From IMG/VR virus record IMGVR_UViG_3300041405_000225, positions 1 through 64,000 of that record: a stretch of 64,000 nt of DNA; one strand, 5' to 3'. This document shows positions 1 through 64,000 of the stretch, in pieces. Position numbers and translations under genes: made by a program. Below the pieces are notes generated by a model, which was given only the letters and a program-made list of their open reading frames with translations, was not told the DNA's origin and did not search any database. This DNA is from a virus. Every line of letters begins with the position of its first letter. Positions within the stretch are counted from its first letter, which is position 1.

Positions 1-116
1 AACATCAGCTCACGCTTCCCCACCACGTCCAGGGCTCCAGCCAACTGATCCACGTCGCGCTCAAACGCCGAATCGTTTTCGTAGTCGGCGCGACTTAAAA
101 CACGCTTAACCTGCAT
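1..116 (-). CDS. hypothetical protein, N-terminal part (cut by window edge)
   Basis: An ATG at 114-116 opens a frame of 38 codons that runs off the left end (protein begins MQVKRVLSRADYENDSAF). A purine-rich ribosome-binding site (GAGGGGGG) lies just upstream of the ATG. A promoter-like region with TTGACA and the recurrent TCCGGGGAT word lies 50-75 bases further upstream, which supports a real gene start. I do not recognise the family from this fragment. Confidence 0.6.
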   Translation of the reverse strand, partial: MQVKRVLSRADYENDSAFERDVDQLAGALDVVGKRELM

Positions 117-166
117 AAACGCCCCCCTCAAATCCGCTTAAAACGTCCAAAACCAGCATAAAAAAC

Positions 167-203
167 TATCCCCGGACATTACTTGTCAAGATTAACAGTT
201 AAT
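167..203 (-). promoter_or_regulatory. promoter/operator region with TCCGGGGATA word
   Basis: On the minus strand a consensus -35 hexamer TTGACA (184-189) is followed at once by the recurrent word GTCCGGGGATA (167-177). Just upstream is a perfect 13-bp palindrome, ATTAACAGTTAAT (191-203). A good -10 hexamer at the usual spacing is not obvious, so an activator or phage factor may be needed. The element points toward the gene at the left edge. Confidence 0.5.
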
Positions 204-280
204 CGCTATTGTTTTTAGCGTTATTTGAAGGGGCAGAAACACAAACGGCGCCGATCGGCGCCGCATGTATTGCGAGAGGG

Positions 281-619
281 TCAAACCCTGGCTAACAGCT
301 CAGGAACCACTTGGCCGGTATCCATGAAATACCAGTCGCTATCGGTCAAGTTGTTGATGAAGAACCGCGCCAGATCGTCTTTGGTGCTGCGCTTGATGAA
401 ACGCTGCATCTTGGGCGATGGGCCGCGCCAAGTCGGCTCAACGCCCGCGAGCTTGGCCGCAGCGAAGTTGTGGTGGCCGTCGAGCAATACCCGATACCGG
501 ACACCTATCAGCTCAACGGTTGCTGTACTGACGATGAATTGTTTGAAGGTGGTTGCCTTTCGGTGAACCTTGTTGCGGTCAAGGTAGCGCTGGGAGCTGA
601 TCAACGGCGGCAGATCCAT
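281..619 (-). CDS. ParB-like nuclease-domain protein
   Basis: This 112-residue protein carries the ParB/sulfiredoxin signature: a strand ending in LLDGHHNFAAAKLAGV, as in the DGHHR motif of ParB N-terminal domains. It is far shorter than true ParB and lacks the helix-turn-helix and dimer domains, so plasmid-type partition is unlikely. Stand-alone ParB-like domains are common in phages as nuclease, CTPase or DNA-modification accessory proteins. Its ATG overlaps the stop of the upstream gene (TAATG), so the two are translationally coupled. Confidence 0.6.
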   Translation of the reverse strand: MDLPPLISSQRYLDRNKVHRKATTFKQFIVSTATVELIGVRYRVLLDGHHNFAAAKLAGVEPTWRGPSPKMQRFIKRSTKDDLARFFINNLTDSDWYFMDTGQVVPELLARV

Positions 620-939
620 TACCGCACCGCCTTACGCGCTGCAATCACCGCGTCAGTTCGTTCGTCCAGGTGATGCCCATTGATCACGATATTGTCCGGC
701 GTGAGGCCGGCAAACAGCCCGCCGTTGTGAATGGTGTCGATATCGGCCTCACGCAATACTTGATAGCGGTCTGCATCTTTGCGCAGCACTTCGTTTTCGG
801 CGAGTAAGGCCAAGATATCTTCAGGTTCGCATACGTCATAAAACTCGGCCAAGCGCCGGCTATGCTGAGTTTCGTCAGCGCTTTTGCTTGGATCGCAAGC
901 CAGCGCCGCGGCCTTCAGATCGGTGGTATCAATCGTCAT
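619..939 (-). CDS. hypothetical protein
   Basis: Small acidic protein of 106 residues with charged helical segments and a C-terminal part (GLTPDNIVINGHHLDERTDAVIAARKAVR) typical of phage accessory proteins. No catalytic motif is visible. It overlaps the exonuclease gene upstream by 4 bases and the ParB-like gene downstream by 1 base, so it belongs to the same operon. Function unknown. Confidence 0.6.
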   Translation of the reverse strand: MTIDTTDLKAAALACDPSKSADETQHSRRLAEFYDVCEPEDILALLAENEVLRKDADRYQVLREADIDTIHNGGLFAGLTPDNIVINGHHLDERTDAVIAARKAVR

Positions 940-1352
940 GGCGCAATCTCCATTGCAGCTTGTCGCAGGGCCAGCGCATCGTGATACGCGTTATGAGGTA
1001 GCTCAGAAGGGACCGCCGCGTAACTACACAACGTCATCGTCAACGGCGGCAGAGTCATGCACTCCCCTGGCCGGACAATCATCAGCCCGCAGAAGTGCGC
1101 GATATCTTCTGGCCAGTCGGCAATCAGTTCGATCGTGCTGTACTTCGACAGGTATGCCTGTAGCTCACGCTGTAACGTTGGGCGCCCGATCGGCTCGGTA
1201 CCCAAAAAAGGCATCACGTTTTCGGCGACCCATGGCATGGGATCCTTGCAGCCCAATGACCCATAGAAGCCACAGCGATTTTCATCCACCAGCGCAATGG
1301 AAATAAGCTCACCACCGAACCCGTTGAATTCGCTATCCATCCAAATTTTCAT
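936..1352 (-). CDS. DEDD-family 3'-5' exonuclease
   Basis: The 138-residue protein starts MKIWMDSEFNGF, the DxE motif I of DnaQ/exoribonuclease-like DEDD enzymes. It has a second Asp block (IADWPED) and ends with HNAYHDALALR, the motif III Asp preceded by a His. These are the metal-binding residues of the DEDDh class. The size fits small phage exonucleases that degrade DNA or RNA ends. It overlaps both neighbours by 4 bases. The substrate cannot be told from sequence. Confidence 0.7.
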   Translation of the reverse strand: MKIWMDSEFNGFGGELISIALVDENRCGFYGSLGCKDPMPWVAENVMPFLGTEPIGRPTLQRELQAYLSKYSTIELIADWPEDIAHFCGLMIVRPGECMTLPPLTMTLCSYAAVPSELPHNAYHDALALRQAAMEIAP

Positions 1353-1963
1353 GTCGCCACCTCGATCTTTGTCACTGACCGCACAAAGACCCGCTTGTGG
1401 GTGCTGGTGCCGTCCAACGCCATCGCGGTGATGAAATAGTGGTTTCGCTGGCGGTTGTAGACGATTTCCTCACGGTCGGTACCGGCGAACAGAACCTGCC
1501 GCGCGATTGCGCACACAGGCTTACCGCCCACGGTGAAACTGAGGAAGTCTCCCGGCTGAATCTGGCCTGGCGCCAACAATGGCAGCCACTCGCTGGCCTT
1601 GGCCTGTTCTGCGCCCTGTAACGCCCGCACCAGCCGTGGGTGCAGCGCCACCACGTCAGAGTCGAGGTCTAGAACCTCATTGCGAGGGTTCAGCATTGCG
1701 CGCAGCCCTAAGACGGCGCGGCCAGAACTCCCTGCGTCATTGATCTCCAGCAGCTTGCGCAGCACGGTCTGACATGCGGCAGGATCGTCGATATCAAAGA
1801 ACGCCATATTGGCTTCCGGGTTGTCGGTCAGGCTGTCCGGCAGCCACCCTTCACGCAGGGCCTCAAAAAAGGACATCACCTGCATTACGCACTGCAAATC
1901 CTCGGCGGTGGTCATGGCCACGCGCATTCCCATCAGCAACACTTCGGATCGATGATCAGACAT
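1349..1963 (-). CDS. hypothetical protein
   Basis: A 204-residue protein with no recognised fold. The middle is helical and the C-terminal third is beta-rich (GDFLSFTVGGKPVCAIARQVLF). I chose the ATG at 1963 because a GGGGA stretch lies upstream of it. An in-frame ATG at 1993 would add ten residues, and an AT-rich promoter-like stretch precedes that site. The leader contains the recurrent word TACGGGGAT, 6 bases from the chosen start. Confidence 0.55.
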   Translation of the reverse strand: MSDHRSEVLLMGMRVAMTTAEDLQCVMQVMSFFEALREGWLPDSLTDNPEANMAFFDIDDPAACQTVLRKLLEINDAGSSGRAVLGLRAMLNPRNEVLDLDSDVVALHPRLVRALQGAEQAKASEWLPLLAPGQIQPGDFLSFTVGGKPVCAIARQVLFAGTDREEIVYNRQRNHYFITAMALDGTSTHKRVFVRSVTKIEVAT

Positions 1964-1969
1964 AAAAAA

Positions 1970-1979
1970 ATCCCCGTAC
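1970..1979 (-). promoter_or_regulatory. TACGGGGAT regulatory word
   Basis: Minus-strand copy GTACGGGGAT of the recurrent intergenic word, ending 6 bases before the ATG at 1963. It could act as an operator over the start site or serve as part of the ribosome-binding region. Confidence 0.4.
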
Positions 1980-2033
1980 AAAACGAGGATCATTAAACAA
2001 TAATTTTATAATGTTTTCGACGGTTTCTGAGCC

Positions 2034-3392
2034 CTATTCCGCGAACGGCTCCCCGTAGGCGTCCAGACCGTTGTCGTTGAGGTGCTGGCGACCTTTCTCG
2101 CTCAGGAAATAGATGCCCTCGGCAACGTCGACCATCGACAGCGCCAGCAATGTCGTCAGGGCATCCTGATCGGCGATCTCATCCTCGGAAGCGGCTGACG
2201 TCTTGGCGATCGCCACCAGCTGGTCCAGGGCTCTGTCATCCATCTGGCGTTCGCTGGCACTGTCGAGCATCGCAATGGCAGCCCGGAAAGACTTGGCCAT
2301 GTGCAGCTGAAGCCGCGCTTGTTCAATCTTGCCCTCTGCCAGACTGATCGGGCCGTTATTCTCGACGGTATCTAAAGCTATCTTAAGATATCCTTTTGCG
2401 CCGTCGGTCGAGGCTGCATCGAGCATCACGCCCAGTGCCGCCGTCAGTTCCCTGGCGGCTACGTAGGAGCTGGCCAGCGACATGACTCCAGCGTCAGAGG
2501 TCGGCAGCGGTTCTTTGTACACGTCCATGGTTTCGATTGTCTGCGGACGATCGGCGCTGTCCATCATCGCGCCGCTGATGCCGCTAACGAAAATCGAATC
2601 AACGTCATGCAGCACCGCGTAAATCGTCTGCCCGCTTTCCGCGTCCTGCCTTACCGGCAACGCAACAGAGTAAAAGACCTTCGGCGCACTGAACTTCACT
2701 GCCACCACTACGCCAATGACATCGAACGGCGAACCGTCGGCCAGGGTGATGTTCAGACGGACTTTCCCGGCAACGCTTTCGGCAGACGGCAGAATGCTCG
2801 CGGTTGTTTTGTCGACGAACACCTGATCAACTAGCTTGAACCCAAGCCACGAGATCCCATCGGGAAGCATCGTTAGGTTTGGCTCAACGCTATCAATCAT
2901 CGCCCCCACGCCGAGTTTCGATTGCAGGTCGACGATAGTGGCTTTGCGCTCACTGATCTGCGCGTCCAGCTCACTCACCTGCTGCACCAAGGCATCGACT
3001 TGTTTTGGTTTAGTGGTAGTCATTCCCTTGGGCAACGCAATCGCTTTACGGGCCTGCGCCTTCTGGAATGCCCCCTGATTCTTTTCGGCCAGGCTCGCAA
3101 TTTCAGCGATCGCTTTGTCAGTGTCGGCGTGTTCCTTGAGGGGTTTGACCGAACCGTTGAGCAGCACCTGATAGATATCGCCTGTGCCATTGACCCGCAA
3201 CGTGATCAGCTGACCACTGGCAAGCGTGATGAACGCTTCTCTGTAGGTCGTATCGGAACTGCGGCGAGGTTTTTGATTGAATTCAGAGGAAACAACGGAT
3301 TGACCAGCACGCCCCAGCTGCTGAGTGATCTTTTGAAGTGCCTTTTCAGCGCCGGCAGGCGAAGAGAAGTCCAAGGTATTGGTTTTCGGCAT
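2034..3392 (-). CDS. darA: DarA-like virion antirestriction protein
   Basis: A 452-residue protein. Residues about 35-110 (KPRRSSDTTYREAFITLASG and following) match what I know of the DarA N-terminal domain. P1 DarA is a virion protein that is injected with the DNA, blocks type I restriction and is processed by the head protease. Four MLDS-like motifs (MIDSV 165, MMDSA 276, MLDAA 323, MLDSA 375) lie between predicted domains. They match motifs in the phage capsid and protease tail, so I infer proteolytic maturation in the head. A coiled-coil-like segment covers residues 130-160. It is the last gene of the tail transcript, separated from it by an 866-bp gap. Confidence 0.7.
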   Translation of the reverse strand: MPKTNTLDFSSPAGAEKALQKITQQLGRAGQSVVSSEFNQKPRRSSDTTYREAFITLASGQLITLRVNGTGDIYQVLLNGSVKPLKEHADTDKAIAEIASLAEKNQGAFQKAQARKAIALPKGMTTTKPKQVDALVQQVSELDAQISERKATIVDLQSKLGVGAMIDSVEPNLTMLPDGISWLGFKLVDQVFVDKTTASILPSAESVAGKVRLNITLADGSPFDVIGVVVAVKFSAPKVFYSVALPVRQDAESGQTIYAVLHDVDSIFVSGISGAMMDSADRPQTIETMDVYKEPLPTSDAGVMSLASSYVAARELTAALGVMLDAASTDGAKGYLKIALDTVENNGPISLAEGKIEQARLQLHMAKSFRAAIAMLDSASERQMDDRALDQLVAIAKTSAASEDEIADQDALTTLLALSMVDVAEGIYFLSEKGRQHLNDNGLDAYGEPFAE

Positions 3393-3483
3393 GGCGGGGA
3401 ATCTCGGCGAGTGTGGTAATACGCGCCATTTTGAAGCGGAAAAGCCCGGGCGAAATGTGGCGCTTTGCGCCGCAACCCCTCCC

Positions 3484-3522
3484 GCTTGCCTGTTCTTTCG
3501 CTGCGCTTCAGAACAGGCAAGC
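3484..3522. repeat. long perfect inverted repeat (hairpin)
   Basis: GCTTGCCTGTTCT (3484-3496) pairs perfectly with AGAACAGGCAAGC (3510-3522) across a 13-base loop. There is no T-run on either side, so it is not a classic terminator. It lies upstream of the DarA-like gene and may be an RNA structure or protein-binding site. Confidence 0.6.
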
Positions 3523-4169
3523 CCTCCCGGCCCCGTAAAGGTTTCGAGTGGTCCGCCTTGCTACTCACTTTCGGAAGAATCGGCGAGATTCCTGCCCCCA
3601 TTGCCCGCTGAGTAGACACTTCATAGACCTGCTGCATTACCGGACCTTATCCTGCTGGATGGTCCCCGCGGCGTTTTTAACGTGGTGCCGGTCTATTCCC
3701 CTTGCCCACATGGTAAAGCCCCCAGGTTGCGAGCCTGGGAAGGCGTGAAGCGCGTCGCACGGTCGGCCCTGTGCAATGAATCCCCATTGGGCCGTACAGT
3801 CGCAAAAGTGGGTAACAAACGCTTGATATCCAACCCCACCAATCGCATACGCTTACGTCCATTTTGCGCGCACGAAAACAACTCGGGCGCGCAAAAAAGC
3901 GCGACTGCTCGATGAGTTGAGGGGGCGGACCTGTAGACATTGGAGCTCATTCGCGCCAAAATTGGGCCTACAGAGTCGAGCATCCCGGCCGCCACAGCAG
4001 AGATTCCCCTCGACTCCAGGCTAAGGGAGTTTGCACCTCCGCGTAGCCCTTCAAGACCCGCTTATAGCGGGTCTTGTCGTATCTGACGCGCAGAATACTC
4101 GTGAAAATGACCGGCGCGCTATAGTGGCAATTTGTACAGCCTGTATGTAACAACAGTTTTATCCATAAA

Positions 4170-4180
4170 TATCCCCGGAC
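4170..4180 (-). promoter_or_regulatory. TCCGGGGATA regulatory word
   Basis: Minus-strand copy GTCCGGGGATA, followed by AT-rich sequence. It points toward the DarA-like gene 780 bases downstream. Confidence 0.45.
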
Positions 4181-4258
4181 ATTGCGCCTCTCTACAGCCC
4201 CCATACTGCGGGCTCTCCCGACAGACGGTAGTACGCTGCCGGAAAAACAAAACCTCGA

Positions 4259-4807
4259 CTATGACGGCAGCGGCGGACTGGTCTGGCCGTTCAAACTGTC
4301 GCGATGCGGGTGCTCTTGAACGCTGATGCCATCGCTGGTGATGTCGCCACCGGTCTGCGTCACAGCCCCTTTAATCGTTACCGTCGCCTCAATACCAAGG
4401 GCCGTGGCGATCTGCTTGATTGAATCAGGCGTCAGGGTGATGGACGTCCCGCCCACAACCAGGGCGATTTTGGCACCCGCGTTCACGGTAAACACTTCGT
4501 CGGCGTTGAATTCAAAGTTGTCGTGATTCCAGCGCCGGGTGCTCTGTTCGTTTCCGATGTTCACCGCGCGGTTACCGACAATGATCGGATAGCGCTCATC
4601 ACCACCACGAAACGCCAGCCAGACCGGCATACCCGGCACCATTCGGATTTCGGTACCGCGCGAGTCGTCGCCCATTGGGTAGGACATTTCTGCGATCGGC
4701 CATTCGCTGGCGCCGTCGGTGTACGGGGAGAACGAAACGCGAATCTCCCGGCGCTCCCGGTTGTCCGTGACCGCCTCCACAAAGCCAGGCAGGTAATTAG
4801 GCAGCAT
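4259..4807 (-). CDS. baseplate spike protein (gpV / gp5-like)
   Basis: This 182-residue protein has an N-terminal OB-fold region (PNYLPGFVEAVTDNRERREIRV), a middle beta-rich repeat region, and a C-terminus ending EHPHRDSLNGQTSPPLP. The HxH pair fits the iron-binding tip of P2 gpV and Mu gp45 spikes, which puncture the outer membrane. I chose the ATG at 4807 because the upstream in-frame ATG lies deep inside the preceding gene. The start overlaps that gene's stop by 11 bases. Confidence 0.8.
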   Translation of the reverse strand: MLPNYLPGFVEAVTDNRERREIRVSFSPYTDGASEWPIAEMSYPMGDDSRGTEIRMVPGMPVWLAFRGGDERYPIIVGNRAVNIGNEQSTRRWNHDNFEFNADEVFTVNAGAKIALVVGGTSITLTPDSIKQIATALGIEATVTIKGAVTQTGGDITSDGISVQEHPHRDSLNGQTSPPLPS

Positions 4808-5696
4808 TGACCAAGCTCCCAAGCCACAAGCGACTGTAGCTCTCCATGGCGCCCGTCTTCTGGATCGCGGCATGGGCGGCAGTGATGACCACCAGGTTCT
4901 CCCCGCCCACCGTCAGCACATGGCCAGCCTGGATTTGCTGGCACTGCTGAGAGTCGACGGTTTTACTACGCACCAGCACGCAAGACGCGTTGCGCAGCTG
5001 ACGCTGATCGCCCCGCGGCATATAGCTGATCACACGGGACTCTCCCATTTGCCCAGTAACGATCGCGCCGGTGTCATCCACGCTGTAGAAGCTCGGGATC
5101 TGCTGAAGCTCAAGAAACTCGCTGTCGATCTTCGCGCTTGAGTCCACTTGGCCAATGTCGTCGACGGGTGCCTGCTTGGCGATATCGGTAAGGCGCATAA
5201 CCTGCAACTTCCCGCCGATCATCACCAAAGCGGCTCCCTCTTCCTGCAACACCCTGGCCACGCTGTAGCTGGGCTGGCGCCCACGAAAGCAAGTGAATCG
5301 CGGTACCGCGAAGTCGCTGCCAATGCGCAGGAACGCGCCACAGCTTCGCAGCACATTGGAAAACGGGGTGTCGCGCAGAACCACGGCCTGCGCCAGCGGT
5401 TCGGCCAATGGTGCGCAGCTGGCCAGCAAGGCGATAACACTCATCGCCTGTTGCTGGTTTTTGCCCTGAACCTCACCCTTCGGCGGCTCCTTGTGGGTTT
5501 TAACGATCTTGTACGGGAGATTTTCCCGGCCAGACCAAACAATGGTGCCGCGCTTAAGCTTGGCTTCCACGCCATCGATCAGCTTCACCGTGAATTCCAG
5601 GCTGCGCGGTACCGGCGTAAGGTCCGATCGGTTCACCCAGCGAATCACCACGTCCGTGGGCAGCTGATCACCGCTTTCACTCAGGTAGACGTTCAT
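4797..5696 (-). CDS. baseplate hub protein candidate
   Basis: A 299-residue beta-rich protein directly upstream of, and overlapping, the spike gene. This is the position of gpD/gp27-type hub proteins, which form the socket for the spike. Features such as the segment LTVGGENLVVITAAHAAIQKTGAMESYSRLWLGS near the end fit a hub insertion domain. I see no diagnostic signature, so the call rests on gene order and size. A good ribosome-binding site (GTGGACGGCG) precedes the ATG. Confidence 0.55.
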   Translation of the reverse strand: MNVYLSESGDQLPTDVVIRWVNRSDLTPVPRSLEFTVKLIDGVEAKLKRGTIVWSGRENLPYKIVKTHKEPPKGEVQGKNQQQAMSVIALLASCAPLAEPLAQAVVLRDTPFSNVLRSCGAFLRIGSDFAVPRFTCFRGRQPSYSVARVLQEEGAALVMIGGKLQVMRLTDIAKQAPVDDIGQVDSSAKIDSEFLELQQIPSFYSVDDTGAIVTGQMGESRVISYMPRGDQRQLRNASCVLVRSKTVDSQQCQQIQAGHVLTVGGENLVVITAAHAAIQKTGAMESYSRLWLGSLVNAA

Positions 5697-6438
5697 CGCC
5701 GTCCACCAATTCTGTGAAGTTGTGGCCCATGCGCTGGCGGACGTGCAACTTGCTCACCACCGGGTAGCCTGGCGGAATGTTGGTGGTGCCGTCGTTCGGC
5801 TCGCCCTCGCCCGGGGCGCGCAGAATCGGCACCACACACTTGAGCGCCACGTCGGCGGCCAGAATCTTCATGTTCTTCTGGTCAGTCTCAACCCGCATCC
5901 AGTCGATACGCTTCGTCTCCAACTGCATCGGCGCCGGGATGTCGTACTGACCAAACGTGTATTTGGCATCCATGTAGCGGTGATGCGGTTCCTGCATGTA
6001 GGCGCTGAGCTGCGCCGCCAGCGACTTGGCGGTATCCCCGTCGCTGGCGATGATCACCACCTGGATACGCCGATCGTGCATGTCTTGGCGGTAGTCGTAC
6101 CACGATCCCCCTTCATGGATCTGCACACGCTCGAAACCCGTGTGGTGACCGCCCCAGTCGGCGCCGGTACCCAAGAAGTCATCATCGGTCGCAAGCAGAA
6201 TAACCGGTAGCTTGGTGGTGGCGCCGGGCGGGCCGTTCTCGTTTTTGCGGTACTGCGCAAGCATTGACTCAACCTTATCCAGCATGCGCGACGGCGCCCA
6301 CTGCATCACTTGTGCAGGGCGCCGCGATCGAAACTCTTTGAGCGCAGCCGTATCGGTGTACAGCTTGTTAAACCAGTCGAGCAGGTACCACCCGAAGGCT
6401 TCCTTCTGCTGGATAAAGCTGCCGTTCATTTCAGCCAT
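5677..6438 (-). CDS. baseplate/tail-associated structural protein
   Basis: A 253-residue protein, start chosen at MAEMNGSF (AAGAGG seven bases upstream). Mixed alpha/beta sequence with an IPPGYPVVSKLHVRQRMGHNF segment near the end. It sits between the hub candidate and the permuted papain-like enzyme, all in overlapping frames, so a baseplate role is inferred from context only. Confidence 0.5.
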   Translation of the reverse strand: MAEMNGSFIQQKEAFGWYLLDWFNKLYTDTAALKEFRSRRPAQVMQWAPSRMLDKVESMLAQYRKNENGPPGATTKLPVILLATDDDFLGTGADWGGHHTGFERVQIHEGGSWYDYRQDMHDRRIQVVIIASDGDTAKSLAAQLSAYMQEPHHRYMDAKYTFGQYDIPAPMQLETKRIDWMRVETDQKNMKILAADVALKCVVPILRAPGEGEPNDGTTNIPPGYPVVSKLHVRQRMGHNFTELVDGDERLPE

Positions 6439-6439
6439 G

Positions 6440-6943
6440 TCAAACCTCTTTAGGCCGCATCGAGCAGCGAACAAGCAGCGACGGCGGATGACCTGACGTC
6501 TGTGCGGCGGCGGGCAGCATCCACAGGTGCTGGGGCGTAATGCGTGCCCCCAGCTCTGGACGGAGCAAAGGCGCTTGGCACTCGCTGAATGCCCACGCTA
6601 CGAACTCGGAACAGAAGAACCGATCTTTCGATTGCAGTCGCTTGGAGTGCAGCAAGATGCCCAGCAGCCCCACGTAGTCATAGCCGGCGCCCAACTTGCT
6701 CAGCGCGGTGTTTTTGATCGCCTGTGCGTCCTTGCATGGGAAGCTGACAAGGGCGGCGTAGCTAGATTTCTCCAGGCGCTCCTTGAGCGGCGTCAACGTG
6801 ACGCCTCCCAGCATGTTGGCGCCAATCACCTGGTCGCCAATCACAATTTCGACGTGACTGAAGGCTGACCAAGTGATCCCCCGAATCAGTAGGCTGCCGA
6901 TCATGCGGCGACGGGTGAACAGCAGCTGTACCGATTGCATCAT
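6440..6943 (-). CDS. permuted papain-like (NlpC/P60-type) enzyme
   Basis: The 167-residue protein carries FSHVEIVIGD near residue 30 and KDRFFCSEFVAWAF near residue 107. These are the catalytic His and Cys blocks, in the swapped order of permuted NlpC/P60 (YiiX-like) hydrolases. In phage baseplates such enzymes may cleave peptidoglycan during entry or act as amidases/esterases. The gene overlaps its neighbours by a few bases on the downstream side of the fibre cluster. Confidence 0.65.
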   Translation of the reverse strand: MMQSVQLLFTRRRMIGSLLIRGITWSAFSHVEIVIGDQVIGANMLGGVTLTPLKERLEKSSYAALVSFPCKDAQAIKNTALSKLGAGYDYVGLLGILLHSKRLQSKDRFFCSEFVAWAFSECQAPLLRPELGARITPQHLWMLPAAAQTSGHPPSLLVRCSMRPKEV

Positions 6944-7776
6944 TGCGGGGCTTCCTCTTCAGGTTCTGGCGCAGGATCTGGCGCCGGCTCTTCAGGAGGA
7001 ATTGTCTCAGGGTCTACAGGCTGGATTTCTGCCGACTCTGCATAGGTTTGAGGCCAGCCGGCAGTGTAGTCGTAGGCGCTAGGATCTTCGGCGGCGCGCA
7101 TAGCAGCGTTGTGCTGCTCGGCCACCTTGAAGATCGCCATGTCGGAGCGGGTGACCGCCGCCACCACGTCGAAAGCGAGCTGTGCGGTCACAGGCACAAA
7201 CGAGCCGTCTAGCATTTTCCACACGATTGGCTGGCCATCGCTGTCATGCAGGGCGCTTGCCATCGAGCCGCCAGCGACCAGGGTGTCGCGAGCGTTGTCC
7301 TTCAAACCCAGCCACTGGCTACGGCTGAACAGGTCGGAATGCACCCATTCGTTACCAACCTTAAACCCGGCCTCCTTGCGACGGTCGCGGTCAGCCTTGA
7401 TCAGCTCCCAGGCTTGCGCCTCGGCTTCGGCGTGAAGCTGAGCCACCAGTTCGGCGCTGACTTCCCATAGGCCATTGCTCCAGGCATGGGCTGGTGATGG
7501 GCGCGGCTCGCTGGTCAAGCCTGCGGGCAGCTCGCCCAACTCGTTGTGTTCCTGCGCCTCGCCGGAAGCGGTGCTGTAGACCGTGCCGCGATTGTCCGGT
7601 AACTGCCCCGGCTCCCCATCGATCAGCGCCCACACCATGCCTTCATCTGGCGGCAGTAACTGCCCCGGCAACTCAATGGCATCGTCAGGCAATTGAATGC
7701 CCACACCTGGCACGATAGGAAGCGTCACAGGCCCGGACAGGGCGCCACACGCAGCAATAAGATAAATTGCACTCAT
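6940..7776 (-). CDS. tail fibre protein/assembly protein with DUF4376-like domain
   Basis: A 278-residue protein. The N-terminal 80 residues are proline- and glycine-rich. Residues about 120-225 (AWELIKADRDRRKEAGFKVG onward, with DLFSRSQWLGLKDNARD) match the DUF4376 module common in phage tail-fibre assembly proteins. The C-terminus is a Pro/Glu-rich tail of about 40 residues. The ATG at 7776 has a GAGG site at good spacing, better than the GTG two codons upstream. It follows the second fibre gene and probably chaperones it. Confidence 0.6.
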   Translation of the reverse strand: MSAIYLIAACGALSGPVTLPIVPGVGIQLPDDAIELPGQLLPPDEGMVWALIDGEPGQLPDNRGTVYSTASGEAQEHNELGELPAGLTSEPRPSPAHAWSNGLWEVSAELVAQLHAEAEAQAWELIKADRDRRKEAGFKVGNEWVHSDLFSRSQWLGLKDNARDTLVAGGSMASALHDSDGQPIVWKMLDGSFVPVTAQLAFDVVAAVTRSDMAIFKVAEQHNAAMRAAEDPSAYDYTAGWPQTYAESAEIQPVDPETIPPEEPAPDPAPEPEEEAPQ

Positions 7777-7783
7777 AGACACC

Positions 7784-8668
7784 TCAGATCAGTTTCAGTC
7801 GGCCGGGATAGGCAATGTTGCGCGGCCTTGTAATGCCACCTACAGGCGAAGCTACTGCGAGCAGTCCCGTAGTCGAATAGCTGAGGGTGCTACCCGTGTA
7901 ATCCGCTGGAACCAGAAGAGGGTCAGCCCCAATAGTTCCGAGTGTTCCGCGAACCACGTCGACACTCGCGCCGCCACCAGAGTCATCGAAGGCGGCAAGC
8001 GTACCTTTCTGCCAGCTGCCCGCCACGCGAGCGGAATCAATCCCGCGCGACTCATCGAGCACCCGAACAAACTCGCCGCGTCCCTCGGGACTACGGAAGG
8101 TCAAAGCACCGTCGCCAGAGGTCCACATACCCTCTTTGCCAGTGCGCAACGCTTCAGTGGTCAGCATCCCCGACGCCTGCGCGTGATCCCACGCCCACGG
8201 CCATTCCGCGCGGTTGTAGACAAAGCCGTTATGGCCAACCCAACCACCCGGCGAGAACGCGGTGGTTGTTTCAAACACCGGACGCCCTAGCGGCGTGGCG
8301 TCCAAACGGTCAAGAACACGCCAGTTGCCATTGCCATCACTACGCAAGTGCCAGAAGTCACCAGCGCCCATCAGCACAAAGAAGGGATAGCCTTCGGGGC
8401 GTAGATGCGTGTGGAAAAGGATTTTTTCTGCGCCACTGGCCTGAACCACCAGGCGGTTGCCGCCGTTGTCCACGCGCTGCACACGGACATCCATCGCGCG
8501 GTTCGCTGGCGGCAACGTAAGGGCGAACCCCGCCGCTGTAGCGTCTACCAGTAGAAAACCCGTCTCGCTGGCGGTGAGCACCTTGGCTGCGGTGATAACG
8601 GCGTTATTCATCCCGCGCATGGCGAGCAGGCCGCTCTCGATATCGGCTAAATCATCGGCGCGACTCAT
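7784..8668 (-). CDS. second, short tail fibre protein
   Basis: 294 residues. The second half (FRSPEGRGEFVRVLDESRG, then GSWQKGTL, ending TRPRNIAYPGRLKLI) is a phage tail-collar type fibre tip. Very similar blocks occur in the long fibre at 9115-11136 (FRLPESRAEFFRGWDHGRG, GSWQKGTM, STRPRNLAVM), so the two share a module by duplication or recombination. It starts inside the stop of the tail-fibre assembly gene. Confidence 0.7.
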   Translation of the reverse strand: MSRADDLADIESGLLAMRGMNNAVITAAKVLTASETGFLLVDATAAGFALTLPPANRAMDVRVQRVDNGGNRLVVQASGAEKILFHTHLRPEGYPFFVLMGAGDFWHLRSDGNGNWRVLDRLDATPLGRPVFETTTAFSPGGWVGHNGFVYNRAEWPWAWDHAQASGMLTTEALRTGKEGMWTSGDGALTFRSPEGRGEFVRVLDESRGIDSARVAGSWQKGTLAAFDDSGGGASVDVVRGTLGTIGADPLLVPADYTGSTLSYSTTGLLAVASPVGGITRPRNIAYPGRLKLI

Positions 8669-9105
8669 TGATCACCCTCTTGTGTTTGGGGGAGCCATTC
8701 AGGCGGGGTAGGACGTTTTTTGGAGTTAGGGAAGTCCGGCGATTGCGGCCAATCACGCAGGGCCTGCACGTAAATCAGCAGCTCGTTGAATTGCTCGGCT
8801 GTCAGGTTGGTCGGCTCTGAAATTTCCAACTGATCACGGTGACGCTCGCGCAACCACATCACCGCCGACAGCGTGCCCTCTCGCCATTGGCGCTCGATGC
8901 CGGCAAGCGTCTCACTGTCAGGTGGAAGGGTATCGACCAGCACAGGCCGCCCCTCGGCATCATGGCCGCGCACCTTCCCGGGAACGGGGTTGGCAATTAC
9001 CGATAGATAGATCTCCTCGGAGATTGGCACCGCGTCGGCGGGCATATTGTCGCCATGGACACTACGCAAATAGGTGCAGCCCGTTTCTTTACTGTAAAAA
9101 CGCAT
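8665..9105 (-). CDS. tail fibre assembly protein
   Basis: 146 residues. It ends with the motif typical of Tfa-like chaperones (LLIYVQALRDWPQSPDFP followed by RPTPPEWL). These proteins bind the C-terminal fibre domain and help trimerise it. It lies immediately downstream of the long fibre gene and overlaps the next fibre gene by 4 bases. Confidence 0.75.
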   Translation of the reverse strand: MRFYSKETGCTYLRSVHGDNMPADAVPISEEIYLSVIANPVPGKVRGHDAEGRPVLVDTLPPDSETLAGIERQWREGTLSAVMWLRERHRDQLEISEPTNLTAEQFNELLIYVQALRDWPQSPDFPNSKKRPTPPEWLPQTQEGDQ

Positions 9106-9114
9106 AAGTCCCCC

Positions 9115-11136
9115 TTAGTTTCCAATGGCCAGCCAACTACCGTTGGCAGCAATACCGTTTGTACTGCTGGCCAAAAATCCAGTTTTGGTTTGGGAATACG
9201 CACTGACAGGCACCACTTTTTGATAAGCCGGCTTGGGAGCGTCATAGTTTGTGCCGCATGCCACAAGAGATAGGCAGGCATTAGGAAAGGCAATGGGGAA
9301 CGTAACCGGCGTATCGGCCACATACAGACCAGTGCCCCATTGAACAATCAGCCCGCCCAACCAACTTGGAAAGGTGATATAGCCGTTCGCGGTTAGGCTG
9401 ATTGCAAAGCCCTTACGCAGCTTTTTCGGTGTAGCAACAACGACGTCATTCGCGCCGTCCAGCATCTGCGCATCAGTCGCAACCTTCGCCGTGCCCTGAT
9501 TGATTTCCGTCGCCTGAGCCGCTAGCGCCGCCAGCGCCGCAATATCAATGTTTCCCTGATTGACCGGCGCGTTCCAAGCCTTGATGCACCACATCACCGC
9601 CAAGTTGCGCGGGCGAGTAGAGCCGACGAAGCCAGTTGATGTCGCAGCATTTGCCGCGCTGCCAAGTACGGTAAATTGATTGGGGTAATCGGCCAACGTT
9701 ACTGCATCGATCCCAAAAGTGGCGAGCGGCGTTGCTGTGGCAGTTCCTAGGCCTGCAACAACGGTACCGTCGGCATTACCCGTCGTGTCCGCGATAACCA
9801 TCGTACCTTTCTGCCAGCTGCCGATAGCCCGGCCCGCATCCACGCCGCGTCCATGGTCCCAGCCACGGAAAAATTCAGCGCGCGATTCGGGCAGACGGAA
9901 GTTGCCGGCGCCTTCATTGCCTTGGTTAAACCTGGTGCCAAGAAAGGCCGCAAGGTCCGGATAGACCGCGATGCTTTTGACGCTGGCGTCAACTTCCAGA
10001 AATCCTGGCGGGACGATATCCACAGGGAACGGCAGCATGGTGCCGACCGGTACCGCGCCAGCGGTGGCCAGCAGCGCCATTATTTCGGCTTTGGTGAACG
10101 TGTCCGCTACCCTGAACGACTTGAACGCCAAAATCTCAATCCGGTCGTCCATGTTGCAGGCAATGGCCAGGGTGATCTTGGAACCGTCAGCCGCCGACGT
10201 GAAGTCGAAAACCTCGCGCCCGTTGCGCAGCACAATAACGCTGCCAGGGACGTGCGCCGCGGTGAATTCCGACTGCGCCACCGCCGCCGTGAACGAATAG
10301 CGCTCAAAGGCCTTACCGCTACCTACGCCACCGCCCAGCTGAAAATAGGTGCCGTCATAGTTCAGGTCGTAAAGCGAACCGGCCTTAATATCCCCCGGTT
10401 CGAGGTCAACCAGCCCCGCGTCCCCCCCGCGCTTGACCGTAATGGCGCCCAGGCCTTCAACGTTCGCGGTTACGCCGCCGGCGACATTGGTAGCCGTCGC
10501 CACGAACTGGAAACGCTGAAACTTCGCGTATGCCGGCAAGATCGACTCAGGCGCATCAAGCGCCAGCAACAAAGCATTGGCTGTGCTCCCGGCGGAATGC
10601 ACAAGCCCCATCAGCGGGCCTGCATCCTTCGCAACGTCCTTGCGCAGCAGATACTGCGGGTGAGCATTCGCGGCGCCTTCGTGCGCACTGAGCGCGGCCA
10701 GAGCGGCGCTTTCATCAGGGCTGATAACTATGGTGATGCTGTTTGCCGGCACTTGAGCAAAGGCCAGGTCAGCCATCAGTACATAGGTGACGCCATCGGT
10801 TTTGTAAGACGCGACTTGCCCGTTGGCCTTGGACCAGACGAACACCAGCACGTCGCCCGCCCAAAAACCAATTTCACCGATCGGCACTTCGCCAACGTTC
10901 TCTTTCCAGGCGCTACTGATACGCAGCTGGTAAGGCGTTGGCCGACTGCCACCCGCGAAAGGGATTCGGCTGCCCACAGGATCGACCAGAGCCAACTCAT
11001 TGCCGGTCGGATCGTAATGCGCCCGCCCGAAGGTTACGCCGTCAATGATGAGTTCAATCCCGGTATTGCTTGCGTTGAACGCCGCGGCCTGACCAGCGAG
11101 CGTCAGCGTAGGATTGAGAATTAAAGGATCTGCCAT
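9115..11136 (-). CDS. long tail fibre protein
   Basis: 673 residues. The N-terminal part (MADPLILNPTLTLAGQAAAF, GIELIIDGVTFGRAHYDPTG) looks like a baseplate-attachment domain. The middle contains a phage collar domain (GTMLPFPVDIVPPGFLEVDA, then FRLPESRAEFFRGWDHGRG and STRPRNLAVMWCIKA). The last 120 residues (GLIVQWGT, FPIAFPNACLSLVACGTNYD) resemble the gp53-like receptor-binding C-terminal domain. It is therefore the likely host-range determinant. Confidence 0.8.
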   Translation of the reverse strand: MADPLILNPTLTLAGQAAAFNASNTGIELIIDGVTFGRAHYDPTGNELALVDPVGSRIPFAGGSRPTPYQLRISSAWKENVGEVPIGEIGFWAGDVLVFVWSKANGQVASYKTDGVTYVLMADLAFAQVPANSITIVISPDESAALAALSAHEGAANAHPQYLLRKDVAKDAGPLMGLVHSAGSTANALLLALDAPESILPAYAKFQRFQFVATATNVAGGVTANVEGLGAITVKRGGDAGLVDLEPGDIKAGSLYDLNYDGTYFQLGGGVGSGKAFERYSFTAAVAQSEFTAAHVPGSVIVLRNGREVFDFTSAADGSKITLAIACNMDDRIEILAFKSFRVADTFTKAEIMALLATAGAVPVGTMLPFPVDIVPPGFLEVDASVKSIAVYPDLAAFLGTRFNQGNEGAGNFRLPESRAEFFRGWDHGRGVDAGRAIGSWQKGTMVIADTTGNADGTVVAGLGTATATPLATFGIDAVTLADYPNQFTVLGSAANAATSTGFVGSTRPRNLAVMWCIKAWNAPVNQGNIDIAALAALAAQATEINQGTAKVATDAQMLDGANDVVVATPKKLRKGFAISLTANGYITFPSWLGGLIVQWGTGLYVADTPVTFPIAFPNACLSLVACGTNYDAPKPAYQKVVPVSAYSQTKTGFLASSTNGIAANGSWLAIGN

Positions 11137-11185
11137 AAAGCCCCCGGCGGTTATTTATGGCAAAGCGTAAGGCCGAAAAACGGCC

Positions 11186-11902
11186 CTATTTTGTGAAGGT
11201 TTGCATGTCCAAACGGTCAATCGAACTGAACGCCAGGGTGGCGCCGGTGACCTTAATCCCGGGGCCTACTGTCATGTAGCTTTCAATGACTGGCTGCTGG
11301 TAGAGCGCGGTACCGGTGACGCGACCAATGTTGAAGCCGTAGGCAATGCAAGCAATTGGGATCTTGAGGCTTGCCCGGCGTGCGGCGCGCAGATCCAACA
11401 CGAATCTGGCGGCCACTGCGGTACGGGCCGCGGCCAGGATCCGCTCAGGGACAATTTCTGTCTCGATGTCCACACGCAAGCGGCTGGTGAGGAAATAGTC
11501 GCTCAGCTGACGGCCAGCCAGCTGAATTTCATTCTCAGTCATTACGTCTGCGGGGTATTCGCCCTCTTTTTCGCACCACAGCTGATCGATGGTGAACACA
11601 TCACCGAATAGCGATCGCAGGTAAAACGCCAGGAACTTGGTACCGCGCTGGGGGTTCAGGTAGCGCCACGCCATGAACAACATACGGGTCATGTCGCTGG
11701 TCGTGTCATTGAGCAGCGCCAGCCCGTCGTTGTTGAGCCCTCGACTGATAAACGCATCAGGCCCCAAGTGAGGCATGCCCAACGTATTGGCGTCGACTAC
11801 ATGGCCGCTCAGGTCTTTGTGATAGAGGCTCAGGAACAACGCTTTGAATTCAGATTCAATCTCGTCGTACTCGGCACTGCGCTGTAACGGGATGAGTTGC
11901 AT
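11186..11902 (-). CDS. baseplate protein (tail protein I-like)
   Basis: 238 residues, immediately downstream of the gpJ-like wedge protein and upstream of the fibre. This is the position of P2 gpI, which links wedge and fibre. Sequence similarity to gpI is not obvious by eye, so the call is by synteny. Start ATG at 11902 overlaps the upstream stop codon. Confidence 0.55.
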   Translation of the reverse strand: MQLIPLQRSAEYDEIESEFKALFLSLYHKDLSGHVVDANTLGMPHLGPDAFISRGLNNDGLALLNDTTSDMTRMLFMAWRYLNPQRGTKFLAFYLRSLFGDVFTIDQLWCEKEGEYPADVMTENEIQLAGRQLSDYFLTSRLRVDIETEIVPERILAAARTAVAARFVLDLRAARRASLKIPIACIAYGFNIGRVTGTALYQQPVIESYMTVGPGIKVTGATLAFSSIDRLDMQTFTK

Positions 11903-13287
11903 CAGTTCGCCGTCTCCGTGTTGACCTCAAGGCTCTCTTCGGTCACGTACCTGAAGTGCTCAGGCAGGTCCGCTGTATCGTCCCCGATCATGTCGACAGA
12001 GATATCTGCAATGCGCTGAGTCAGCGCCGGCACGTTCTGGCGCAGCAGCTCGTAAAGGTCTTTTTTGAGCATTTTCGCTTCGCCGCGCTTGGCCCAAGCC
12101 GACAGACGCCCGTAGTTCTCGAGAATCAGCGCCCGGACCGCCTGTTTGATCGCCGCCGAGTCATAGGTAGACGGCACGTAGAGGGTGAGTTTCAGCGGTA
12201 CCGGCTTCTCGATCACCGGCACATGCTTGAGGCGGTAGCTGTTGTCGGCGGCGCTGATGATGGCGGCAATTTCGTTCTGTAGCGCCAGCTGGCTCACGCC
12301 CTCCTTGATCACGGCCACAAACAGCTTATTGATGTTGTCTTGGCTCGCCCCGCGCGCCTTCTCTTCCTTCAGTTCGTTCCATACGTTCAGGAACGTCACG
12401 GCGCCCAGCTTTTTACGTACCAAGAAGTCGAAGTTGGACAGATAAACCGCGTTCTCGTTGTAGATCCCAGGATAGGAGCAGACCTCACGCATGGTTGTGA
12501 TGCTCATTGGCGCTTCACCGGCCTGAAGCACCTCAGACAGCGCCATGGTCGCCTTCTCGATCGCATCGCTGTATTCGAAATAGAACGCCATGCCGTTGCT
12601 CGGGCTGATATCGCCTTCAGTGTCGTAGATCGAAATACTGATCTTCGAACCGGTGGCCGGCTGGGTGCCAGACAGCCCATTGACGCCGAACACCAGGCTG
12701 ATCACCTGATTTTCATCGGTCTGAATGTGATAGACCAGCTCGCCGGCCAAGACATTGCAGAACTCGGGGGAGTACTCCCATCCGGCCACCGAGACTTCAG
12801 CCATGTAGCCGACATCGGGCTGCGCCAGTTCGACCATGTAGAACGGGGTGTTTTGTCCGACGGTGTGCGTGAAGGTGCGCAGCTCTACCTGGCGCGCGAC
12901 GATACTCCCCGTGGCGCCGGCGCCGATCTGGCCACCGGTAGTCACGCGCCACATGCGCCCATTCTGATCACGCAGCACGCGTCCGGCCAGAATGCTCAAG
13001 GGAGCCGCGCCGTTGTTGATCACCGTAACCACTGCAATGCAGGGCTTACCGAATGGCAGCACGCCTTTTACCGCCGCATCAGCCTTTACCGTGACGTCGC
13101 GGGCCTTCAGGTACACCTCACCGGTCGTTACCTCTACTTGAGTGCCCAGGTCTGCCAGCATCGCCGCCATGGATGCCAGGCCCTGCGTAATCAGCGGGTC
13201 GCCGATCTGGAATCGCTTGGCCAGCGCTGGGTAGTTGCTGATCTCGTTGGCCGCGGCCTGAATGTACTGGTCTTTAGTAATTGCCAC
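11902..13287 (-). CDS. baseplate wedge protein (gpJ / gp6-like)
   Basis: 461 residues. The architecture matches J-like wedge proteins: N-terminal helical attachment region, central beta-domain (PLSILAGRVLRDQNGRMWRV, VTGGQIGAGATGSIVARQVE), and C-terminal KLTLYVPSTYDSAAIKQAVR block. In P2 and T4 this protein forms the wedge ring that triggers sheath contraction. It overlaps both neighbours. Confidence 0.7.
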   Translation of the reverse strand: MAITKDQYIQAAANEISNYPALAKRFQIGDPLITQGLASMAAMLADLGTQVEVTTGEVYLKARDVTVKADAAVKGVLPFGKPCIAVVTVINNGAAPLSILAGRVLRDQNGRMWRVTTGGQIGAGATGSIVARQVELRTFTHTVGQNTPFYMVELAQPDVGYMAEVSVAGWEYSPEFCNVLAGELVYHIQTDENQVISLVFGVNGLSGTQPATGSKISISIYDTEGDISPSNGMAFYFEYSDAIEKATMALSEVLQAGEAPMSITTMREVCSYPGIYNENAVYLSNFDFLVRKKLGAVTFLNVWNELKEEKARGASQDNINKLFVAVIKEGVSQLALQNEIAAIISAADNSYRLKHVPVIEKPVPLKLTLYVPSTYDSAAIKQAVRALILENYGRLSAWAKRGEAKMLKKDLYELLRQNVPALTQRIADISVDMIGDDTADLPEHFRYVTEESLEVNTETAN

Positions 13288-13591
13288 GGGATACCTCTGA
13301 CAGATCCGAGAGGTTCAGGGTTTGCCCCGCCACCTCGATATGAACATTCGTGATGTCGACGCCTTCAGGCGTTGCGTACAGGTTGATGGTCCCAGCGGGG
13401 AGCGCACCCAAGACGGGAATGTCTTTGAGCATCTTGGCCAGAAACCAATCGGCGACGGGTGAGCTCAGAGGCTTTTGCAGCATGTCCTCCACGGGGTTGC
13501 CGTAGGTGCTGCCCAGGTAACTGTTCGGCTTGGTCGCCCACCAATGCGCGATCATGCGGAAAATCAGGTCTGTGTTTAACGTTTCGGCCAT
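13274..13591 (-). CDS. small baseplate protein candidate
   Basis: 105 residues, overlapping the gpJ-like gene by 14 bases. Its position upstream of the wedge gene is that of gpW/gp25-like lysozyme-fold wedge proteins. The sequence (MIAHWWATKPNSYLGSTYGN) does not show the gp25 signature clearly, so this is a positional guess. Confidence 0.5.
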   Translation of the reverse strand: MAETLNTDLIFRMIAHWWATKPNSYLGSTYGNPVEDMLQKPLSSPVADWFLAKMLKDIPVLGALPAGTINLYATPEGVDITNVHIEVAGQTLNLSDLSEVSRGNY

Positions 13592-13664
13592 GACGGACGC
13601 GCTCAGAATGCTTTGCGGTCATCTTGGCAAAGAAAACCGCCGCCCTTTGGCGACGGTTTGCCGG

Positions 13665-16205
13665 TCAAATCGGGAACATCCCCAGTCCGCCCGCCGAGGC
13701 ATGCGCAATCCCTCTATCGCCCACGTTCTGCGAAAGTGGCAACTCGACGGACACCTGCGCCGGCCCTTCTTTGCCGCCAGCGCCACCCGTTGGTGTCTTG
13801 ATCTCCGGTACCGCCGGGATCTTCATCTTGCTGGCGTCTGCCGCCGCTGGCGCATAAGTGCCCACTTTGGGGGCTGCGAGCGACACAGGGAGCGAAGAGT
13901 TTGCCACCGCTGCCGATCGAACCTGCGTAGGCGCCATCACGCCGATAGGGGTTGCCGCTTGGCCCTTGGCCGAAGCCATGGTGCTGGCCAACGCCGTATT
14001 GACCCCTGTGGGCGCGGCCACTTTCAGTTCATCCGCGCGCCGGGTCGGCGTCAGATCGCCCGCCTTGGCCTGCGCCAGATAGGCGTCATACTTGCTGTTG
14101 ACGTCCTCCAGGCCGTTGGTGCCGCCGTTGATACGCTTGCGGGCGCCAGTCATGTCACCGGCTTGGGCCAGCCGATCGGCGCCGGAACTCTTCCAGTTCG
14201 CCACCGCGATTTTCGCGGAGTACTTCGGATCAGCTGCTAACTCGGGGTTATTCACCAGGTCGACACCCAGCTTTTTGCCCATGGCTTCGTACTGCGCGCG
14301 TCCCGTCAGCTGCGTGTCGCCCCGCCCCCTGAACTTGTAGCCGTCACCTGGATTGACGTTCCCCATGCGCCCGCCGTAGACCTTGTTGCCGATCGCTTCA
14401 GCGTTGCCGGCATCGGCGCGGGCGTCCTCGTCGGTCTTGTAGTACTTGGGAAACACTTCGCGCAGGCGCTTGGCCGAGTAGTTCAGGTTCTCTTCTTTGC
14501 GCGTGAACCCGCCCGACTCGTGATCCATGTTCGCCATCAGGGCGGCTTTCGACTTCGCGTCGGTGATACCGCCCTCATCCATGGCTTTAATCAGCTGATC
14601 CTTTGCCGCAGCTGAGCCACCACCGCCGTATTTGCCGCCCGATGCCTTGTAGAGCACGTTGGAGCCTGCATCCTTTACGGCAGTGGCCTTTTCACCGACA
14701 TAATCTTTTCCCCTCTGCACGGCATCCGCAGCGGTGTCCTTCCAGCCGGCGACCTTGTCCGTGACCGCTTTCCAGGTGTCTCGTGCCCAGTCGGCCATGC
14801 CACTGATGGCTTTGGTACCCGATGTGACCAGCCCGTCCCAGCCTGTTTTGACGAATTCGAATGCCGCACTGGCTGCCTTGGATGCGCTATCGGCCCACCC
14901 TGAGAATGTGCTGCTGATATTCGATAGAACCGAATCGAAATCAACCGTCGACAGCCATTCGCCAACCATTCCACCGAGCTGATCGCCAATCAGACCACCA
15001 GCAATCGCACCGGCAGGCCCGCCAAGCATGCCTAGCAAACCGCCTGCGATCCCCCCAATGCCGCTACCTACGTTCCCCCATTTGTTTTTCTTGTTCTCGT
15101 CCTTGGATAGCTCAGGGTCATCCCCTGCCATCGCATCGTTAGCCAGCATTGCGCCGCCTATCAATGCACCAACAAACGGAATCTTGCGCAATAGGCCTTT
15201 GCCCGCTTTGAGCATTCCACCGCCCGCGCTTTTTGCCACGCCCTTGATACCGCCAGCCTTACTTCCTTTGGCGGCCTTCGCGCTGCGTCCCTCGCCACCT
15301 TCGATGATGGGCGGGCCATTGGTAGGCGTTCCCGATCGGGTGCCAGCACGCACTGCCCGCGCGCCTGATGCGGCGCCACGGCCCGGCATTAGGTTGCTGA
15401 CTGCCTTCAGGGCTCTACCCATACCCAACATGCGCCCCAGCGCCTTGAAGGGCGCCAGCACCGCCGTGACCATTGCCAGCAGCATCCCCAGCATGCCGCC
15501 CATTCCACCACGGCCTTGCCCCTTGGTGGCGTCAGCCTGACCACGCCAGATACGGCGTAGCCAGGTGACACTCTCTCGGTGCTGCTTGGTCTGCTGTGCG
15601 TCCTTGTTGCGACCAAACAGGCGCCCGAGCGGCTTAAATAGCGCCATTGCGGGCGACAGGATCCCGCTCAGCTCTTTCGCTGCCTGAATGGTCGGATCTA
15701 CGTTGTCGACGTCGGCGGTCAGCCCGTTTTTAACGTCGCGTGCGGCATCGGCGATCACGCTGCCAATCGACCGTGCGGAGCTTTCAGATCCCGCGCCATC
15801 ATTGGCACCACCCTTGGCCGAAGCGCCACCAACGAACCGCCCGGATGCGTCCCGGGTGCCAGCTTGGCGCGGCGATGCCGCCAAACGTTCCCCCGCCATT
15901 CCTGCACGGTTGCGCGCTCCGCGGGCCTCACCAGCCGCCCGCGAAGAGGATCGCGAAGACGATCGAGCGGCGGCAGGGTCATTGGCGGCGTTGTTGACCA
16001 TGATCGGCGCTCGGCGGGCGCCAGCAGGTCCAGGCTGCACCGCTGGCCGCCCTTGGCTCAGTTGGCCAAGCCGGCGCGCGATCTCGCTGGTGTTGGCGTC
16101 AATGCTGCGCAGCAGCTTCAGTTCTTGTGCGAGCTGTTCAACCTCGTCGGCAATGCTCTCACCGCGCAGGAAGCCCGTGGCCGCGTCATGATCAAGTTGG
16201 GCCAT
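13665..16205 (-). CDS. probable tail tape measure protein with GH19 lysozyme/chitinase-like domain
   Basis: 846 residues. Residues 1-50 are helical; 55-160 are Arg/Ser/Gly/Ala-rich and disordered. Hydrophobic, glycine-rich membrane-like segments lie at about 226-255, 340-360 and 385-415. A GH19-type domain follows at about 533-715, with catalytic-type Glu in MANMDHESGGF (E563) and the typical RGRGDTQLTGRAQYE block at 626-640. The tail end is low complexity. Membrane-like segments plus a cell-wall enzyme fit a tape measure or injected tail lysin that opens peptidoglycan. If it is the tape measure, 846 residues predict a tail of about 125 nm at 0.15 nm per residue. Confidence 0.65.
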   Translation of the reverse strand: MAQLDHDAATGFLRGESIADEVEQLAQELKLLRSIDANTSEIARRLGQLSQGRPAVQPGPAGARRAPIMVNNAANDPAAARSSSRSSSRAAGEARGARNRAGMAGERLAASPRQAGTRDASGRFVGGASAKGGANDGAGSESSARSIGSVIADAARDVKNGLTADVDNVDPTIQAAKELSGILSPAMALFKPLGRLFGRNKDAQQTKQHRESVTWLRRIWRGQADATKGQGRGGMGGMLGMLLAMVTAVLAPFKALGRMLGMGRALKAVSNLMPGRGAASGARAVRAGTRSGTPTNGPPIIEGGEGRSAKAAKGSKAGGIKGVAKSAGGGMLKAGKGLLRKIPFVGALIGGAMLANDAMAGDDPELSKDENKKNKWGNVGSGIGGIAGGLLGMLGGPAGAIAGGLIGDQLGGMVGEWLSTVDFDSVLSNISSTFSGWADSASKAASAAFEFVKTGWDGLVTSGTKAISGMADWARDTWKAVTDKVAGWKDTAADAVQRGKDYVGEKATAVKDAGSNVLYKASGGKYGGGGSAAAKDQLIKAMDEGGITDAKSKAALMANMDHESGGFTRKEENLNYSAKRLREVFPKYYKTDEDARADAGNAEAIGNKVYGGRMGNVNPGDGYKFRGRGDTQLTGRAQYEAMGKKLGVDLVNNPELAADPKYSAKIAVANWKSSGADRLAQAGDMTGARKRINGGTNGLEDVNSKYDAYLAQAKAGDLTPTRRADELKVAAPTGVNTALASTMASAKGQAATPIGVMAPTQVRSAAVANSSLPVSLAAPKVGTYAPAAADASKMKIPAVPEIKTPTGGAGGKEGPAQVSVELPLSQNVGDRGIAHASAGGLGMFPI

Positions 16206-16208
16206 GAC

Positions 16209-17123
16209 TTAGTGCCCGCGCAGAACAGAGTTGACCACCGACAGCGTTTTTTTCATGCCGCTGGCCACCGCTGCGATGGCGCCCTTTTCTTCATCATCGT
16301 TCACCGGTGGTGCCTCATACCCCGGCAGATCGGAGCGACCCATGAAACGATTAGCGCTATCGAGCATTGCGGTACCGGGATCCATTGGAATCCCGCGTTC
16401 CATCACCGCCGGGGCGCTATCGAGCATCGGCGCTGCGATATTGGCTTGGCGCAGCTTCTCCAGCAGGCGCGCGTTCTGCTCGATCAGATCGTCATTGAGT
16501 TGGTATTGCTTCAGGAGGTCGGTGCTGACGCTCGCGGCAAAGGCGTCCGACTCCTTGATCATGCTGTCTACAGAGTCCAGCAGTGCCGCGTTGTCGGAAG
16601 CGAAGGTGTCCACACCCGAGAAGGCGCCAGCGTCCGCGCTATCGAGCATCACCGCATAGCCGCGGTTGCTGTCATAGTTGGGCGCCCGCACCAGGTCCAT
16701 ACCGAAATAGCCTTTCGGTACGCGCAACCCGCCCTCTTCAGGCGCGAAAATCGCCGAGCTGAAGCCGTAGGCCTTGCTTTCCCACAAGCGCAGCGCCACC
16801 CGGCCCGGCGCGGTATCCAAAAACTCTTGCTCGTGCTCGATGTCGCCCGTTGGCAAGCACTTGATGTAGATCGTGCGCAGCGCCGGCTCAAGCACCACCG
16901 GCACCCCGCCTTCAATCACCGTTTCCGGCACGTCCAGCTTGTATTTCTCGCGGTACTGATGGCCCACATAGCCCACGATGTCGCCTTTCTGGATCGCCTC
17001 CTGAAGCGCAGCGCCGTTGAACAAGCGCATGGCCGCGTCGATATCGATCTTTCGCGCCTGACCGGTGAAGGTGCGCCCGTTGTCGTTCAGGTTGTAGCGG
17101 ATCACGCCCGTGCGCTTACTCAT
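16209..17123 (-). CDS. prohead protease fused to scaffold-like tail
   Basis: 304 residues. The first about 155 resemble T4 gp21 / P1 Pro-type serine proteases: a beta-rich fold with a His in GDIVGYVGHQYREK (H55) and Ser in AYGFSSAIF (S122/S123). The rest is helical and charged, with a coiled-coil-like stretch (LIEQNARLLEKLRQ), as in scaffold proteins. It contains MLDSA at 159, LLDSV at 181, MLDSA at 233 and MLDSA at 253. The same motif occurs in the capsid N-terminus and DarA, so these are candidate self-cleavage sites. It lies 4 bases into the portal stop. Confidence 0.75.
   Translation of the reverse strand: MSKRTGVIRYNLNDNGRTFTGQARKIDIDAAMRLFNGAALQEAIQKGDIVGYVGHQYREKYKLDVPETVIEGGVPVVLEPALRTIYIKCLPTGDIEHEQEFLDTAPGRVALRLWESKAYGFSSAIFAPEEGGLRVPKGYFGMDLVRAPNYDSNRGYAVMLDSADAGAFSGVDTFASDNAALLDSVDSMIKESDAFAASVSTDLLKQYQLNDDLIEQNARLLEKLRQANIAAPMLDSAPAVMERGIPMDPGTAMLDSANRFMGRSDLPGYEAPPVNDDEEKGAIAAVASGMKKTLSVVNSVLRGH
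16360..16649 (-). repeat. three copies of the ATGCTCGAT word (MLDSA motif)
   Basis: Within the protease/scaffold gene the minus-strand word ATGCTCGAT occurs at 16360-16367, 16420-16427 and 16642-16649 (plus-strand TCGAGCAT). Each time it encodes Met-Leu-Asp followed by AGC GC (Ser-Ala). Other copies are scattered in structural genes; see the findings. Confidence 0.7.
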
Positions 17124-18754
17124 TGCTGCCCGTCCTCATCATCGTTGTTGCCACCGCCAGCACCCGGCAGCAAATCCATATCGTTGTCACCGCCACCGCC
17201 GAAACCCGGTTGCACTGGTGGCTTGGCGTTGGCCAGGCCTTTGGCGAATGTTTCCGCCGCTTCGGTATCCATTTCCGCCACCTTGGCCAGCAGGTAACTC
17301 ACGGTGTCCTGCGGCAGCCCCAGCTCACGCAGCTGAGCCATGATTTGCACCAGGATCGCGGCCTTGTTCATGGCGCGTTCGGCACTGATTTGCTTTTCAG
17401 CCTCCAGTGCGGCGATCGCGCCGTAGAAATTGATCGTGTAGGGGCGTTCGGCGTTCGGCCAGCACTTGCCGTACTTGGCCAACATATGGCGATCGATCGT
17501 GTCGTTGGCCATGTTGGTGTAGCTGGTGCGCAGCATCCGGGCGCGCTCGGCACCCATGGCGCTGGTGCGGTTGGAGCCACCATCGCCCAAGCCGCCGGAC
17601 AGCAGGTCGGCGAAGCCCATCTGTGAAATGTCGGTACCGAGGGTGCCTGCTAGCTTCTTGGCGTGAAACATCACGTCTTCAACGCCCAGGTTCTGGCCGC
17701 TGGCACCGGAAGCAATGCTGCTCACCTGTGTCAGCTGCTTGTCGTTCCACACTGGCATGATGTTGAAGTTACGGGACGTCGAATAAATGCCCTCGCTGAT
17801 TTGCTTTTCAGCGCGGGCCTTCATTTCCGTGAGCATTTTCACGGTGTTCTTGGTGATGCGCTCGCGCTGCTCTTTGGTGGTGTCTGCCAAGTTCATCGAC
17901 AGCAGCACTTCTTCGATCGAGCTGGCGATACGTTGCCCGACTAGACCGCGCACGGCGGCATAGAGGTTGTCGAAATCATGCTCAGCGGCTTCCAGCAGAG
18001 AACCGCCAACCAGATCCGGCAGCGGCATGACGTCGCGCAACGACTTGGCTTCCAGATTGATCTTTTGTGCGTTTTCCAGCGCGCGGAACTGGGACACAAA
18101 CCCCATGCGCGGCATCTTCCACCGGACCATTTCCAAGGGAGACACGCGACTCTGCATTTTCTCGCCCAGGCTGACCACGTAACCCACCGTGCGCCCCAGC
18201 TCTACATAGGGCTGCACGATCGGCGACAGAATGCTTTCGTGATCAAACGCCACGATGCCTTCCTTGGGCACGACATACAGCTTGGCGTAGGCATCACCGA
18301 AGCCGGTGGCGCTCACCCCCATGGAATGGCAGCTGTCATTGAGCATTTTGACGATCGGCGCCAGCTCTTCGAGCATCTTTTTATCGGCGCTGCTGATCTT
18401 CGGCTTGGGCTCAAGAAAGATCGTTTCGCCGGTTGTCTCGTGGCCACCCAGCGCCATCTGCACGTTGTTGCGCAGGGCGGTGCTGATCATGCCTTCCTGC
18501 ATCATGAAGTGGTATTTCTGGTACAGCTGCGCCCTGGAACGAACGGGCTTGTCGCCGTTGCCCAGCAGCATTTCCATGCCGACATAATCAGCATCGAAGG
18601 TAGACACCTGCGCCATTCGGTTTTCGGCCTGTGTGGCGGCTTGAGCAAATGTCATATCAGCGAGCTGGCCGCCCGTGATCAGGTCGACACCCTTGCGGGC
18701 ACCGTCGGCCAAGCGAGCCATAAGGCCCTTTTTGTGATCAGTTGAGTTCGCCAT
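17120..18754 (-). CDS. portal protein
   Basis: 544 residues, directly upstream of the prohead protease. The sequence MQEGMISTALRNNVQMALGG, a conserved DHESILSPIVQPYV region and a long helical C-terminal part (QISAERAMNKAAILVQIMAQL) fit T4 gp20-type portals, which form the dodecameric vertex for DNA entry and exit. The last 35 residues are Gly/Asp/Asn-rich and disordered. It contains MLEE and MLND but not the full MLDS motif. Confidence 0.75.
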   Translation of the reverse strand: MANSTDHKKGLMARLADGARKGVDLITGGQLADMTFAQAATQAENRMAQVSTFDADYVGMEMLLGNGDKPVRSRAQLYQKYHFMMQEGMISTALRNNVQMALGGHETTGETIFLEPKPKISSADKKMLEELAPIVKMLNDSCHSMGVSATGFGDAYAKLYVVPKEGIVAFDHESILSPIVQPYVELGRTVGYVVSLGEKMQSRVSPLEMVRWKMPRMGFVSQFRALENAQKINLEAKSLRDVMPLPDLVGGSLLEAAEHDFDNLYAAVRGLVGQRIASSIEEVLLSMNLADTTKEQRERITKNTVKMLTEMKARAEKQISEGIYSTSRNFNIMPVWNDKQLTQVSSIASGASGQNLGVEDVMFHAKKLAGTLGTDISQMGFADLLSGGLGDGGSNRTSAMGAERARMLRTSYTNMANDTIDRHMLAKYGKCWPNAERPYTINFYGAIAALEAEKQISAERAMNKAAILVQIMAQLRELGLPQDTVSYLLAKVAEMDTEAAETFAKGLANAKPPVQPGFGGGGDNDMDLLPGAGGGNNDDEDGQQ

Positions 18755-18837
18755 TCAGGTACACACAGAGGCTTGAATTAACCTCCAGCGTACAGGCGCC
18801 CACAAGGGCATCCCGGCGCCGGTTTGCACCGTTCTGG

Positions 18838-19347
18838 CTACTCGTTTAGATCCTCGCTCGCTTCCTCATCAGGCCGAGGATTGAGCAGGTATTTGCGGGT
18901 ATAGGGCGGGATATTCACGTTGCCTGTGACGTCGACGATCTCAAAGTTGATGATCACGCCTTCCCCCATCAGCACGGCTACCAGCATGCGCTTGCCAGGC
19001 TGCACATAGGCTTCGGTACCTGGATCGGCCAGCGGCTCAATCGACGCTTCAAGCACGCCCTCTGCATAGTCCATGCGGCTGCTGTCGTCGGAGGTGTTGC
19101 CCAGGGGCGCGGCATAGCCCTGAGCGAAGTGAATCATGGCCTCGCCCACCTCAACCCATTCGTAAGCGGTTTCGTCCTCATCGCTCATGACGCCCAACGG
19201 GCCGATGGTTGGGTAACCGTCGGCAGTCTCGTCGTCGCTGGTGCGGGTGACCTTCTTGTCAAAGAGCACGCAGGGGATAGCGTTGGGCTCGCGCAGGGTG
19301 CGCTGACGGTTTGCCCGGTTGATCTGAATGGCCACGTTATTGAGCAT
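18838..19347 (-). CDS. virion-associated protein of unknown function
   Basis: 169 residues, acidic, mostly beta-strand in the second half. It sits between the SWIM-finger protein and the portal, so a head or connector role is plausible. No recognised motif. The 83 bases between it and the portal contain no gene. Confidence 0.5.
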   Translation of the reverse strand: MLNNVAIQINRANRQRTLREPNAIPCVLFDKKVTRTSDDETADGYPTIGPLGVMSDEDETAYEWVEVGEAMIHFAQGYAAPLGNTSDDSSRMDYAEGVLEASIEPLADPGTEAYVQPGKRMLVAVLMGEGVIINFEIVDVTGNVNIPPYTRKYLLNPRPDEEASEDLNE

Positions 19348-19350
19348 GTC

Positions 19351-20478
19351 TTATCCCTTTACCTTGTTCACGGCGCTGAGCGCGGCGGCAATCTGTTTCT
19401 TACTGAAGCCTTGGGCCTTCATCGCAGCCGTAAGCGCCTGGTGCTGGACGCTGGACGCCTTCCTGTTCACTTTTGCGGCTTGGCTATGGCGCAACTTGTC
19501 GTTTGCCGCACGCACCGCGGCGCGATCGGCGGCGCCGGCCTTGCGGGCTTCCTGCTGGCGTTGGTACGACGGCTGTGCCTGGCGCTGTGTCTTCAGCTCT
19601 TCGGACGTCTTGATCACGGTCCCGCGTTTGGCTTGCTTGCGGGCCTGCTCCATCTGTTCGACGAACGCCTGCTGTTCCTTCACGGTCACTGCCGTGCGTT
19701 TGTTGCTGAGGGTGCGCCGCCCGTTTTCGATCATGCGCTTGGCGAACAGATTGAACGTCGCGCCCGCGGTGATGGTGGCCATGACGCGGATGACGTGTTT
19801 GCAGGCAATCCCCTTCAGGGTGGGGTTACGAACGCGGGGGAAACCATCCTCTGGCCGCCCATAGTTGAAGCTGCCAATGCTGGCGATATAGCGGTACCAG
19901 AACGTGTGCCGCCCACAGTCGCAATCAAACTTCAGCTTGCCCGCCAGCATGCGCCGGGCCGCTTCAAGCGTGGTGTTGCCGTCGGCCAGCACCTTGTCGT
20001 AGTCCAGAAACTGCACATAGACGTGATGTCGGGAGACGTCAGACTTTGCACTGGCGTTGGTCGTGATATGCACCACACCGCCCTGGTTGCTGATAGGGAT
20101 TATCGTGTGGATTTCCCGGCTGGCGCGGGCTCGATCATCCGGCGCCGACAGGTTGACCACCTGCTTTGCCAGGATCCCGCCCGGGGCCGCGGTGACAGGT
20201 ACGTTGCCCTTGCGCTGGCCATGCCGGCGCTGGATGTCGTGCACCGCGGCTCGGAACGCAATCAGGTCATCAACGGTGACAGGCCTGAATTCGCCGCCCA
20301 AGGTGGTGAATAGCCCGCGCTTCGGGTCATACAGGCCCGCCATGTCGTCGGCGGACAGAATCGCGCTCTGGTCGCCAATACGCTGCGCCCGGTCGGCTTC
20401 GAAAAGCTTTCGGGCTTCCGCACTGGCCTTGTTCGCCGAAATTACGACCTTGCTCCGTACACCCTTCTTGGCGGCCAT
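19351..20478 (-). CDS. SWIM zinc-finger-like phage structural protein
   Basis: 375 residues. The core (KLKFDCDCGRHTFWYRYIAS, then PTLKGIACKHVIRVM) has the CxC...CxH spacing of a SWIM zinc finger (about residues 190-240). The C-terminal 130 residues are strongly basic, Gln/Ala-rich and helical. I recall this arrangement from other large phage structural clusters without a known function. It lies among the portal-adjacent genes and probably binds nucleic acid or another virion protein. Confidence 0.55.
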   Translation of the reverse strand: MAAKKGVRSKVVISANKASAEARKLFEADRAQRIGDQSAILSADDMAGLYDPKRGLFTTLGGEFRPVTVDDLIAFRAAVHDIQRRHGQRKGNVPVTAAPGGILAKQVVNLSAPDDRARASREIHTIIPISNQGGVVHITTNASAKSDVSRHHVYVQFLDYDKVLADGNTTLEAARRMLAGKLKFDCDCGRHTFWYRYIASIGSFNYGRPEDGFPRVRNPTLKGIACKHVIRVMATITAGATFNLFAKRMIENGRRTLSNKRTAVTVKEQQAFVEQMEQARKQAKRGTVIKTSEELKTQRQAQPSYQRQQEARKAGAADRAAVRAANDKLRHSQAAKVNRKASSVQHQALTAAMKAQGFSKKQIAAALSAVNKVKG

Positions 20479-20774
20479 CAGCGAACGGACCTCACGGCAG
20501 CGACGATGCCTGACTTCTGTTTTAGGTAGGCCAAGTGCTCTTTGGTTGGCAGAACCACGTCCTGTTCTTCCAGTGGGGAATCAACCGTCGACAGCCCAGC
20601 CGCTGCCTGAATGGCCAGCACCTCACTTGTATCGCCGTACACCCTCAGCGCCATCATTTGCAGGTGATAGCGCTCGCTCGGAAAGCTACGCACCACCTGG
20701 CGCCGAGTGGAATACGACGGCTCAGTCAGCGCGAATTTGCGCACTTCCAGATAAAACCGGACTTCAGGGATCAT
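20478..20774 (-). CDS. hypothetical protein
   Basis: 98 residues. The N-terminal half is beta-rich (EVRFYLEVRKFALTEPSYST). The second half ends with LPTKEHLAYLKQKSGIVAAV, like small phage tail or head-completion proteins. It overlaps the SWIM-finger gene by one base and follows a terminator, so it probably starts the portal transcript. Confidence 0.5.
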   Translation of the reverse strand: MIPEVRFYLEVRKFALTEPSYSTRRQVVRSFPSERYHLQMMALRVYGDTSEVLAIQAAAGLSTVDSPLEEQDVVLPTKEHLAYLKQKSGIVAAVRSVR

Positions 20775-20850
20775 CGCTCACCTCTTCAAACACCAGCGGA
20801 TTATCCCGGCGCCATCAGCCCTCTCTGCGGAGCGCTTTGCATCCTCCAGA

Positions 20851-20876
20851 CAAAACAAACCCCGCTCATGGCGGGG
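20851..20876 (-). terminator. rho-independent terminator
   Basis: On the minus strand the stem CCCCGC/GCGGGG (20860-20876) is followed by TTTGTTTTG. It separates the 20885 gene from the portal operon. Confidence 0.75.
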
Positions 20877-20884
20877 CACTTTGC

Positions 20885-21160
20885 CTATTCGCTGTCTTGC
20901 CACTTTCCCGGTGGCCACGTCTTGTCGGCGTACTTCATTGCGGCCTCTTTTGTGCTGAAACGCCGGCGCAAGACCTTATCCGGGTGCCCAACGTCTCTGC
21001 GATCGCCGGTAATGTACGGTGCCCACGCCAGCCAGTAATCCGCCTCGGGCTTATCGTCCCAGCCGTGTGGTTGCGAGGCCCCAGCCCCGTCGGTTCGTGT
21101 CCAGCTGCTTGGCCTGAACTCTCGCCACAACGGCACCGGCCCGGCACTCACGCTCTCCAC
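20885..21160 (-). CDS. small hypothetical protein
   Basis: 91 residues if started at the GTG at 21160, which lies just after the upstream stop and has a GGCGGG site. Longer in-frame starts reach into the upstream gene. The C-terminal half (EADYWLAWAPYITGDRRDVG, FSTKEAAMKYADKTWPPGKW) is Trp-rich and aromatic. Function unknown. Confidence 0.45.
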   Translation of the reverse strand: MESVSAGPVPLWREFRPSSWTRTDGAGASQPHGWDDKPEADYWLAWAPYITGDRRDVGHPDKVLRRRFSTKEAAMKYADKTWPPGKWQDSE

Positions 21161-21162
21161 GA

Positions 21163-21957
21163 TCAACCCGCCAGCAGAGTGGCACGAGGGTCGCTGGCCA
21201 AGCGTTCGCGCTCTTCGTCCAGATACAACAGACACAGGGCCTCAAGTTCGCGGTCCATTCTGTCGCCCGGACGGGTGAGAGCTACGCGCCCCTGGCCGTC
21301 GATGCTCGGCGCCATCGCCGTCACCTGACCCGCCAGCGAGTCAAGGGGCGGGCACTTGATGACTTTGGTGGCTGAAGCCTCTTTGTAGCGCTCAAAGCCC
21401 AGCGCGTAGTTGTCCTGATACTGGTCGCGCAGCGATTCGCACTCCGGTGGCCACTGCACCTTGGCGTCTGCCCATTCCATACTGTTCGGCACGCTACGGG
21501 TAAGGCAACGGGCCAGATCGCAGCAGAACGACAACACGCTGATCATCACCCGGGGATTGCCCAACGCGGCGGCGTACTCCACCAACCGGATGGCGTAGGC
21601 CGAAGCCATTTCGACATTCCCGTTCAACGTGCGCTCACTCAGCAGAACCGCCCGACGGCGCCCGCCAACACTACGCGGCGCGGCGATGATGAAATGGAAA
21701 GCGTGAAACCGGTAGTTGTCGCAAACGACGGCCAGAAAGTGCTCAAAGGCCTCCCCCTGCTTGATTGGACCAGCGCCAGCAAGCGCCTTGGCCACCAACG
21801 CGGGCACGTCGCTCGGCTTCAGCGAGGCGCCTGCCGGGCGGGCCTTCTTGGGGAAGTAGTCGAAGTTGCGGGTCTGGCCGATCCGTTCAACCTTGCTCAG
21901 CTGGCCCGTCGCAAAGAGGAATCCGCGGTTATCGTCGTCATGCCGGCTGCGCTTCAT
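21163..21957 (-). CDS. hypothetical protein
   Basis: 264 residues, mostly helical, with no catalytic motif that I recognise. It overlaps the LytTR regulator gene by 4 bases and lies just downstream of it, so the two are co-expressed. Context suggests a late or packaging-linked role. Confidence 0.5.
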   Translation of the reverse strand: MKRSRHDDDNRGFLFATGQLSKVERIGQTRNFDYFPKKARPAGASLKPSDVPALVAKALAGAGPIKQGEAFEHFLAVVCDNYRFHAFHFIIAAPRSVGGRRRAVLLSERTLNGNVEMASAYAIRLVEYAAALGNPRVMISVLSFCCDLARCLTRSVPNSMEWADAKVQWPPECESLRDQYQDNYALGFERYKEASATKVIKCPPLDSLAGQVTAMAPSIDGQGRVALTRPGDRMDRELEALCLLYLDEERERLASDPRATLLAG

Positions 21958-22340
21958 GCTGCCACCGCCGGCACAAACCCGTGCTCTGCAACGTAGGCGC
22001 GATATTGCGCATAGAGGGTAGGCCGGCAGGTGCGGGACACGCCGAACTCACGTCCGCCCACCACGCAGAAATAATCAGGCTTGTTTTTTCGTAGCTCGTT
22101 GCGCGACATGACGCGATCGATCGCGCTCACACGTACCAGACTACTGCGGTGCGCCCGCGTCAAGCTGGTATCCCCGGCCTCGATCTCTTTGATTGAGTGC
22201 TTGCCGCACAGCATCCACTCAACGCCATCACGGTCCAGCGCGTGGACATACTTCTCATCAGCCCAAAAGGCCACGAATACAGACGAATCAACTTTTTCGG
22301 CACGTAGTCGGTGGTTCTTCCTGTAGCGGCGCAATTCCAT
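21954..22340 (-). CDS. LytTR-type DNA-binding regulator
   Basis: 128 residues. The C-terminal two-thirds fit the LytTR fold: an Ile-Lys-Glu-Ile block, then LTRAHRSSLVRVSAIDRV and CVVGGREFGVSRT, as in the RSHRSYLVN...GG...VSR pattern of LytTR proteins. There is no receiver domain. The ATG at 22340 has a GAGGG site. Its leader holds the TACGGGGATA word 17 bases upstream and a 24-bp inverted repeat further up. A candidate late-gene activator or repressor. Confidence 0.6.
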   Translation of the reverse strand: MELRRYRKNHRLRAEKVDSSVFVAFWADEKYVHALDRDGVEWMLCGKHSIKEIEAGDTSLTRAHRSSLVRVSAIDRVMSRNELRKNKPDYFCVVGGREFGVSRTCRPTLYAQYRAYVAEHGFVPAVAA

Positions 22341-22357
22341 GTTCAAACCCTCAAAAC

Positions 22358-22368
22358 TATCCCCGTAC
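22358..22368 (-). promoter_or_regulatory. TACGGGGATA regulatory word
   Basis: Minus-strand GTACGGGGATA followed by GTTTTGAGGG, 17 bases before the LytTR gene start. Confidence 0.5.
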
Positions 22369-22446
22369 CAGTTTTATCGCTGTTTCACGCGATTAAAGAC
22401 CAGAAACACGGGGTTTTGCCTCTTGGTCACGTCGAAATATACACCA

Positions 22447-22470
22447 ATAAACATAAAAATCTATGTTTAT
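22447..22470. repeat. inverted repeat, candidate operator
   Basis: ATAAACATA (22447-22455) and TATGTTTAT (22462-22470) form a perfect 9-bp inverted repeat with a 6-base spacer. It overlaps the stop codon of the large terminase and lies upstream of the LytTR gene. It resembles the AAACATA part of the triplicated promoter elsewhere in the window. Confidence 0.5.
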
Positions 22471-24017
22471 GCGACGTCGGCAAAAAGGTCGTTGGCTTTG
22501 CTCAGGGCCGCTTCAGCGCGCGAAGACTTGGCCACCGATGTTTCCTCGGTGCAGGCCACGTAGTTCACGTCTTCCAGGAAGGCCATACAGATGGTGTCGA
22601 AGAGGTCAGGCGAGGACAGGCCGTCTGCCGCCATGCTCTCTTTGCTGGCGATCTTGTAGCGCCCCAGCTCGTCGAACGAATACGGCAGGCGGGAGCCTTG
22701 GTCGATGAGGTCGCGTTTGTACTTGGGCGCCAGCTTGACCACGTTGTCTTTGATCGCCTCGGTGGCGTGGACAGTGCACTGGGCGCGCTGGTTGATGAAT
22801 CGCTTGCGGTTTTCGTTGGAGTGCGGACGGGCACCCCACTGCACGCCCTGGATGATCATGCTGCCCATCTGCAATTCCTCCAGGCGGCGCATGAACTGGA
22901 TACCCATGGCGTTGACGTCGATCACGATGGTGACGTTCGGGAATTGCATGGCGTAGTCGCGCAGCTTGACCGCCAGCGGTGTCCAGTCCTCGGTAGCGCT
23001 GTAGATTGGCACGTCGACCACTTCCACCTTGCGCCGACGCTCGTTGGCCATCCGGTCGCCCTTACCGCTGACTCGCAGGTGGGTGGCCACCGTCTTGTCT
23101 CGCCCTACGCCAGCCGCGACGTCAACCACGATCACATGGCCCCACTCTTCACCTGGCAGGATCGGGCTGGACGCCGCAATGGCGCGCTCAAGCATGGCGC
23201 CACTCAGCAAGTACTTGCTCAGGTTGGTAGGGAACATCCCCTTAACCTTGATCTGGTATTCCGCTTCGTCGGTACCGCCGTATTGCTGGCGCTTCTCCTT
23301 GATGAACTTAAGCGAAACAATCGGACTCTCTTCGGAGTTGAATACCAGGGGCACCCACGGGCCGCCGCGGTAGATCGACTGGCCATGGTGGGTTTCCCAA
23401 AAGAAGCCGGTCGATCGCGTGGGCTGACTGGCCATGATGAAACGGTTTCGCTCATCGGTCAGAGCGCCACCGATCACACCAAAGTTTTCGTCGGGGATGC
23501 CAGACGCCTCATCCGCCAGCCATAGCAGATAGTCGCCGTGGGTACCGGCCAAGTTCTCAGGGGAGCCGCGCGGGGCGGTACGGGTGGTTACGTACCAGGT
23601 GGCGCTATTGCCAACCACGTAGACCTTTTCGGCCTGGATCACTACATAGTCAGCGATCCACGCATGCGGGCCTTTGCGGATCTCGGCGAGCATGGTGGTG
23701 ATTTCTTTCCATACGCCCTCTCGCACCGTCTTGAGTTTCGGTGCGGTCACATAGGTGTTGGAATTCAGGTAGCACAGCAAGTGCCAAAGACAGATAACGC
23801 CGAAACTGCGGGTTTTACCAGTACCGTGGCCAGACGATACCGATACCCGGCAGCCATAGACTGAGGACTCATTGAACAGGTCTTGTTGTTGCGGTGTGAC
23901 TTCCATCAAGCACGCTTCAACCGCGAAGGCGTACAGGTTGAATGCGTAACGCTCGATGAACGCGGGCCACCTCGGGTCTGCCTCTAGACGCAGACGCTTG
24001 GGTTTAGGCTTGGCCAT
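22467..24017 (-). CDS. terminase large subunit
   Basis: 516 residues from MAKPKPKRLR (AAGGATAAT before the ATG). Walker A is SGHGTGKT at 62-69 and Walker B LLWLADE at 164-170, typical of the ATP-driven DNA packaging motor. The C-terminal RuvC-like nuclease has Asp in HVIVVDV (D299), TIVIDVNAMG (D367) and SPDLFDTI (D471/D474), so the enzyme looks fully active. Two neighbouring genes are degenerate paralogues of its two halves. Confidence 0.9.
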   Translation of the reverse strand: MAKPKPKRLRLEADPRWPAFIERYAFNLYAFAVEACLMEVTPQQQDLFNESSVYGCRVSVSSGHGTGKTRSFGVICLWHLLCYLNSNTYVTAPKLKTVREGVWKEITTMLAEIRKGPHAWIADYVVIQAEKVYVVGNSATWYVTTRTAPRGSPENLAGTHGDYLLWLADEASGIPDENFGVIGGALTDERNRFIMASQPTRSTGFFWETHHGQSIYRGGPWVPLVFNSEESPIVSLKFIKEKRQQYGGTDEAEYQIKVKGMFPTNLSKYLLSGAMLERAIAASSPILPGEEWGHVIVVDVAAGVGRDKTVATHLRVSGKGDRMANERRRKVEVVDVPIYSATEDWTPLAVKLRDYAMQFPNVTIVIDVNAMGIQFMRRLEELQMGSMIIQGVQWGARPHSNENRKRFINQRAQCTVHATEAIKDNVVKLAPKYKRDLIDQGSRLPYSFDELGRYKIASKESMAADGLSSPDLFDTICMAFLEDVNYVACTEETSVAKSSRAEAALSKANDLFADVA

Positions 24018-24068
24018 ATTATCCTTAAACACAAAGGGGCCAGTTCCCCGGCCCCTGCCACTCTACGG

Positions 24069-24785
24069 CTACGCCAATCGCACTTTTAGCGACGGTTTGC
24101 TGTGTTCCGTACCGTTCAGAACGAACGCTTTCCAGCTGCTGCCAGACGCCCAGCAGCTCAACGTTGTTTGGGTGTCGCGGAAAAAGCCTTTGAGCCGAAA
24201 TCGACCGGCGTGCAGCACCATCCCGCCGTTGTTGCAGTGGGCCAGCCCCCCACGCGCTACTTCAAAGCTCACGGCAGGCATGGCCCCGGCGTCTTCCATC
24301 AACCACATGACATCACGCCCACAAAACCCGGCCATGTTTTCGGGGGAATGCGCGCTCGCAGCAAAAAAGAGAACGCCGCACCACTGCTCCTGCTGGCGCA
24401 GCCTGATGCTTCGGATGGTGATTCGCAGGTGTTCAACCAACCACGCGTGCTCGCCCGAAATGTTCCTGACCAGCTTGCTGTACTGCTCACAGCAGCGAAG
24501 CATGTCGCCAAACGGCACGGCTACGAGGGTCTGCGCGTCGGGGCGGCACAGCAAGCGCCAGAACGCGATGGGCGCCAGCGGGCTGATCACTCCCCGCTCC
24601 ATCGCATTTAGGTCTGAGGCGATCGACACGCGGCAGTCCGGCAGTTGCGCGCTTTCGAAGGCCCGCCCCAGCTGGCTATCCACCTCCATGCCGCACACCT
24701 CCCGTGCGAACGCGGCCAGGTCGTTCGCATAACGGCGGACAAATGCAGGCCAACGTTCATCCTCTTGGATCAGGCGCGCACTCAT
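24069..24785 (-). CDS. degenerate paralogue of terminase ATPase domain
   Basis: 238 residues, start at MSARLIQEDE (24785). The whole protein aligns with residues about 10-210 of the large terminase: DERWPAF/DPRWPAF, DCRVSIAS/GCRVSVSS, HSPENMAGF/GSPENLAGT, VMWLMEDAGAMP/LLWLADEASGIP. The Walker A loop is replaced by SDLNAMERG, with no Lys, and the Walker B Asp-Glu is swapped to Glu-Asp. The frame is intact, so it is probably a non-catalytic packaging subunit rather than a dead gene. Confidence 0.7.
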   Translation of the reverse strand: MSARLIQEDERWPAFVRRYANDLAAFAREVCGMEVDSQLGRAFESAQLPDCRVSIASDLNAMERGVISPLAPIAFWRLLCRPDAQTLVAVPFGDMLRCCEQYSKLVRNISGEHAWLVEHLRITIRSIRLRQQEQWCGVLFFAASAHSPENMAGFCGRDVMWLMEDAGAMPAVSFEVARGGLAHCNNGGMVLHAGRFRLKGFFRDTQTTLSCWASGSSWKAFVLNGTEHSKPSLKVRLA

Positions 24786-25381
24786 GCAGCGCCCTCCGTG
24801 GCCAGCTGCGCCGACTCCCGCTCGTGCTCGGCAATCAGCAACGCGGCGGCCTTCTCGATCGCGCGCAACCGGGTTTCTGCCTTCATCGGATAGTGCGGCC
24901 ATGGCCAGAGGGTGGTGGCGTAGTCCGGCACCAGCACTTGGAGGACATAGCCTGCCGCCGCGCGCAGCAACTCATCATTGCGATAACGCCGATCAAGTTC
25001 AGGGTTGTAGCCCTTCACCAGCTTCTGGCGCTGACGCTCACTGAGGATTGCGTCCTCGCTGGCGCTGGTCACAGGCATGGCCGGCCACAGCGCCAGCGGT
25101 TGCTCCCAGCCTCGGGCGGCCCGCTGTGCCCATTGCTCGGGACTCAAGTTGGTGTGTGGCCGCGGTACCGAAATGCCCTGATCCTTGCCACGGTGCCGAG
25201 TCAGCCAGGCTGTTGGGGTTTTGGTGCCCTGCTTGGACTGCGCCAGCGATTCCCATACCTGGAACGTCTTTTGTGTGTGGGCGTTCGCGTACTCGCCCGT
25301 TTCATCGTTATAGGCCAGGTCACTGATGCCGGCGTGACGACAGGACCGCTCGAAATGCTCACGATTGAAGAACAAGGTCAT
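24782..25381 (-). CDS. phage protein with common C-terminal WPW domain
   Basis: 199 residues. The last about 90 (LSERQRQKLVKGYNPELDRR, RNDELLRAAAGYVLQV, WPWPHYPMKAETRLRAIEKA) match a domain seen in many phage proteins, usually reading GWTPEHDD...WPWDPEWWKP...RDLVKAAALI. Its function is unknown. The N-terminal half has a segment KQGTKTPTAWLTRHRGKDQG without clear homology. It overlaps the terminase paralogue by 4 bases. Confidence 0.55.
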   Translation of the reverse strand: MTLFFNREHFERSCRHAGISDLAYNDETGEYANAHTQKTFQVWESLAQSKQGTKTPTAWLTRHRGKDQGISVPRPHTNLSPEQWAQRAARGWEQPLALWPAMPVTSASEDAILSERQRQKLVKGYNPELDRRYRNDELLRAAAGYVLQVLVPDYATTLWPWPHYPMKAETRLRAIEKAAALLIAEHERESAQLATEGAA

Positions 25382-25653
25382 GGTGCAGTGCGCTCAGTTG
25401 AGAAGTTGTATGTGCGTCCAAACAGTTCAAGCAGCCCAGTCAGTGGCGGTGGAAATTTGTGGTTAATGGCGATGCGCGGAATGTCATCGCCCGCACCGCG
25501 GACACCTTCGAAGTGCCAACGATCGGCGGGGAGCTGTGCGCGCTCGGCGTGCTCGATGTCGCCAGCCTCATTGCGCAGCCACAGGTCATCCCCCAGCTCC
25601 AGGTACACGGTCAGCGTCTCGCCGGTCAGGCGATTGGTGATGGTTTGACTCAT
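25378..25653 (-). CDS. hypothetical protein
   Basis: 91 residues, mostly beta-strand, ending LTGLLELFGRTYNFSTERTAP. No known motif. It overlaps both neighbours by 4 bases in the terminase operon. Confidence 0.5.
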   Translation of the reverse strand: MSQTITNRLTGETLTVYLELGDDLWLRNEAGDIEHAERAQLPADRWHFEGVRGAGDDIPRIAINHKFPPPLTGLLELFGRTYNFSTERTAP

Positions 25654-26105
25654 GGCTTCGGCCCGGCCTTGCCGTTGATCTCGATCGGCTTGGCGAACGC
25701 CTTGGTGAATCGGAACTCTTCCATCAGCTGGCTTCCATCCGCCAGCAGGGCCTGCGCCAACGTGGCCGCCGGGACACTGCGCCCCTCGGCCACATAAGCA
25801 GCCAGACAGCGCACCAACCGCTGCGCGGCATAGGTGCCATTGAATCCAGGCAGCAGGCGAGCACGCCCAACCACCGGCGATTCCAAGTCCACAGCGCGGG
25901 CTTCAGCGAAAGGCGGGGAGAAGTAGAAGCCACCCAAACGCTTTGGCTCCAGGCTGGCCACCAAATCACCGCGCCCAAAAGTGCGCAGGCCTGAAGCTGC
26001 CAGGGATTTGATAATCAGGTTCACGGTATCCAGCCGGTAGCGCTGGCGCTCGCTCAGCATGACGCCAGCAGGCGCCGCGGGTGGTGCGATAGATAAAGCC
26101 TGCAT
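25650..26105 (-). CDS. hypothetical protein
   Basis: 151 residues from the ATG at 26105, chosen because AGGGG lies 7 bases upstream; an ATG two codons earlier is too close to that site. The N-terminal LSERQRYRLDTVNLIIKSLA segment looks helix-turn-helix-like but is not diagnostic. Part of the packaging operon. Confidence 0.5.
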   Translation of the reverse strand: MQALSIAPPAAPAGVMLSERQRYRLDTVNLIIKSLAASGLRTFGRGDLVASLEPKRLGGFYFSPPFAEARAVDLESPVVGRARLLPGFNGTYAAQRLVRCLAAYVAEGRSVPAATLAQALLADGSQLMEEFRFTKAFAKPIEINGKAGPKP

Positions 26106-26114
26106 GTACATCCC

Positions 26115-26285
26115 CTAAATCTTGAGCCGCAGCTGGGCGCGGTCGCATTCGTTTTCACCGTGCGGCAGCTTGTGGGCATGTACCTCACAGTTCCGACGCT
26201 TGCAGTCACGGCAGTAGGTGTAGGCGGGGGCTTTTTTGGTCCGCCGCCAGGTGACGCGATCGCTTTCGCAAAATCGACAATCCAT
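26115..26285 (-). CDS. 56-residue zinc-finger protein
   Basis: A short frame begins MDCRFCESDRVTW and contains CRFC and CRDC pairs with a further Cys and His cluster (NCEVHAHKLPHGENEC). This spacing fits a treble-clef or zinc-ribbon fold. It fills the gap between the terminase nuclease paralogue and the 25650 gene, with the TCCGGGGATA word 17 bases upstream. Likely a small DNA-binding or packaging-associated protein. Confidence 0.6.
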   Translation of the reverse strand: MDCRFCESDRVTWRRTKKAPAYTYCRDCKRRNCEVHAHKLPHGENECDRAQLRLKI

Positions 26286-26302
26286 GTAGTCCGTTCCGGG
26301 TC

Positions 26303-26313
26303 TATCCCCGGAC
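26303..26313 (-). promoter_or_regulatory. TCCGGGGATA regulatory word
   Basis: Minus-strand GTCCGGGGATA, touching the stop codon of the terminase nuclease paralogue and 17 bases before the 56-residue zinc-finger gene. Confidence 0.5.
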
Positions 26314-27608
26314 TACACGGGGCGTGCGTCGATCATCGCCTGCGCGTACACCCACCGGCGATCAGCAAAGGCGGCCATGCTTTCGTCTTTTTCCTGCACC
26401 AGCGGACAGGTAAGCGCGAAGTCGTCACGCAGCTCGATCAGGAATTTGTCCAGGGGCTTGGCTGACGGGCGCGTGTCCGGGTTCGGGCACGCGCCTGGGT
26501 CTGCAACCGGGGGCGCCTTCTTCTCGACTGCAATCGGCAGTTCAGTGCTGTGGAAGGCCAAGGAAATGGCTTCGAAGAGGTCCGCCGCTTCCGCATGCTC
26601 ATGTTTCCAGTCATCTGGCTTGTCCACCCGAAAACGCCCGGTGTCATCAACGTGATACGGCACTTTCAAACCCAAATGTTCCAGCACCGTTTCGTAGTTG
26701 GCGGGGCGCAGACTCTGCGGGATGGCCAGCTTTACAATGCCGGACTTGATGGCTTGGGCAGCAAGCACACTGCATTCAGCGCGCCGGTTGAAAAAGCGCC
26801 CACTGGTGCCACGCTTGGCCAGTGACTGGCCCATCATCAGGCCGTAACGGCTGACTGTCGGGCTCGCGAAGGTTTGCAGGCACTGAAGAAAAAACGCACC
26901 CATTCCCTTTGCATCCACAAGGATGGTGGCATTCGGTAGTGCTGCCGCGCGCTGGAACAGCTCAGCCGCTTGCTGCTTAATGTCGCCGCTGCCTGTGTAA
27001 AGCGGATAATCGACCACCTCAACGAAACGGCGGGACTGGGGGCCGTCGTAGACTTTCATATGGGCGACAACGGTATTACCAGGGCGCACGCCGTCGGATA
27101 CGCGCACACCGAATACGTCATGCGCCTCCACTCCTTTCGGGACAGGGCTGTCGATATCGAGGGCGCGCAGAAGGTCGCCTTCATCGAGAAGGAACGCGCT
27201 CGGCGATTGCGCAGGCTTCTGGAGAATCGCCGGCACCTCTGTATTGGCCGCCGGGGCGGAATGTTGCAGCTTGCCACCAATCACGGTTTGCACTGGATTT
27301 GGCTCCTTGGTGCGCACGATCTCTTTGATGGCGCTGGCCATAGGGGACGTCAGGAAGCTATTCAGCACCCGGCGCAGGCGATAGTGGGTCTGTGCGTAGC
27401 GCGATTTGCGGCCAAAACTTTCCTGGACTGATACGGGCTTGCAGCCTGGGATCTCGACCCAGTAATGCACTCCGCGGGCGATGTTGGCGTGGTCGGGCGC
27501 CGTGACCGCGAACCCTTGGGTGATCAGCCACTGCCTGAATGCCGACACGTTGCTGGCCAGCAACAGATCGGTGTCATGCGTTCCCTTTGCCTTGGCGGTA
27601 TTGCCCAT
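26313..27608 (-). CDS. degenerate paralogue of terminase nuclease domain
   Basis: 431 residues. Residues about 140-355 align with the nuclease half of the large terminase: RFVEVVDYPLYTGSGD / RKVEVVDVPIYSATED, ATILVDAKGMGAFF / VTIVIDVNAMGIQF, FFNRRAECSVLAAQAIKSG / FINQRAQCTVHATEAIKDN, AADLFEAISLAF / SPDLFDTICMAF. The first catalytic Asp (VVDV) is replaced by Arg (GVRV, residue 169); the second is kept (D232); the third site reads DLFE. Residues 1-140 are unrelated and unknown. Loss of the first metal ligand suggests a structural or DNA-binding role in packaging. Confidence 0.7.
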   Translation of the reverse strand: MGNTAKAKGTHDTDLLLASNVSAFRQWLITQGFAVTAPDHANIARGVHYWVEIPGCKPVSVQESFGRKSRYAQTHYRLRRVLNSFLTSPMASAIKEIVRTKEPNPVQTVIGGKLQHSAPAANTEVPAILQKPAQSPSAFLLDEGDLLRALDIDSPVPKGVEAHDVFGVRVSDGVRPGNTVVAHMKVYDGPQSRRFVEVVDYPLYTGSGDIKQQAAELFQRAAALPNATILVDAKGMGAFFLQCLQTFASPTVSRYGLMMGQSLAKRGTSGRFFNRRAECSVLAAQAIKSGIVKLAIPQSLRPANYETVLEHLGLKVPYHVDDTGRFRVDKPDDWKHEHAEAADLFEAISLAFHSTELPIAVEKKAPPVADPGACPNPDTRPSAKPLDKFLIELRDDFALTCPLVQEKDESMAAFADRRWVYAQAMIDARPV

Positions 27609-27898
27609 CAGTCAGCTCCTAACGTGTTGGCCATGAACGGCCTTAGATTTTCGATTCGCCCTGGCCGGCTGGCCTTCGGGCGCACTTCAACAATGGGCTT
27701 GATCCAGAGCTGTCCGGTTTTGAACAGGAACAGCTCCCACAGCCCCAACTTCATCTTGGTCGTACCCTTCTCGTACAGGCGCCAAGACTCACGGCTCACG
27801 TAAATCAGTTCCCCGGCAGCGCTCTCACTCAGGTTCCGGTTTTTCCGGGCCTTGCGGATGTTCTGCGGGGTTGGCTGCCGATCGGCGTTAAGCGTCAT
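27608..27898 (-). CDS. small HTH (XRE-like) protein
   Basis: 96 residues. Residues 12-52 (NIRKARKNRNLSESAAGELI then RESWRLYEKGTTKM) fit an XRE-type helix-turn-helix with an atypical second helix. It lies between the small terminase and the nuclease paralogue with overlapping ends, so it may bind packaging-site DNA or regulate the operon. Confidence 0.55.
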   Translation of the reverse strand: MTLNADRQPTPQNIRKARKNRNLSESAAGELIYVSRESWRLYEKGTTKMKLGLWELFLFKTGQLWIKPIVEVRPKASRPGRIENLRPFMANTLGAD

Positions 27899-29016
27899 GC
27901 GTCACCACCATTGTCCAAAGCGGCGATCTCGGCTTGGCGCTGGGCCATGGCTTCTCGCTGGGCATTTGTTTGTTCCAGGCCGAGGCGATACGCCTCATTA
28001 AGTCGCTCTGTGTCCACTTGGGCCGCGGGTGGCTGTGCCGGCTCGATGTTCATGTTGAAGATCCGTCCCAGCATTTCCAGATACGGGCGAGCGTCGTAAA
28101 CCTTCATTTCAAGCCCGTCCTTGGTTTCTTTCACGCCGCCGTACAGCGCCAGCGCGCCAGGTGAAAGGTGGCGGGTGTCCTTGAGCACGAGCTGGCCGAT
28201 ACCGTTGCCATTGCACTCAGGGCAGTCCGGGTGCGGATCCAGATTGGTGTCAAAGCCCAGTCCGCCCAGTTCGTCGAACACCGGTGGCTTGCGCTTCATA
28301 TGCTTGGCTTCAGCCACCAGCTCTTGGTGCCGGGCCTTTCTCGCTTCCAGTTCACGCGGGGTCATCTGGTAGCGGAAATCCTTGCCATGGCAGCACCGAC
28401 AGCACTTGTAGATGTATTCCACCAGTTCGCGGGGATCAGCCATGGCCGCGCCGTAGATCCGCTGAATCACACGCCCGGTGATTTCCTCGGTCTTGGCGAA
28501 CAGCTCCGCGCGCTTGGCCAGGGTGTAGGGATGTTCCTTAACCTTCTTTAACAGGCGACTGGCTGCCGCAGCGGCTACGGCGTCGGATTTGCACTCGTAG
28601 CCCGCATCTAGATACGCCTGAGTGCCGTTTTGAGTGACCAGCCAAAGGTCGACAAACTTCGCTTGGCGGGCGTCTAAATCGTGGAGACTCCCAGCCTGCA
28701 AGGCTTCCAGCTCTTTGGTGTTCAGCTTTACGGCTTTCTTTACTCGGGTACTCCCACCGGTTTTGCGTGGCGGTTTGGTCGGTGCGGGCGCAGCTGTAGC
28801 CCCTGCCGCTGGCTTGGTCGCGGCGGGCCTCTTGGGTTTTGCTGGGGCTTTTTTCGATGCCTTTGCAGGGGCCGTTTTTAGAACGCGACCAGCCCTCACC
28901 TTAACTTCTGGCTTTTGAGGGGGTGTAAACACGGGCCGGCCAGTATCGTCCGGGGATTGTTTATCCTCGGCAGATTTGGATTGAACATCAGTACCCTCGA
29001 TCTTTTTCCGTGCCAC
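27895..29016 (-). CDS. terminase small subunit
   Basis: 373 residues. Residues about 108-215 (LDARQAKFVDLWLVTQNGTQ, AYLDAGY, AAAASRLLKKVKEHPY) match the small-terminase DNA-recognition region. A zinc-like CRCCHG and CPECNGNG pair follows (about 207-275). Residues 40-95 form an Ala/Pro/Lys-rich, histone H1-like tail (APAKASKKAPAKPKRP). Small terminases select the packaging start and stimulate the large subunit. Confidence 0.75.
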   Translation of the reverse strand: MARKKIEGTDVQSKSAEDKQSPDDTGRPVFTPPQKPEVKVRAGRVLKTAPAKASKKAPAKPKRPAATKPAAGATAAPAPTKPPRKTGGSTRVKKAVKLNTKELEALQAGSLHDLDARQAKFVDLWLVTQNGTQAYLDAGYECKSDAVAAAAASRLLKKVKEHPYTLAKRAELFAKTEEITGRVIQRIYGAAMADPRELVEYIYKCCRCCHGKDFRYQMTPRELEARKARHQELVAEAKHMKRKPPVFDELGGLGFDTNLDPHPDCPECNGNGIGQLVLKDTRHLSPGALALYGGVKETKDGLEMKVYDARPYLEMLGRIFNMNIEPAQPPAAQVDTERLNEAYRLGLEQTNAQREAMAQRQAEIAALDNGGDA

Positions 29017-29363
29017 TTGTCAGCAACCTTAATGCAAAGTTTCTTGGCTATCGACCACGTAAAAACCGCAACTTTCTGCACGCATGGCGCAAAAAAACCC
29101 GCAACCGCGGGCCAGAATCCTAGAAGGATCAGCCCGCCGAAACGGGCTCCCCAATGCCGTATAGGGGACGCCACGGCGGGCGCTGCAATGGTGTCGAGCC
29201 ATTTCCCCAATTTTGACCGTTATCCAACATCGGCTACCTGATGAAGCCTCCCTGTCGAAAGACTTCAAAAGCTCGGGACCGTGTGGCATCCCTTACCCAG
29301 CACCTAGCGCACGACAGCCCGGCATGGCCACCCTATGCCGGGTGGCTGACTTACAAACCGGTG
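29017..29363. other. 347-bp intergenic region after the XRE regulator
   Basis: No gene is visible. It holds a minus-strand terminator at 29091-29111 and a second GCCC/GGGC hairpin near 29131-29150. The remaining sequence could include the small-terminase promoter, but I see no strong hexamers. Confidence 0.4.
29091..29111 (-). terminator. rho-independent terminator
   Basis: On the minus strand the stem CCCGC/GCGGG (29098-29111) is followed by seven T. It ends the XRE-regulator transcript. Confidence 0.8.
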
Positions 29364-30116
29364 TTAAAACAGGGCTTGCTGTACAGCTTCACTCACCTGT
29401 TGCACCGTGCAGACAGGATGATCGAATTCGATAAGGGCAGATTCGCGTTGTTTGCTTGCAATTCGGTCTTTCACTGACACCGACAGCTCGGAGATAAGGC
29501 GCTCCAACTTGCCACCACCACGCAGGCCTTCAAACGCCGAACCGTGATGCTTGCGGATGACCGCCAATGCATCGCTCAGCTCGATGGAGATTTCAGCCAC
29601 TCGGCCCAGCAGCACGCGATCCATGCTCGCGCCTTCGACGCTGATTGCCGTCACTCGGGCCAAGCCTTCCAGATAACGCTGGTTGTATTTGCCAAGAACT
29701 GCCGTCAAGACGCCCGTAATCAGGGCCTGATTGCCCTCTTCAGGGGCCAGTCCAAGATCATCAGTGCGACCCAGCAGATAGTCGGTGGTGACTTCGTAAA
29801 GATCGGCCAGCACCTGAAGATTTTTCAGACTCGGCGATCGGTGACCATTTTCGAAGAGGCTGATCATCGTCAGATTGGAATGACCGAGACGCTTAGCCAC
29901 TTCCAAATCCTTGAGGCCAGCGGCCCGGCGGGCTCTCACAAGGCGACTGGCAACAACATCGCGCAGGGCCTGCTCTTCATCCTTAGCGCGGCTCGATGGG
30001 CTCATGCCCTCCCCGCACTCATCAGGTTCAAACATGGCCAGGTTTGCAGGCGCAGCATCGAACTGCTCGCCCTCCACCAGCGCGATCCCTTCCCCGTTAT
30101 CACCGTTCGCAGACAA
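29364..30116 (-). CDS. XRE-family transcriptional regulator
   Basis: 250 residues. A clear helix-turn-helix lies at about 55-115 (RLVRARRAAGLKDLEVAKRL, NLTMISLFENGHRSPSL, LQVLADLYEVTTDYLLGRTDD). The long helical C-terminal region (about 130-230) is probably for oligomerisation and does not look like a LexA/CI autoprotease. A free-standing terminator follows it and a TCCGGGGATACAAT promoter-like site precedes it. A candidate lysogeny repressor or early regulator. Confidence 0.75.
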   Translation of the reverse strand: MSANGDNGEGIALVEGEQFDAAPANLAMFEPDECGEGMSPSSRAKDEEQALRDVVASRLVRARRAAGLKDLEVAKRLGHSNLTMISLFENGHRSPSLKNLQVLADLYEVTTDYLLGRTDDLGLAPEEGNQALITGVLTAVLGKYNQRYLEGLARVTAISVEGASMDRVLLGRVAEISIELSDALAVIRKHHGSAFEGLRGGGKLERLISELSVSVKDRIASKQRESALIEFDHPVCTVQQVSEAVQQALF

Positions 30117-30154
30117 TTTGGCGTCACCTTTTAGTCAGTGGCGCCATTAAATTG

Positions 30155-30165
30155 TATCCCCGGAC
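30155..30165 (-). promoter_or_regulatory. TCCGGGGATA word with TACAAT -10
   Basis: Minus-strand GTCCGGGGATACAAT, in which TACAAT is a good -10 hexamer. It lies 38 bases before the XRE regulator ATG and lacks a good -35, so the GGGG block may replace it as an activator site or overlap it as an operator. Confidence 0.55.
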
Positions 30166-30384
30166 CAATCGCAACCCCGAAATGCCTAAATAGTTCCCAA
30201 TGACTGGTGGAACTTTTGCCAACTTCCTATTATTTCAGGCGCCCCCGATTCTGAAGTTAAGCGCGTTTTTACCGACATTCCCCGACGGATCCAATCCGTT
30301 AGGCTCAAGGCTACCGCCTGTCAGGCTACGCCCGTAGCAATGCATGACACCCCCGAAAATAAAGGGCCCGCAACTGATCCGGTT

Positions 30385-30654
30385 TCAGCACAGCTCAGCC
30401 TGATTACGCTGATGGATCTCTATTAATAGCGTTTTTATGGCTTCGCAGCGCACTGGATCAATGGGTTCCAGCTGCGCCAGGAATGCCCGGCGGGCGTACA
30501 GGTCCAGACTCATCAGATAGTGCGCTTCGTAGCGATCGCGCAGGCCGCCACCTTCATGACAATAGCGTTTTGTTGGTGGATGGCATGAGCGGCAAAGCAT
30601 GGCGTGATTTATATAAACCTCATGCGCCTCGTGCGTTGCCTCGTCCAGCAGCAT
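30385..30654 (-). CDS. small Cys-rich hypothetical protein
   Basis: 89 residues. A CRSCHPPTKRYCHEGG cluster near residue 22 suggests a zinc knuckle. The rest is helical. Its start overlaps the upstream nuclease stop. Upstream of the operon end, 30117-30384 shows no gene. Confidence 0.5.
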   Translation of the reverse strand: MLLDEATHEAHEVYINHAMLCRSCHPPTKRYCHEGGGLRDRYEAHYLMSLDLYARRAFLAQLEPIDPVRCEAIKTLLIEIHQRNQAELC

Positions 30655-31163
30655 CAGAAATCCTCCATCTTCCAGGACGGATCGATATTTTTCCCCCCAT
30701 CCACTTTCATGACGGCTATGAATTTGAATATCGGGAATTTTTCGGCAGCTACCTTGATCTTTACTCGCGCGTCATCAGTCCAAAATCCCTTCACTTCATG
30801 CACCTCCAGGTGCCCGCTGGCCAGCTGCACGAGAAAGTCCGGCGCATAGGTCGTTTTCGGGGCCAGCACCAGCTTGAAGGGCTCAAACTGGTACCACACC
30901 ACCTCACCGATCATCCGGCGCCTCTCCAAATGCGCTTGGTAAAGTTCTTCGGTCTTATTCAGCTCGCCCGTTTTCAAGCGCCCCAGCGCCTGCATAGCCT
31001 TCATCCCGCCACCGGCTGCCGACTTCTTGCCCGACGCTCCGGGCATGCGCATGTGTTCCGGTTCCTCACCCTTCTTGCCAGCTCCACGCCTACCCAGCGC
31101 CCTTTGAGTCATGGCCGGCGGCAGGCGGGCCAGATCTTCTTCGCTGAATATCCGCTTGCTCAT
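30654..31163 (-). CDS. PD-(D/E)XK endonuclease (DUF1064-like)
   Basis: 169 residues. The C-terminal half has the nuclease core: TTYAPDFLVQLASGHLEVHE followed by VKGFWTDDARVKIKVAAEKFP. This gives the Asp (PDF) and Glu-x-Lys (HEVKG) of the PD-(D/E)XK fold, as in small phage DUF1064 proteins thought to act as resolvases or nucleases. The N-terminal 60 residues are basic and disordered. Confidence 0.7.
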   Translation of the reverse strand: MSKRIFSEEDLARLPPAMTQRALGRRGAGKKGEEPEHMRMPGASGKKSAAGGGMKAMQALGRLKTGELNKTEELYQAHLERRRMIGEVVWYQFEPFKLVLAPKTTYAPDFLVQLASGHLEVHEVKGFWTDDARVKIKVAAEKFPIFKFIAVMKVDGGKNIDPSWKMEDF

Positions 31164-31363
31164 TGCACCACCACGCCATCACAGCACCGGCAAGACCGCA
31201 CAGAAGCGCGCGCACGCAACCAGAGCATGTAATCGCGCTGCACCTGCGGCTCTTTGTATTCATCCAGGTTGCGCCCCATCGGGCCTTTCTTGCGATCAAA
31301 TGGGCCTTCGTGGTCACACTCAAAATCACTACGGGCTTCATCGACTACTTCAAACGCGCTCAC
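31160..31363 (-). CDS. small hypothetical protein
   Basis: 67 residues, GTG start at 31363. The region PMGRNLDEYKEPQVQRDYML plus a final SCRCCDG pair looks like phage accessory proteins. Overlaps the nuclease gene by 4 bases. Confidence 0.45.
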   Translation of the reverse strand: MSAFEVVDEARSDFECDHEGPFDRKKGPMGRNLDEYKEPQVQRDYMLWLRARASVRSCRCCDGVVVQ

Positions 31364-31437
31364 TTCACAGTCTCCAGACGATCGAACGGGGAACGGAACA
31401 GCTCCTGATCTGCGCTGGCCAATTTAATAGCGCGCAC
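31360..31437 (-). CDS. possible 25-residue leader peptide or gene end
   Basis: A short frame (from GTG at 31437, reading RAIKLASADQELFRSPFDRL) stops in a GTGA overlap with the next gene. Such overlaps are usual here, so it may be real, but the start is uncertain and the peptide is tiny. Confidence 0.25.
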   Translation of the reverse strand: MRAIKLASADQELFRSPFDRLETVK

Positions 31438-31494
31438 GGGGGCGCCACCCGCGGGGTTTGCAGGTGTTCGCAGTCAGTCAGAGAGTTGTGTGGA

Positions 31495-32295
31495 TCAGGC
31501 TTGCAGCTGCTGCTCGGGCGGTCTGTCCACTTGGCGGCGCAGATACACAGCGGCCAGATCCATCGGGAACAGCGAGCGCTCACCGCTCTGAATGGCTGTG
31601 TCGAGCGTCCACTGCCGTGTTTCAGTATTCATGCGATGCCAGCCTGTGTTTGGGAAATAGCCGAAGAACGACAGCACCTCAGTGGCTTCACACAACAGGA
31701 AGTGCGTGGCCATCGACTCTTCGTCCATCATTCGCTGGATCTCTTCCAAGTGGTACGAGCGCAAACCTCCCGGCAAGGCATGGCCGTTGTAAGCAATTGG
31801 TGGCTCCAGCCCCATGGATTCGCACCGCTCCAGATGAAACGCCAGCGATCGGACAGGCCCGGCATCATCGTTCACGGCAAAGGCTGCATGCTTGAACAAC
31901 CTGCGGGCGCGTGGCATGCGCTCTTCAGAGGCAGCTTCCACTGGCACCCGGGGCCGTGGCACCAACTTGGGATTGATCGTCGTCACCTGCGCCCCTGAGC
32001 CGCCCTGCAATTGATCGTCGGTGCTCGATGCAGGTCTCGGGGTGGATCTACCCGGCTTCAGCAGTTCAGGGCGCTCACGCAGCGGTAGAAAGCCTTCTTC
32101 ACCAAGAATGACGCTACCAACGGCGCGCCCCATTTCGATCTGGTCCATAACGAACTCAACAAGCGCCAGCCCGCGGGCCAACAACAGGTTCAGATTTTGG
32201 TGCCCGCAACGCTTCAGCAGCCCCTGCACGCGCACCATGCTTTCGGGAGCCATAGAGAAAACGATTTCTTGCCGCTGTAGTGCCTGGCTGGTCAT
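31495..32295 (-). CDS. hypothetical protein
   Basis: 266 residues from the ATG at 32295, which has AGAGG at good spacing; upstream ATGs lie at or before the -10 of the promoter. Residues 1-60 (IVFSMAPESMVRVQGLLKRC) may be a small DNA-binding domain. A disordered region follows (about 80-125), then a C-terminal domain with a segment EEIQRMMDEESMATHFLLCEAT. Function unknown. It has its own repeated-type promoter and no gene between it and the next downstream operon except a short gap. Confidence 0.5.
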   Translation of the reverse strand: MTSQALQRQEIVFSMAPESMVRVQGLLKRCGHQNLNLLLARGLALVEFVMDQIEMGRAVGSVILGEEGFLPLRERPELLKPGRSTPRPASSTDDQLQGGSGAQVTTINPKLVPRPRVPVEAASEERMPRARRLFKHAAFAVNDDAGPVRSLAFHLERCESMGLEPPIAYNGHALPGGLRSYHLEEIQRMMDEESMATHFLLCEATEVLSFFGYFPNTGWHRMNTETRQWTLDTAIQSGERSLFPMDLAAVYLRRQVDRPPEQQLQA

Positions 32296-32325
32296 GGGTA
32301 CCTCTGAGCGTGTTGATTTGATATG

Positions 32326-32374
32326 CGACATAATGACATAAAGACAACATATCACAATAGCGTTTGTATGTTTT
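32326..32374 (-). promoter_or_regulatory. repeated promoter, copy A
   Basis: Minus strand: TTGTGA (32352-32357), 16-base spacer, CATTAT (32330-32335), then GTC. Upstream AAACATACAAACGCTA is shared with copies at 35.7 and 44.5 kb. Confidence 0.65.
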
Positions 32375-32407
32375 CCGTTGTTTGCCTCCCCTTCGATCGC
32401 CAGACAT

Positions 32408-32431
32408 AAAAAAGCCCGCACGCGGCGGGCT
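32408..32431 (-). terminator. rho-independent terminator
   Basis: On the minus strand the stem AGCCCGC/GCGGGCT is followed by TTTTT. It ends the small-gene operon that starts near 34.3 kb. Confidence 0.8.
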
Positions 32432-32451
32432 CATCAGTAAATCGGTCTACC

Positions 32452-32697
32452 TCAACTGGGCACGGGCTCTTCGGCTTCAGCGTCCTGCACCAGCTTGTTC
32501 AGGCCGCCAATCAACTCGCCAACGGCGCTGGTGTAGGTTTCCTCTGCCTTGGCGCACGCCCGCAGCACTTTGTTGCGGCGGCTGGCAGACAGCTGGGTCG
32601 CTCCGGCAAGCTCGGTGATGGCTTTGCGGTGCTCTGCGCTGGCTTCATTGACCGGATCTAGGAAGCGGCGCAGGTATACGGTTTCAATTTTTGCCAT
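32452..32697 (-). CDS. small hypothetical protein
   Basis: 81 residues from MAKIETVYLRRFLDPV, a start close to the end of the next gene upstream. Helical and charged (EETYTSAVGELIGGLNKLVQ). No known motif. Last gene before the terminator. Confidence 0.5.
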   Translation of the reverse strand: MAKIETVYLRRFLDPVNEASAEHRKAITELAGATQLSASRRNKVLRACAKAEETYTSAVGELIGGLNKLVQDAEAEEPVPS

Positions 32698-32914
32698 ATC
32701 GGCTCTGTCCTGGCTCGTCGAACTTGTGTGTCTGTACATACTGGATAAGGGCAATGCAGGCCGGGCAATCAACCATTGCGTCCGTGGGCAGGGCCTGATC
32801 GATATCCCCCTTCTGGCAGCCGCAAAGCGTGATGTATCCGATCCTGCCGACGTAATGTGTTTGATCACGGGCCGGGTGATAGACCTTTTCCGCAATGGGC
32901 AATTGCTTAGCCAT
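32684..32914 (-). CDS. small zinc-binding hypothetical protein
   Basis: 76 residues with LCGCQKGD and a CPAC pair about 20 residues apart, fitting a small zinc ribbon. Overlaps the downstream gene by 14 bases. Confidence 0.5.
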   Translation of the reverse strand: MAKQLPIAEKVYHPARDQTHYVGRIGYITLCGCQKGDIDQALPTDAMVDCPACIALIQYVQTHKFDEPGQSRYGKN

Positions 32915-32970
32915 GGTTTTCTACCTCCAGTCGATCGCACTCAGTTGCGAGTGGTTGAACATAAACGGCG

Positions 32971-33222
32971 TTACTCGTAACGCGACGGGCGGCTGCCTTC
33001 GGCAATGATCGCGTCGATCATCCCGGGCGCATCGCCAATCTTGTGCATGGCGTCCTCGGCGAACTGCTCAAACCAGCGGACGTTTAGGCGGACCACCTCG
33101 ACAAACGTCAGCTCGCCACTGTCCAGCTCTTCTTGGTGAATCGGCTCGAAACCGGTGGCGTCTTCGTAGGTCTTGAGCCAGGCGGCTTGCTCAGCGGTGA
33201 TGTTCTTGGCATAGACGGCCAT
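32971..33222 (-). CDS. small hypothetical protein
   Basis: 83 residues from the ATG at 33222; the longer in-frame start runs over the next gene. Acidic, helical (NVRWFEQFAEDAMHKIGDAP). Function unknown. Confidence 0.5.
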   Translation of the reverse strand: MAVYAKNITAEQAAWLKTYEDATGFEPIHQEELDSGELTFVEVVRLNVRWFEQFAEDAMHKIGDAPGMIDAIIAEGSRPSRYE

Positions 33223-33244
33223 GGCGGGGGATCCTTTCTGTTGG

Positions 33245-33493
33245 TTATTCGAAGCGCTGGACCCCGGCCGATCCTTCGCCGGTAATCGCGCCGAGGTTGT
33301 GCAGTGTCTGCATCTGGAACTTGTGGCCGCAGTCTTCACACGACACCAGGCTGTAACGCTGATTGCCGTTGTCACCGGACGACGCCATGGCTCCCCACGC
33401 GCCGCCCATGGCGTGCTCTTCTGTCATGGTGAAGCTATAGCCGGATTGGCCGCCGCACTTCGGGCAGCCGTTTTCGGGGGTGTATGCAGTCAT
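33245..33493 (-). CDS. zinc-ribbon protein
   Basis: 82 residues. Two CxxC pairs (GCPKCGGQSG at residue 9 and SCEDCGHKFQ near 52) make a zinc ribbon; the middle loop is Gly/Ser-rich. Probably a nucleic-acid binding accessory protein. One of several zinc-binding genes in this stretch. Confidence 0.6.
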   Translation of the reverse strand: MTAYTPENGCPKCGGQSGYSFTMTEEHAMGGAWGAMASSGDNGNQRYSLVSCEDCGHKFQMQTLHNLGAITGEGSAGVQRFE

Positions 33494-33525
33494 GGCGGCG
33501 GGGGTTCCTTATCGTATGGTTCGGC

Positions 33526-33720
33526 TTACCAGGCGACATCTTGTCGGTATTCCAACTCAGCCCAATCCAGCCACTCTTTCTGAACCGCCGCGTCGACATA
33601 AACACCGCCGGTCGTGGCCAGGTTGGTCGCGGGATTTTCGGCGCGTTTTTTGGCTTCAAACTTTGGCCGATAGCCTTCGCGAAAATCTTCGGGGGACAAT
33701 AATTTTTTGAGCCTGGACAT
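33526..33720 (-). CDS. small hypothetical protein
   Basis: 64 residues from the second ATG (67 from the first at 33729). Charged, with SRLKKLLSPEDFREGYRP at the N-terminus. No homology recognised. Confidence 0.4.
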   Translation of the reverse strand: MSRLKKLLSPEDFREGYRPKFEAKKRAENPATNLATTGGVYVDAAVQKEWLDWAELEYRQDVAW

Positions 33721-33843
33721 TACACGCATCGCGCTCGGCCTTATGTTGATTGAGATAAAAGTCTAACCATTGTGACACGACCTACGCTGCCTTCAGTCGA
33801 CATGAACGGGTTCCTGTTCAGTTCATTATGGGTAACGTGCGGC

Positions 33844-34083
33844 CTAGTCTTCGCGTTCCAGGCGCAGCGCCGCTTTTCCTTCGACCCACTCGGCCTTGCG
33901 CCGCCATTCGTCAGCTTCGGCCTGTTCAACGGCCCCAACCGCGACCATGGCGTCGACATACCCGGCGGCATAGGTCTTGTTGCGCTCGACGTCCTCCAGG
34001 GACACGGCGCTTTCGATATCGGTGATTTGCGCCTGCACCTGGGCGCGGATCGTCTCGCGGTCTTCCGGGGTAAAGGTCGGCAT
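33844..34083 (-). CDS. small hypothetical protein
   Basis: 79 residues, helical, acidic (TPEDRETIRAQVQAQITDIE; AGYVDAMVAVGAVEQAEADEW). It resembles the next gene upstream in style (length, acidic helices), but no motif is visible. Confidence 0.5.
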   Translation of the reverse strand: MPTFTPEDRETIRAQVQAQITDIESAVSLEDVERNKTYAAGYVDAMVAVGAVEQAEADEWRRKAEWVEGKAALRLERED

Positions 34084-34095
34084 GGCGGGGCTCCT

Positions 34096-34329
34096 TTAAC
34101 TGTTCAATTCGCGGGTCAAGGCGTCTTCAACGTGGTGACTGTAAGCAGAGTCGGCCAGCTCGCGCAGGTCGTGAGCTTCCTCCGGATCTATCAAGCCTTT
34201 GGCTTTCATTTGATCGACCTCATTGCGCAACTCAGCATTCCACACATCCAGCTGGTCGGTAGCCACCGTGCTGTCCAAACGCTCTTTCCAGTCCGCCAGC
34301 CGGCGCTCTCTTTCTGTTGTATCAGTCAT
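34096..34329 (-). CDS. small hypothetical protein
   Basis: 77 residues, helical and charged (ERERRLADWKERLDSTVATD). First gene of the minus-strand small-gene operon; the start faces the 34359 palindrome. Confidence 0.5.
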   Translation of the reverse strand: MTDTTERERRLADWKERLDSTVATDQLDVWNAELRNEVDQMKAKGLIDPEEAHDLRELADSAYSHHVEDALTRELNS

Positions 34330-34358
34330 GGCAGTGCTCCCCTCTCAAATGTCCGTCT

Positions 34359-34375
34359 TTTACACCTGGTGTAAA
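34359..34375. promoter_or_regulatory. palindromic operator in divergent promoter region
   Basis: TTTACACC-T-GGTGTAAA is a perfect dyad of two 8-bp arms. It lies between the minus-strand gene at 34096-34329 and the plus-strand gene at 34457, the usual place for a regulator site controlling both. Confidence 0.6.
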
Positions 34376-34456
34376 GGGGGTCAGAGATTGCCGGTAGTAG
34401 CAAGATTAGACCCATGCCAGAATACTGGATATACATACAGATATCAGGTATCAATC

Positions 34457-34705
34457 ATGGCCCGTGAATTACCGCCATTCCGGCCTGTCACGCTGGACGA
34501 ATTGCGTTCAATCTGGTCCCAACATCCTAACTCTGACATTCAGCGTCTGGTGCTTGAGATCGTGCGCTACAGGGATGTTATCGCTGAAGTCGATCACCTT
34601 TACAAAACCACCCACCAGGCTTGGCGCGAAACCCACGGAGGCAACCTCATTGCCCTGCACCTGCTACAGAAACTCCTTAATGCAGAGCAGGAACGGCTGG
34701 CTTGA
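34457..34705 (+). CDS. small hypothetical protein, divergent
   Basis: 82 residues, one of very few plus-strand genes here. ATG at 34457 follows an AT-rich region with GATATAC and GATATC repeats. The sequence (PVTLDELRSIWSQHPNSDIQ, LHLLQKLLNAEQERLA) is helical, without a known motif. Its orientation opposite to the surrounding operon suggests separate regulation through the palindrome at 34359. Confidence 0.55.
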   Translation: MARELPPFRPVTLDELRSIWSQHPNSDIQRLVLEIVRYRDVIAEVDHLYKTTHQAWRETHGGNLIALHLLQKLLNAEQERLA

Positions 34706-34717
34706 GCGGTGCCGACG

Positions 34718-34936
34718 TCAGTGACGTACGGGAGCGGGAATATCGCCCAGGCTGGCCGCCAACAACTCAACGCTTTCGGCAGTCTTCTCCAGCTCCATCA
34801 GCGCCCTCGCCTTCGATTTTGCATAGGCCGGGTCGTCTTTATCAGGGTATTGCTCAATCGCAAATCGGGTGATCTCCAGACTTGCGCGCATTTCCACGAC
34901 CTTCTGTCGAGCCTCTTCCAAATACTTATCAGTCAT
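34718..34936 (-). CDS. small hypothetical protein
   Basis: 72 residues, start at MTDKYLEEAR. Entirely helical (EEARQKVVEMRASLEITRFA, SKARALMELEKTAESVELLA). Convergent with the plus-strand gene, ends 13 bases apart. Confidence 0.45.
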   Translation of the reverse strand: MTDKYLEEARQKVVEMRASLEITRFAIEQYPDKDDPAYAKSKARALMELEKTAESVELLAASLGDIPAPVRH

Positions 34937-35045
34937 TGCAGGTTCCATACGATTGGCTTATTGCGGCGCTGGCCAGGGTGCTGTGCAGCAATGTGAGCGC
35001 CAACTGGAAAAGTCTTTCCAGTTAGGTGCAAAGTTTTTCTGATGG

Positions 35046-35291
35046 CTATGCGCCCCCGCTGTCGCGGTAGCAGCCGTAATGCCTTACATGCGTCGTTCCC
35101 ACATGGTCGCTATTGCTCCGCGCCAGGATCGCCTCGCACGACGACGACCGGCGCATTTCGTCTTGTAGGGCTTCGTCATCGACCGAGGCATACACGTTGT
35201 CGTCGATACCGACCAGTACCAGCCCTGCGCGCTTGATGCGTAGCAGCGCCGTCTCAAGCTGCTTGATGGCGTCGATTTGATTCTTTTTCAT
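35046..35291 (-). CDS. small hypothetical protein
   Basis: 81 residues. The N-terminal half is helical and basic, then GLVLVGIDDNVYASVDDEAL. Overlaps the upstream gene by 4 bases and shares its repeated-type promoter. Confidence 0.45.
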   Translation of the reverse strand: MKKNQIDAIKQLETALLRIKRAGLVLVGIDDNVYASVDDEALQDEMRRSSSCEAILARSNSDHVGTTHVRHYGCYRDSGGA

Positions 35292-35713
35292 GATTTACCA
35301 CCTGGTGGGAAGTCGCCCGGGGCCGCCGACAGCACGTCGCCCAGCCACTTGGCAATGCGCTGCTGTTCATCCTTGGTTGCACGGTGCAGGAAGTCACGAA
35401 CCTCATCCGCCGCCCGTTCGACCGCCTCACGCTTGGACGGTGCAAAGCGCCCCCACTTTGGAAAAGGCTTGTACCCCTGCGCAGAGCCGTTGCGCGAATT
35501 CAGGCATGCCGCCCACATCCAGCGATTTTCAAAAGGCTCGATCTCAATACTGATCAGCGGCAACTCACCCATGGTGCGTTGGCACGCCCACTTGTGCGGA
35601 CGCATCAATTTCACCGTAAAGCCGGCGTCTACAGGCTCGGAAGCTGGCACAGAAAAAAGATCAAGCTGGATGCCGAAGGCTTTGCCTGTCTTGATGCCCT
35701 GGTTGGTGCGCAT
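35288..35713 (-). CDS. hypothetical protein
   Basis: 141 residues from the ATG at 35713; the ATG at 35746 falls inside the likely -10 of the promoter, so the later one is preferred. The C-terminal half (KREAVERAADEVRDFLHRAT, QQRIAKWLGDVL) is helical and charged. Unknown function. Confidence 0.5.
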   Translation of the reverse strand: MRTNQGIKTGKAFGIQLDLFSVPASEPVDAGFTVKLMRPHKWACQRTMGELPLISIEIEPFENRWMWAACLNSRNGSAQGYKPFPKWGRFAPSKREAVERAADEVRDFLHRATKDEQQRIAKWLGDVLSAAPGDFPPGGKS

Positions 35714-35741
35714 TGAGGTATTCCGTGCGGTGTTAATTGCC

Positions 35742-35788
35742 GACATAATGGCACAAAGGCGCTACATCACAATAGCGCTTTTATGTTT
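35742..35788 (-). promoter_or_regulatory. repeated promoter, copy B
   Basis: Minus strand: TTGTGA (35767-35772), 16-base spacer, CATTAT (35745-35750), then GTC. Upstream AAACATAAAAGCGCTA is shared with copies A and C. Confidence 0.65.
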
Positions 35789-35821
35789 AATTTCGACATA
35801 ACCATTACGCAGGGTCGGGCA

Positions 35822-36457
35822 TCAGAACGATTCATCTGCGGGCTTGAGGCTCACATTCGGCAGCTCAAACCTGACAATCAGACTGGATGACTCCTTGTCG
35901 CTCACCAGCCGTATGGCCGCCGCCCGAACGTCTTCAGGCGCCGCCTTCAACATCGCTTCGACGTTTGCATAACCGGCAGTATCCGGCACTTCCAGATAGG
36001 TATAGGTCAGGTCGCCCGTTGCAAGCGCTGAGCTCTCAAAGGCCATGAACTTCTTCACGTAGTCGTCTTGGCTCACCGTGTTTCTCAGCGTCACCATGTC
36101 GAGAAACGACTTTTCGTTTTCCAGTGAAATGATGTTGAAGGACTTCGATAGCGCGTCGGACACTTTCGGGTACAGGCTCTGTTTGTACGGGGCAATCAGC
36201 GCCACCGTGCTCAGCCTGTCTTCCCGGAAGAACAGGGCCGCGGTGAACTTCTCGCCGAGAAATTCGAAGTTATCGGTGCAACGCCCTTTTTGCTCGGGGT
36301 TGGAGCAGTCGTAGTAGCCTGCTGATTTCGTGTATTTCCCGATAGGCGTGCCGTAGGTGTAGTCCTTGAACAGACTTACTCCAGCGGATGCGCTTGGGAT
36401 GCCGGCGAGCATGCCCAGGCTGGAAGTTAGCGCGAAAGCGAGTAGCTTTTTTGACAT
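35822..36457 (-). CDS. secreted or periplasmic protein of unknown function
   Basis: 211 residues with a clear Sec signal peptide: MSKKLLAFALTSSLGMLAG, then a small-residue cleavage region (IPSASAGVS) near residue 25. The mature part has two Cys (YYDCSNPEQKGRCTDN) and no catalytic motif. Signal-bearing singletons in prophages often act as superinfection exclusion or lysogenic conversion genes. It lies alone before an independent terminator and the toxin-antitoxin pair, so it looks like a moron. Confidence 0.6.
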   Translation of the reverse strand: MSKKLLAFALTSSLGMLAGIPSASAGVSLFKDYTYGTPIGKYTKSAGYYDCSNPEQKGRCTDNFEFLGEKFTAALFFREDRLSTVALIAPYKQSLYPKVSDALSKSFNIISLENEKSFLDMVTLRNTVSQDDYVKKFMAFESSALATGDLTYTYLEVPDTAGYANVEAMLKAAPEDVRAAAIRLVSDKESSSLIVRFELPNVSLKPADESF

Positions 36458-36562
36458 TGAGGTCCATTCTCTTTGAGTAGTTAGGTGTCACTCCACCAGA
36501 CAATACTATGAAAGAGATTGCGCGGCCTCTATCGGCGCTGCCAGGCGACTTTTTGCAGGGCC

Positions 36563-36592
36563 AAAAAAAGGCGGCACATTGGCCGCCTTCTT
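36563..36592 (-). terminator. rho-independent terminator
   Basis: On the minus strand AAGGCGGC/GCCGCCTT is followed by seven T, ending the HigBA-like operon. The same hairpin has a T-rich tail on the plus strand (CTTCTTTC), so it may be bidirectional. Confidence 0.75.
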
Positions 36593-36611
36593 TCATTGTA
36601 CCCACCGCAAC

Positions 36612-36896
36612 TTATGCGGCTTTCATTTTCACTGTTACATCAATTTCCAGATTGGCGCTGGCCAACATGTTCACCAGTGCATCCAAGGAAAATTTGTCGA
36701 TCTTCCCCTTCAGCAAATCATTCAGCCGCGGCTGTGTCACATGCAACTGCTGAGCCGCTTCCTTCTGCGAGACATTCCAGGCCTTTACGGTCCTGGTGAT
36801 TGCCCGCATCAACTTGGATCGCAGGCGCAGGTTTTCAGCCTCTTCTGGCGAATCAACCAACGCATCCCACACTGAGGTAGAGCGTTCGTTTGCCAT
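36612..36896 (-). CDS. higA: HigA-like antitoxin (XRE HTH)
   Basis: 94 residues. A compact helix-turn-helix at about 38-75 (NVSQKEAAQQLHVTQPRLND, LLKGKIDKFSLDALVNML) matches HigA/HTH_37 antitoxins. It follows the toxin gene, the usual HigBA order, and should repress the pair and bind the toxin. Confidence 0.8.
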   Translation of the reverse strand: MANERSTSVWDALVDSPEEAENLRLRSKLMRAITRTVKAWNVSQKEAAQQLHVTQPRLNDLLKGKIDKFSLDALVNMLASANLEIDVTVKMKAA

Positions 36897-36992
36897 TAGG
36901 TTATTCCCTCTAATTTTACTGCTTGGTTCGTTGAGTAGCGTTGAAGGTAGAAACGCCTTTCCCCCACCGATTGGTGAGGGGGCGCCCGTTCT

Positions 36993-37322
36993 TCAGTCCA
37001 GCGATTTCAACCGAGCTTTGCCCAAATCGATATCGCGCTTTTCCGTCTTTTGAGTGGTCTTCCGGAACGCGTGCAACACGTAGATCGCTTCCGGTCGATT
37101 CGCCACATAAAACACGCGAAAAGCCCCGTCATCACATTTAATCCGGATCTCTTGCACACCCGGACCAACTGTTTGCATCCACTTTGCATCATCCGGCTCA
37201 TCGCCTTCTTGCAGGAGCTCCAACTGGTACCCTGCTCGCTGCTTCGCTTCACTCGGGAAGTCCCGCAGATCGTCCTTGCTACTACCAACCCATTCGATGG
37301 GCTTCAATGCCTGATTGTTCAT
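36993..37322 (-). CDS. higB: HigB-like toxin (RelE / Gp49 family)
   Basis: 109 residues. The sequence WVGSSKDDLRDFPSEAKQRA, then a basic RIKCDDGAFRVFYVANRPEA and HAFRKTTQKTEKRDIDLGKA fits the Gp49-like RelE toxin family, which cleaves ribosome-bound mRNA. It is the first gene of a type II pair; antitoxin ends 97 bases after it. In a phage this can stabilise lysogeny or block competing phages. Confidence 0.8.
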   Translation of the reverse strand: MNNQALKPIEWVGSSKDDLRDFPSEAKQRAGYQLELLQEGDEPDDAKWMQTVGPGVQEIRIKCDDGAFRVFYVANRPEAIYVLHAFRKTTQKTEKRDIDLGKARLKSLD

Positions 37323-37470
37323 TACGATGATCCCTTAGCCGATGTCGTCGGCGGTTAAATTTGCGATGTGCGGCCATGATTGCCTCTCCTGTCATGTGGT
37401 GATGTTGGGTAGCCTGTCCGCCTAATATTTGGCATTGGTCACAGAGCTTTTATTGACCCAACACGTATAA

Positions 37471-37497
37471 TTTATATCCGTTTTGATATCGCGTCAA
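37471..37497 (-). promoter_or_regulatory. sigma-70-like promoter for higBA
   Basis: Minus strand TTGACG (37492-37497), 15-base spacer and TATAAA (37471-37476), with an alternative TAAATT at 17 bases. It lies about 150 bases before the toxin start in an otherwise empty stretch (37323-37529). Confidence 0.5.
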
Positions 37498-37529
37498 GGG
37501 CAACTATTTCGGGCGCTATACGTCGCCCG

Positions 37530-37901
37530 TCAGCGGCTTGATTTCTTGCGTTTCGAGATCTTCAACAGGGTGTAACCCGTACCGCAGGACGTGCATCGCC
37601 CTTTCATTGAGCCGGAGCGGGTTTGTCGGAGCGTGCCGCCGCAGCTTGAACACGGTTGCTCCGCGACACGCTCGGCCATCCGTTTGTTGATTGCGTCGGT
37701 GTTGTTGCGCCTGGGTGCTCCTATCCCCAACGCTTTGCTGACACGCCGATATTCCTCTTTGATCCACTTACCATCCGGCTCATCGCCCATGCCATCGCCA
37801 AGCATGTCGCCCAGCTTGACCAGATCGCGGTACAAGGCCGCGGTTCGCTCATCACGGGGATTAGGTGCAGGGGCTGGCGAATCAAACAGGTCTGGCTGCA
37901 T
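37530..37901 (-). CDS. zinc-ribbon protein
   Basis: 123 residues from MQPDLFDSPAP. A CSSCGG and CTSCGTG pair near the C-terminus makes a zinc ribbon, followed by a basic tail (KISKRKKSSR). The N-terminal part is helical. Likely nucleic-acid binding. It overlaps the upstream gene by 20 bases. Confidence 0.55.
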   Translation of the reverse strand: MQPDLFDSPAPAPNPRDERTAALYRDLVKLGDMLGDGMGDEPDGKWIKEEYRRVSKALGIGAPRRNNTDAINKRMAERVAEQPCSSCGGTLRQTRSGSMKGRCTSCGTGYTLLKISKRKKSSR

Positions 37902-38301
37902 GGGTAGCAACCTCCGCGTAGAGCACCAGCACCTCTGGCACCTGCACCACATCCCCCCGATTGAGTCTCACCAGTGCACGGCAGAAAGCCTGAAGGATTG
38001 TTTCGCCGCCGGCGATCCGGCAAAAGCCTTCAGGGCTATTGTCCCGGGCAAAGGCGCGAAAGCGTGGCGGCTCGCTTCCGTCCACTATCCCGAAGCTCTT
38101 CGCATGCTTGTCCATCAGCGGGCCGCCTTGGTTCCAGTCCGTGGAAGGCCGGTAGGCGTAGCCTCGATCCTCAAGGGACACGCGCCAGTAGGTGCCGTTG
38201 TGCGGTGGTGACAGCTTCACCGCCACACCCACAACTTGCGCCACCACCCAATCCAAGGCCCGCCCCTCAAGATCGGCAAGTTTTACCTCGATCATGTTCA
38301 T
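37882..38301 (-). CDS. DUF2591-like phage protein
   Basis: 139 residues. The N-terminus (VKLADLEGRALDWVVAQVVG, later FRAFARDNSPEGFCRIAGG) matches the DUF2591 family of phage accessory proteins. Function unknown. Confidence 0.6.
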   Translation of the reverse strand: MNMIEVKLADLEGRALDWVVAQVVGVAVKLSPPHNGTYWRVSLEDRGYAYRPSTDWNQGGPLMDKHAKSFGIVDGSEPPRFRAFARDNSPEGFCRIAGGETILQAFCRALVRLNRGDVVQVPEVLVLYAEVATHAARPV

Positions 38302-38615
38302 TGCGGCGACTCCACAGCGGGCACGAACGGCACAGTGATAATGCCGAAGCGCTCTGCCCCAATAGCGCTACGCCCACCTGGATGCGCACTCATCCAAGCT
38401 TCACGGGCTTCCTCAGCGCGCACCCACTCGTTTTGCGGCGCCGCAGTGTCCGGCCAGTCAGGTTTGCCCCGTTGGTAAGCCTCCAGTTCGCTTCGGAAAG
38501 CCTCTGCTTCAGCATGGCAGCCGAAGCCCTTGATGAATTCAGGCTGTTCGTAATCGACCTCAATCGTGACCAGGTAGCACTGGTGGGCAACGACTTTTTG
38601 CGGCTGCTCACTCAT
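38298..38615 (-). CDS. hypothetical protein
   Basis: 105 residues from the ATG that overlaps the upstream stop (TGATG). Mixed, ending FGIITVPFVPAVESPQ. The segment HAEAEAFRSELEAYQRGKPD is helical. No motif known. Confidence 0.45.
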   Translation of the reverse strand: MSEQPQKVVAHQCYLVTIEVDYEQPEFIKGFGCHAEAEAFRSELEAYQRGKPDWPDTAAPQNEWVRAEEAREAWMSAHPGGRSAIGAERFGIITVPFVPAVESPQ

Positions 38616-38848
38616 CACCACACCCCTCCGTTGATATGGCAGTACCCGGCAGCAGTCAGCCGAATGTGTTTCTCGCGCTCCCTCGGCGGGCCGTCACTAT
38701 CACCATCCATCACAAATAGAGTCGCTGACTCTTCGAACAGGTTCGCCTTGGTGCCGTACAGCTCAGTGGCCAGCGCTTTGGCTAGGGCTGTATCAGCAAC
38801 GATCTTGTCTATGAGCTGCTGCAACTCGGCCTCCTTGCGCTTACTCAT
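38615..38848 (-). CDS. small hypothetical protein
   Basis: 77 residues from MSKRKEAE (GAGGG site 8 bases upstream). The first half is helical; the second is beta-like. Unknown. Confidence 0.45.
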   Translation of the reverse strand: MSKRKEAELQQLIDKIVADTALAKALATELYGTKANLFEESATLFVMDGDSDGPPREREKHIRLTAAGYCHINGGVW

Positions 38849-39419
38849 CGACTGCACCCTCTAGCATCGTTTCCCCAATTGGCGGCTTCCACAGTGCCGC
38901 GCCGTGGTAGGTGTAACCCTTAGCGTTCAGGGTATTGATTGCGGCTACTGCTGCGCCCACAGCGCCTAACGTGTACACCGCCGTTTTCGAACACATGCGA
39001 TCGGTAATGAGTTCCGCGTATTCAGGAGTGAATACGGTCTGGTTACCACCGCACGCTGCGTAATCACCAATCACCGCAAATGGCTCAATGTCAGCCACGG
39101 ACGGTTCAGGGGTGGCGTCGAGCATCTGCGACCACGCACTGATAGCGCGCCCCCGGGCCAGATGCTTGTCATCAACCTCATCATCTACGGCCTTGAGCAT
39201 TTCGTTGGTTGGCTGGATTGGTACAAGCTTCCATCCATCCGGCACCACCGATACCGGCGCGGCGCGCAGGTTCCACGGCGTCATATCCTTCAGCACGTCA
39301 ACCGAGACATGGCAGTCCGTACACTGCACAAACTGACCATCGGCATTGGCATACCCCAGCAGATTTATTTCAGCGCACCCACACAACGGGCACGGCAAAA
39401 GTTTTATTTCGTTGGTCAT
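38841..39419 (-). CDS. Lar-like zinc-finger protein
   Basis: 192 residues. It begins LLPCPLCGCAEINLLGYANA then VQCTDCHVSV, the zinc finger of Lar-type restriction alleviation proteins, and continues with a separate domain of about 120 residues. Lar proteins of Rac and related phages relieve type I restriction. The domain is short and shared by many phage zinc fingers, so a role in restriction alleviation is a possibility rather than a certainty. It also carries one QMLDATPE motif. Confidence 0.6.
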   Translation of the reverse strand: MTNEIKLLPCPLCGCAEINLLGYANADGQFVQCTDCHVSVDVLKDMTPWNLRAAPVSVVPDGWKLVPIQPTNEMLKAVDDEVDDKHLARGRAISAWSQMLDATPEPSVADIEPFAVIGDYAACGGNQTVFTPEYAELITDRMCSKTAVYTLGAVGAAVAAINTLNAKGYTYHGAALWKPPIGETMLEGAVDE

Positions 39420-39420
39420 G

Positions 39421-39708
39421 TCATTCGCCTTCGTTGGCCAGTTGGTTCAGGCGCTGGCCAGACGTGCCAGGGATTCCTTGGCTGCGCTCGATGCCTTGAG
39501 CGACCTCAACCAGCGCCAACCCTGCATAAGTGAATTCGTAACGCTTGAACCCCACAGACCGGATAAGCCCAACTCGCGCCAGCGACTTCATCCGGTCCGC
39601 TGGAACGTCATAACCCTGGCCATCCTCGGTGGTTTCATGAAACCGAAGAACATCCCTATGTTGTTGCTCAGTCAGCACCAGCTGCACTTCTATCGCTTTG
39701 TTCGTCAT
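39421..39708 (-). CDS. small hypothetical protein
   Basis: 95 residues from MTNKAIEVQL. N-terminal beta/alpha, with a winged-helix-like segment MKSLARVGLIRSVGFKRYEFTYAGL. Unknown. Confidence 0.45.
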   Translation of the reverse strand: MTNKAIEVQLVLTEQQHRDVLRFHETTEDGQGYDVPADRMKSLARVGLIRSVGFKRYEFTYAGLALVEVAQGIERSQGIPGTSGQRLNQLANEGE

Positions 39709-40196
39709 ACCGCCCCCCATGGCGTAAGTGGTGTGTCGTAACCCAGCGTTAGCGGGTGCAGTGGGTCGCCCGCCTTGGTGGTACCGAAATGCAGCACCGG
39801 CTTACCGCTGGCCAGCAACAGGTGCAGGGTGTTTTTGATGTAGTAGTGCAAGCTGGCCGGCACCTTGGCGGATACGCCCCAGCACGGCACCAGCACGTCG
39901 GCGACTTCGATAATCTCGCCCAAGTGCTGGATATGGTCGGGACCGCAGGGCTGCTCAATGGTCGCCAGTGCGTTTACGTCAGTCGCCCGGTATGAGAAGA
40001 CGTTGCCCACGACGAACTTGCGCCCACCGTTGCGCAGCGTGAAACCGCGCCACTTGCGCACGGTGTGATCGTCAATCAAGGCGTCTGCGGTTGATGGGTT
40101 GATGCCGAAGTACGCGATCACCAGGCCTTGCTCTTGGATGTCGCGATCGAGGCGGTAGCGATACAGTCCGCAGTCGCTGAGTACGGCACTATTCAT
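39705..40196 (-). CDS. DUF1643-family protein
   Basis: 163 residues. YRYRLDRDIQEQG and IAYFGINPSTADALIDDHTV match the DUF1643 pattern (LNPSTAD...DPT), found in phages and some restriction or modification loci. Function not established. Overlaps the neighbour by 4 bases. Confidence 0.65.
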   Translation of the reverse strand: MNSAVLSDCGLYRYRLDRDIQEQGLVIAYFGINPSTADALIDDHTVRKWRGFTLRNGGRKFVVGNVFSYRATDVNALATIEQPCGPDHIQHLGEIIEVADVLVPCWGVSAKVPASLHYYIKNTLHLLLASGKPVLHFGTTKAGDPLHPLTLGYDTPLTPWGAV

Positions 40197-40420
40197 GGCT
40201 TTACCTGCTCGCCCGTGGCGATGTTGCGGACTGAGAAAAGCTTGTAGCCCTTTGGGATAGCATCCGGGTATTGGGCCGCAGTAACGATTTCATGAATATC
40301 CTCGGTGCCCATGTCTTCGGATTTCACAGTAAAACCTTTCTTTCCCCACTTTGGGTCAGGTCGCATCCCGTCAGAAAGGGAATAACCGATTACTCGATAT
40401 TCGATGCTGAACACCGTCAT
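40193..40420 (-). CDS. small hypothetical protein
   Basis: 75 residues, mostly beta (FSIEYRVIGYSLSDGMRPDP). Follows a 40-residue gene by an ATGA overlap. Unknown. Confidence 0.45.
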   Translation of the reverse strand: MTVFSIEYRVIGYSLSDGMRPDPKWGKKGFTVKSEDMGTEDIHEIVTAAQYPDAIPKGYKLFSVRNIATGEQVKP

Positions 40421-40539
40421 TCGCTTGCACCCGATTCGATTGGATTGATCTCGGGCGCTACAACCGCGACAGGTACCGGGTGTGCAAGACGCTGCAACAG
40501 GTCGAGGGATAACCCTTCAATCGTCTGGTACTTGCTCAT
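40417..40539 (-). CDS. 40-residue hypothetical protein
   Basis: ATG at 40539 opens MSKYQTIEGLSLDLLQRLAH, ending in an ATGA overlap with the next start at 40420. Its own start is inside the end of the 40536 gene. The tight overlap on both sides supports a real short gene. Function unknown. Confidence 0.5.
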   Translation of the reverse strand: MSKYQTIEGLSLDLLQRLAHPVPVAVVAPEINPIESGASE

Positions 40540-40745
40540 AAGTGCAATCTCTCCTTGATCTCGGTGTACTGGTCAGCGCTCAGCTTGTGGTGATGCATCG
40601 CTTCGCGTAGCAGCGTTTGCGCGGCAGAAACATGCTCCGGGGTCTTACCTTCCGAGAGTTTTTCGACTGTGCGCTCAACATGGCCGCGACTGGTGAACGT
40701 GATCCCGTGCGACTTCCACGGGAATTTTTGTTGGCCTGGGATCAT
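40536..40745 (-). CDS. small hypothetical protein
   Basis: 69 residues, basic, helical (AQTLLREAMHHHKLSADQYT). Overlaps the GntR-like gene by 4 bases. Unknown. Confidence 0.45.
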   Translation of the reverse strand: MIPGQQKFPWKSHGITFTSRGHVERTVEKLSEGKTPEHVSAAQTLLREAMHHHKLSADQYTEIKERLHL

Positions 40746-41200
40746 TGGTCACCGCCTTGACCTGCCTGATTGGCGTTGCGGAATTCCACAAAGCAGTGAG
40801 CCAGGTCATCGGCGCCGTTCTGTACAAGATCCGGCGTGTCCGTGAGATACGGCAGTGCCTTCCCCATCAGCCGCAAGGCCTCTGCCAACTGCTTTTGCAG
40901 CGCAGCCACATGCGCCTGCGATCGGGATAATTCCGACTCATCACTGGCGGTGCCAGCTACCACTACAGGCGTGTGGTTAGGGACATAGTTGATAAGCCCT
41001 TTGGCTTGAATGCAGCGAAGCGCTTCACGCACCGGCATACGACTGATGCCGTAGTGGTCAGCGATGGATTGCTGACTCATCTTGGTGCCGATCGGTAGCG
41101 CTCCGCTGGTGATGGCCAGCGCAAGCTGACCAGCGATAAACACACCGTCAACCTGGCGGTCAGGGCGTGGCCCCAGCGCATTCAGAAGTACTTCACACAT
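40742..41200 (-). CDS. GntR-family transcriptional regulator
   Basis: 152 residues from the ATG at 41200 (GGGAG upstream). Residues 20-80 (IAGQLALAITSGALPIGTKM, SQQSIADHYGISRMPVREAL, CIQAKGLINYVPNHTPVVV) are a textbook GntR winged helix. The C-terminal about 75 residues are a helical region (SRSQAHVAALQKQLAEALRL), not a full effector domain. A candidate regulator of the early/accessory operon. Confidence 0.75.
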   Translation of the reverse strand: MCEVLLNALGPRPDRQVDGVFIAGQLALAITSGALPIGTKMSQQSIADHYGISRMPVREALRCIQAKGLINYVPNHTPVVVAGTASDESELSRSQAHVAALQKQLAEALRLMGKALPYLTDTPDLVQNGADDLAHCFVEFRNANQAGQGGDQ

Positions 41201-41216
41201 GGCAACTCTCCCGTAC

Positions 41217-41567
41217 TCAATCGTGTAGGTGCGCACGGTTCCCCGTGTGCTGGTAATGCATGTCTTGAATGGCCAGCTGCTGATCGACAGTGAACAACGG
41301 GTTGCAAGTGTTGCAGTGCCCCGCCACTTTGATGGCCGAGTAGTGAAGCGATATTGAGCTGTAATCCCGGTAGCAGGATGGGCAGCGAATCCCCTCCACG
41401 TTGCAGCAGGTCAGGGCCTTGTCATCGTCGTCGTGGTGCTCCGCGCATACCGGGCAGACGTAGATGGTGTGGACTTCCGGCATGCAACATTCACGCGCAC
41501 CGTCTTCATCTTCGTGAATGTCTTTGCACTCACCGCAGCGGTACAGCTCTTTAACTTTTATGTTCAA
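41217..41567 (-). CDS. multi-zinc-finger protein
   Basis: 116 residues with at least four Cys pairs: CGECKDIH, CPVCAEHH, CPSCYRDY and CNTCNPLF. These suggest one or two zinc ribbons. Sits between the GntR regulator and another Cys-rich gene. Unknown function. Confidence 0.55.
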   Translation of the reverse strand: MNIKVKELYRCGECKDIHEDEDGARECCMPEVHTIYVCPVCAEHHDDDDKALTCCNVEGIRCPSCYRDYSSISLHYSAIKVAGHCNTCNPLFTVDQQLAIQDMHYQHTGNRAHLHD

Positions 41568-41581
41568 GGCTGAATCCCCAG

Positions 41582-42178
41582 TCAGGCGATGACCCGCTCA
41601 CCGATAACAGCAGTCGTGAAAGACGGTGTGTATTCGACTTCAAGGCTGAATGCACCTGCGCAGATACCGCACGTCATCGTCTTGCTTCTGTAGTCCTCGG
41701 TCTCCAGATGGACTTTGGTGGCGCAATGCGGACACAGGCACTCATCCATGCACTCAAAGTCGTGATCGTCGTAGCCCTCTTCGGCGAACTTGGCCAGCGC
41801 TTCAGCCTTGGCGATCGCAGCTAAAACATCACCGCACGGCTTGCACATAAAGCCATCCGGGTGTCCCCACGGTGTTTCTGTGAGCTTTGAACGATGGGTA
41901 CTGCACCGCACGCATACGTTGTGTTTGTCACAAACGACGTAGCTGTATTTCTCACCTTTCCCGTTGCACTTTGCGCAGCCAGACACCCAGTACCAGGCGC
42001 CCTCGATCCGCTCGGCGTACAGCCCAACCTCGGGCGGATCCAGACGCACTTCGGGAAGGCCGTTACGGTGCGGACGCCCGTGCAACGCGTTATTCCATAT
42101 GCAGGTGTTGCCAGAACGCGTGAGGTCAGTCCATTCACCGGATATTTCCGGGATCAGGATCTTGGTGTCTTTGTCCAT
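41582..42178 (-). CDS. Cys-rich hypothetical protein
   Basis: 198 residues from MDKDTKIL (GGAGTTTCACCCC before the ATG). Contains CAKCNGKG, CVRCSTHR, CKPCGD, CPHCATKV and CGICAGA pairs, so several zinc knuckles. The N-terminal 60 residues are non-Cys beta sequence. Probably nucleic-acid binding. Confidence 0.55.
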   Translation of the reverse strand: MDKDTKILIPEISGEWTDLTRSGNTCIWNNALHGRPHRNGLPEVRLDPPEVGLYAERIEGAWYWVSGCAKCNGKGEKYSYVVCDKHNVCVRCSTHRSKLTETPWGHPDGFMCKPCGDVLAAIAKAEALAKFAEEGYDDHDFECMDECLCPHCATKVHLETEDYRSKTMTCGICAGAFSLEVEYTPSFTTAVIGERVIA

Positions 42179-42233
42179 GGGGTGAAACTCCATTCATGCG
42201 CCGCCATCGAGCACGACAGCGGCGCAGCAGTGA

Positions 42234-43241
42234 TCAGGCCTTGGCCCGCTTCAGTTGATCCATCAGCGCCGTCGGCAGACTGCGCAAGGTCAGAGTGCCG
42301 CCCTCTTTGTCGAACTCGACCTTGTTGCCCAGCAGGTGCGATTCGAAGCTGATCGACAGGCCTTCAGTGCGGGCGGTGAAGCGGCGGAATTGGTTGATGG
42401 TGCGCTTGTCGGCTGGGATCTCAGGCGACAGACCATAGGCCGCGTCACGGGCGAACTCGGCAAACGCCTTGGGGTTGTCCTCATCGATCAGCTCTGACAG
42501 CTCGTCGAGGGTGAGCAGACCGCCGATTTTGGTCTGACTGGTGGCGTAGTCGACCAGCGTTAGGGTTTTCTCCCGGGCGGACTCTTCCGACAGATCCTCG
42601 CGTTCCACAAAGTCGCTGAAGGCTTTGAGCAAGGTCCGGGTTTCGCCCGGCGAATCGATACCTTCCTGGCAGCCGATGAAGTCACGGAAGTACTCCGACG
42701 ACTTGCGCCCGTTCTTGCCCTTGATGAAGGAAATGTACTGCCTCGACTTCGGGTTGCCCTGCCATTCAGAAATGTTGATACGCGCGGCCAGGTGCAGCTG
42801 GCTCAGATCCAGATGGCGGGCCGGGCTGACATCGAGCTGTTCGGTCACAGTCACGCCGTCGCTGTGGTGCAGAAGTGCGATCGCCAGATAGTCGGTAAGG
42901 CCCTGCTGGTAGTGGGCAAACAGAACGTGGCCACCGACGGACAGATTCGATTCTTCCATCAGCTTTTGCAGGTGCTCCACCGCGTCACGACTGAACTGAA
43001 TGAACTCAGTAGTCCCGGCCAGATACTGTTTCAGCCAGCCGCTGAATGGGAACGCCCCGGATTCAGCATGGAACAAGCCCCACGCTTTGCCCTGCTTGGC
43101 GTTGTAGCTCTCGTTCAGGTCGCCCAGCATGTTGTCGAGTGCGGCGGATTCGGCCAGTTCGGTGTCACGAGCGTGCAGCACCGCGGGGGTGCCGTCAGGC
43201 TTCTTGTCGATCAGGTGCACGATGGCATGGCGGATTGGCAT
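42234..43241 (-). CDS. ndpA: nucleoid-associated protein NdpA (YejK) homologue
   Basis: 335 residues from [19 protein letters not shown], the conserved YejK/NdpA N-terminus and the same length as the bacterial protein. It includes [40 protein letters not shown] and [17 protein letters not shown]. Host YejK binds DNA in the nucleoid. A phage copy could compact phage DNA or compete with host nucleoid proteins. The upstream region (43242-43294) holds no gene. Confidence 0.8.
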
Positions 43242-43294
43242 TTGATGTCCTTGAGAAAAGTTCGGCGCACCACCAACGGCGCGCCGGCTGGCGA

Positions 43295-44065
43295 TTAGTC
43301 GAGGTGGTAGGTGAAGTCTTCTTCGCGGCAGTCGACGATTAGCTTGGCGCCACCGAAATACAGGGCCGCAATCTGGCGTTGCCACTTCGACGTCATGTTG
43401 AAGTGACGCCCGATCGGCTGGCCGTCCAACTGCGCGCTGTAGACCTCGCCGTATTCGTGGCCTTTGTCGGTGTGGCCAGTGATACGAATGCTCAGCCGAT
43501 TGGCGTAATCCGCCTCGGAGCGGGTCCGCTCGCGCAGCTTGTTGCGATCGCGGTAGCTGATTTCTGGCTCTGCGTCGAAGAAAACGTGAACATAGCGCAC
43601 GCGCGCACCGCCGGCTTCGTTGATGGTGATATGCGGTACATGCCAAGCCTTTTCGCTTGCCTTTTCCTGATTCACATCGACGAACGCCTCAAGCAGCTGA
43701 TTCAGGCTGATGAACTCAGGGATCACGTCGTCATGCAGCACTTCGTCAATCGCCTGTTCGGCGCGACGTAGCATGTCGCCGGTCACGCCTGCATCCATCC
43801 AGCGCTTTTTGAGCGATGTAATGATCAGGTCGTTGTAGCGCGGTAGATCGATCAGGTTGGAAATGTTCGATGGCAGGGCCTTGGCAATCTCATCGCGCAC
43901 CGAACTGCTGAAGGTGCCGTGGGGGCTGAAGACATCCTTGACGACATCGGTAAACAAACGCTCTACACAGGCCTTGATGATCTCGCCAGGCCGGTCGCTG
44001 TTTGAAAAGGCTTTGACATGCTCTGTCATCACCTCTTCAAGCGTCTTACTTTTCGCTGCACACAT
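43295..44065 (-). CDS. hypothetical protein
   Basis: 256 residues, directly upstream of the ndpA homologue. N-terminal half helical (DIAKAL-type segments), C-terminal half beta-rich ([40 protein letters not shown]). No motif recognised. May function together with NdpA. Confidence 0.5.
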
Positions 44066-44096
44066 AGTGTTACTCCCTACTTCACACTCGTGAAAA

Positions 44097-44456
44097 TCAG
44101 TCGTTGGCGTGCGGGATATCGAGAATCACGCGACGCCCTATGAACGGTTCCAGCCGTTTCGCCAGCAGCGCGGCCACTTCCTGCCGCCCGGTCTTGCCTG
44201 CTGATCCCAAACTGCTGCCTTCAAGGGCCTCGACCAGAATCGCCGCGTTCGTGTGCCCCACCTCCACCGCCTGCCCGGCCTCCAACCGCTGCACCAGATC
44301 GGTAGCAGCCAGCGCCCAAACGTCGGCGCTGAAAAACGGCTCTTCAACCGTTTCGAAGGTTTCAAGCATTACCTGGGGGGAGGACAGGAACCGAAGCCGG
44401 TCGAGCAAGACACCTGCTGCGAACCGGCTTATCACCAAAAACTGCGGAGAATTCAT
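44097..44456 (-). CDS. hypothetical protein
   Basis: 119 residues from MNSPQFLVISRFAAGVLLDR. The upstream ATG at 44492 lies inside the -10 of the promoter, so the later start is preferred. Helical, with a segment RQEVAALLAKRLEPFIGRRV near the end. Unknown. Confidence 0.45.
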   Translation of the reverse strand: MNSPQFLVISRFAAGVLLDRLRFLSSPQVMLETFETVEEPFFSADVWALAATDLVQRLEAGQAVEVGHTNAAILVEALEGSSLGSAGKTGRQEVAALLAKRLEPFIGRRVILDIPHAND

Positions 44457-44490
44457 CGTCTGAGCCCTGGACTGGTTAACCGTCCTAGAC

Positions 44491-44535
44491 ATAATGACAC
44501 AACATCACAATATCACAATAGCGTTTCTATGTTTT
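44491..44535 (-). promoter_or_regulatory. repeated promoter, copy C
   Basis: Minus strand: TTGTGA (44513-44518), 16-base spacer, CATTAT (44491-44496), then GTC. Upstream AAACATAGAAACGCTA is shared with copies A and B. Confidence 0.65.
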
Positions 44536-44552
44536 TGTGATGGACTGATTCC

Positions 44553-44972
44553 CTACGCGGCTGCCTCGTTCTGATGGTCCTGGTACTGCTGGCTGGCGTA
44601 CCACTTGGCCAACAGCGCCCGGACCTCTACCGGCACATCGCGCCCCGCTACCTCAACCATCTGCGTGCAGGCCTCCAGCAACGCGATCTCCCGCGCATAC
44701 TCAGCAATGAACTCGGCCTTGTTGCCGTGAACCGCCTTCATCGACTTGATGGGGCCGGTACCGGGCTGGTGGTGGCCAGCGCACAGCGGCAACACGTACC
44801 AGTGCGCGTGCTTCTTGGTGCGCCCGTCACAGTGGTGGATCGACACGTACGCGTGCTCTTCGTAATTGCGCGGCCTGCCGTCCAAGATGCAGCAGATACA
44901 CCCGCACACGTCTGCTACGGTGTCGTGCCAGCGTTGTTCACCCTTCGTCTTACTTCTTCCGTCCATTGCCAT
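44553..44972 (-). CDS. Ref-like HNH nuclease
   Basis: 139 residues from MAMDGRSKTK. CICCILDGRPRNYEEHAYVS followed by IHHCDGRTKKHAHWYVLPLC and AGHHQPGTGPIKSMKAVHGN is the signature of P1 Ref, a RecA-dependent HNH nuclease that stimulates recombination. P1 Ref is about 186 residues and has a basic N-terminal extension missing here. The core, with its Cys, His and HNH-type residues, is intact. Confidence 0.65.
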   Translation of the reverse strand: MAMDGRSKTKGEQRWHDTVADVCGCICCILDGRPRNYEEHAYVSIHHCDGRTKKHAHWYVLPLCAGHHQPGTGPIKSMKAVHGNKAEFIAEYAREIALLEACTQMVEVAGRDVPVEVRALLAKWYASQQYQDHQNEAAA

Positions 44973-44983
44973 GCTCACCACCC

Positions 44984-46021
44984 CTACGCGGTCAGTCGGT
45001 TTTTAAAATCGCCACCCACCAGTTGCCCGAGCTTTGCTCTGGCCTGTTTGGCGACGTCGGTTATCTCGGACTTGGCGCCAGCCTTGATTGCGGGCGGCGC
45101 GACTTGAATAGGGGCTGCATTGGCAGCGGTGGCCACGGCCTTTTCGGCGCTCTCGCGGCGCAGGCGCTGTTTTTCCTGCGCTTGGGCTTTCACCACGTAG
45201 GATTCACAGTGGCGCAGTAGGGAGGCGATCGGGTGGCAGTTGTCGGCAATGGATGGCGTCTTGACCGCTTCGACGTAATACCGGGCGGTGAGGGGCGCGA
45301 TGTCCTGCCCAATGCGCTCGACAAGCTTGGCCATCTGTCCGCCGATCGTGGCGTTGTAGATCGGCCACTGGCGGTATTTGGTGTTGAACGCGATGGCATA
45401 CGCCAGCCAGGCCGCAAAAGTTTTGCTCTTCGGGCTCTGCGGGTAGTTGGCCGGCGCCAGCGCCAGCGCCTTTCGCTCTTCGTCACTCAGCGAGCAGTCG
45501 TCGTTCGCTCCCGCAGGGTCGTCGGTGAGGTTTTTGACTGCTCTTTCAATGCTAACTGCTTGTTTATTATTAACTAAAGCGTCCGGGTTAGCCGTATCCG
45601 GTTGAGCCGTATTCGGCGAATCCTCACTCGGTGCCACCGTTTCCGGCAAATCCGTAACCGGTTCGCCCTTGCTCTTTTTCTGGCTCGCGATGAACAACGC
45701 ACCAGCATCAAGATCCGGGTTTTCGGATACTTCGTAGGTCATCCCCTGGAAGGTGCCGCCCTGTCGGTCGTAGTGGCGGACCACGTAACCGGCCATTTGC
45801 AGTTCCTTGAGGATGCCATACACCTTGTCGCGGCCCGATCGCTTGCCCAAGCAATTACGCGTACGGGCCAGCAAGTCTTCAACGCGGACTTCCCAGTGAT
45901 CCGGCTTGCTCAGCAAATACACGAGCATGCCGCGGGCTTCCCAGCTCAATCGGTTGTCTTCGATTGTGGTCGTGGGCAGGACGTAGAACTGGCTTTTACG
46001 AGCGGCGCGAATGATGCTCAT
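44984..46021 (-). CDS. phage replication initiation protein (winged helix)
   Basis: 345 residues from MSIIRAARKSQFYVLPTTTI. The start of the protein (DNRLSWEARGMLVYLLSKPD, HWEVRVEDLLARTRNCLGKR) is a winged helix as in phage O-type replication proteins. A Pro/Ser/Asp linker follows (about 125-170). The C-terminal helical block (about 195-260) contains YPQSPKSKTFAAWLAYAIAF. It likely recognises an origin, possibly within the gene or nearby, and recruits host helicase. Confidence 0.65.
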   Translation of the reverse strand: MSIIRAARKSQFYVLPTTTIEDNRLSWEARGMLVYLLSKPDHWEVRVEDLLARTRNCLGKRSGRDKVYGILKELQMAGYVVRHYDRQGGTFQGMTYEVSENPDLDAGALFIASQKKSKGEPVTDLPETVAPSEDSPNTAQPDTANPDALVNNKQAVSIERAVKNLTDDPAGANDDCSLSDEERKALALAPANYPQSPKSKTFAAWLAYAIAFNTKYRQWPIYNATIGGQMAKLVERIGQDIAPLTARYYVEAVKTPSIADNCHPIASLLRHCESYVVKAQAQEKQRLRRESAEKAVATAANAAPIQVAPPAIKAGAKSEITDVAKQARAKLGQLVGGDFKNRLTA

Positions 46022-46116
46022 CAGCACCCCCTGTTAGGTGTGCTACATGGGCAATAACGGGTCGACTCGCGCAGAAATGCCGGAAACATCCGACAAAACT
46101 GGCAAAAAGAATGATT

Positions 46117-46138
46117 GCAAAGCCAGGGGAGGCTTTGC
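46117..46138 (+). repeat. hairpin around a ribosome-binding site
   Basis: GCAAAGCC (46117-46124) pairs with GGCTTTGC (46131-46138). The loop and 3' arm contain AGGGGAGG, the ribosome-binding site of the ORF starting at 46140. Such a structure could block or gate translation. Confidence 0.45.
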
Positions 46139-46139
46139 T

Positions 46140-46250
46140 ATGGGGACAATTATGGTAAAGTCGGGGCACGATGCTTCACATCTCCTAAGCAATTGGGCGA
46201 TGTCTCATCTGAATCCCACGGCTGAAAGCTTTGAAAAAAAGCAGGCCTAA
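46140..46250 (+). CDS. possible 36-residue peptide
   Basis: ATG at 46140 has a strong site (AGGGGAGG, 7 bases upstream), and the frame (GTIMVKSGHDASHLLSNWAM, then SHLNPTAESFEKKQA) ends just before a terminator at 46298-46340. A longer in-frame start at 46041 is possible. The peptide is tiny and codon use gives no proof, so this is tentative. The surrounding 46028-46469 is otherwise non-coding. Confidence 0.4.
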   Translation: MGTIMVKSGHDASHLLSNWAMSHLNPTAESFEKKQA

Positions 46251-46297
46251 AGCATGGAAGGCTTTGTGGTGCAAAGGGTCTAAGCATCGGTAGTGTT

Positions 46298-46340
46298 AAA
46301 AAAAGAACCTTCGCTTGCAGGCGGTCCGGGTTCTTTTTTT
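46298..46340. terminator. bidirectional terminator
   Basis: AAAAAAAGAACC (46298-46309) pairs perfectly with GGTTCTTTTTTT (46329-46340). A-run and T-run on the two sides make it work on both strands. Confidence 0.8.
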
Positions 46341-46418
46341 TTGCCTCTAATTCGGTGATTCAAAGGATAAGCTGCGCGCTGTATACCATACAGGCTTAGT
46401 GCCAGCCAATTAATCCCT
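46298..46418 (-). ncRNA. candidate small RNA
   Basis: If the TCCGGGGATA site at 46419-46429 is a promoter, its minus-strand transcript would end at the terminator about 110 bases later. No ORF is visible in this interval. Purely a prediction from promoter-plus-terminator spacing. Confidence 0.25.
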
Positions 46419-46429
46419 TATCCCCGGAC
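46419..46429 (-). promoter_or_regulatory. TCCGGGGATA regulatory word
   Basis: Minus-strand TGTCCGGGGATAAGGGA. Downstream on this strand is only the terminator at 46298-46340, so any transcript would be short. Confidence 0.45.
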
Positions 46430-46469
46430 ATTGTAAATACTGTTCTTTTGAACAGCCCTCCTATTTTCG

Positions 46470-46943
46470 TCATCCCCGAGGGAGCTTTTTGAGCTTCCCC
46501 ATCGTCTTCTGATAGAAGGCTTCTGAAACACCTCTGAGCCCCAAACAGGCTTGCTCAAGCTGCTCGAAATTGCGCTTGCCCACCACGACCGGCACACCTT
46601 CGCCGCGTGCATCAGCCATGCGCTTCAGCCGTCGCGCGCGATTCAGAGACGCACGTAATTCCGGGTAGGGATAAGGCTGGTCCAAATAGCCGAAAGGCAG
46701 GCCTATAGCCTCTTCTACCTTGCGTGCCAAGAACTCAGGGAACCCGCCTTTGGCTTGCATAGCCTGGGTGATCTGGTTTGCGATCGCATGACATTCAGCG
46801 TCCGGCAAATGCGACAGCAACGCGCGCATACCCCTCGGACTGTGCAGGTCTGAATACAAGCTAAATCGTTGCTGTCGTGCCCGCTTCCCGGCGTCAACCG
46901 CTTCCCTCGCGGTAGTGGCGCCTTCAAACACTTCTAGGTTCAT
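46470..46943 (-). CDS. putative DNA-binding regulator
   Basis: 157 residues from the ATG at 46943. The middle (CHAIANQITQAMQAKGGFPE, FLARKVEEAIGLPFGYLDQP) resembles the end of a lambda-CI/XRE helix-turn-helix and the LGLPxGWLD motif after it. The part C-terminal to it is basic (RASLNRARRLKRMADARGEG). It is divergent from rdgC across a region with operator-like sites, so it may be the switch regulator. The HTH is not complete enough to be sure. Confidence 0.5.
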   Translation of the reverse strand: MNLEVFEGATTAREAVDAGKRARQQRFSLYSDLHSPRGMRALLSHLPDAECHAIANQITQAMQAKGGFPEFLARKVEEAIGLPFGYLDQPYPYPELRASLNRARRLKRMADARGEGVPVVVGKRNFEQLEQACLGLRGVSEAFYQKTMGKLKKLPRG

Positions 46944-46989
46944 GCTCAAGATTCCATTGGTAAATCCATGGGTAATTTACGCGCAAGCC

Positions 46990-47074
46990 CATAAAAACGC
47001 TATTAAACTTTGACAAACCTGTTTACTCTTCTCGATCTGGAAAAGCGAGCCTCAAACAGACCTGTCCGGGGATC
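46990..47074 (+). promoter_or_regulatory. rdgC promoter region
   Basis: Plus strand: CATAAAAACGCTATT (like the upstream part of the triplicated promoter), TTGACA (47010-47015), and GTCCGGGGATC (47064-47074), 103 bases before the rdgC start. The -10 at the standard distance from TTGACA is poor. Confidence 0.5.
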
Positions 47075-47177
47075 ATTACGGACCGTACGAACAGAAGTAG
47101 ACTTGAAACACAAGCCCACGCTTCCTGTTCCAGCTCGTGCGTGTTCAAGGCCATGCCGCCATCAGTAAGGAAACAGC

Positions 47178-48293
47178 ATGTTTTTCAAGAATCTCCTGCT
47201 CTACCGCCTCACCCAATCGATCGACCTGTCAGCCGACACCCTGGAAGCCGCACTGGCCACCAAACAAGCGCGGGCCTGCGCTAACCAGGAACTGACCACT
47301 TATGGATTTACCGCACCGTTCGGCAAAGGCGAAGACGCTCCACTGGTACATGTCAGCGGCGACTTCCTGCTGATCAGCGCTCGCAAGGAAGAACGAATTT
47401 TGCCGGGCAGCGTTGCACGTGATGCCGTCAAGGAGAAGGTCGAAGAGATCGAGGCCGAGCAAATGCGCAAGGTCTACAAAAAAGAACGCGACCAGATCGA
47501 AGACGACATCATTCAGGCCTTCCTGCCGAGGGCATTTATCCGCCGATCGGCGACCTTCGCCGCCATCGCGCCGAAGCTGGGTCTGATCTTCGTCAACTCG
47601 GCTAGCCCGAAGCGCGCCGAGGATCTGTTGTCGACCTTGCGCGAAGTTATCGGCTCACTGCCGGTACGCCCACTGACGGTGAAGATGTCACCAACCGCCA
47701 GCATGACCGACTGGCTGACGACACAGAAAGCCGCTGATGACTTCTTTGTTCTCGATGAGTGCGAGCTGCGCGACACCCATGAAGACGGCGGTGTTGTCCG
47801 CTGCAAACGTCAAGACATGACCGGCGATGAAATTCAGACTCACCTGAGCACCGGGAAAGTTGTCACTCAGCTGTCCATGGCCTGGCAGGACAAGCTGTCG
47901 TTCGTGCTCGACGACAAGCTGGTGATCAAACGCCTGAAGTTTGAAGACTTGCTGGTGGATCAGGCGGAACAGGACGGCGGCGACGATGCCCTTGGCCAAC
48001 TGGATGCCAGCTTTACCCTGATGATGCTGACCTTCGCCAACTTCATTCCGGCGCTGCTGGACGCGCTGGGCGGTGAAGAGACCCCCGACGGTCTGGCCAG
48101 CACCAACGTCCCCGAAGATGAATTGCTGCCCGAGGCGATCGCCTTTGTGCGTGTTTCGCGCCGCGCAACTGTCGCCGCCCTTCAGCGCCATTTCCACATC
48201 AACTACAACCGTGGCGCTCGCCTCATAGAGCGAATGCAGGCCAATGGCGTTGTCAGCCCGGCCAACGACAAAGGCGCCCGAACCGTTTTGTAA
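47178..48293 (+). CDS. rdgC: RdgC fused to an FtsK-gamma-like domain
   Basis: 371 residues. Residues 1 to about 301 are a full RdgC ([60 protein letters not shown]), the ring-forming DNA-binding recombination protein that restrains RecA. Residues 313-371 ([60 protein letters not shown]) match the FtsK gamma domain closely, including QR, YNR, AR and VS. Bacterial RdgC ends near 303 residues, so the gamma domain is an extra module. FtsK gamma recognises KOPS DNA and contacts XerD. Confidence 0.85.
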
Positions 48294-48346
48294 CAGCACT
48301 GCCCGGCGGGCCTCTGGTCCGCCATAACGCCAAGGATTAGCGAAAA

Positions 48347-48610
48347 ATGATCGTGATTGTTGATGGCCGCCGCGACACCAGCAGCGGAGAGAAACCCAAT
48401 AAGCCTGTGAAGTGGACCGGTAATTTCGTGGTCGCAGATTCGTCAGGCAACGCCATTGAGGCCGCATGGGAACCAAACGGCGTGCCTCGCATGAACTACC
48501 AAGGGGCTCGTAACCGAGCGTCACAGCTGGTCGCCAGCCTGACCGCCCGCCTCTTCGAACAACACAAGCAGCCTATCCGCAAGGTGGCTTACACACTGAC
48601 ATCGCGATGA
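48347..48610 (+). CDS. small hypothetical protein
   Basis: 87 residues; beta-rich start (MIVIVDGRRDTSS) and a helical C-terminal half (ASQLVASLTARLFEQHKQPI). Second gene of the plus-strand operon. Unknown. Confidence 0.5.
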   Translation: MIVIVDGRRDTSSGEKPNKPVKWTGNFVVADSSGNAIEAAWEPNGVPRMNYQGARNRASQLVASLTARLFEQHKQPIRKVAYTLTSR

Positions 48611-49086
48611 GTTTTTACGAGATCGATGGTACCGACTTGCGGCTGCCCCAGTTCATGGTGTCGCCGCAGGTGGGCAACCGCATACAGAGCGGAAAGGCAC
48701 GGCTGATGATCATCCCGTTTCGACCTCAGCCGTCTGTTTGCGCGTCCACTCTCGAGAGCCTTGGCCTTCAATCAGTGACCGATCGCGACTTGCTGGGCGC
48801 TGCTCGTTTGGCCTTCAACCTGGGGCTAATTCCGCCGCCAATCCGGATGGGATATGCCTTTGAACTAAAGCACGAATTCGTACCTGAAAAGACTCACAAA
48901 GTAGGTACGGGGATAGTCGAAAAAATGGGCATAACAAGGCTGCTGGATATAACCGCAAAGCACTGGCGCTTGTGTGGCTACTCCAACCGCGAAGACTTCA
49001 ACACCTATTGGCACCAGGCAGCTGCTGACATGAGTGAGCACCCTAACCCTTGGTGCTGGCTGATCGAATTCAATTTCAAGGGGTAA
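48607..49086 (+). CDS. ASCH/PUA-like hypothetical protein
   Basis: 159 residues. IQSGKARLMIIPFRPQ near the start and WCWLIEFNFKG at the end resemble the ASCH fold of RNA-binding proteins. Overlaps the previous gene by 4 bases (ATGA). A GTACGGGGATAG word lies inside the frame at 48908. Function unknown. Confidence 0.5.
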   Translation: MSFYEIDGTDLRLPQFMVSPQVGNRIQSGKARLMIIPFRPQPSVCASTLESLGLQSVTDRDLLGAARLAFNLGLIPPPIRMGYAFELKHEFVPEKTHKVGTGIVEKMGITRLLDITAKHWRLCGYSNREDFNTYWHQAAADMSEHPNPWCWLIEFNFKG

Positions 49087-49089
49087 GCC

Positions 49090-49383
49090 ATGGAAACGCC
49101 AGTAATCGCAGCTCTACTGATCCACGTCATCTGGCTCGCCCGCTCCTACAAGCACGTTAAGCCGATGATTGAGAAGTGGGTACGTACCACCAGCGCGATC
49201 AGTTCACTGATCCTCACCACTGCTTTGTTCTGCTTGATCTACATTCAAGTGAGTGAGTTGGCACGGAGAAATATTTATTTCGGGGCTGATTCAGTGAGCC
49301 GACAGGTTGTAAGCGTCATATCTTCCCCTGACAATTCAGTTTGTTACGTGGAAATGCGATCACTTGACGATAACGGTAAATGA
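49090..49383 (+). CDS. small membrane protein
   Basis: 97 residues with two hydrophobic segments (PVIAALLIHVIWLARSY at the start and TTSAISSLILTTALFCLIYI around 40-62). No signal peptide. A small phage membrane protein of unknown role, perhaps superinfection exclusion or part of the lysogenic operon. Confidence 0.5.
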   Translation: METPVIAALLIHVIWLARSYKHVKPMIEKWVRTTSAISSLILTTALFCLIYIQVSELARRNIYFGADSVSRQVVSVISSPDNSVCYVEMRSLDDNGK

Positions 49384-49691
49384 CAACTACCGTTTGTCGT
49401 CTATTTTAAGCTCTATTGGAACTTACTCTAACGCTTGCTACCTTAAGCGAGTGTGGGGCGCAGTGTGGGACTGAGTTTTTCTGGCGTCAGGAAAACCCTT
49501 ATTTCACAAGGCTTACAGGCCATACATACCGGGGATACACCATCCCCGTAGCTTTCGGTAAAATCTGCGCCACTTATCCTAATGAAGTACGGATCGGGAA
49601 AATTTCCCTTACCCCTGTCACTCGGTCCGAGAATGGAAGCTGCAAGCAATGCGAACCCAAGCCGTTACACCCTGCAAAAAGGTCGAATACT
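49384..49691. other. 308-bp region before the integrase with repeats and control sites
   Basis: Contains two AGTGTGGG direct repeats (49450-49457 and 49462-49469, 12-bp period) that could be integrase arm sites, and ACCGGGGATA at 49528-49537 with a partly palindromic continuation to CCCCGTAGC. No gene is evident. It could be part of attP or the int promoter. Confidence 0.4.
49528..49537 (+). promoter_or_regulatory. ACCGGGGATA regulatory word
   Basis: Plus-strand variant ACCGGGGATA, 154 bases before the integrase start, followed by an inverted ATCCCCGT. Confidence 0.4.
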
Positions 49692-50900
49692 ATGCCGCTC
49701 GCTCAAAAGGTTATCGCGACGATAACAGTCCCCGGCGTCTATGCCGATAAGAACGGACTAAGCCTCAAGGTTAGGCCCACTGGCACAAAATCGTGGGTAC
49801 TACGCTATCAACTCAATGGCGAACGCCATGACATCGGCTTAGGGTCATTTCCCGATATCAGCCTGGCCGACGCGCGCAAGAAAGCAATGGAATTTCGCGT
49901 TCAGATCAACAAAGGGATAGATCCACTGGAGCAACGCAAGGAAGCGACAATTGCCGCGGTTACCGTTGAAGATGAAGCGCTGACCTTTATTGAGCGACAT
50001 CGTGCAGGGTGGTCGGACAAGCACGCCACACAGTGGCTGAATTCGCTGACTGAGTATGTGTTCCCCGTCATCGGCAGCATGCCGATCGCCACCGTGGACA
50101 CACCCGACGTCATCAAGGTGCTCGATCCGATTTGGCTGCAAAAACCTGAAACAGCGCGCCGGGTCCGTAACCGCATGGAGCGGATATTCGATCACGCCAA
50201 GGCTCACGGGCACCGCAAGAACAGCGAAAACCCGGCGCGCTGGAAAGGCCATTTGCAAAACCTCATGCCCAACAACCAAAACTCGGTTGAGCAGCTGGAA
50301 AGCATGGATTTCACGCGCCTGCCTTTCTTTATGCGTGTGTTGGAAGGGGAGGACTCCCGGGCCGCCCGCTGCTTGCAGTTCCTGATCCTGACCGCATGCC
50401 GTACCAGTGAAGCCTTGGGCGCCACCTGGAGCGAAATCGACATGATCAATCGTGTCTGGACCATTCCAGCCGAGCGCATGAAGAACGGCGAAGAGCACCA
50501 GATACCGCTGAGTGAAGAGGCTATGCAGGTTCTACGCGACACTGGAACCCGCGGCAGAAGCGAGATCGTTTTCCCAGGCACGCGATCGACGACCATGTTG
50601 CCGGATAACTCGCTGCGCCGACTTTTGCGTAAATTGAAAGAGGACTGCACACCACACGGTTTCCGGGCAACCTTCCGCACTTGGGCGTCTGAGAAAACGG
50701 CTTTTTCGCACGAGCTGTGTGAAATATCGCTGGCCCACGTTGTCGGCAATGCTACATCGCGCGCCTACGTCCGTGGTAACCAGTTGGAGAAGCGCCGACC
50801 GCTGATGTCCCGCTGGTCGAAGTACGCTATGGACCGTGTAACACCGCATCACCCGATCATGGGAAAACAACCTACGCCCGAGCAAACAACATTTATATAA
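49692..50900 (+). CDS. int: tyrosine recombinase (integrase)
   Basis: 402 residues, start at MPLAQKVIATITVPGVYADK. The N-terminal DUF4102 region (NGLSLKVRPTGTKSWVLRYQ, LGSFPDISLADARKKAMEF) is followed by the core-binding region and a catalytic domain. The catalytic domain has R237 (LTACRTSEALG), K263, H322-x-x-R325 (TPHGFRATFR), H349 and Y359 (SRAYVRG). This is the P4/CP4-type integrase family that usually targets tRNA genes. All catalytic residues are present. Phage genes continue on both sides, so here it is not at a prophage edge. Confidence 0.9.
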   Translation: MPLAQKVIATITVPGVYADKNGLSLKVRPTGTKSWVLRYQLNGERHDIGLGSFPDISLADARKKAMEFRVQINKGIDPLEQRKEATIAAVTVEDEALTFIERHRAGWSDKHATQWLNSLTEYVFPVIGSMPIATVDTPDVIKVLDPIWLQKPETARRVRNRMERIFDHAKAHGHRKNSENPARWKGHLQNLMPNNQNSVEQLESMDFTRLPFFMRVLEGEDSRAARCLQFLILTACRTSEALGATWSEIDMINRVWTIPAERMKNGEEHQIPLSEEAMQVLRDTGTRGRSEIVFPGTRSTTMLPDNSLRRLLRKLKEDCTPHGFRATFRTWASEKTAFSHELCEISLAHVVGNATSRAYVRGNQLEKRRPLMSRWSKYAMDRVTPHHPIMGKQPTPEQTTFI

Positions 50901-50930
50901 ATTGACACGACATTTCACATAAATTGACAC
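50897..50930. repeat. direct repeats of ATAAATTGACAC, attP candidate
   Basis: ATAAATTGACAC occurs at 50897-50908 and 50919-50930, 22 bases apart. The first copy overlaps the integrase stop. Arm-type or attP-core sites are typical next to int. Confidence 0.45.
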
Positions 50931-50941
50931 CGCACCAATCA

Positions 50942-50967
50942 GCCCGGCGGTCAAAAACCCGCCGGGC
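50942..50967. terminator. strong hairpin after int
   Basis: GCCCGGCGG (50942-50950) pairs with the matching CCGCCGGGC (50959-50967). No T-run follows, so a terminator of int/lysis transcripts is only probable. Confidence 0.45.
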
Positions 50968-51039
50968 CATCCCCTACCGCTCTCACCTCCGTTCCCCCAC
51001 GCAAAACGCCTTTTAGTGGCCTATCGCCATCAAAACCGC

Positions 51040-51050
51040 TATCCCCGGAC
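51040..51050 (-). promoter_or_regulatory. TCCGGGGATA regulatory word
   Basis: Minus-strand GTCCGGGGATA downstream of the Rz1 gene and 140 bases from the int stop. It would read into the int 3' end, so it fits an operator or antisense control better than a gene promoter. Confidence 0.4.
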
Positions 51051-51073
51051 CTGATTTGGCCGAAAAAGTCCGT

Positions 51074-51400
51074 TCATTGGCTTTTAGGGGTTGCCCCGTT
51101 CAAACCGCCGATCGCCGCCCCGCTTCCTTGCCCGACACGCACAGCGGCTTCCTGCTTTCCAATACAATCCAGCACCTGTGTGGCGCACTTTGTCAGTGCG
51201 TCTTCCGTCTCATCAATTGCACTGTACGGCGCATCATTGAGCAGTAACGGCGGGCGCCCTGGCAGTCGACACGGCACCAGGCTGCACACCGGCAGCTGCG
51301 GCGCGATAAGCAGCGGGGTCGGTGGTTTCTGGACGGGCGTAGCGCAGCCCAAGAGCAACAGGAACAGGCTGGCGGAAGTAATCAGCAATCGCTTTGTCAT
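51074..51400 (-). CDS. Rz1: o-spanin (Rz1-like lipoprotein)
   Basis: 108 residues. MTKRLLITSASLFLLLLGC carries a lipobox ending at Cys 19. The rest is Pro-rich, as in Rz1 lipoproteins anchored in the outer membrane. Its first 167 bases overlap the Rz gene in another frame, the typical spanin arrangement for fusing outer and inner membranes at lysis. Confidence 0.85.
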   Translation of the reverse strand: MTKRLLITSASLFLLLLGCATPVQKPPTPLLIAPQLPVCSLVPCRLPGRPPLLLNDAPYSAIDETEDALTKCATQVLDCIGKQEAAVRVGQGSGAAIGGLNGATPKSQ

Positions 51401-51695
51401 TGCGCTTTAACTCTTCAAGGTTGCGGGATATCAGGGCGGACTGCGTGTCGAGTGTGGTATTCAGCCGCTGCGTGGTGCGGCTGACTTCCGAGATCTGCTG
51501 CTGCAACTCAGCGCGATCGGCCAAGACCCGCGCCAGCTCTTTGTTGTGTGCGTCCAGGGTGCCATTCGCTTCCGTGAGGGTAGCGACGTCCCGCAATGCC
51601 GCCTCTTTGGCCATTTGTGAGTGGTCCAACGACCACAGCGACAGCAACGCCACCAAAACCCCAGCGCCGCCTACCGTCCAACCGATTGAAATCAT
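51234..51695 (-). CDS. Rz: i-spanin (Rz-like)
   Basis: 153 residues. One N-terminal membrane segment (IGWTVGGAGVLVALLSLW), then a long coiled coil (DVATLTEANGTLDAHNKELA, ELQQQISEVSRTTQ). Partner of the overlapping Rz1. Confidence 0.85.
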   Translation of the reverse strand: MISIGWTVGGAGVLVALLSLWSLDHSQMAKEAALRDVATLTEANGTLDAHNKELARVLADRAELQQQISEVSRTTQRLNTTLDTQSALISRNLEELKRNDKAIADYFRQPVPVALGLRYARPETTDPAAYRAAAAGVQPGAVSTARAPAVTAQ

Positions 51696-51722
51696 GATTA
51701 CCCCCGGCGCCTGCGCGCTCCG

Positions 51723-52043
51723 TTACGGCTTTGCAGCCTCATCAGGTGATTGCAGCTCTTTACGGGGCCGCTCCACCGCCTTGCCGGCGACGTAACCGGT
51801 AGTGACGGACGCCAGCACCATCCCCGAAATGACTTCCAGCGAACTGGCGATGATCCGCACCAGCTCGATGGCTTGAGCGCTGCCGTGTGCCATCCAGGCC
51901 ACGCCGCCCATCACGCCACCGAACAACCCGATCACGGCGGACAGCACAGTGACGCACAGGGCGAAGCCGAAGCGCTTCACCGACGGCCTGCCGGTGGTGC
52001 CCTCTTCAACAAATCGCCCCATCCAGCGCAAGAATGCGTTCAT
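51723..52043 (-). CDS. holin-like membrane protein
   Basis: 106 residues with two membrane segments (LCVTVLSAVIGLFGGVMGGV and a weaker one near IASSLEVISGMVLASVTTGY), charged ends and a position in the lysis cassette. A holin or antiholin; which one is not clear from sequence. Confidence 0.6.
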   Translation of the reverse strand: MNAFLRWMGRFVEEGTTGRPSVKRFGFALCVTVLSAVIGLFGGVMGGVAWMAHGSAQAIELVRIIASSLEVISGMVLASVTTGYVAGKAVERPRKELQSPDEAAKP

Positions 52044-52735
52044 GCGGACATGGCCCTCTGTGCGCGCTCCAGGTACACAAGGCGTTGGGACGCCCCGACC
52101 TGGCCGCCGTTGATCTTCTCGGTGATCATTTTGAAATTTCCAGCATCGGCCAGCTCGTTGAGCCCGCGCGAAAACCAGTACCAGCCCGCCGACAGCGCAG
52201 CGCCTTCGGGCAACCGCAAGTAGTCCGGTACCAGCGACAGCTCAAGGCCGACCGCCTTGCCAAACTCCAGGTGGTTCTCTTTGAAGGTCAGCTGCTTGAG
52301 TCCGGCGCCGCGGTACCGCCAGCCGTCACCACTCGCTTCAGGACCATTGCCGAACCGGTTGGCATAGGCGCTGTTGGCGATCGCTTCCGGCTTGCGCTCT
52401 ATCTGCAAGGCCACAGCATTCGGCTTGTTGCGCGGCTTGCCCTCTACCATCACCTTGACGTAACCGCCCTTTCCATCCGGCACGGCGTAACGACTTGGCC
52501 AAGTGCTGGCCAGCCCGTAGGCGCTGTAGTTCAGGCCTTCAGTCACACGGATGAAGTCACCCGATTCATGGGCAATCTGCGCCAGGAACATGGTGATACG
52601 CGGGTAAGTGGTGATCTTGAAACGCCGCATGGCGGCATTGAGGGGGGCCAGGTACTTGGCGCATGCCACGCGTCCGTCTTGCGTGATGCACAGCGCTTGC
52701 AGCTGGCCCAGCGTTACCAGTTCGTTACCGGCCAT
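52040..52735 (-). CDS. endolysin, GH19 family
   Basis: 231 residues from MAGNELVTLG (GGGAGAGTCCTC before the ATG). MFLAQIAHESGDFIRVTEGL (catalytic-type Glu in AHESGDF) and GWRYRGAGLKQLTFKENHLE are the GH19 chitinase-like peptidoglycan hydrolase pattern. No signal peptide, so it needs the holin. It overlaps genes on both sides. A second GH19 domain occurs in the tail protein at 13665-16205. Confidence 0.85.
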   Translation of the reverse strand: MAGNELVTLGQLQALCITQDGRVACAKYLAPLNAAMRRFKITTYPRITMFLAQIAHESGDFIRVTEGLNYSAYGLASTWPSRYAVPDGKGGYVKVMVEGKPRNKPNAVALQIERKPEAIANSAYANRFGNGPEASGDGWRYRGAGLKQLTFKENHLEFGKAVGLELSLVPDYLRLPEGAALSAGWYWFSRGLNELADAGNFKMITEKINGGQVGASQRLVYLERAQRAMSA

Positions 52736-53039
52736 GAGGACTCTCCCGCTCCAGTTGTTCAACTTTGAAGCCGAGGCGAGCCACCAGCTGCTCCAGCGTC
52801 TCGTTTTTGCTTTCCAGCTTGCCCACGCGCTGCGTCAAAGCAGCCACGTCACGGTCGGCCAAGGCCTGCTTTGCAGCAATCTCCGCGATCGACAGCGCCA
52901 CCTTGTCCAGCTTGTTGCTGAACGCAGTCACCGAAGAGCCGATGTTGCTGCCCAGCCAGCAGATGAAGGTGATGAACAGCACCTGCGAGGCGTTCATTAC
53001 CCACTTCACCACCGGGTTTTCCCAAACCTGCGAGGCCAT
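52725..53039 (-). CDS. small membrane protein, lysis-associated
   Basis: 104 residues with one membrane segment (ASQVLFITFICWLGSNIGSS) and a long coiled-coil C-terminus (AALTQRVGKLESKNETLEQL). It overlaps the endolysin start by 11 bases, so it is likely a holin, pinholin or lysis regulator. Confidence 0.6.
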   Translation of the reverse strand: MASQVWENPVVKWVMNASQVLFITFICWLGSNIGSSVTAFSNKLDKVALSIAEIAAKQALADRDVAALTQRVGKLESKNETLEQLVARLGFKVEQLERESPHGR

Positions 53040-53119
53040 ATCCCGATCCCATTACCCATAAGCACATGGCCATCATTTTCGGGTAGCCATGCGCACGTTC
53101 CGGGTGGGGGTTTGCGCGG

Positions 53120-53433
53120 TCAGCGCCGCGGGCGACGGCTCAAGACACCGCCGAGCATGTTCAGGCCCTTGATCACGTTGTTGATGCCGCCAAGGATGGC
53201 GGACAGGCCTTTGTTCTGGTTTTCCTGGCTCTTTTTCCAATTCTGATAGGCCGAACATTCAAACAGCGCGTTGACTTCGCTAAGCGGCAGCCGGCTGGCC
53301 GTGGCCAGATCCTGGCGAAAGTACAGAGCCAAGTCCGCCTTCGTATTGATCATCTGCTTCCAGAAGCTCACACGCCCCTCGGCTGATTCCGGTACGAGGG
53401 TGAAATCGGGCCGGACCCAACTCAGGCACCCCC
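53120..53433 (-). CDS. frameshifted C-terminal part of the tail assembly chaperone (T domain)
   Basis: This frame is open from upstream of the GGGGGTG at 53427-53433 to 53120. A start of its own would be GTG at 53371 (MSFWKQMINTK). It lies +1 (equivalently -2) relative to the upstream chaperone frame. The peptide (FRQDLATASRLPLSEVNALF, LSAILGGINNVIKGLNMLGG) looks like the T part of G/GT chaperones that bind the tape measure. The fused G-T product is inferred, not shown. Confidence 0.55.
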
Positions 53434-54122
53434 GTCGATTCGTCAGGTTCGGTTACTTGGGCCGCCAGCACGCCCTGCGCGTTGAATACCGCGTGCACAA
53501 AGTGCTGAAGTTTGAGCGAGGCCTGTGAGTAGGCGTCGAACAGCTGCACAAACTCGGTTTCCGGGCACTTCTTGAGCGCATTGATCTTCAACAGCAGCGC
53601 TTTGCTGTAGGACGCGGGATCGACGTACTCAATCGGCGTCTCATTGACCCCACGGATACACGCCGACATCACGCCCAACTGCCAGCCGAAATAGGTCTTA
53701 GGCAATACGCCTGTCTCAACCATTGTTTCGATCGCTTCGGCTTGGTAGCCGTGCAGCGGCGTGCAGTGGTGAATATCCCCGCCGTGGTCAAACTCGACGA
53801 ACTCCAGGTAGTCGGTATCCGCCAGCAGGTAGTCATGCAACCTGCCCTCGCCCAGCGCGAAGTCAGGGCCATCGTCCAGCATCGCCGCCAGGTAGAAAAT
53901 CACGACGTTCATGCGCTCGTTGACGGACCACAGCAACGGATCAACCACTTGCAGCTTCCCCGCCGGGCGCGGGATGTGCTCACAGGCGGCCTTGAGGAAC
54001 GCGGTGATAGTTCGCTGCGAAAAGCGGTAAGGGATGGCGCACAGTTCCTGCACCTGGCCAATCTCCAGTTCGCGCGGTTGAACTGAAATGCGCAACGTGT
54101 GCACGGGTTGAATTGACTTCAT
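53280..54122 (-). CDS. tail assembly chaperone (G-like)
   Basis: 280 residues from MKSIQPVHTLRISVQPRELE, overlapping the upstream stop (ATGA). Alpha-helical, with AIPYRFSQRTITAFLKAACE and FVQLFDAYSQASLKLQHFVH. Size and place (after the tube candidates, followed by an overlapping out-of-phase frame) fit G-type tail chaperones. The last about 50 residues are read only without frameshifting. Confidence 0.6.
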   Translation of the reverse strand: MKSIQPVHTLRISVQPRELEIGQVQELCAIPYRFSQRTITAFLKAACEHIPRPAGKLQVVDPLLWSVNERMNVVIFYLAAMLDDGPDFALGEGRLHDYLLADTDYLEFVEFDHGGDIHHCTPLHGYQAEAIETMVETGVLPKTYFGWQLGVMSACIRGVNETPIEYVDPASYSKALLLKINALKKCPETEFVQLFDAYSQASLKLQHFVHAVFNAQGVLAAQVTEPDESTGVPELGPARFHPRTGISRGACELLEADDQYEGGLGSVLSPGSGHGQPAAA

Positions 54123-54823
54123 AGAGTCCCTAACGAATCGTATTGTGTGAAAGTCAGGTTCAGCGCCGAAAACTCTTCGACAGCCCGGTTTTGCGCCACT
54201 TGGCAGCTCACTGGGACCAGAACCCACGATTTCGAATAGCCCCGGCCCTCTTCAATGGCGCCATGGGTGATGGTGAAGGTGTTGGCGTAGTCACCCGGCA
54301 GGCCGAACGTGCCATCAGGGTGAGCGTGCAGGAGCTTGAGGTTTTCAAACCATGACTTGATCTCCCCGTCCACGTCGTAGCACGTCATGGTCAGCTCTAC
54401 CGGGTCGGCTCCCGTCGGTACCTGTGTGAACCCGGAGCCGATTTTTTTCGTCTCGTACCCCAACTGCACGCCGTTGTAGCTGAACTCCGTGGCCAGCAGG
54501 TTTATGCGCGGGGCCCCGACCTTGCCGATCGGTTCCACCAGCACATGCCAGAGGTTTGAGCGCTCGCGCAGGACGTCCATCGACTCCTGAAACATGGCGT
54601 ACAACGTCGCCCAACTGGTACCGGCCAACGCAACGTTGCCGCCGCCGTACTCACTGGATGCCCCAAAGAAGTTATCCATCAGGCCATTGGCGGCGCCGGA
54701 CAGGTTGCCGTTGAGCAAGTTGCCGGCGATCTTGGTGTACTTGATCACCGGCGCCGACGCACTGAGAGCGCCAGCGACCTTCCCCGCCGCCTGATAGCCC
54801 AGGCGTTCGAAAATGCTGCCCAT
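54119..54823 (-). CDS. tail tube-like protein
   Basis: 234 residues from the ATG overlapping the upstream stop (TGATG). The segment VELTMTCYDVDGEIKSWFEN and SALNLTFTQYDSLGTL resembles tail-tube subunits of T4 gp19 type; the N-terminus is glycine-rich and hydrophobic. With a similar but shorter gene at 55222, one of the two is probably the tube and the other a tube-terminator or hub adaptor. Confidence 0.5.
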   Translation of the reverse strand: MGSIFERLGYQAAGKVAGALSASAPVIKYTKIAGNLLNGNLSGAANGLMDNFFGASSEYGGGNVALAGTSWATLYAMFQESMDVLRERSNLWHVLVEPIGKVGAPRINLLATEFSYNGVQLGYETKKIGSGFTQVPTGADPVELTMTCYDVDGEIKSWFENLKLLHAHPDGTFGLPGDYANTFTITHGAIEEGRGYSKSWVLVPVSCQVAQNRAVEEFSALNLTFTQYDSLGTL

Positions 54824-55212
54824 CAGATGGTCACCCACTCTTCACAGAACGCCATCTGAGGCAGCCGCAATTCGTAGTCCTGGATGCTCATTTGCACCTC
54901 GGCCACCGCCCGGCCAAACAGCTCCGCACCTTGCGTGCGTGAGGCCTCCAGCGCCATGCTGTTTTCCTTCTCCATGTACAGATCCCACAGCGGCCTGATG
55001 AGCGTTAGTTCGCTCTCGCTCAGGTCTACGTCTTGGGCCGCATTGGTGGCAATCAGCGCGTCGGCGCCCACAGGTTCACCGCTGGCCAGGTCCGCGCAGC
55101 CGTAATAAAACCGCGTGGCGCTGAGCAGATGACGCTCAATCTGCTGCTCAGTCAGAATGCAACCGATCGGTAGCACCGCCACGTATTGGGCAACCAACGC
55201 GCTGATCTTCAT
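54823..55212 (-). CDS. head-tail joining/neck protein candidate
   Basis: 129 residues, helical (HLLSATRFYYGCADLASGEP, IRPLWDLYMEKENSMALEAS). Its place between tube-like genes fits a connector or tube accessory. No signature. Confidence 0.4.
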   Translation of the reverse strand: MKISALVAQYVAVLPIGCILTEQQIERHLLSATRFYYGCADLASGEPVGADALIATNAAQDVDLSESELTLIRPLWDLYMEKENSMALEASRTQGAELFGRAVAEVQMSIQDYELRLPQMAFCEEWVTI

Positions 55213-55221
55213 GGCCGCCCC

Positions 55222-55692
55222 TTACTTGTTGGCGAACCAATGGAAGTGCAGCGTGCCGGCGTACAGCAGCGGCGTATCGTTTTCCCAGTCGATATCTGGC
55301 GTATCCATGACCATGGACGCCTTCAGGATCTCTTCCTTGCGGGTGTAGTCGTCCGGACGCCCACGGTAAGCCGTTGCATCAAACTGCGCGCCGCTCTCGA
55401 TGAGCGCGATCAGGGCGTCACTTACGGTGCCCGCAACCACTTCATACATCGCCACCGGACCTTCAAACTTGGTCTTGGCGTTCTGAGGTTGCACCATCAA
55501 CTGCCCGTTCGGCCCATAGAACTCCATCATGTCTTTGGGGGTCGCAACCGGCCAAGGGAACTGCTTGATCAACAGCTGAATGTTCTCGTGCCCGTGGATG
55601 ACCAGCACCGCGTCAGCGGTCGAAGCTTTGCGCCCCAGGTCGTGGATGTTTTGAAACGTGCTCGAAAGAACAACATGAGAATTGACCGTCAT
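55222..55692 (-). CDS. tail tube protein candidate
   Basis: 156 residues, beta-rich; ends TPLLYAGTLHFHWFANK. Length and place downstream of the sheath (two genes away) match gp19-type tail tube proteins (163 residues in T4). The segment FEGPVAMYEVVAGTVSDALI is also tube-like. Confidence 0.5.
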   Translation of the reverse strand: MTVNSHVVLSSTFQNIHDLGRKASTADAVLVIHGHENIQLLIKQFPWPVATPKDMMEFYGPNGQLMVQPQNAKTKFEGPVAMYEVVAGTVSDALIALIESGAQFDATAYRGRPDDYTRKEEILKASMVMDTPDIDWENDTPLLYAGTLHFHWFANK

Positions 55693-55736
55693 CGGGGCGC
55701 CCCTGATTGTGTGTATTCAGGCCAATGATCAGGCAT

Positions 55737-55759
55737 AAAAAAACCCGCCAATTGGCGGG
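55737..55759 (-). terminator. rho-independent terminator
   Basis: Minus strand CCCGCC/GGCGGG hairpin (55744-55759) followed by seven T. It splits the sheath transcript from the tube/chaperone transcript. Confidence 0.85.
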
Positions 55760-55777
55760 GTTTGCATGCTTTCCCGG

Positions 55778-56941
55778 TCAGGATCGGGCAAAGAAACGCT
55801 TGATGTCTGGCCGGTCCAGCGCCGTCAGTGTGGCCATGCTCACTTGCACAGTCAGGGCAATGAAATTGCCTCGGTTATCCTTGGGGCCAGTCAGCGGATA
55901 ACTGATCGACTCCACCACCATGGGCGCATACGTTTGTGCCGCGTAGGTCAGCCCGATCAGCTTTGGCGTCAGCGACGGGAAAAGTGCCTTGATAAAGCTG
56001 TCCAAGTCGCGCGTGGTTTGCAGTACCTCGGACAAAATCCCTTCTTCCGCCAGTTCCTGCGGGAATACCCATTCCAGCAGGCGCTGTAACGGCGCCATCA
56101 CTTCCTTTGCTGCGTCCGTAGTTGCCCTGAACTCAACACTGAAATTGATGCGCACCGGCGGCATGCCGCTGAACACCTGGCGCGAATTGAGCTTTGTCAT
56201 CCCGGTGCGGCCTTCCAGCTCGTGCACCGCCTTCTTGAGCTTGTCGGCGCCGGTGTCGAGCATGGCGCCGATCTTGCCGTTCGGGTCAGGGTTGACTGCC
56301 TGCAACGCATTGAGCACCGGCACCAGCGATCCGCTTTGAATCATTGCTGTCAGCGCTGGCGCCTTGGTTTCAGGCCCCATGTTTTCGAAGGGGCTTTGCC
56401 AGTTGAAGGTCGCTTCAAACGAGCCCTCTTCCATCGCACCATAGACGCCTTCGTATTCCTGGATGTCCGCCACGCCTTTGGAGTCGCACACGAACATGCG
56501 CGCCATCAGCAGCGGCGACAGGCTCCCCCAATCGCTGCCAAGGTCATTACTGGACACCTTCAGGCCCAGCAACGAATCGGCGACACCGCCCAACCCGGAG
56601 GCGGCGGTGTCACCATCAAGAAATTCAGAAACACTGCCGCTGATTTTCTCGCCGACTTCGGAAAAGGTGGTTTCACCGTTCCAAAGCGCCGAGACGGTAC
56701 CGGTCACCTTTTCCGCGCCACCTTTGAGCAGGTTCAGGTTTTCTTTACCGCCAACGAACCCGGCAAGCGTGTTTTCCGCTTGTCGGGCAACACCGCCGAT
56801 AACCCCCTCTCCCACCCGACCGACAGTAGTGGCGGCTGACCCTAGCAGTTTGTTCGACGTGCTGCCGGCCAGGGTGCCGGTCACACCCTTGAGGGAGCTG
56901 GAAACCAGCGCCCCGGCCTTGTCAAAGCTAAAGTCAGCCAT
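55778..56941 (-). CDS. tail structural protein (baseplate-tube type)
   Basis: 387 residues. The N-terminal 120 are glycine/serine/alanine-rich and disordered. The rest is beta/alpha with GMPPVRINFSVEFRATTDAA and ISYPLTGPKDNRGNFIALTV, reminiscent of baseplate-tail tube junction proteins. It carries one MLDT motif (GKIGAMLDTGADK), so that motif is not restricted to head proteins. Confidence 0.5.
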   Translation of the reverse strand: MADFSFDKAGALVSSSLKGVTGTLAGSTSNKLLGSAATTVGRVGEGVIGGVARQAENTLAGFVGGKENLNLLKGGAEKVTGTVSALWNGETTFSEVGEKISGSVSEFLDGDTAASGLGGVADSLLGLKVSSNDLGSDWGSLSPLLMARMFVCDSKGVADIQEYEGVYGAMEEGSFEATFNWQSPFENMGPETKAPALTAMIQSGSLVPVLNALQAVNPDPNGKIGAMLDTGADKLKKAVHELEGRTGMTKLNSRQVFSGMPPVRINFSVEFRATTDAAKEVMAPLQRLLEWVFPQELAEEGILSEVLQTTRDLDSFIKALFPSLTPKLIGLTYAAQTYAPMVVESISYPLTGPKDNRGNFIALTVQVSMATLTALDRPDIKRFFARS

Positions 56942-56944
56942 GGG

Positions 56945-57664
56945 TTACAGGCTCATTTTCTTGCGCAGGCGCATGGACTTCGCACGCTTGATCTTCGCGG
57001 TACCGCTGAAGGCCTTGCGCTGCATCTTGCGAACCGCCGACTTCTGCGCCGCGGTCAAACGCACGGTGCCGGAAATGCGCTTGTTGATGCGCACCTTCTT
57101 GCCACCACGCACCACGATCTTCTTGCGATAGGTCGCATCGAGCATGGTGGCATCGTCTTCACCGTCCACAAAACGGCCAGCATCGTCCATCATGGCGTCT
57201 TCGCCATCAGGGAGTTTGTCCAGCAGCGCTTCGTGCACACGCTCAGCCACGTCGTTGTCGAACTTGCCATCGTTAAATAGCGCATCCAGATCGTCGTCAG
57301 GAATGCCCTTGTCCGACAGGTAGTCGCCAACCACCTCGGCAACCATGCCGGCGTATTCCACTTCGTCTTCGGTCAGGTCGTTATCGCTGTGCGCGGCGGT
57401 ACCGACGATCAGCGCCAGCAGACGATCACCATAGCCTTCGTCGTCGCCCAGGTCTTCGGTCTGCGCCCACTCGGCGATCACGCGGGTGGCATCCAGGCGC
57501 ATGTCTTCGGTAAAGACAATTTTCGGCACTGCGTCGTTGTTGTTCTCGTTGGCGTTGTCGAGCATGTTCCCCTTGTTGTCCGGGGCATTGTTGCCTTCAT
57601 TGGCCTTTTGAACTGCCGTCGCAACGGCATTCGAGTTTTTCAGAACGTCTCTCAGCATATTCAT
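56945..57664 (-). CDS. acidic precursor with a highly basic C-terminus (candidate internal head protein)
   Basis: 239 residues. Residues 40-175 are strongly acidic (VGDYLSDKGIPDDDLDALFN). Residues 179-239 (YRKKIVVRGGKKVRINKRIS, then KIKRAKSMRLRKKMSL) have no Asp or Glu and about 23 Lys/Arg. Three MLD-type motifs (MLDNA 34, MMDDA 158, MLDAT 174) occur; the last lies exactly at the acidic/basic boundary. Cleavage there would release a 61-residue DNA-binding peptide, like T4 internal proteins. The start has an AAGGGG site. Confidence 0.55.
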   Translation of the reverse strand: MNMLRDVLKNSNAVATAVQKANEGNNAPDNKGNMLDNANENNNDAVPKIVFTEDMRLDATRVIAEWAQTEDLGDDEGYGDRLLALIVGTAAHSDNDLTEDEVEYAGMVAEVVGDYLSDKGIPDDDLDALFNDGKFDNDVAERVHEALLDKLPDGEDAMMDDAGRFVDGEDDATMLDATYRKKIVVRGGKKVRINKRISGTVRLTAAQKSAVRKMQRKAFSGTAKIKRAKSMRLRKKMSL

Positions 57665-57676
57665 GTACGTGTCCCC

Positions 57677-59323
57677 TTAGCTCTGACGGACGATTGTTTG
57701 TTGCGCGCGGGTGATGCGGTTCGTACCGTCGTAGCAGACGTCAAAAAGCACCATCATTTCGTCGTAAGGCGCAGCCTCGTTACGCTTGACTTCGAACTGC
57801 CAGCCCGCGCCATCCAGCTCAGCGGTACCGTTTAGCCACTTGGCGGACTCAACTGCCGGCAACAGCGTGCCCAAGAAACGGCTCATCATCGTGATCGAGT
57901 CGTTCATTGGTTTTTGCAGGGTTTCCTGGCCGTAGGCCGCTACCTTGTCATCCAGGAAGGTCGCCATTTCAGCAACGGCGATCAGCTTGGTAGCACCCGT
58001 GGTTTGCGCGCCGGTCAGCGAGTCAACCCAGGCGTATTTCGCACCGCTCGGGTAGTCCTTGAAGATGCACGGGTTAATCTGGTTTTCCGCCAGCAGCTCC
58101 AGTTCATCATCCGACGGCTCGTGCGTTTGGGTGATACCGGTACCGGCCAGACCGTAATCGCTACCAGCGATCACACGGTTGCGCGGCGCAATGCCTTTGG
58201 CGTTCACCTGAGCATTACGCGCGCAGCGCAATCCGATTTGCTGGCCAGACGTACCAAAAAACGCCTTGCCGCCGGCAATCGGGTTCGCTCGTTTAAGCGG
58301 AGCCCAATAGGCCTGCCCGTACAGTTCTTTTACGCTGGCGCCGATCGACTGCACGAACGCCGCCGCCGCTTCTGGCGAAAACCGGCCCGGCACGTCGAAC
58401 GGGAACTGTTTGTTGATCTCTTTGCCCAGGTCCGCCATCAGCGACAGCAGCGCCACGTTTTCCGAACCGCCGGCATTCAGGTAGGTGAAGTTCGGGCGAG
58501 AACGGCGCAGGCGATCAACCGCCGATTCCATTTCCGCCGCGGTGTAAACGGTACGACCTTCGGTGAAGTAATTCAGCAGCGCCGAAGAAAACTTGGCCTT
58601 GCCGTTGGACTTGCCGTAGAAGCCACAAGTGACCGGTACAGAAGCGCCGGAGGCGACCTCGATCACGTCCAGGTCATCGGTGCCTTTGTCGATCACGTCA
58701 CCGATGTAGCTGCTGTTACCGAACTCATCTTTCGCCTGTGGATCCAGGGAGCCGGTAAACGGGCCGATGATCACTTTGGCGCTGGCCGGGTCCACAAACT
58801 GCACGGTGATGATTTTCGACGGCGCAGCCGCGCCCTGAGCGTCCTCAGCCGCCTCGGCGTTGATTTCGCAGGTTAAGCCATCATTGAAGCAATCCAGGTG
58901 CTTGAACGCGATCAGGGCGCCTTCAGGCAGGTCTTCGCTTTCGAGGCCAACGCTCCAGACAGCAGGCGCAGCACCGCCACCTTCCGGCGGTACCGTTGCA
59001 GTCGCGATCAGCAGTTTGTTTACTGCGTCAGTCGCGATCATGCGGGACACGATGGCCTGTTGCGTGCCATAGCGCAGCGCTTCATAAACCTGAATCTGTG
59101 CCTCGCCCAAGGCGGAAACACTCAGGCTTACAGCCGAGCCCAGTTTGCGCTCCAGCTTTTCGCGGGTTACCGGGAAAACTTTGTCGATACGCCCTCGGGT
59201 GAAGCGGCCAATAAAACCGCCGTTGTAGTCGGAGGCAACGGAACCGATCTCGGAATTATCCGCGATGAAGTTCTGCTGGACGCCGGAGCGCTTGTTGATG
59301 GCGCGAGACATTTGAACAGTCAT
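57677..59323 (-). CDS. tail sheath protein
   Basis: 548 residues. A typical contractile sheath: N-terminal attachment strand region, long beta-rich middle with insertions, C-terminal WQFEVKRNEAAPYDEMMVLF block. GGGGG precedes the ATG. It contracts around the tube to drive injection. Confidence 0.85.
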   Translation of the reverse strand: MTVQMSRAINKRSGVQQNFIADNSEIGSVASDYNGGFIGRFTRGRIDKVFPVTREKLERKLGSAVSLSVSALGEAQIQVYEALRYGTQQAIVSRMIATDAVNKLLIATATVPPEGGGAAPAVWSVGLESEDLPEGALIAFKHLDCFNDGLTCEINAEAAEDAQGAAAPSKIITVQFVDPASAKVIIGPFTGSLDPQAKDEFGNSSYIGDVIDKGTDDLDVIEVASGASVPVTCGFYGKSNGKAKFSSALLNYFTEGRTVYTAAEMESAVDRLRRSRPNFTYLNAGGSENVALLSLMADLGKEINKQFPFDVPGRFSPEAAAAFVQSIGASVKELYGQAYWAPLKRANPIAGGKAFFGTSGQQIGLRCARNAQVNAKGIAPRNRVIAGSDYGLAGTGITQTHEPSDDELELLAENQINPCIFKDYPSGAKYAWVDSLTGAQTTGATKLIAVAEMATFLDDKVAAYGQETLQKPMNDSITMMSRFLGTLLPAVESAKWLNGTAELDGAGWQFEVKRNEAAPYDEMMVLFDVCYDGTNRITRAQQTIVRQS

Positions 59324-59334
59324 GTGCAGCCCCC

Positions 59335-59733
59335 TTATTCGCTCGCGGCGTCAGCAGCAGCCTTGCCGCCTTTGCCGGTGGGTTTGGTTTCAACGACTTT
59401 CGGTGCCTCTTCCGGCACTTCGGCCGCTGGCTCTTCCTTCGCGACGTCAGGGACTTCGAAAACTACAAAGTCTTCATCATCGCTGCTGTAGCGCTTGGCC
59501 AGGGCCGCACTGTCGGTCACGAGAACCCACGCCTGTTCAAAGTTTTTGACCTTGAACTGCGTTTCCACGCCTGGCGCGATCACTTCATTGATACCCGTCG
59601 ACGGCACCAGCAACGGCTTAGCCGCCTTGTGGGTGATCGTCGCCATGAAAGGGAACTTGCGCCCTTCGCAGATGGCTTTTGCCAACTCGCTCGGCTCGTC
59701 CCCCGCCCCTTGCTTAACCTTGATCTTCGCCAT
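59335..59733 (-). CDS. small virion protein
   Basis: 132 residues. A beta domain (ATITHKAAKPLLVPSTGINE then TQFKVKNFEQAWVLVTDSAA) and a Pro/Glu/Lys-rich tail. It resembles the C-terminal part of the next gene upstream, so the two may be related decoration or connector proteins. Starts 20 bases inside the upstream gene. Confidence 0.5.
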   Translation of the reverse strand: MAKIKVKQGAGDEPSELAKAICEGRKFPFMATITHKAAKPLLVPSTGINEVIAPGVETQFKVKNFEQAWVLVTDSAALAKRYSSDDEDFVVFEVPDVAKEEPAAEVPEEAPKVVETKPTGKGGKAAADAASE

Positions 59734-60337
59734 GCTTCACCTGTAAGCCCTTGTCTGAATTCCAGCCCTCGCGCACCGCACGCCCGGCGTATTCACGCTG
59801 AATCGCGCTGTACTTCTCGGCTGTCGGGCAGATCACCGTCTTGCTGCTGAACTGAGGCAGATGCACGTTCAACTGCCGCACCACTACCCGGTTGCGCGTG
59901 TTGTTCGTAAGCGTCAGCTCGGCAGGAAATTCGGCAATGTCCGGCAGTCCCCACGACGTAGACTGTAAGGGCTCTTCAGACCCCGTTTCGGCGGTGGTTT
60001 GCTCCAGTTCTGCGCCGTCTGGCTCAAGCTCTTCCAAGCGAGGCGCCGGCTTCCAATCCAGCGGAAAACGCCCCATACCCGGGAAAAACTCTCGGCGTAC
60101 AAACACAGGCGCTGCCGGCTTATCCTGGCCGGACGGTGCATCGGCAGCCGGCTCAACGGGCGGAATAGACGTGACAGAAACATCACCAGCGGGTGCCTGA
60201 TCAACCGGCAAAGAAACGGGCGCCGTAGCGCCCCCCTCTTTCTGGTTGTTGGCATCACTGGCTTTAGCAGCCGCCTTGCGAGGTGTAGCCGGCTTGGTGC
60301 CCGGTTTCTCGGTGGCGGGTTTATTTGCCTTAGCCAT
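59714..60337 (-). CDS. virion protein with disordered N-terminus
   Basis: 207 residues. Residues 1-80 are Lys/Ala/Pro-rich and disordered. Residues about 145-195 (LTLTNNTRNRVVVRQLNVHL) form a small beta domain. Position directly after the capsid suggests a head-completion or decoration role. AAGGGGG precedes its ATG. Confidence 0.5.
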   Translation of the reverse strand: MAKANKPATEKPGTKPATPRKAAAKASDANNQKEGGATAPVSLPVDQAPAGDVSVTSIPPVEPAADAPSGQDKPAAPVFVRREFFPGMGRFPLDWKPAPRLEELEPDGAELEQTTAETGSEEPLQSTSWGLPDIAEFPAELTLTNNTRNRVVVRQLNVHLPQFSSKTVICPTAEKYSAIQREYAGRAVREGWNSDKGLQVKHGEDQG

Positions 60338-60350
60338 ATCAGCCCCCTTA

Positions 60351-62039
60351 TCAGTCTTCCAGCAGGTCGACGTTCTGAACGGTGATTAATGCGCAGCCCA
60401 TTGCAGAAGGCTGGTGCGGGTTGATCTCGGTCAGGTTGCGGCCATACAGCGCAGTGCCTTGCTTGAGGTCCGACAAGATGCCCAGCGGGATCAACGTCGG
60501 CGGCACGGCGTCGGAGGTGACCACAGGGTTACGAGCAACCTGCGAGGCGCGACCGATCGCCAACATCTGGATTTCGGTAGCCGTCTCGTCGACGTGACGC
60601 GGGGTGTAGTAGACATCCACTTGGTTCTTGTAGCGGCCCACGCGGAAGATGCCCGGACGCGCCGACACACCCGACGGGACGAAATCGTCACTGCCCATGG
60701 TGCGGAAGTTGGAAGCACCCTTGGCGCCGACAAAGATCATGGAAATACCGAATTCCATGGTGTTGTTGGCTACCAGTTGATCCACTTCGCCCAGGAAGGC
60801 AGCGAAGTCGCGCCAGCGCTGTGCACGGGACTTTTGCAGCAGCTGGTTAGCGGCGTCGAAGTTGAAAATTCGGCTGGTGTTGATCGCCACTTCCTTGACC
60901 TTGGCCAAGGCCAGGTAGAAACGCTCGTTCGACCACTGACGACGTGCCGAGTTGACGGCGACGGTCAGGAAGTCTGCACCCAGTTCGTTCTGTGCCTGAC
61001 TACGCGCACCTGGTGCAACTTGCATCAGGGTGCGCTGCTCGGCGCAGAACAGGCTGAAGCTCTCGGCCTTGACCTTGACCGCAGGTGTCAAAGCAGGGTT
61101 GGCTTCGTAGTCGATGAAACCCACGACTTTCGGCACAACACCCGCCGGCAGAGCCGGGTTGAATGTCAGGCTACCGCTGCCGTTTGCAGGCGTAACCGAA
61201 CCACCAATGGCGTAGTCCGAACCTGCGATATTGATGGTACCGGCGATCTGGCGAGCGGCAGTGGTTTGGTTCGGGTTGACTTCAGCCGCCACCTTGAAAC
61301 CCGCGACCTTGACATAGGTTCGGGTAGGCAGCACAGGCACGGCGGCGCCAGCGCCACCAATGTCAGCTTTGAATGCAAAGGTTGCAGTCAAGCGGTCGCC
61401 CGCCATAGCTGCAACCACAGTGCGCTCCGGCATGGTGTACGCCTGGCCACCGTTCACGCCGTCCAGGATATCGCCGTCTTTGTACGCACCGAAGGCAGTG
61501 CCGGCAGTGCTGTTGACGATCGCCAGTTTCGATTCGTTCGACGACAGGTCCGAAGGCAAAGCCGCCGCGAACGGGATGGCTTCAGCAAGGCCGCCGACGA
61601 TGGCCACCGCGATACGGTTAGGTTGGTGAGACAGTGGTGTCGATTGCAGGGAGCTGGATACGCTGTCGAGCGTCACGCCGTCAGGCAAAACGAGTTGCGA
61701 ACGACCATCAGCGACCGACATGCCTTGAAAGATTGCAGCATCAATCATGTCTGCGGATGGCGCGAAGCCGTGCGAATGCTGGAAGCGAGCAATACCGTCG
61801 AGCATTGCGGCCAGGATCGTCGGGCGAGATTTCTCGTCGACCATGGACATCAGCGGGACCATGCGCGCCGGAAGCATGTCATCCGGGTTTTTCAGCGCCT
61901 CGGTAATCGCCGCGACAGACGATTGAGAGGTGCTGTCGAGCATGTTGCCACTGCCATGGCTGAGACGCACCAGCTCGCTGACTTTGGCATCATCCGACTC
62001 CAGCGTGGTGTCGGGCGCGTATTCATACTGTTGCGGCAT
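60351..62039 (-). CDS. major capsid protein
   Basis: 562 residues from MPQQYEYAPD (GAGGT before the ATG; an upstream in-frame start lies in the terminator region). The N-terminal about 130 residues are helical with four MLDS-like motifs (MLDST 33, MLDG 79, MIDAA 98, TLDSV 123). The rest is an HK97-like beta/alpha fold, with ANNTMEFGISMIFVGAKGAS and ending QPSAMGCALITVQNVDLL. The helical N-terminus looks like a delta/scaffold part removed by the protease; cleavage sites are inferred. Confidence 0.8.
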   Translation of the reverse strand: MPQQYEYAPDTTLESDDAKVSELVRLSHGSGNMLDSTSQSSVAAITEALKNPDDMLPARMVPLMSMVDEKSRPTILAAMLDGIARFQHSHGFAPSADMIDAAIFQGMSVADGRSQLVLPDGVTLDSVSSSLQSTPLSHQPNRIAVAIVGGLAEAIPFAAALPSDLSSNESKLAIVNSTAGTAFGAYKDGDILDGVNGGQAYTMPERTVVAAMAGDRLTATFAFKADIGGAGAAVPVLPTRTYVKVAGFKVAAEVNPNQTTAARQIAGTINIAGSDYAIGGSVTPANGSGSLTFNPALPAGVVPKVVGFIDYEANPALTPAVKVKAESFSLFCAEQRTLMQVAPGARSQAQNELGADFLTVAVNSARRQWSNERFYLALAKVKEVAINTSRIFNFDAANQLLQKSRAQRWRDFAAFLGEVDQLVANNTMEFGISMIFVGAKGASNFRTMGSDDFVPSGVSARPGIFRVGRYKNQVDVYYTPRHVDETATEIQMLAIGRASQVARNPVVTSDAVPPTLIPLGILSDLKQGTALYGRNLTEINPHQPSAMGCALITVQNVDLLED

Positions 62040-62103
62040 AATTCCTACCTCGTTGCGTGTTTTGGGCTGCGCCCGATCCGTTACAGCAACAATTCTGAGG
62101 TCG

Positions 62104-62127
62104 AAAAAAACCCCCAACTGGTGGGGG
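62104..62127 (-). terminator. rho-independent terminator
   Basis: Minus strand CCCCC/GGGGG hairpin (62111-62127) followed by a T-run. It separates the methyltransferase gene from the capsid gene. Confidence 0.85.
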
Positions 62128-62156
62128 TTTGCATGGTTTTCGCGCCAGCTGGAAAA

Positions 62157-64000
62157 CTACTTATGCAGCACAATCATCCGGGCACTGACTGAGGTTTGCG
62201 CCAAAAGCGCGTTGTCTTGGAACGTGCCGCCGGCCAGTTTTTCGACTTCGGCGTTGTGGGAGTCCAGCCAGGCCCGGAACTGCACGGCCTTCTGGTCGGT
62301 ACCGAAAAACACACCCTCCCCCGCGATCGCCACCAGCGTCCCGCCGCCGGCCAGCATGCCGTAGGCGCGCATGATGTGTTCGGCGTCCTGGCGCTTGGAA
62401 AACGGTGGGTTCATCAGGATGGCGTCATACTTCTCATCCGGCGTGAAGGTGTTGAAGTCATGGGCGACGACGTTGTACCCCTTGAGCGTCAAGATGTCGC
62501 GCAGCTGACTGCTGATCTCGATCACGTCCACTTCCCCGCCTTCAGCTGCTGCCGCATCGGCAAGATTGCCATTGCCGGCACTTGGCTCCAGCACTCGCTT
62601 GCCCTTGCTGATCCTGGCCTTGCGCGCCATGCGTTGCGCCTCGGCGGCTGGCGTTGGGAAAAAGTCGATTCCCACCTTCTGGCCGATAATGGCGCGCTCA
62701 GCTTTGACCACTGCGCTTTCTTCCTGCTTGGCGGCCATGTGCGGCAGCAATGCCCGGCAAGCGTCCTGCAACTGCGCGTCGTTGGTAATGCCCATGCGCT
62801 TGAGACGTTCGACCCGGGCCAGCATTTCCATCGGGTCTTTCAAGTCCCAAGTGTCTTTGATCGTGCCAAGTACCTGGTAGGCCTTGCGAGTGATGGCGAT
62901 ATCGCCGTCATTGGTCAGTGGCCAGCGCTCAGTGCGATCGCCCATCTTGTTAAGCGCAGCGATCAGCTTGGAGTTGCCCGTGGCCGCCTTCTTGGCCAGC
63001 GTCATCGCCGCGCTCTTAAACCGACTGGACCAGACCAATCGACTCGGCATGCTGACGTGCCGCAATGCGTCTTCGCCCACTGGATTGCCGCGCCGCTCCA
63101 GCTGTTCGCTGTAGGTAAGCCCCCGCTCGGAATCAAACTTGGCACGACTCAGTGCGCTTTTCAGCTCTTGCAGCTGCGCCCGGCTGGTCAGGTTGGCCAG
63201 CGGCCCGGCGGCGCCGACCTCGATCGAATCAGCAATGTTGTTCAGGGTTCTGCCGTCGGCCTCATCAGCAGCTGATCGGGCGTAGGCACTGGCTGCCATC
63301 CCGGCACGGCGGTGCGTGTTGGTTTTGCGATCGGCATTCATCCCTTCGGTGCCGCTGGCAATTGCCTTGTTACCGGCTTCGCGCAGCTTCCCCACTTGGC
63401 TAGCGATGGCCTGCTGCTGGCGCTCCAACGCCGCACGGGTGTCGCGCTCCTGCTTTTCAGCCTCCTGCTCAGCGGTCAGCATCGTCGGTGCCGGAGCGGC
63501 CTGTATGGCGCTGGTATCCGCGTCCAGGTGCTTTTCGCGGATGAAGTAACCACCGTTCATGCGCCAAGTGTAGGGATCGATCGCTTTGGCTTCGGCCAGG
63601 GTCAGGTCCAGGCGGATGATCCCGCGCAGCACTTTGCCCTTCTTGGTGGTGTACTCAATGATTGAGTGGGTCTGTGCTGGCGGCGCAGGATCTTGATCGG
63701 CCTCGGTCGGCTCGATCTTTTCACCGGGCAGGATCCAGCGCCGGCCAGTGTTGTATTCACGGGCGTAGGCTCGGACCTTCGCGGGGCCTTCCTTGCCGTA
63801 GGCGAACACCATGGCGTCTTTTTTGGACTCATCGGCAATCATTAAGCCGTCTTGCAGCACCAGAAATTCGCGCCGGCTGCCGTAGACAGGAATTGCACCC
63901 ACTTCTGGCGGCTCAGCCAGCACACCCGGCTCAACCAACTGCGTGCCGGCACCCGTCGTGCTGGTGGTGCTCGATCCTTTCGGTAGCGTGGTGTTGGGCA
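62157..64000 (-). CDS. large polyvalent protein, C-terminal part with N6-adenine methyltransferase domain
   Basis: The frame is open to the right edge (the upstream residues read NTTLPKGSSTTSTTGAGTQL), so the protein starts outside the window. The visible part has an LPD-type region (RREFLVLQDGLMIADESKKD; TWRMNGGYFIREKHLD), then long helices. A methyltransferase follows with motif I VLEPSAGNGNLADA and motif IV MNPPF in the last about 180 residues. This resembles DarB/DdrB-like virion antirestriction proteins of P1 and other phages. Proposed role: modifying phage DNA or blocking restriction on entry. Confidence 0.7.
   Translation of the reverse strand, partial: PNTTLPKGSSTTSTTGAGTQLVEPGVLAEPPEVGAIPVYGSRREFLVLQDGLMIADESKKDAMVFAYGKEGPAKVRAYAREYNTGRRWILPGEKIEPTEADQDPAPPAQTHSIIEYTTKKGKVLRGIIRLDLTLAEAKAIDPYTWRMNGGYFIREKHLDADTSAIQAAPAPTMLTAEQEAEKQERDTRAALERQQQAIASQVGKLREAGNKAIASGTEGMNADRKTNTHRRAGMAASAYARSAADEADGRTLNNIADSIEVGAAGPLANLTSRAQLQELKSALSRAKFDSERGLTYSEQLERRGNPVGEDALRHVSMPSRLVWSSRFKSAAMTLAKKAATGNSKLIAALNKMGDRTERWPLTNDGDIAITRKAYQVLGTIKDTWDLKDPMEMLARVERLKRMGITNDAQLQDACRALLPHMAAKQEESAVVKAERAIIGQKVGIDFFPTPAAEAQRMARKARISKGKRVLEPSAGNGNLADAAAAEGGEVDVIEISSQLRDILTLKGYNVVAHDFNTFTPDEKYDAILMNPPFSKRQDAEHIMRAYGMLAGGGTLVAIAGEGVFFGTDQKAVQFRAWLDSHNAEVEKLAGGTFQDNALLAQTSVSARMIVLHK

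What the first reader, a model, noticed from the sequence alone, without database searches (positions are those of the whole stretch)
47178..48293. RdgC fused to an FtsK-gamma domain in a phage
Seen: residues 1-301 match RdgC over its full length and 313-371 match FtsK gamma (QR, YNR, AR, VS pattern). Known: RdgC forms DNA-encircling rings that limit RecA; FtsK gamma reads KOPS and activates XerD. Inference: the fusion may place a RecA-restraining ring at KOPS or at dif, for example to protect or resolve circular phage DNA, or to use host Xer. This pairing is not one I recall.
Basis: partly seen in the sequence, partly recalled or inferred. Interest (0 to 1): 0.75.

Follow-up and report, generated by a model that had tools for sequence, protein, structure and literature searches.

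The report
Phage RdgC ring with FtsK reader
A temperate Pseudomonas phage, whose closest relative lives as a circular plasmid, makes a DNA-encircling protein (RdgC) with the sequence-reading tip of the host's DNA pump FtsK fused to its end, and many other phages have put the same tip on this or similar DNA-clamping proteins, which suggests a shared but untested way of placing such rings on chosen DNA.

Summary
Window 47178-48293 (+) is one intact 371-aa gene: RdgC (Pfam PF04381, E 3e-111, residues 1-300), a short linker, and FtsK gamma (PF09397, E 6e-19, residues 313-371). A confident AlphaFold2 model matches solved RdgC (0.8 A) and KOPS-bound FtsK gamma (0.6 A). It is not an artefact: a related element sequenced from an isolate has the same fusion at the same place. 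It is also not unique: at least 42 public Pseudomonas and Vibrio phage records and dozens of IMG/VR contigs carry it, mostly annotated as plain RdgC. New here: (1) the window belongs to a phage-plasmid family with ParA, Ref, DarA/DdrB and a tyrosine recombinase; (2) gamma has been gained or lost on RdgC at least 11 times, toggling between nearly identical RdgCs; (3) in other phages it sits on the neighbouring NA37/YejK nucleoid protein, or on GapR or ParB/H-NS proteins, and one copy is 90% identical to P. aeruginosa FtsK gamma. Best reading: gamma is a host-derived DNA-reading tether that positions DNA-encircling or nucleoid proteins. KOPS enrichment, dif sites and a link to the plasmid state were tested and not found, so the target site is unknown. 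Xer activation is possible but less supported.

The parts
47178..48077 (+). RdgC domain, residues 1-300 of the fusion
   Evidence: Pfam PF04381 E 3.3e-111; model to 2owy rmsd 0.8 A
48078..48113 (+). interdomain linker, residues 301-312 (11 residues by local HMM boundaries; 6-105 in other phages)
   Evidence: pLDDT dips to 62 at residues 301-310; linker lengths
48114..48290 (+). FtsK gamma winged helix, residues 313-371
   Evidence: Pfam PF09397 E 5.6e-19; model to KOPS-bound 2ve9 rmsd 0.6 A
49416..50900 (+). tyrosine recombinase 1.1 kb downstream (Arm-DNA-bind_3, Phage_int_M, Phage_integrase; true start probably near 49692); a homologue follows rdgC in the phage-plasmid family
42234..43241 (-). 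NA37/YejK-like nucleoid-associated protein, without gamma here; carries gamma in some other phages
   Evidence: Pfam PF04245 E 7e-88; 335-aa homologue in CP048608.1
44553..44981 (-). Ref-like RecA-dependent nuclease
   Evidence: homologue in CP048608.1 matches PF16786 E 1e-18; syntenic position
44984..46027 (-). replication-initiation-like protein
   Evidence: PHROG hits to replication initiation families, E 2e-13
46470..46949 (-). repressor-like gene divergent from rdgC-gamma
   Evidence: weak PHROG transcriptional repressor match E 3.5e-4

Best explanation
The protein is an RdgC DNA ring carrying a C-terminal FtsK gamma winged helix as a sequence-reading tether. Shown: the two intact domains; retention of residues that read KOPS in FtsK (N1296, R1300, E1303 in E. 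coli numbering); recurrent gain and loss of gamma on RdgC; placement of gamma on other DNA-encircling or nucleoid proteins of phages; at least one gamma nearly identical to host FtsK gamma. Inferred: gamma docks on a short directional DNA motif (host KOPS or a relative) and seats the RdgC ring there, as three gammas on KOPS seat the FtsK hexamer, so that rings load at chosen sites on host or phage DNA instead of at random, locally excluding RecA or nucleases. The exact motif and the benefit to the phage are unknown.
For: Domain and fold matches. In 21 gamma domains found without gamma-based seeding: Q1288 21, R1289 20, N1296 21, R1300 19, E1303 19 plus one D. Gamma on RdgC changes at least 11-14 times in a 105-row tree and toggles between almost identical RdgCs. 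Gamma sits on NA37 directly after a gamma-less rdgC in four contigs; each of 13 gamma-positive records among 50 has exactly one gamma, 11 on RdgC and 2 on NA37. Other partners: GapR in both domain orders and a ParB + H-NS protein. A gamma-TerS fusion is published in Bacillus phages (PMC8190038). NA37-gamma of L071 is 90% identical to P. aeruginosa FtsK gamma.
Against: No KOPS enrichment in the window or in gamma-positive relatives, and no over-represented 8-mer shared by the two nearest gamma-positive genomes. R1300 is lost in about a third of pattern-seeded RdgC-gammas (mostly W or H instead), so not all read KOPS. Many gamma partners are uncharacterised, so 'rings and nucleoid proteins' may be an annotation bias. 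No binding data.
Confidence: 0.5

Rival explanations
1. Xer hijack: gamma activates host XerD (or a phage tyrosine recombinase) so that RdgC-gamma couples anti-RecA action to resolution of plasmid or prophage multimers.
For: Q1288 and R1289, the main XerD salt-bridge side (PMC5052618), are kept in nearly all gammas. The window element is phage-plasmid-like with ParA, and a tyrosine recombinase lies 1-2 kb after rdgC across the family. A 9-residue gamma peptide fused to XerC can stimulate XerCD recombination (PMC5052618).
Against: R1292 and G1294, two further XerD contacts, are H and N in the window gamma; all 73 sampled bacterial FtsKs have K/R and G (a pattern-seeded sample). No dif-like site above the null. 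Most sister phage-plasmids with the same recombinase lack gamma, and phages without that ParA have it. Q1288/R1289 also belong to the DNA-binding surface.
Confidence: 0.14
2. Host interference: RdgC-gamma occupies host KOPS (or competes with FtsK gamma) to block FtsK translocation and chromosome segregation or division in the infected cell.
For: A phage gamma nearly identical to host FtsK gamma exists and phage gammas keep KOPS-reading residues; KOPS are on the host chromosome and need not be enriched on phage DNA, which fits the null.
Against: No direct evidence; gamma on terminase (PMC8190038) and on ParB-like or primase-like proteins fits phage DNA transactions better. The strand bias of KOPS in these phages is seen with and without gamma.
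Confidence: 0.15
3. Gamma is merely a generic winged helix that adds nonspecific DNA affinity, or binds the phage's own operators (autoregulation), with no KOPS-like reading.
For: Recognition residue R1300 varies in many phage gammas; no motif signal in genomes; gamma is dispensable to close relatives.
Against: Strong retention of the specific recognition residues in the unbiased set and recent host-like copies argue for selection on the FtsK-type surface.
Confidence: 0.18
4. Artefact: two genes joined by frameshift or misassembly.
For: None found.
Against: Intact ORF, conserved fusion at the same place in a sequenced isolate and dozens of other records.
Confidence: 0.01

Closest known systems
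RdgC (PF04381; E. coli and P. aeruginosa RdgC, PDB 2OWL, 2OWY)
   Same: Full-length domain and same fold; 78% identical to P. aeruginosa RdgC 2owy in the structural alignment
   Different: The solved cellular RdgCs end at about residue 303-306; here a gamma domain follows
FtsK gamma domain (PF09397; 2VE8/2VE9, KOPS reader and XerD activator)
   Same: Fold and DNA-reading residues N1296, R1300, E1303
   Different: No motor domain; attached to RdgC; R1292H, G1294N and E1306Q in the window copy
Gamma-terminase small subunit of Bacillus phages Sam46/Sam112 (PMC8190038)
   Same: FtsK gamma fused to a phage DNA-binding protein; the authors also found few KOPS in the phage
   Different: Partner is the small terminase subunit and gamma is N-terminal
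P1-type phage-plasmids (Ref, HrdC/RdgC, DarA/DdrB, ParA, Cre; from general knowledge)
   Same: Comparable set of accessory genes in the 81-kb relative CP048608.1
   Different: The recombinase here is integrase-like, not Cre; P1 HrdC appeared only as a match to the RdgC part, and gamma on it was not examined further
Hollowayvirus (F116, LKA5, H66 without gamma; PA8, JBD90, BR228a with gamma)
   Same: RdgC with or without gamma; in BR228a, LKA5 and H66 at the same operon position after an SSB gene
   Different: No match to the phage-plasmid ParA in those tested; LKA5 and H66, without gamma, have NA37 right after rdgC

Membership tests
RdgC (PF04381) | full-length sequence profile match | tested here: met
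   E 3.3e-111, profile 1-298 of 298
RdgC (PF04381) | RdgC fold able to form the toroid | tested here: met
   monomer model matches 2owy at rmsd 0.8 A, TM 0.98 by target length; the dimer ring itself was not modelled
RdgC (PF04381) | DNA binding and restraint of RecA | not testable with these tools
   needs biochemistry
FtsK gamma domain (PF09397) | profile match above gathering score | tested here: met
   68.1 bits versus 30.6
FtsK gamma domain (PF09397) | KOPS-reading residues (R1300, E1303, E1306) | tested here: inconclusive
   R1300 and E1303 kept, E1306 is Q; residue roles from PMC2680272; KOPS binding itself not tested
FtsK gamma domain (PF09397) | XerD-contact residues (Q1288, R1289, R1292, G1294, N1296) | tested here: inconclusive
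   Q1288, R1289, N1296 kept; R1292H, G1294N; contacts from PMC5052618
FtsK/SpoIIIE DNA translocase | ATPase motor domain | tested here: not met
   no motor domain in the 371-aa protein
KOPS-guided element | KOPS enriched or specially polarised in the element's DNA | tested here: not met
   5 versus 8.5 expected in the window; no difference between gamma-positive and gamma-negative relatives
dif-using (Xer) element | dif-like site in the element | tested here: not met
   best 16/22 matches versus null best 14-15 in eight simulations; the last 15.8 kb of the record was not scanned
Phage-plasmid | phage genes plus plasmid partition genes and an observed circular plasmid form | tested here: met
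   colinear with circular 80,993-bp CP048608.1; ParA homologue at G000 69339-70127; circularity was observed for the relative, not for this record

The most novel reading that the evidence does not exclude
Phages repeatedly capture the host FtsK gamma domain and graft it onto proteins that encircle or coat DNA (RdgC, GapR, NA37/YejK, ParB/H-NS, terminase), using it as an interchangeable loader that seats such assemblies at directional DNA motifs, so that gamma is a general ring-loading module independent of the FtsK motor.
Probability: 0.33. Interest if true: 0.82.

Novelty: new variant of a known kind. Interest (0 to 1): 0.6.

Why it matters
RdgC binds DNA without known sequence preference, so where it loads in cells is unclear; a natural fusion to a sequence reader gives a tool to ask. 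The hopping of gamma between RdgC and the neighbouring nucleoid protein in otherwise similar phages makes clean natural pairs for experiments (for example JBD90 versus LKA5, BR228a versus H66). If gamma works as a motor-independent loader of DNA rings, it changes how the FtsK gamma domain is viewed and explains a set of phage genes that are annotated as 'FtsK translocase' or plain RdgC.

Tried and rejected
KOPS enrichment: window and 50 related records with a reversed-pattern control: no effect. A dif-like hit at 35769 looked significant by whole-window shuffles but not against a third-order null: dropped. Over-represented 8-mers shared by the window element and CP048608.1: none convincing. 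Gamma as a plasmid-state marker: rejected, since most sister phage-plasmids with ParA lack it. Strand bias of KOPS in these phages: present with and without gamma, so not attributed to it. Alignment A3 had no stretch conserved enough for a scan. Literature: only 3 held papers contain both RdgC and FtsK, none judged to concern a fusion from titles and abstracts. Key RdgC and FtsK structure papers (Briggs 2010, Ha 2007, Lowe 2008) are not held. Caution: conservation of residues 1288-1296 in the sets is inflated by the search pattern; only the set is free of that bias.

Full report
Observation. The ORF 47178-48293 (+) encodes 371 residues with no stop. Pfam finds RdgC over residues 1-300 (full model, E 3e-111) and FtsK_gamma over 313-371 (68 bits, cut-off 30.6). 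Sequence search of the PDB gives P. aeruginosa RdgC 2owy and P. aeruginosa FtsK gamma 2j5o/2ve8. An AlphaFold2 model (36 relatives, pLDDT 93, pTM 0.77) superposes on 2owy at 0.8 A and on KOPS-bound gamma 2ve9 at 0.6 A. Codon-position GC is coding-like through the junction. Frameshift or misassembly is excluded because the same fusion stands in the same gene order in an independently sequenced isolate (P0004) and in L207.

Where it lies. The window is the first 64 kb of a 79,833-bp IMG/VR record. Its right-hand 25 kb have no close match among phage records, but the record is colinear throughout, circularly permuted, with CP048608.1, a circular 80,993-bp plasmid of P. fluorescens DR133. That element has tail genes, ParA and a partition gene (homologues in G000 at 69339-70127 and 68962-69378), DarA/DdrB, Ref, NA37/YejK, RdgC-gamma and a tyrosine recombinase. 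So the 'phage' belongs to a P1-like phage-plasmid family. In related records a homologous tyrosine recombinase accompanies rdgC whether or not gamma is present, and at the loci compared it lies 1-2 kb after rdgC (with the locus ranges).

How common. Full-length RdgC-gamma occurs in 20 listed Pseudomonas phage records and 22 listed Vibrio phage records at 100% coverage, in Pararheinheimera and Achromobacter phages, and in dozens of IMG/VR contigs. GenBank labels are mostly 'RdgC', 'DNA recombination-dependent growth factor' or 'exonuclease'. In bacterial genomes a capped scan gave only a handful. Among 80 phage RdgC loci found with an RdgC-only seed, 26 have gamma.

Mobility of gamma. On a 105-row RdgC tree the presence of gamma needs 14 changes, at least 11 forced by well-supported branches. 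Nearly identical RdgCs differ: BR228a and H66 (without), JBD90 and LKA5 (without). In LKA5 and H66 the gene after rdgC is NA37. In L071, L115, L122 and L228 that NA37 protein carries gamma while rdgC does not. In 50 whole records gamma occurs once (13) or not at all (37): 11 on RdgC, 2 on NA37. Other gamma partners include GapR in both orders and a 750-aa ParB_N/HTH_ParB/H-NS/gamma protein (L357). RMF-like and primase-like proteins also occur, as do uncharacterised proteins beside RecT. When the scan was led by a GapR-linked gamma, 34 of 80 gamma ORFs were still RdgC. The NA37-gamma of L071 is 90% identical to P. aeruginosa FtsK gamma, so capture from the host looks recent there; the window gamma is at most 60% identical to any sampled bacterial one.

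Residues. E. coli FtsK R1300, E1303 and E1306 read KOPS (PMC2680272); Q1288, R1289, R1292, I1293, G1294 and N1296 touch XerD, and that surface overlaps the DNA surface (PMC5052618). The window has Q, R, H, I, N, N at the XerD set and R, E, Q at the KOPS set. In 21 distinct gammas from the RdgC-seeded set: R1300 19, E1303 19 (plus one D), E1306 17, N1296 21, R1289 20, R1292 as K or R 15. In the larger, pattern-seeded set R1300 is often W or H, so some lineages probably read another sequence. This leans toward DNA reading for the window protein, but cannot exclude XerD contact.

Failed predictions. KOPS is not enriched in the window (5 versus 8.5 expected). In 17 gamma-positive and 33 gamma-negative records the KOPS to reversed-control ratios are 1.57 and 1.35 (p 0.32); strand polarity exceeds the control in both groups. 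No dif-like site convincingly exceeds the null. No shared 8-mer stands out. Gamma is missing from most sister phage-plasmids with ParA.

Interpretation. What is shown is anatomy and evolution; what is inferred is action. In FtsK, gamma binds KOPS and the motor assembles beside it (PMC5052618). Phages have placed gamma on RdgC, a dimeric DNA ring (structural summary in PMC11077077), on GapR, whose family is described as ringing dsDNA (PMC7824862), on NA37, on ParB/H-NS and, as published, on terminase (PMC8190038). The most economical explanation is that gamma supplies sequence-directed placement to proteins that otherwise bind DNA indiscriminately. The site could be host KOPS, a phage motif not detected here, or a drifted one. 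Placing RdgC rings would locally exclude RecA or nucleases, or mark the host chromosome. I give this 0.5; Xer activation 0.14; interference with host FtsK 0.15; generic DNA affinity or autoregulation 0.18.

Novelty. Both domains are well known; the combination is present in sequence databases but I found no description of it (one open library only, no web search). I rate it a new variant of a known kind. The broader pattern of gamma on phage nucleoid and ring proteins is the more novel part and remains a hypothesis.

Noticed in passing
G000 1-79833 (window 1-64000) versus CP048608.1 (L187, L188): The window element is colinear with an 81-kb circular P. fluorescens plasmid, defining a P1-like Pseudomonas phage-plasmid family with ParA, Ref, DarA/DdrB and RdgC; IMG/VR holds a dozen or so relatives.
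   Followed up: partly
L357:934-3183: A 750-aa phage protein combines ParB N-terminal, ParB HTH, H-NS C-terminal and FtsK gamma domains.
   Followed up: no
L363, L371, L351 (GapR first); L347, L350, L352, L353, L355, L359, L368 (gamma first); L024 (two gammas): GapR DNA-binding domain fused to FtsK gamma in both domain orders in phages.
   Followed up: partly
L071:3882-5186, L115:5848-7173, L122:653-1993, L228:5900-7180: NA37/YejK-gamma fusions directly downstream of gamma-less rdgC; the L071 gamma is 90% identical to P. aeruginosa FtsK gamma.
   Followed up: yes
L044, L048, L090, L158 and relatives: RdgC-gamma lineage with W in place of the KOPS-reading R1300, suggesting changed DNA specificity.
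   Followed up: no
49416-50900 and homologues: A tyrosine recombinase gene accompanies rdgC across the phage-plasmid family, independent of gamma; could be a dimer resolvase or an integrase.
   Followed up: partly
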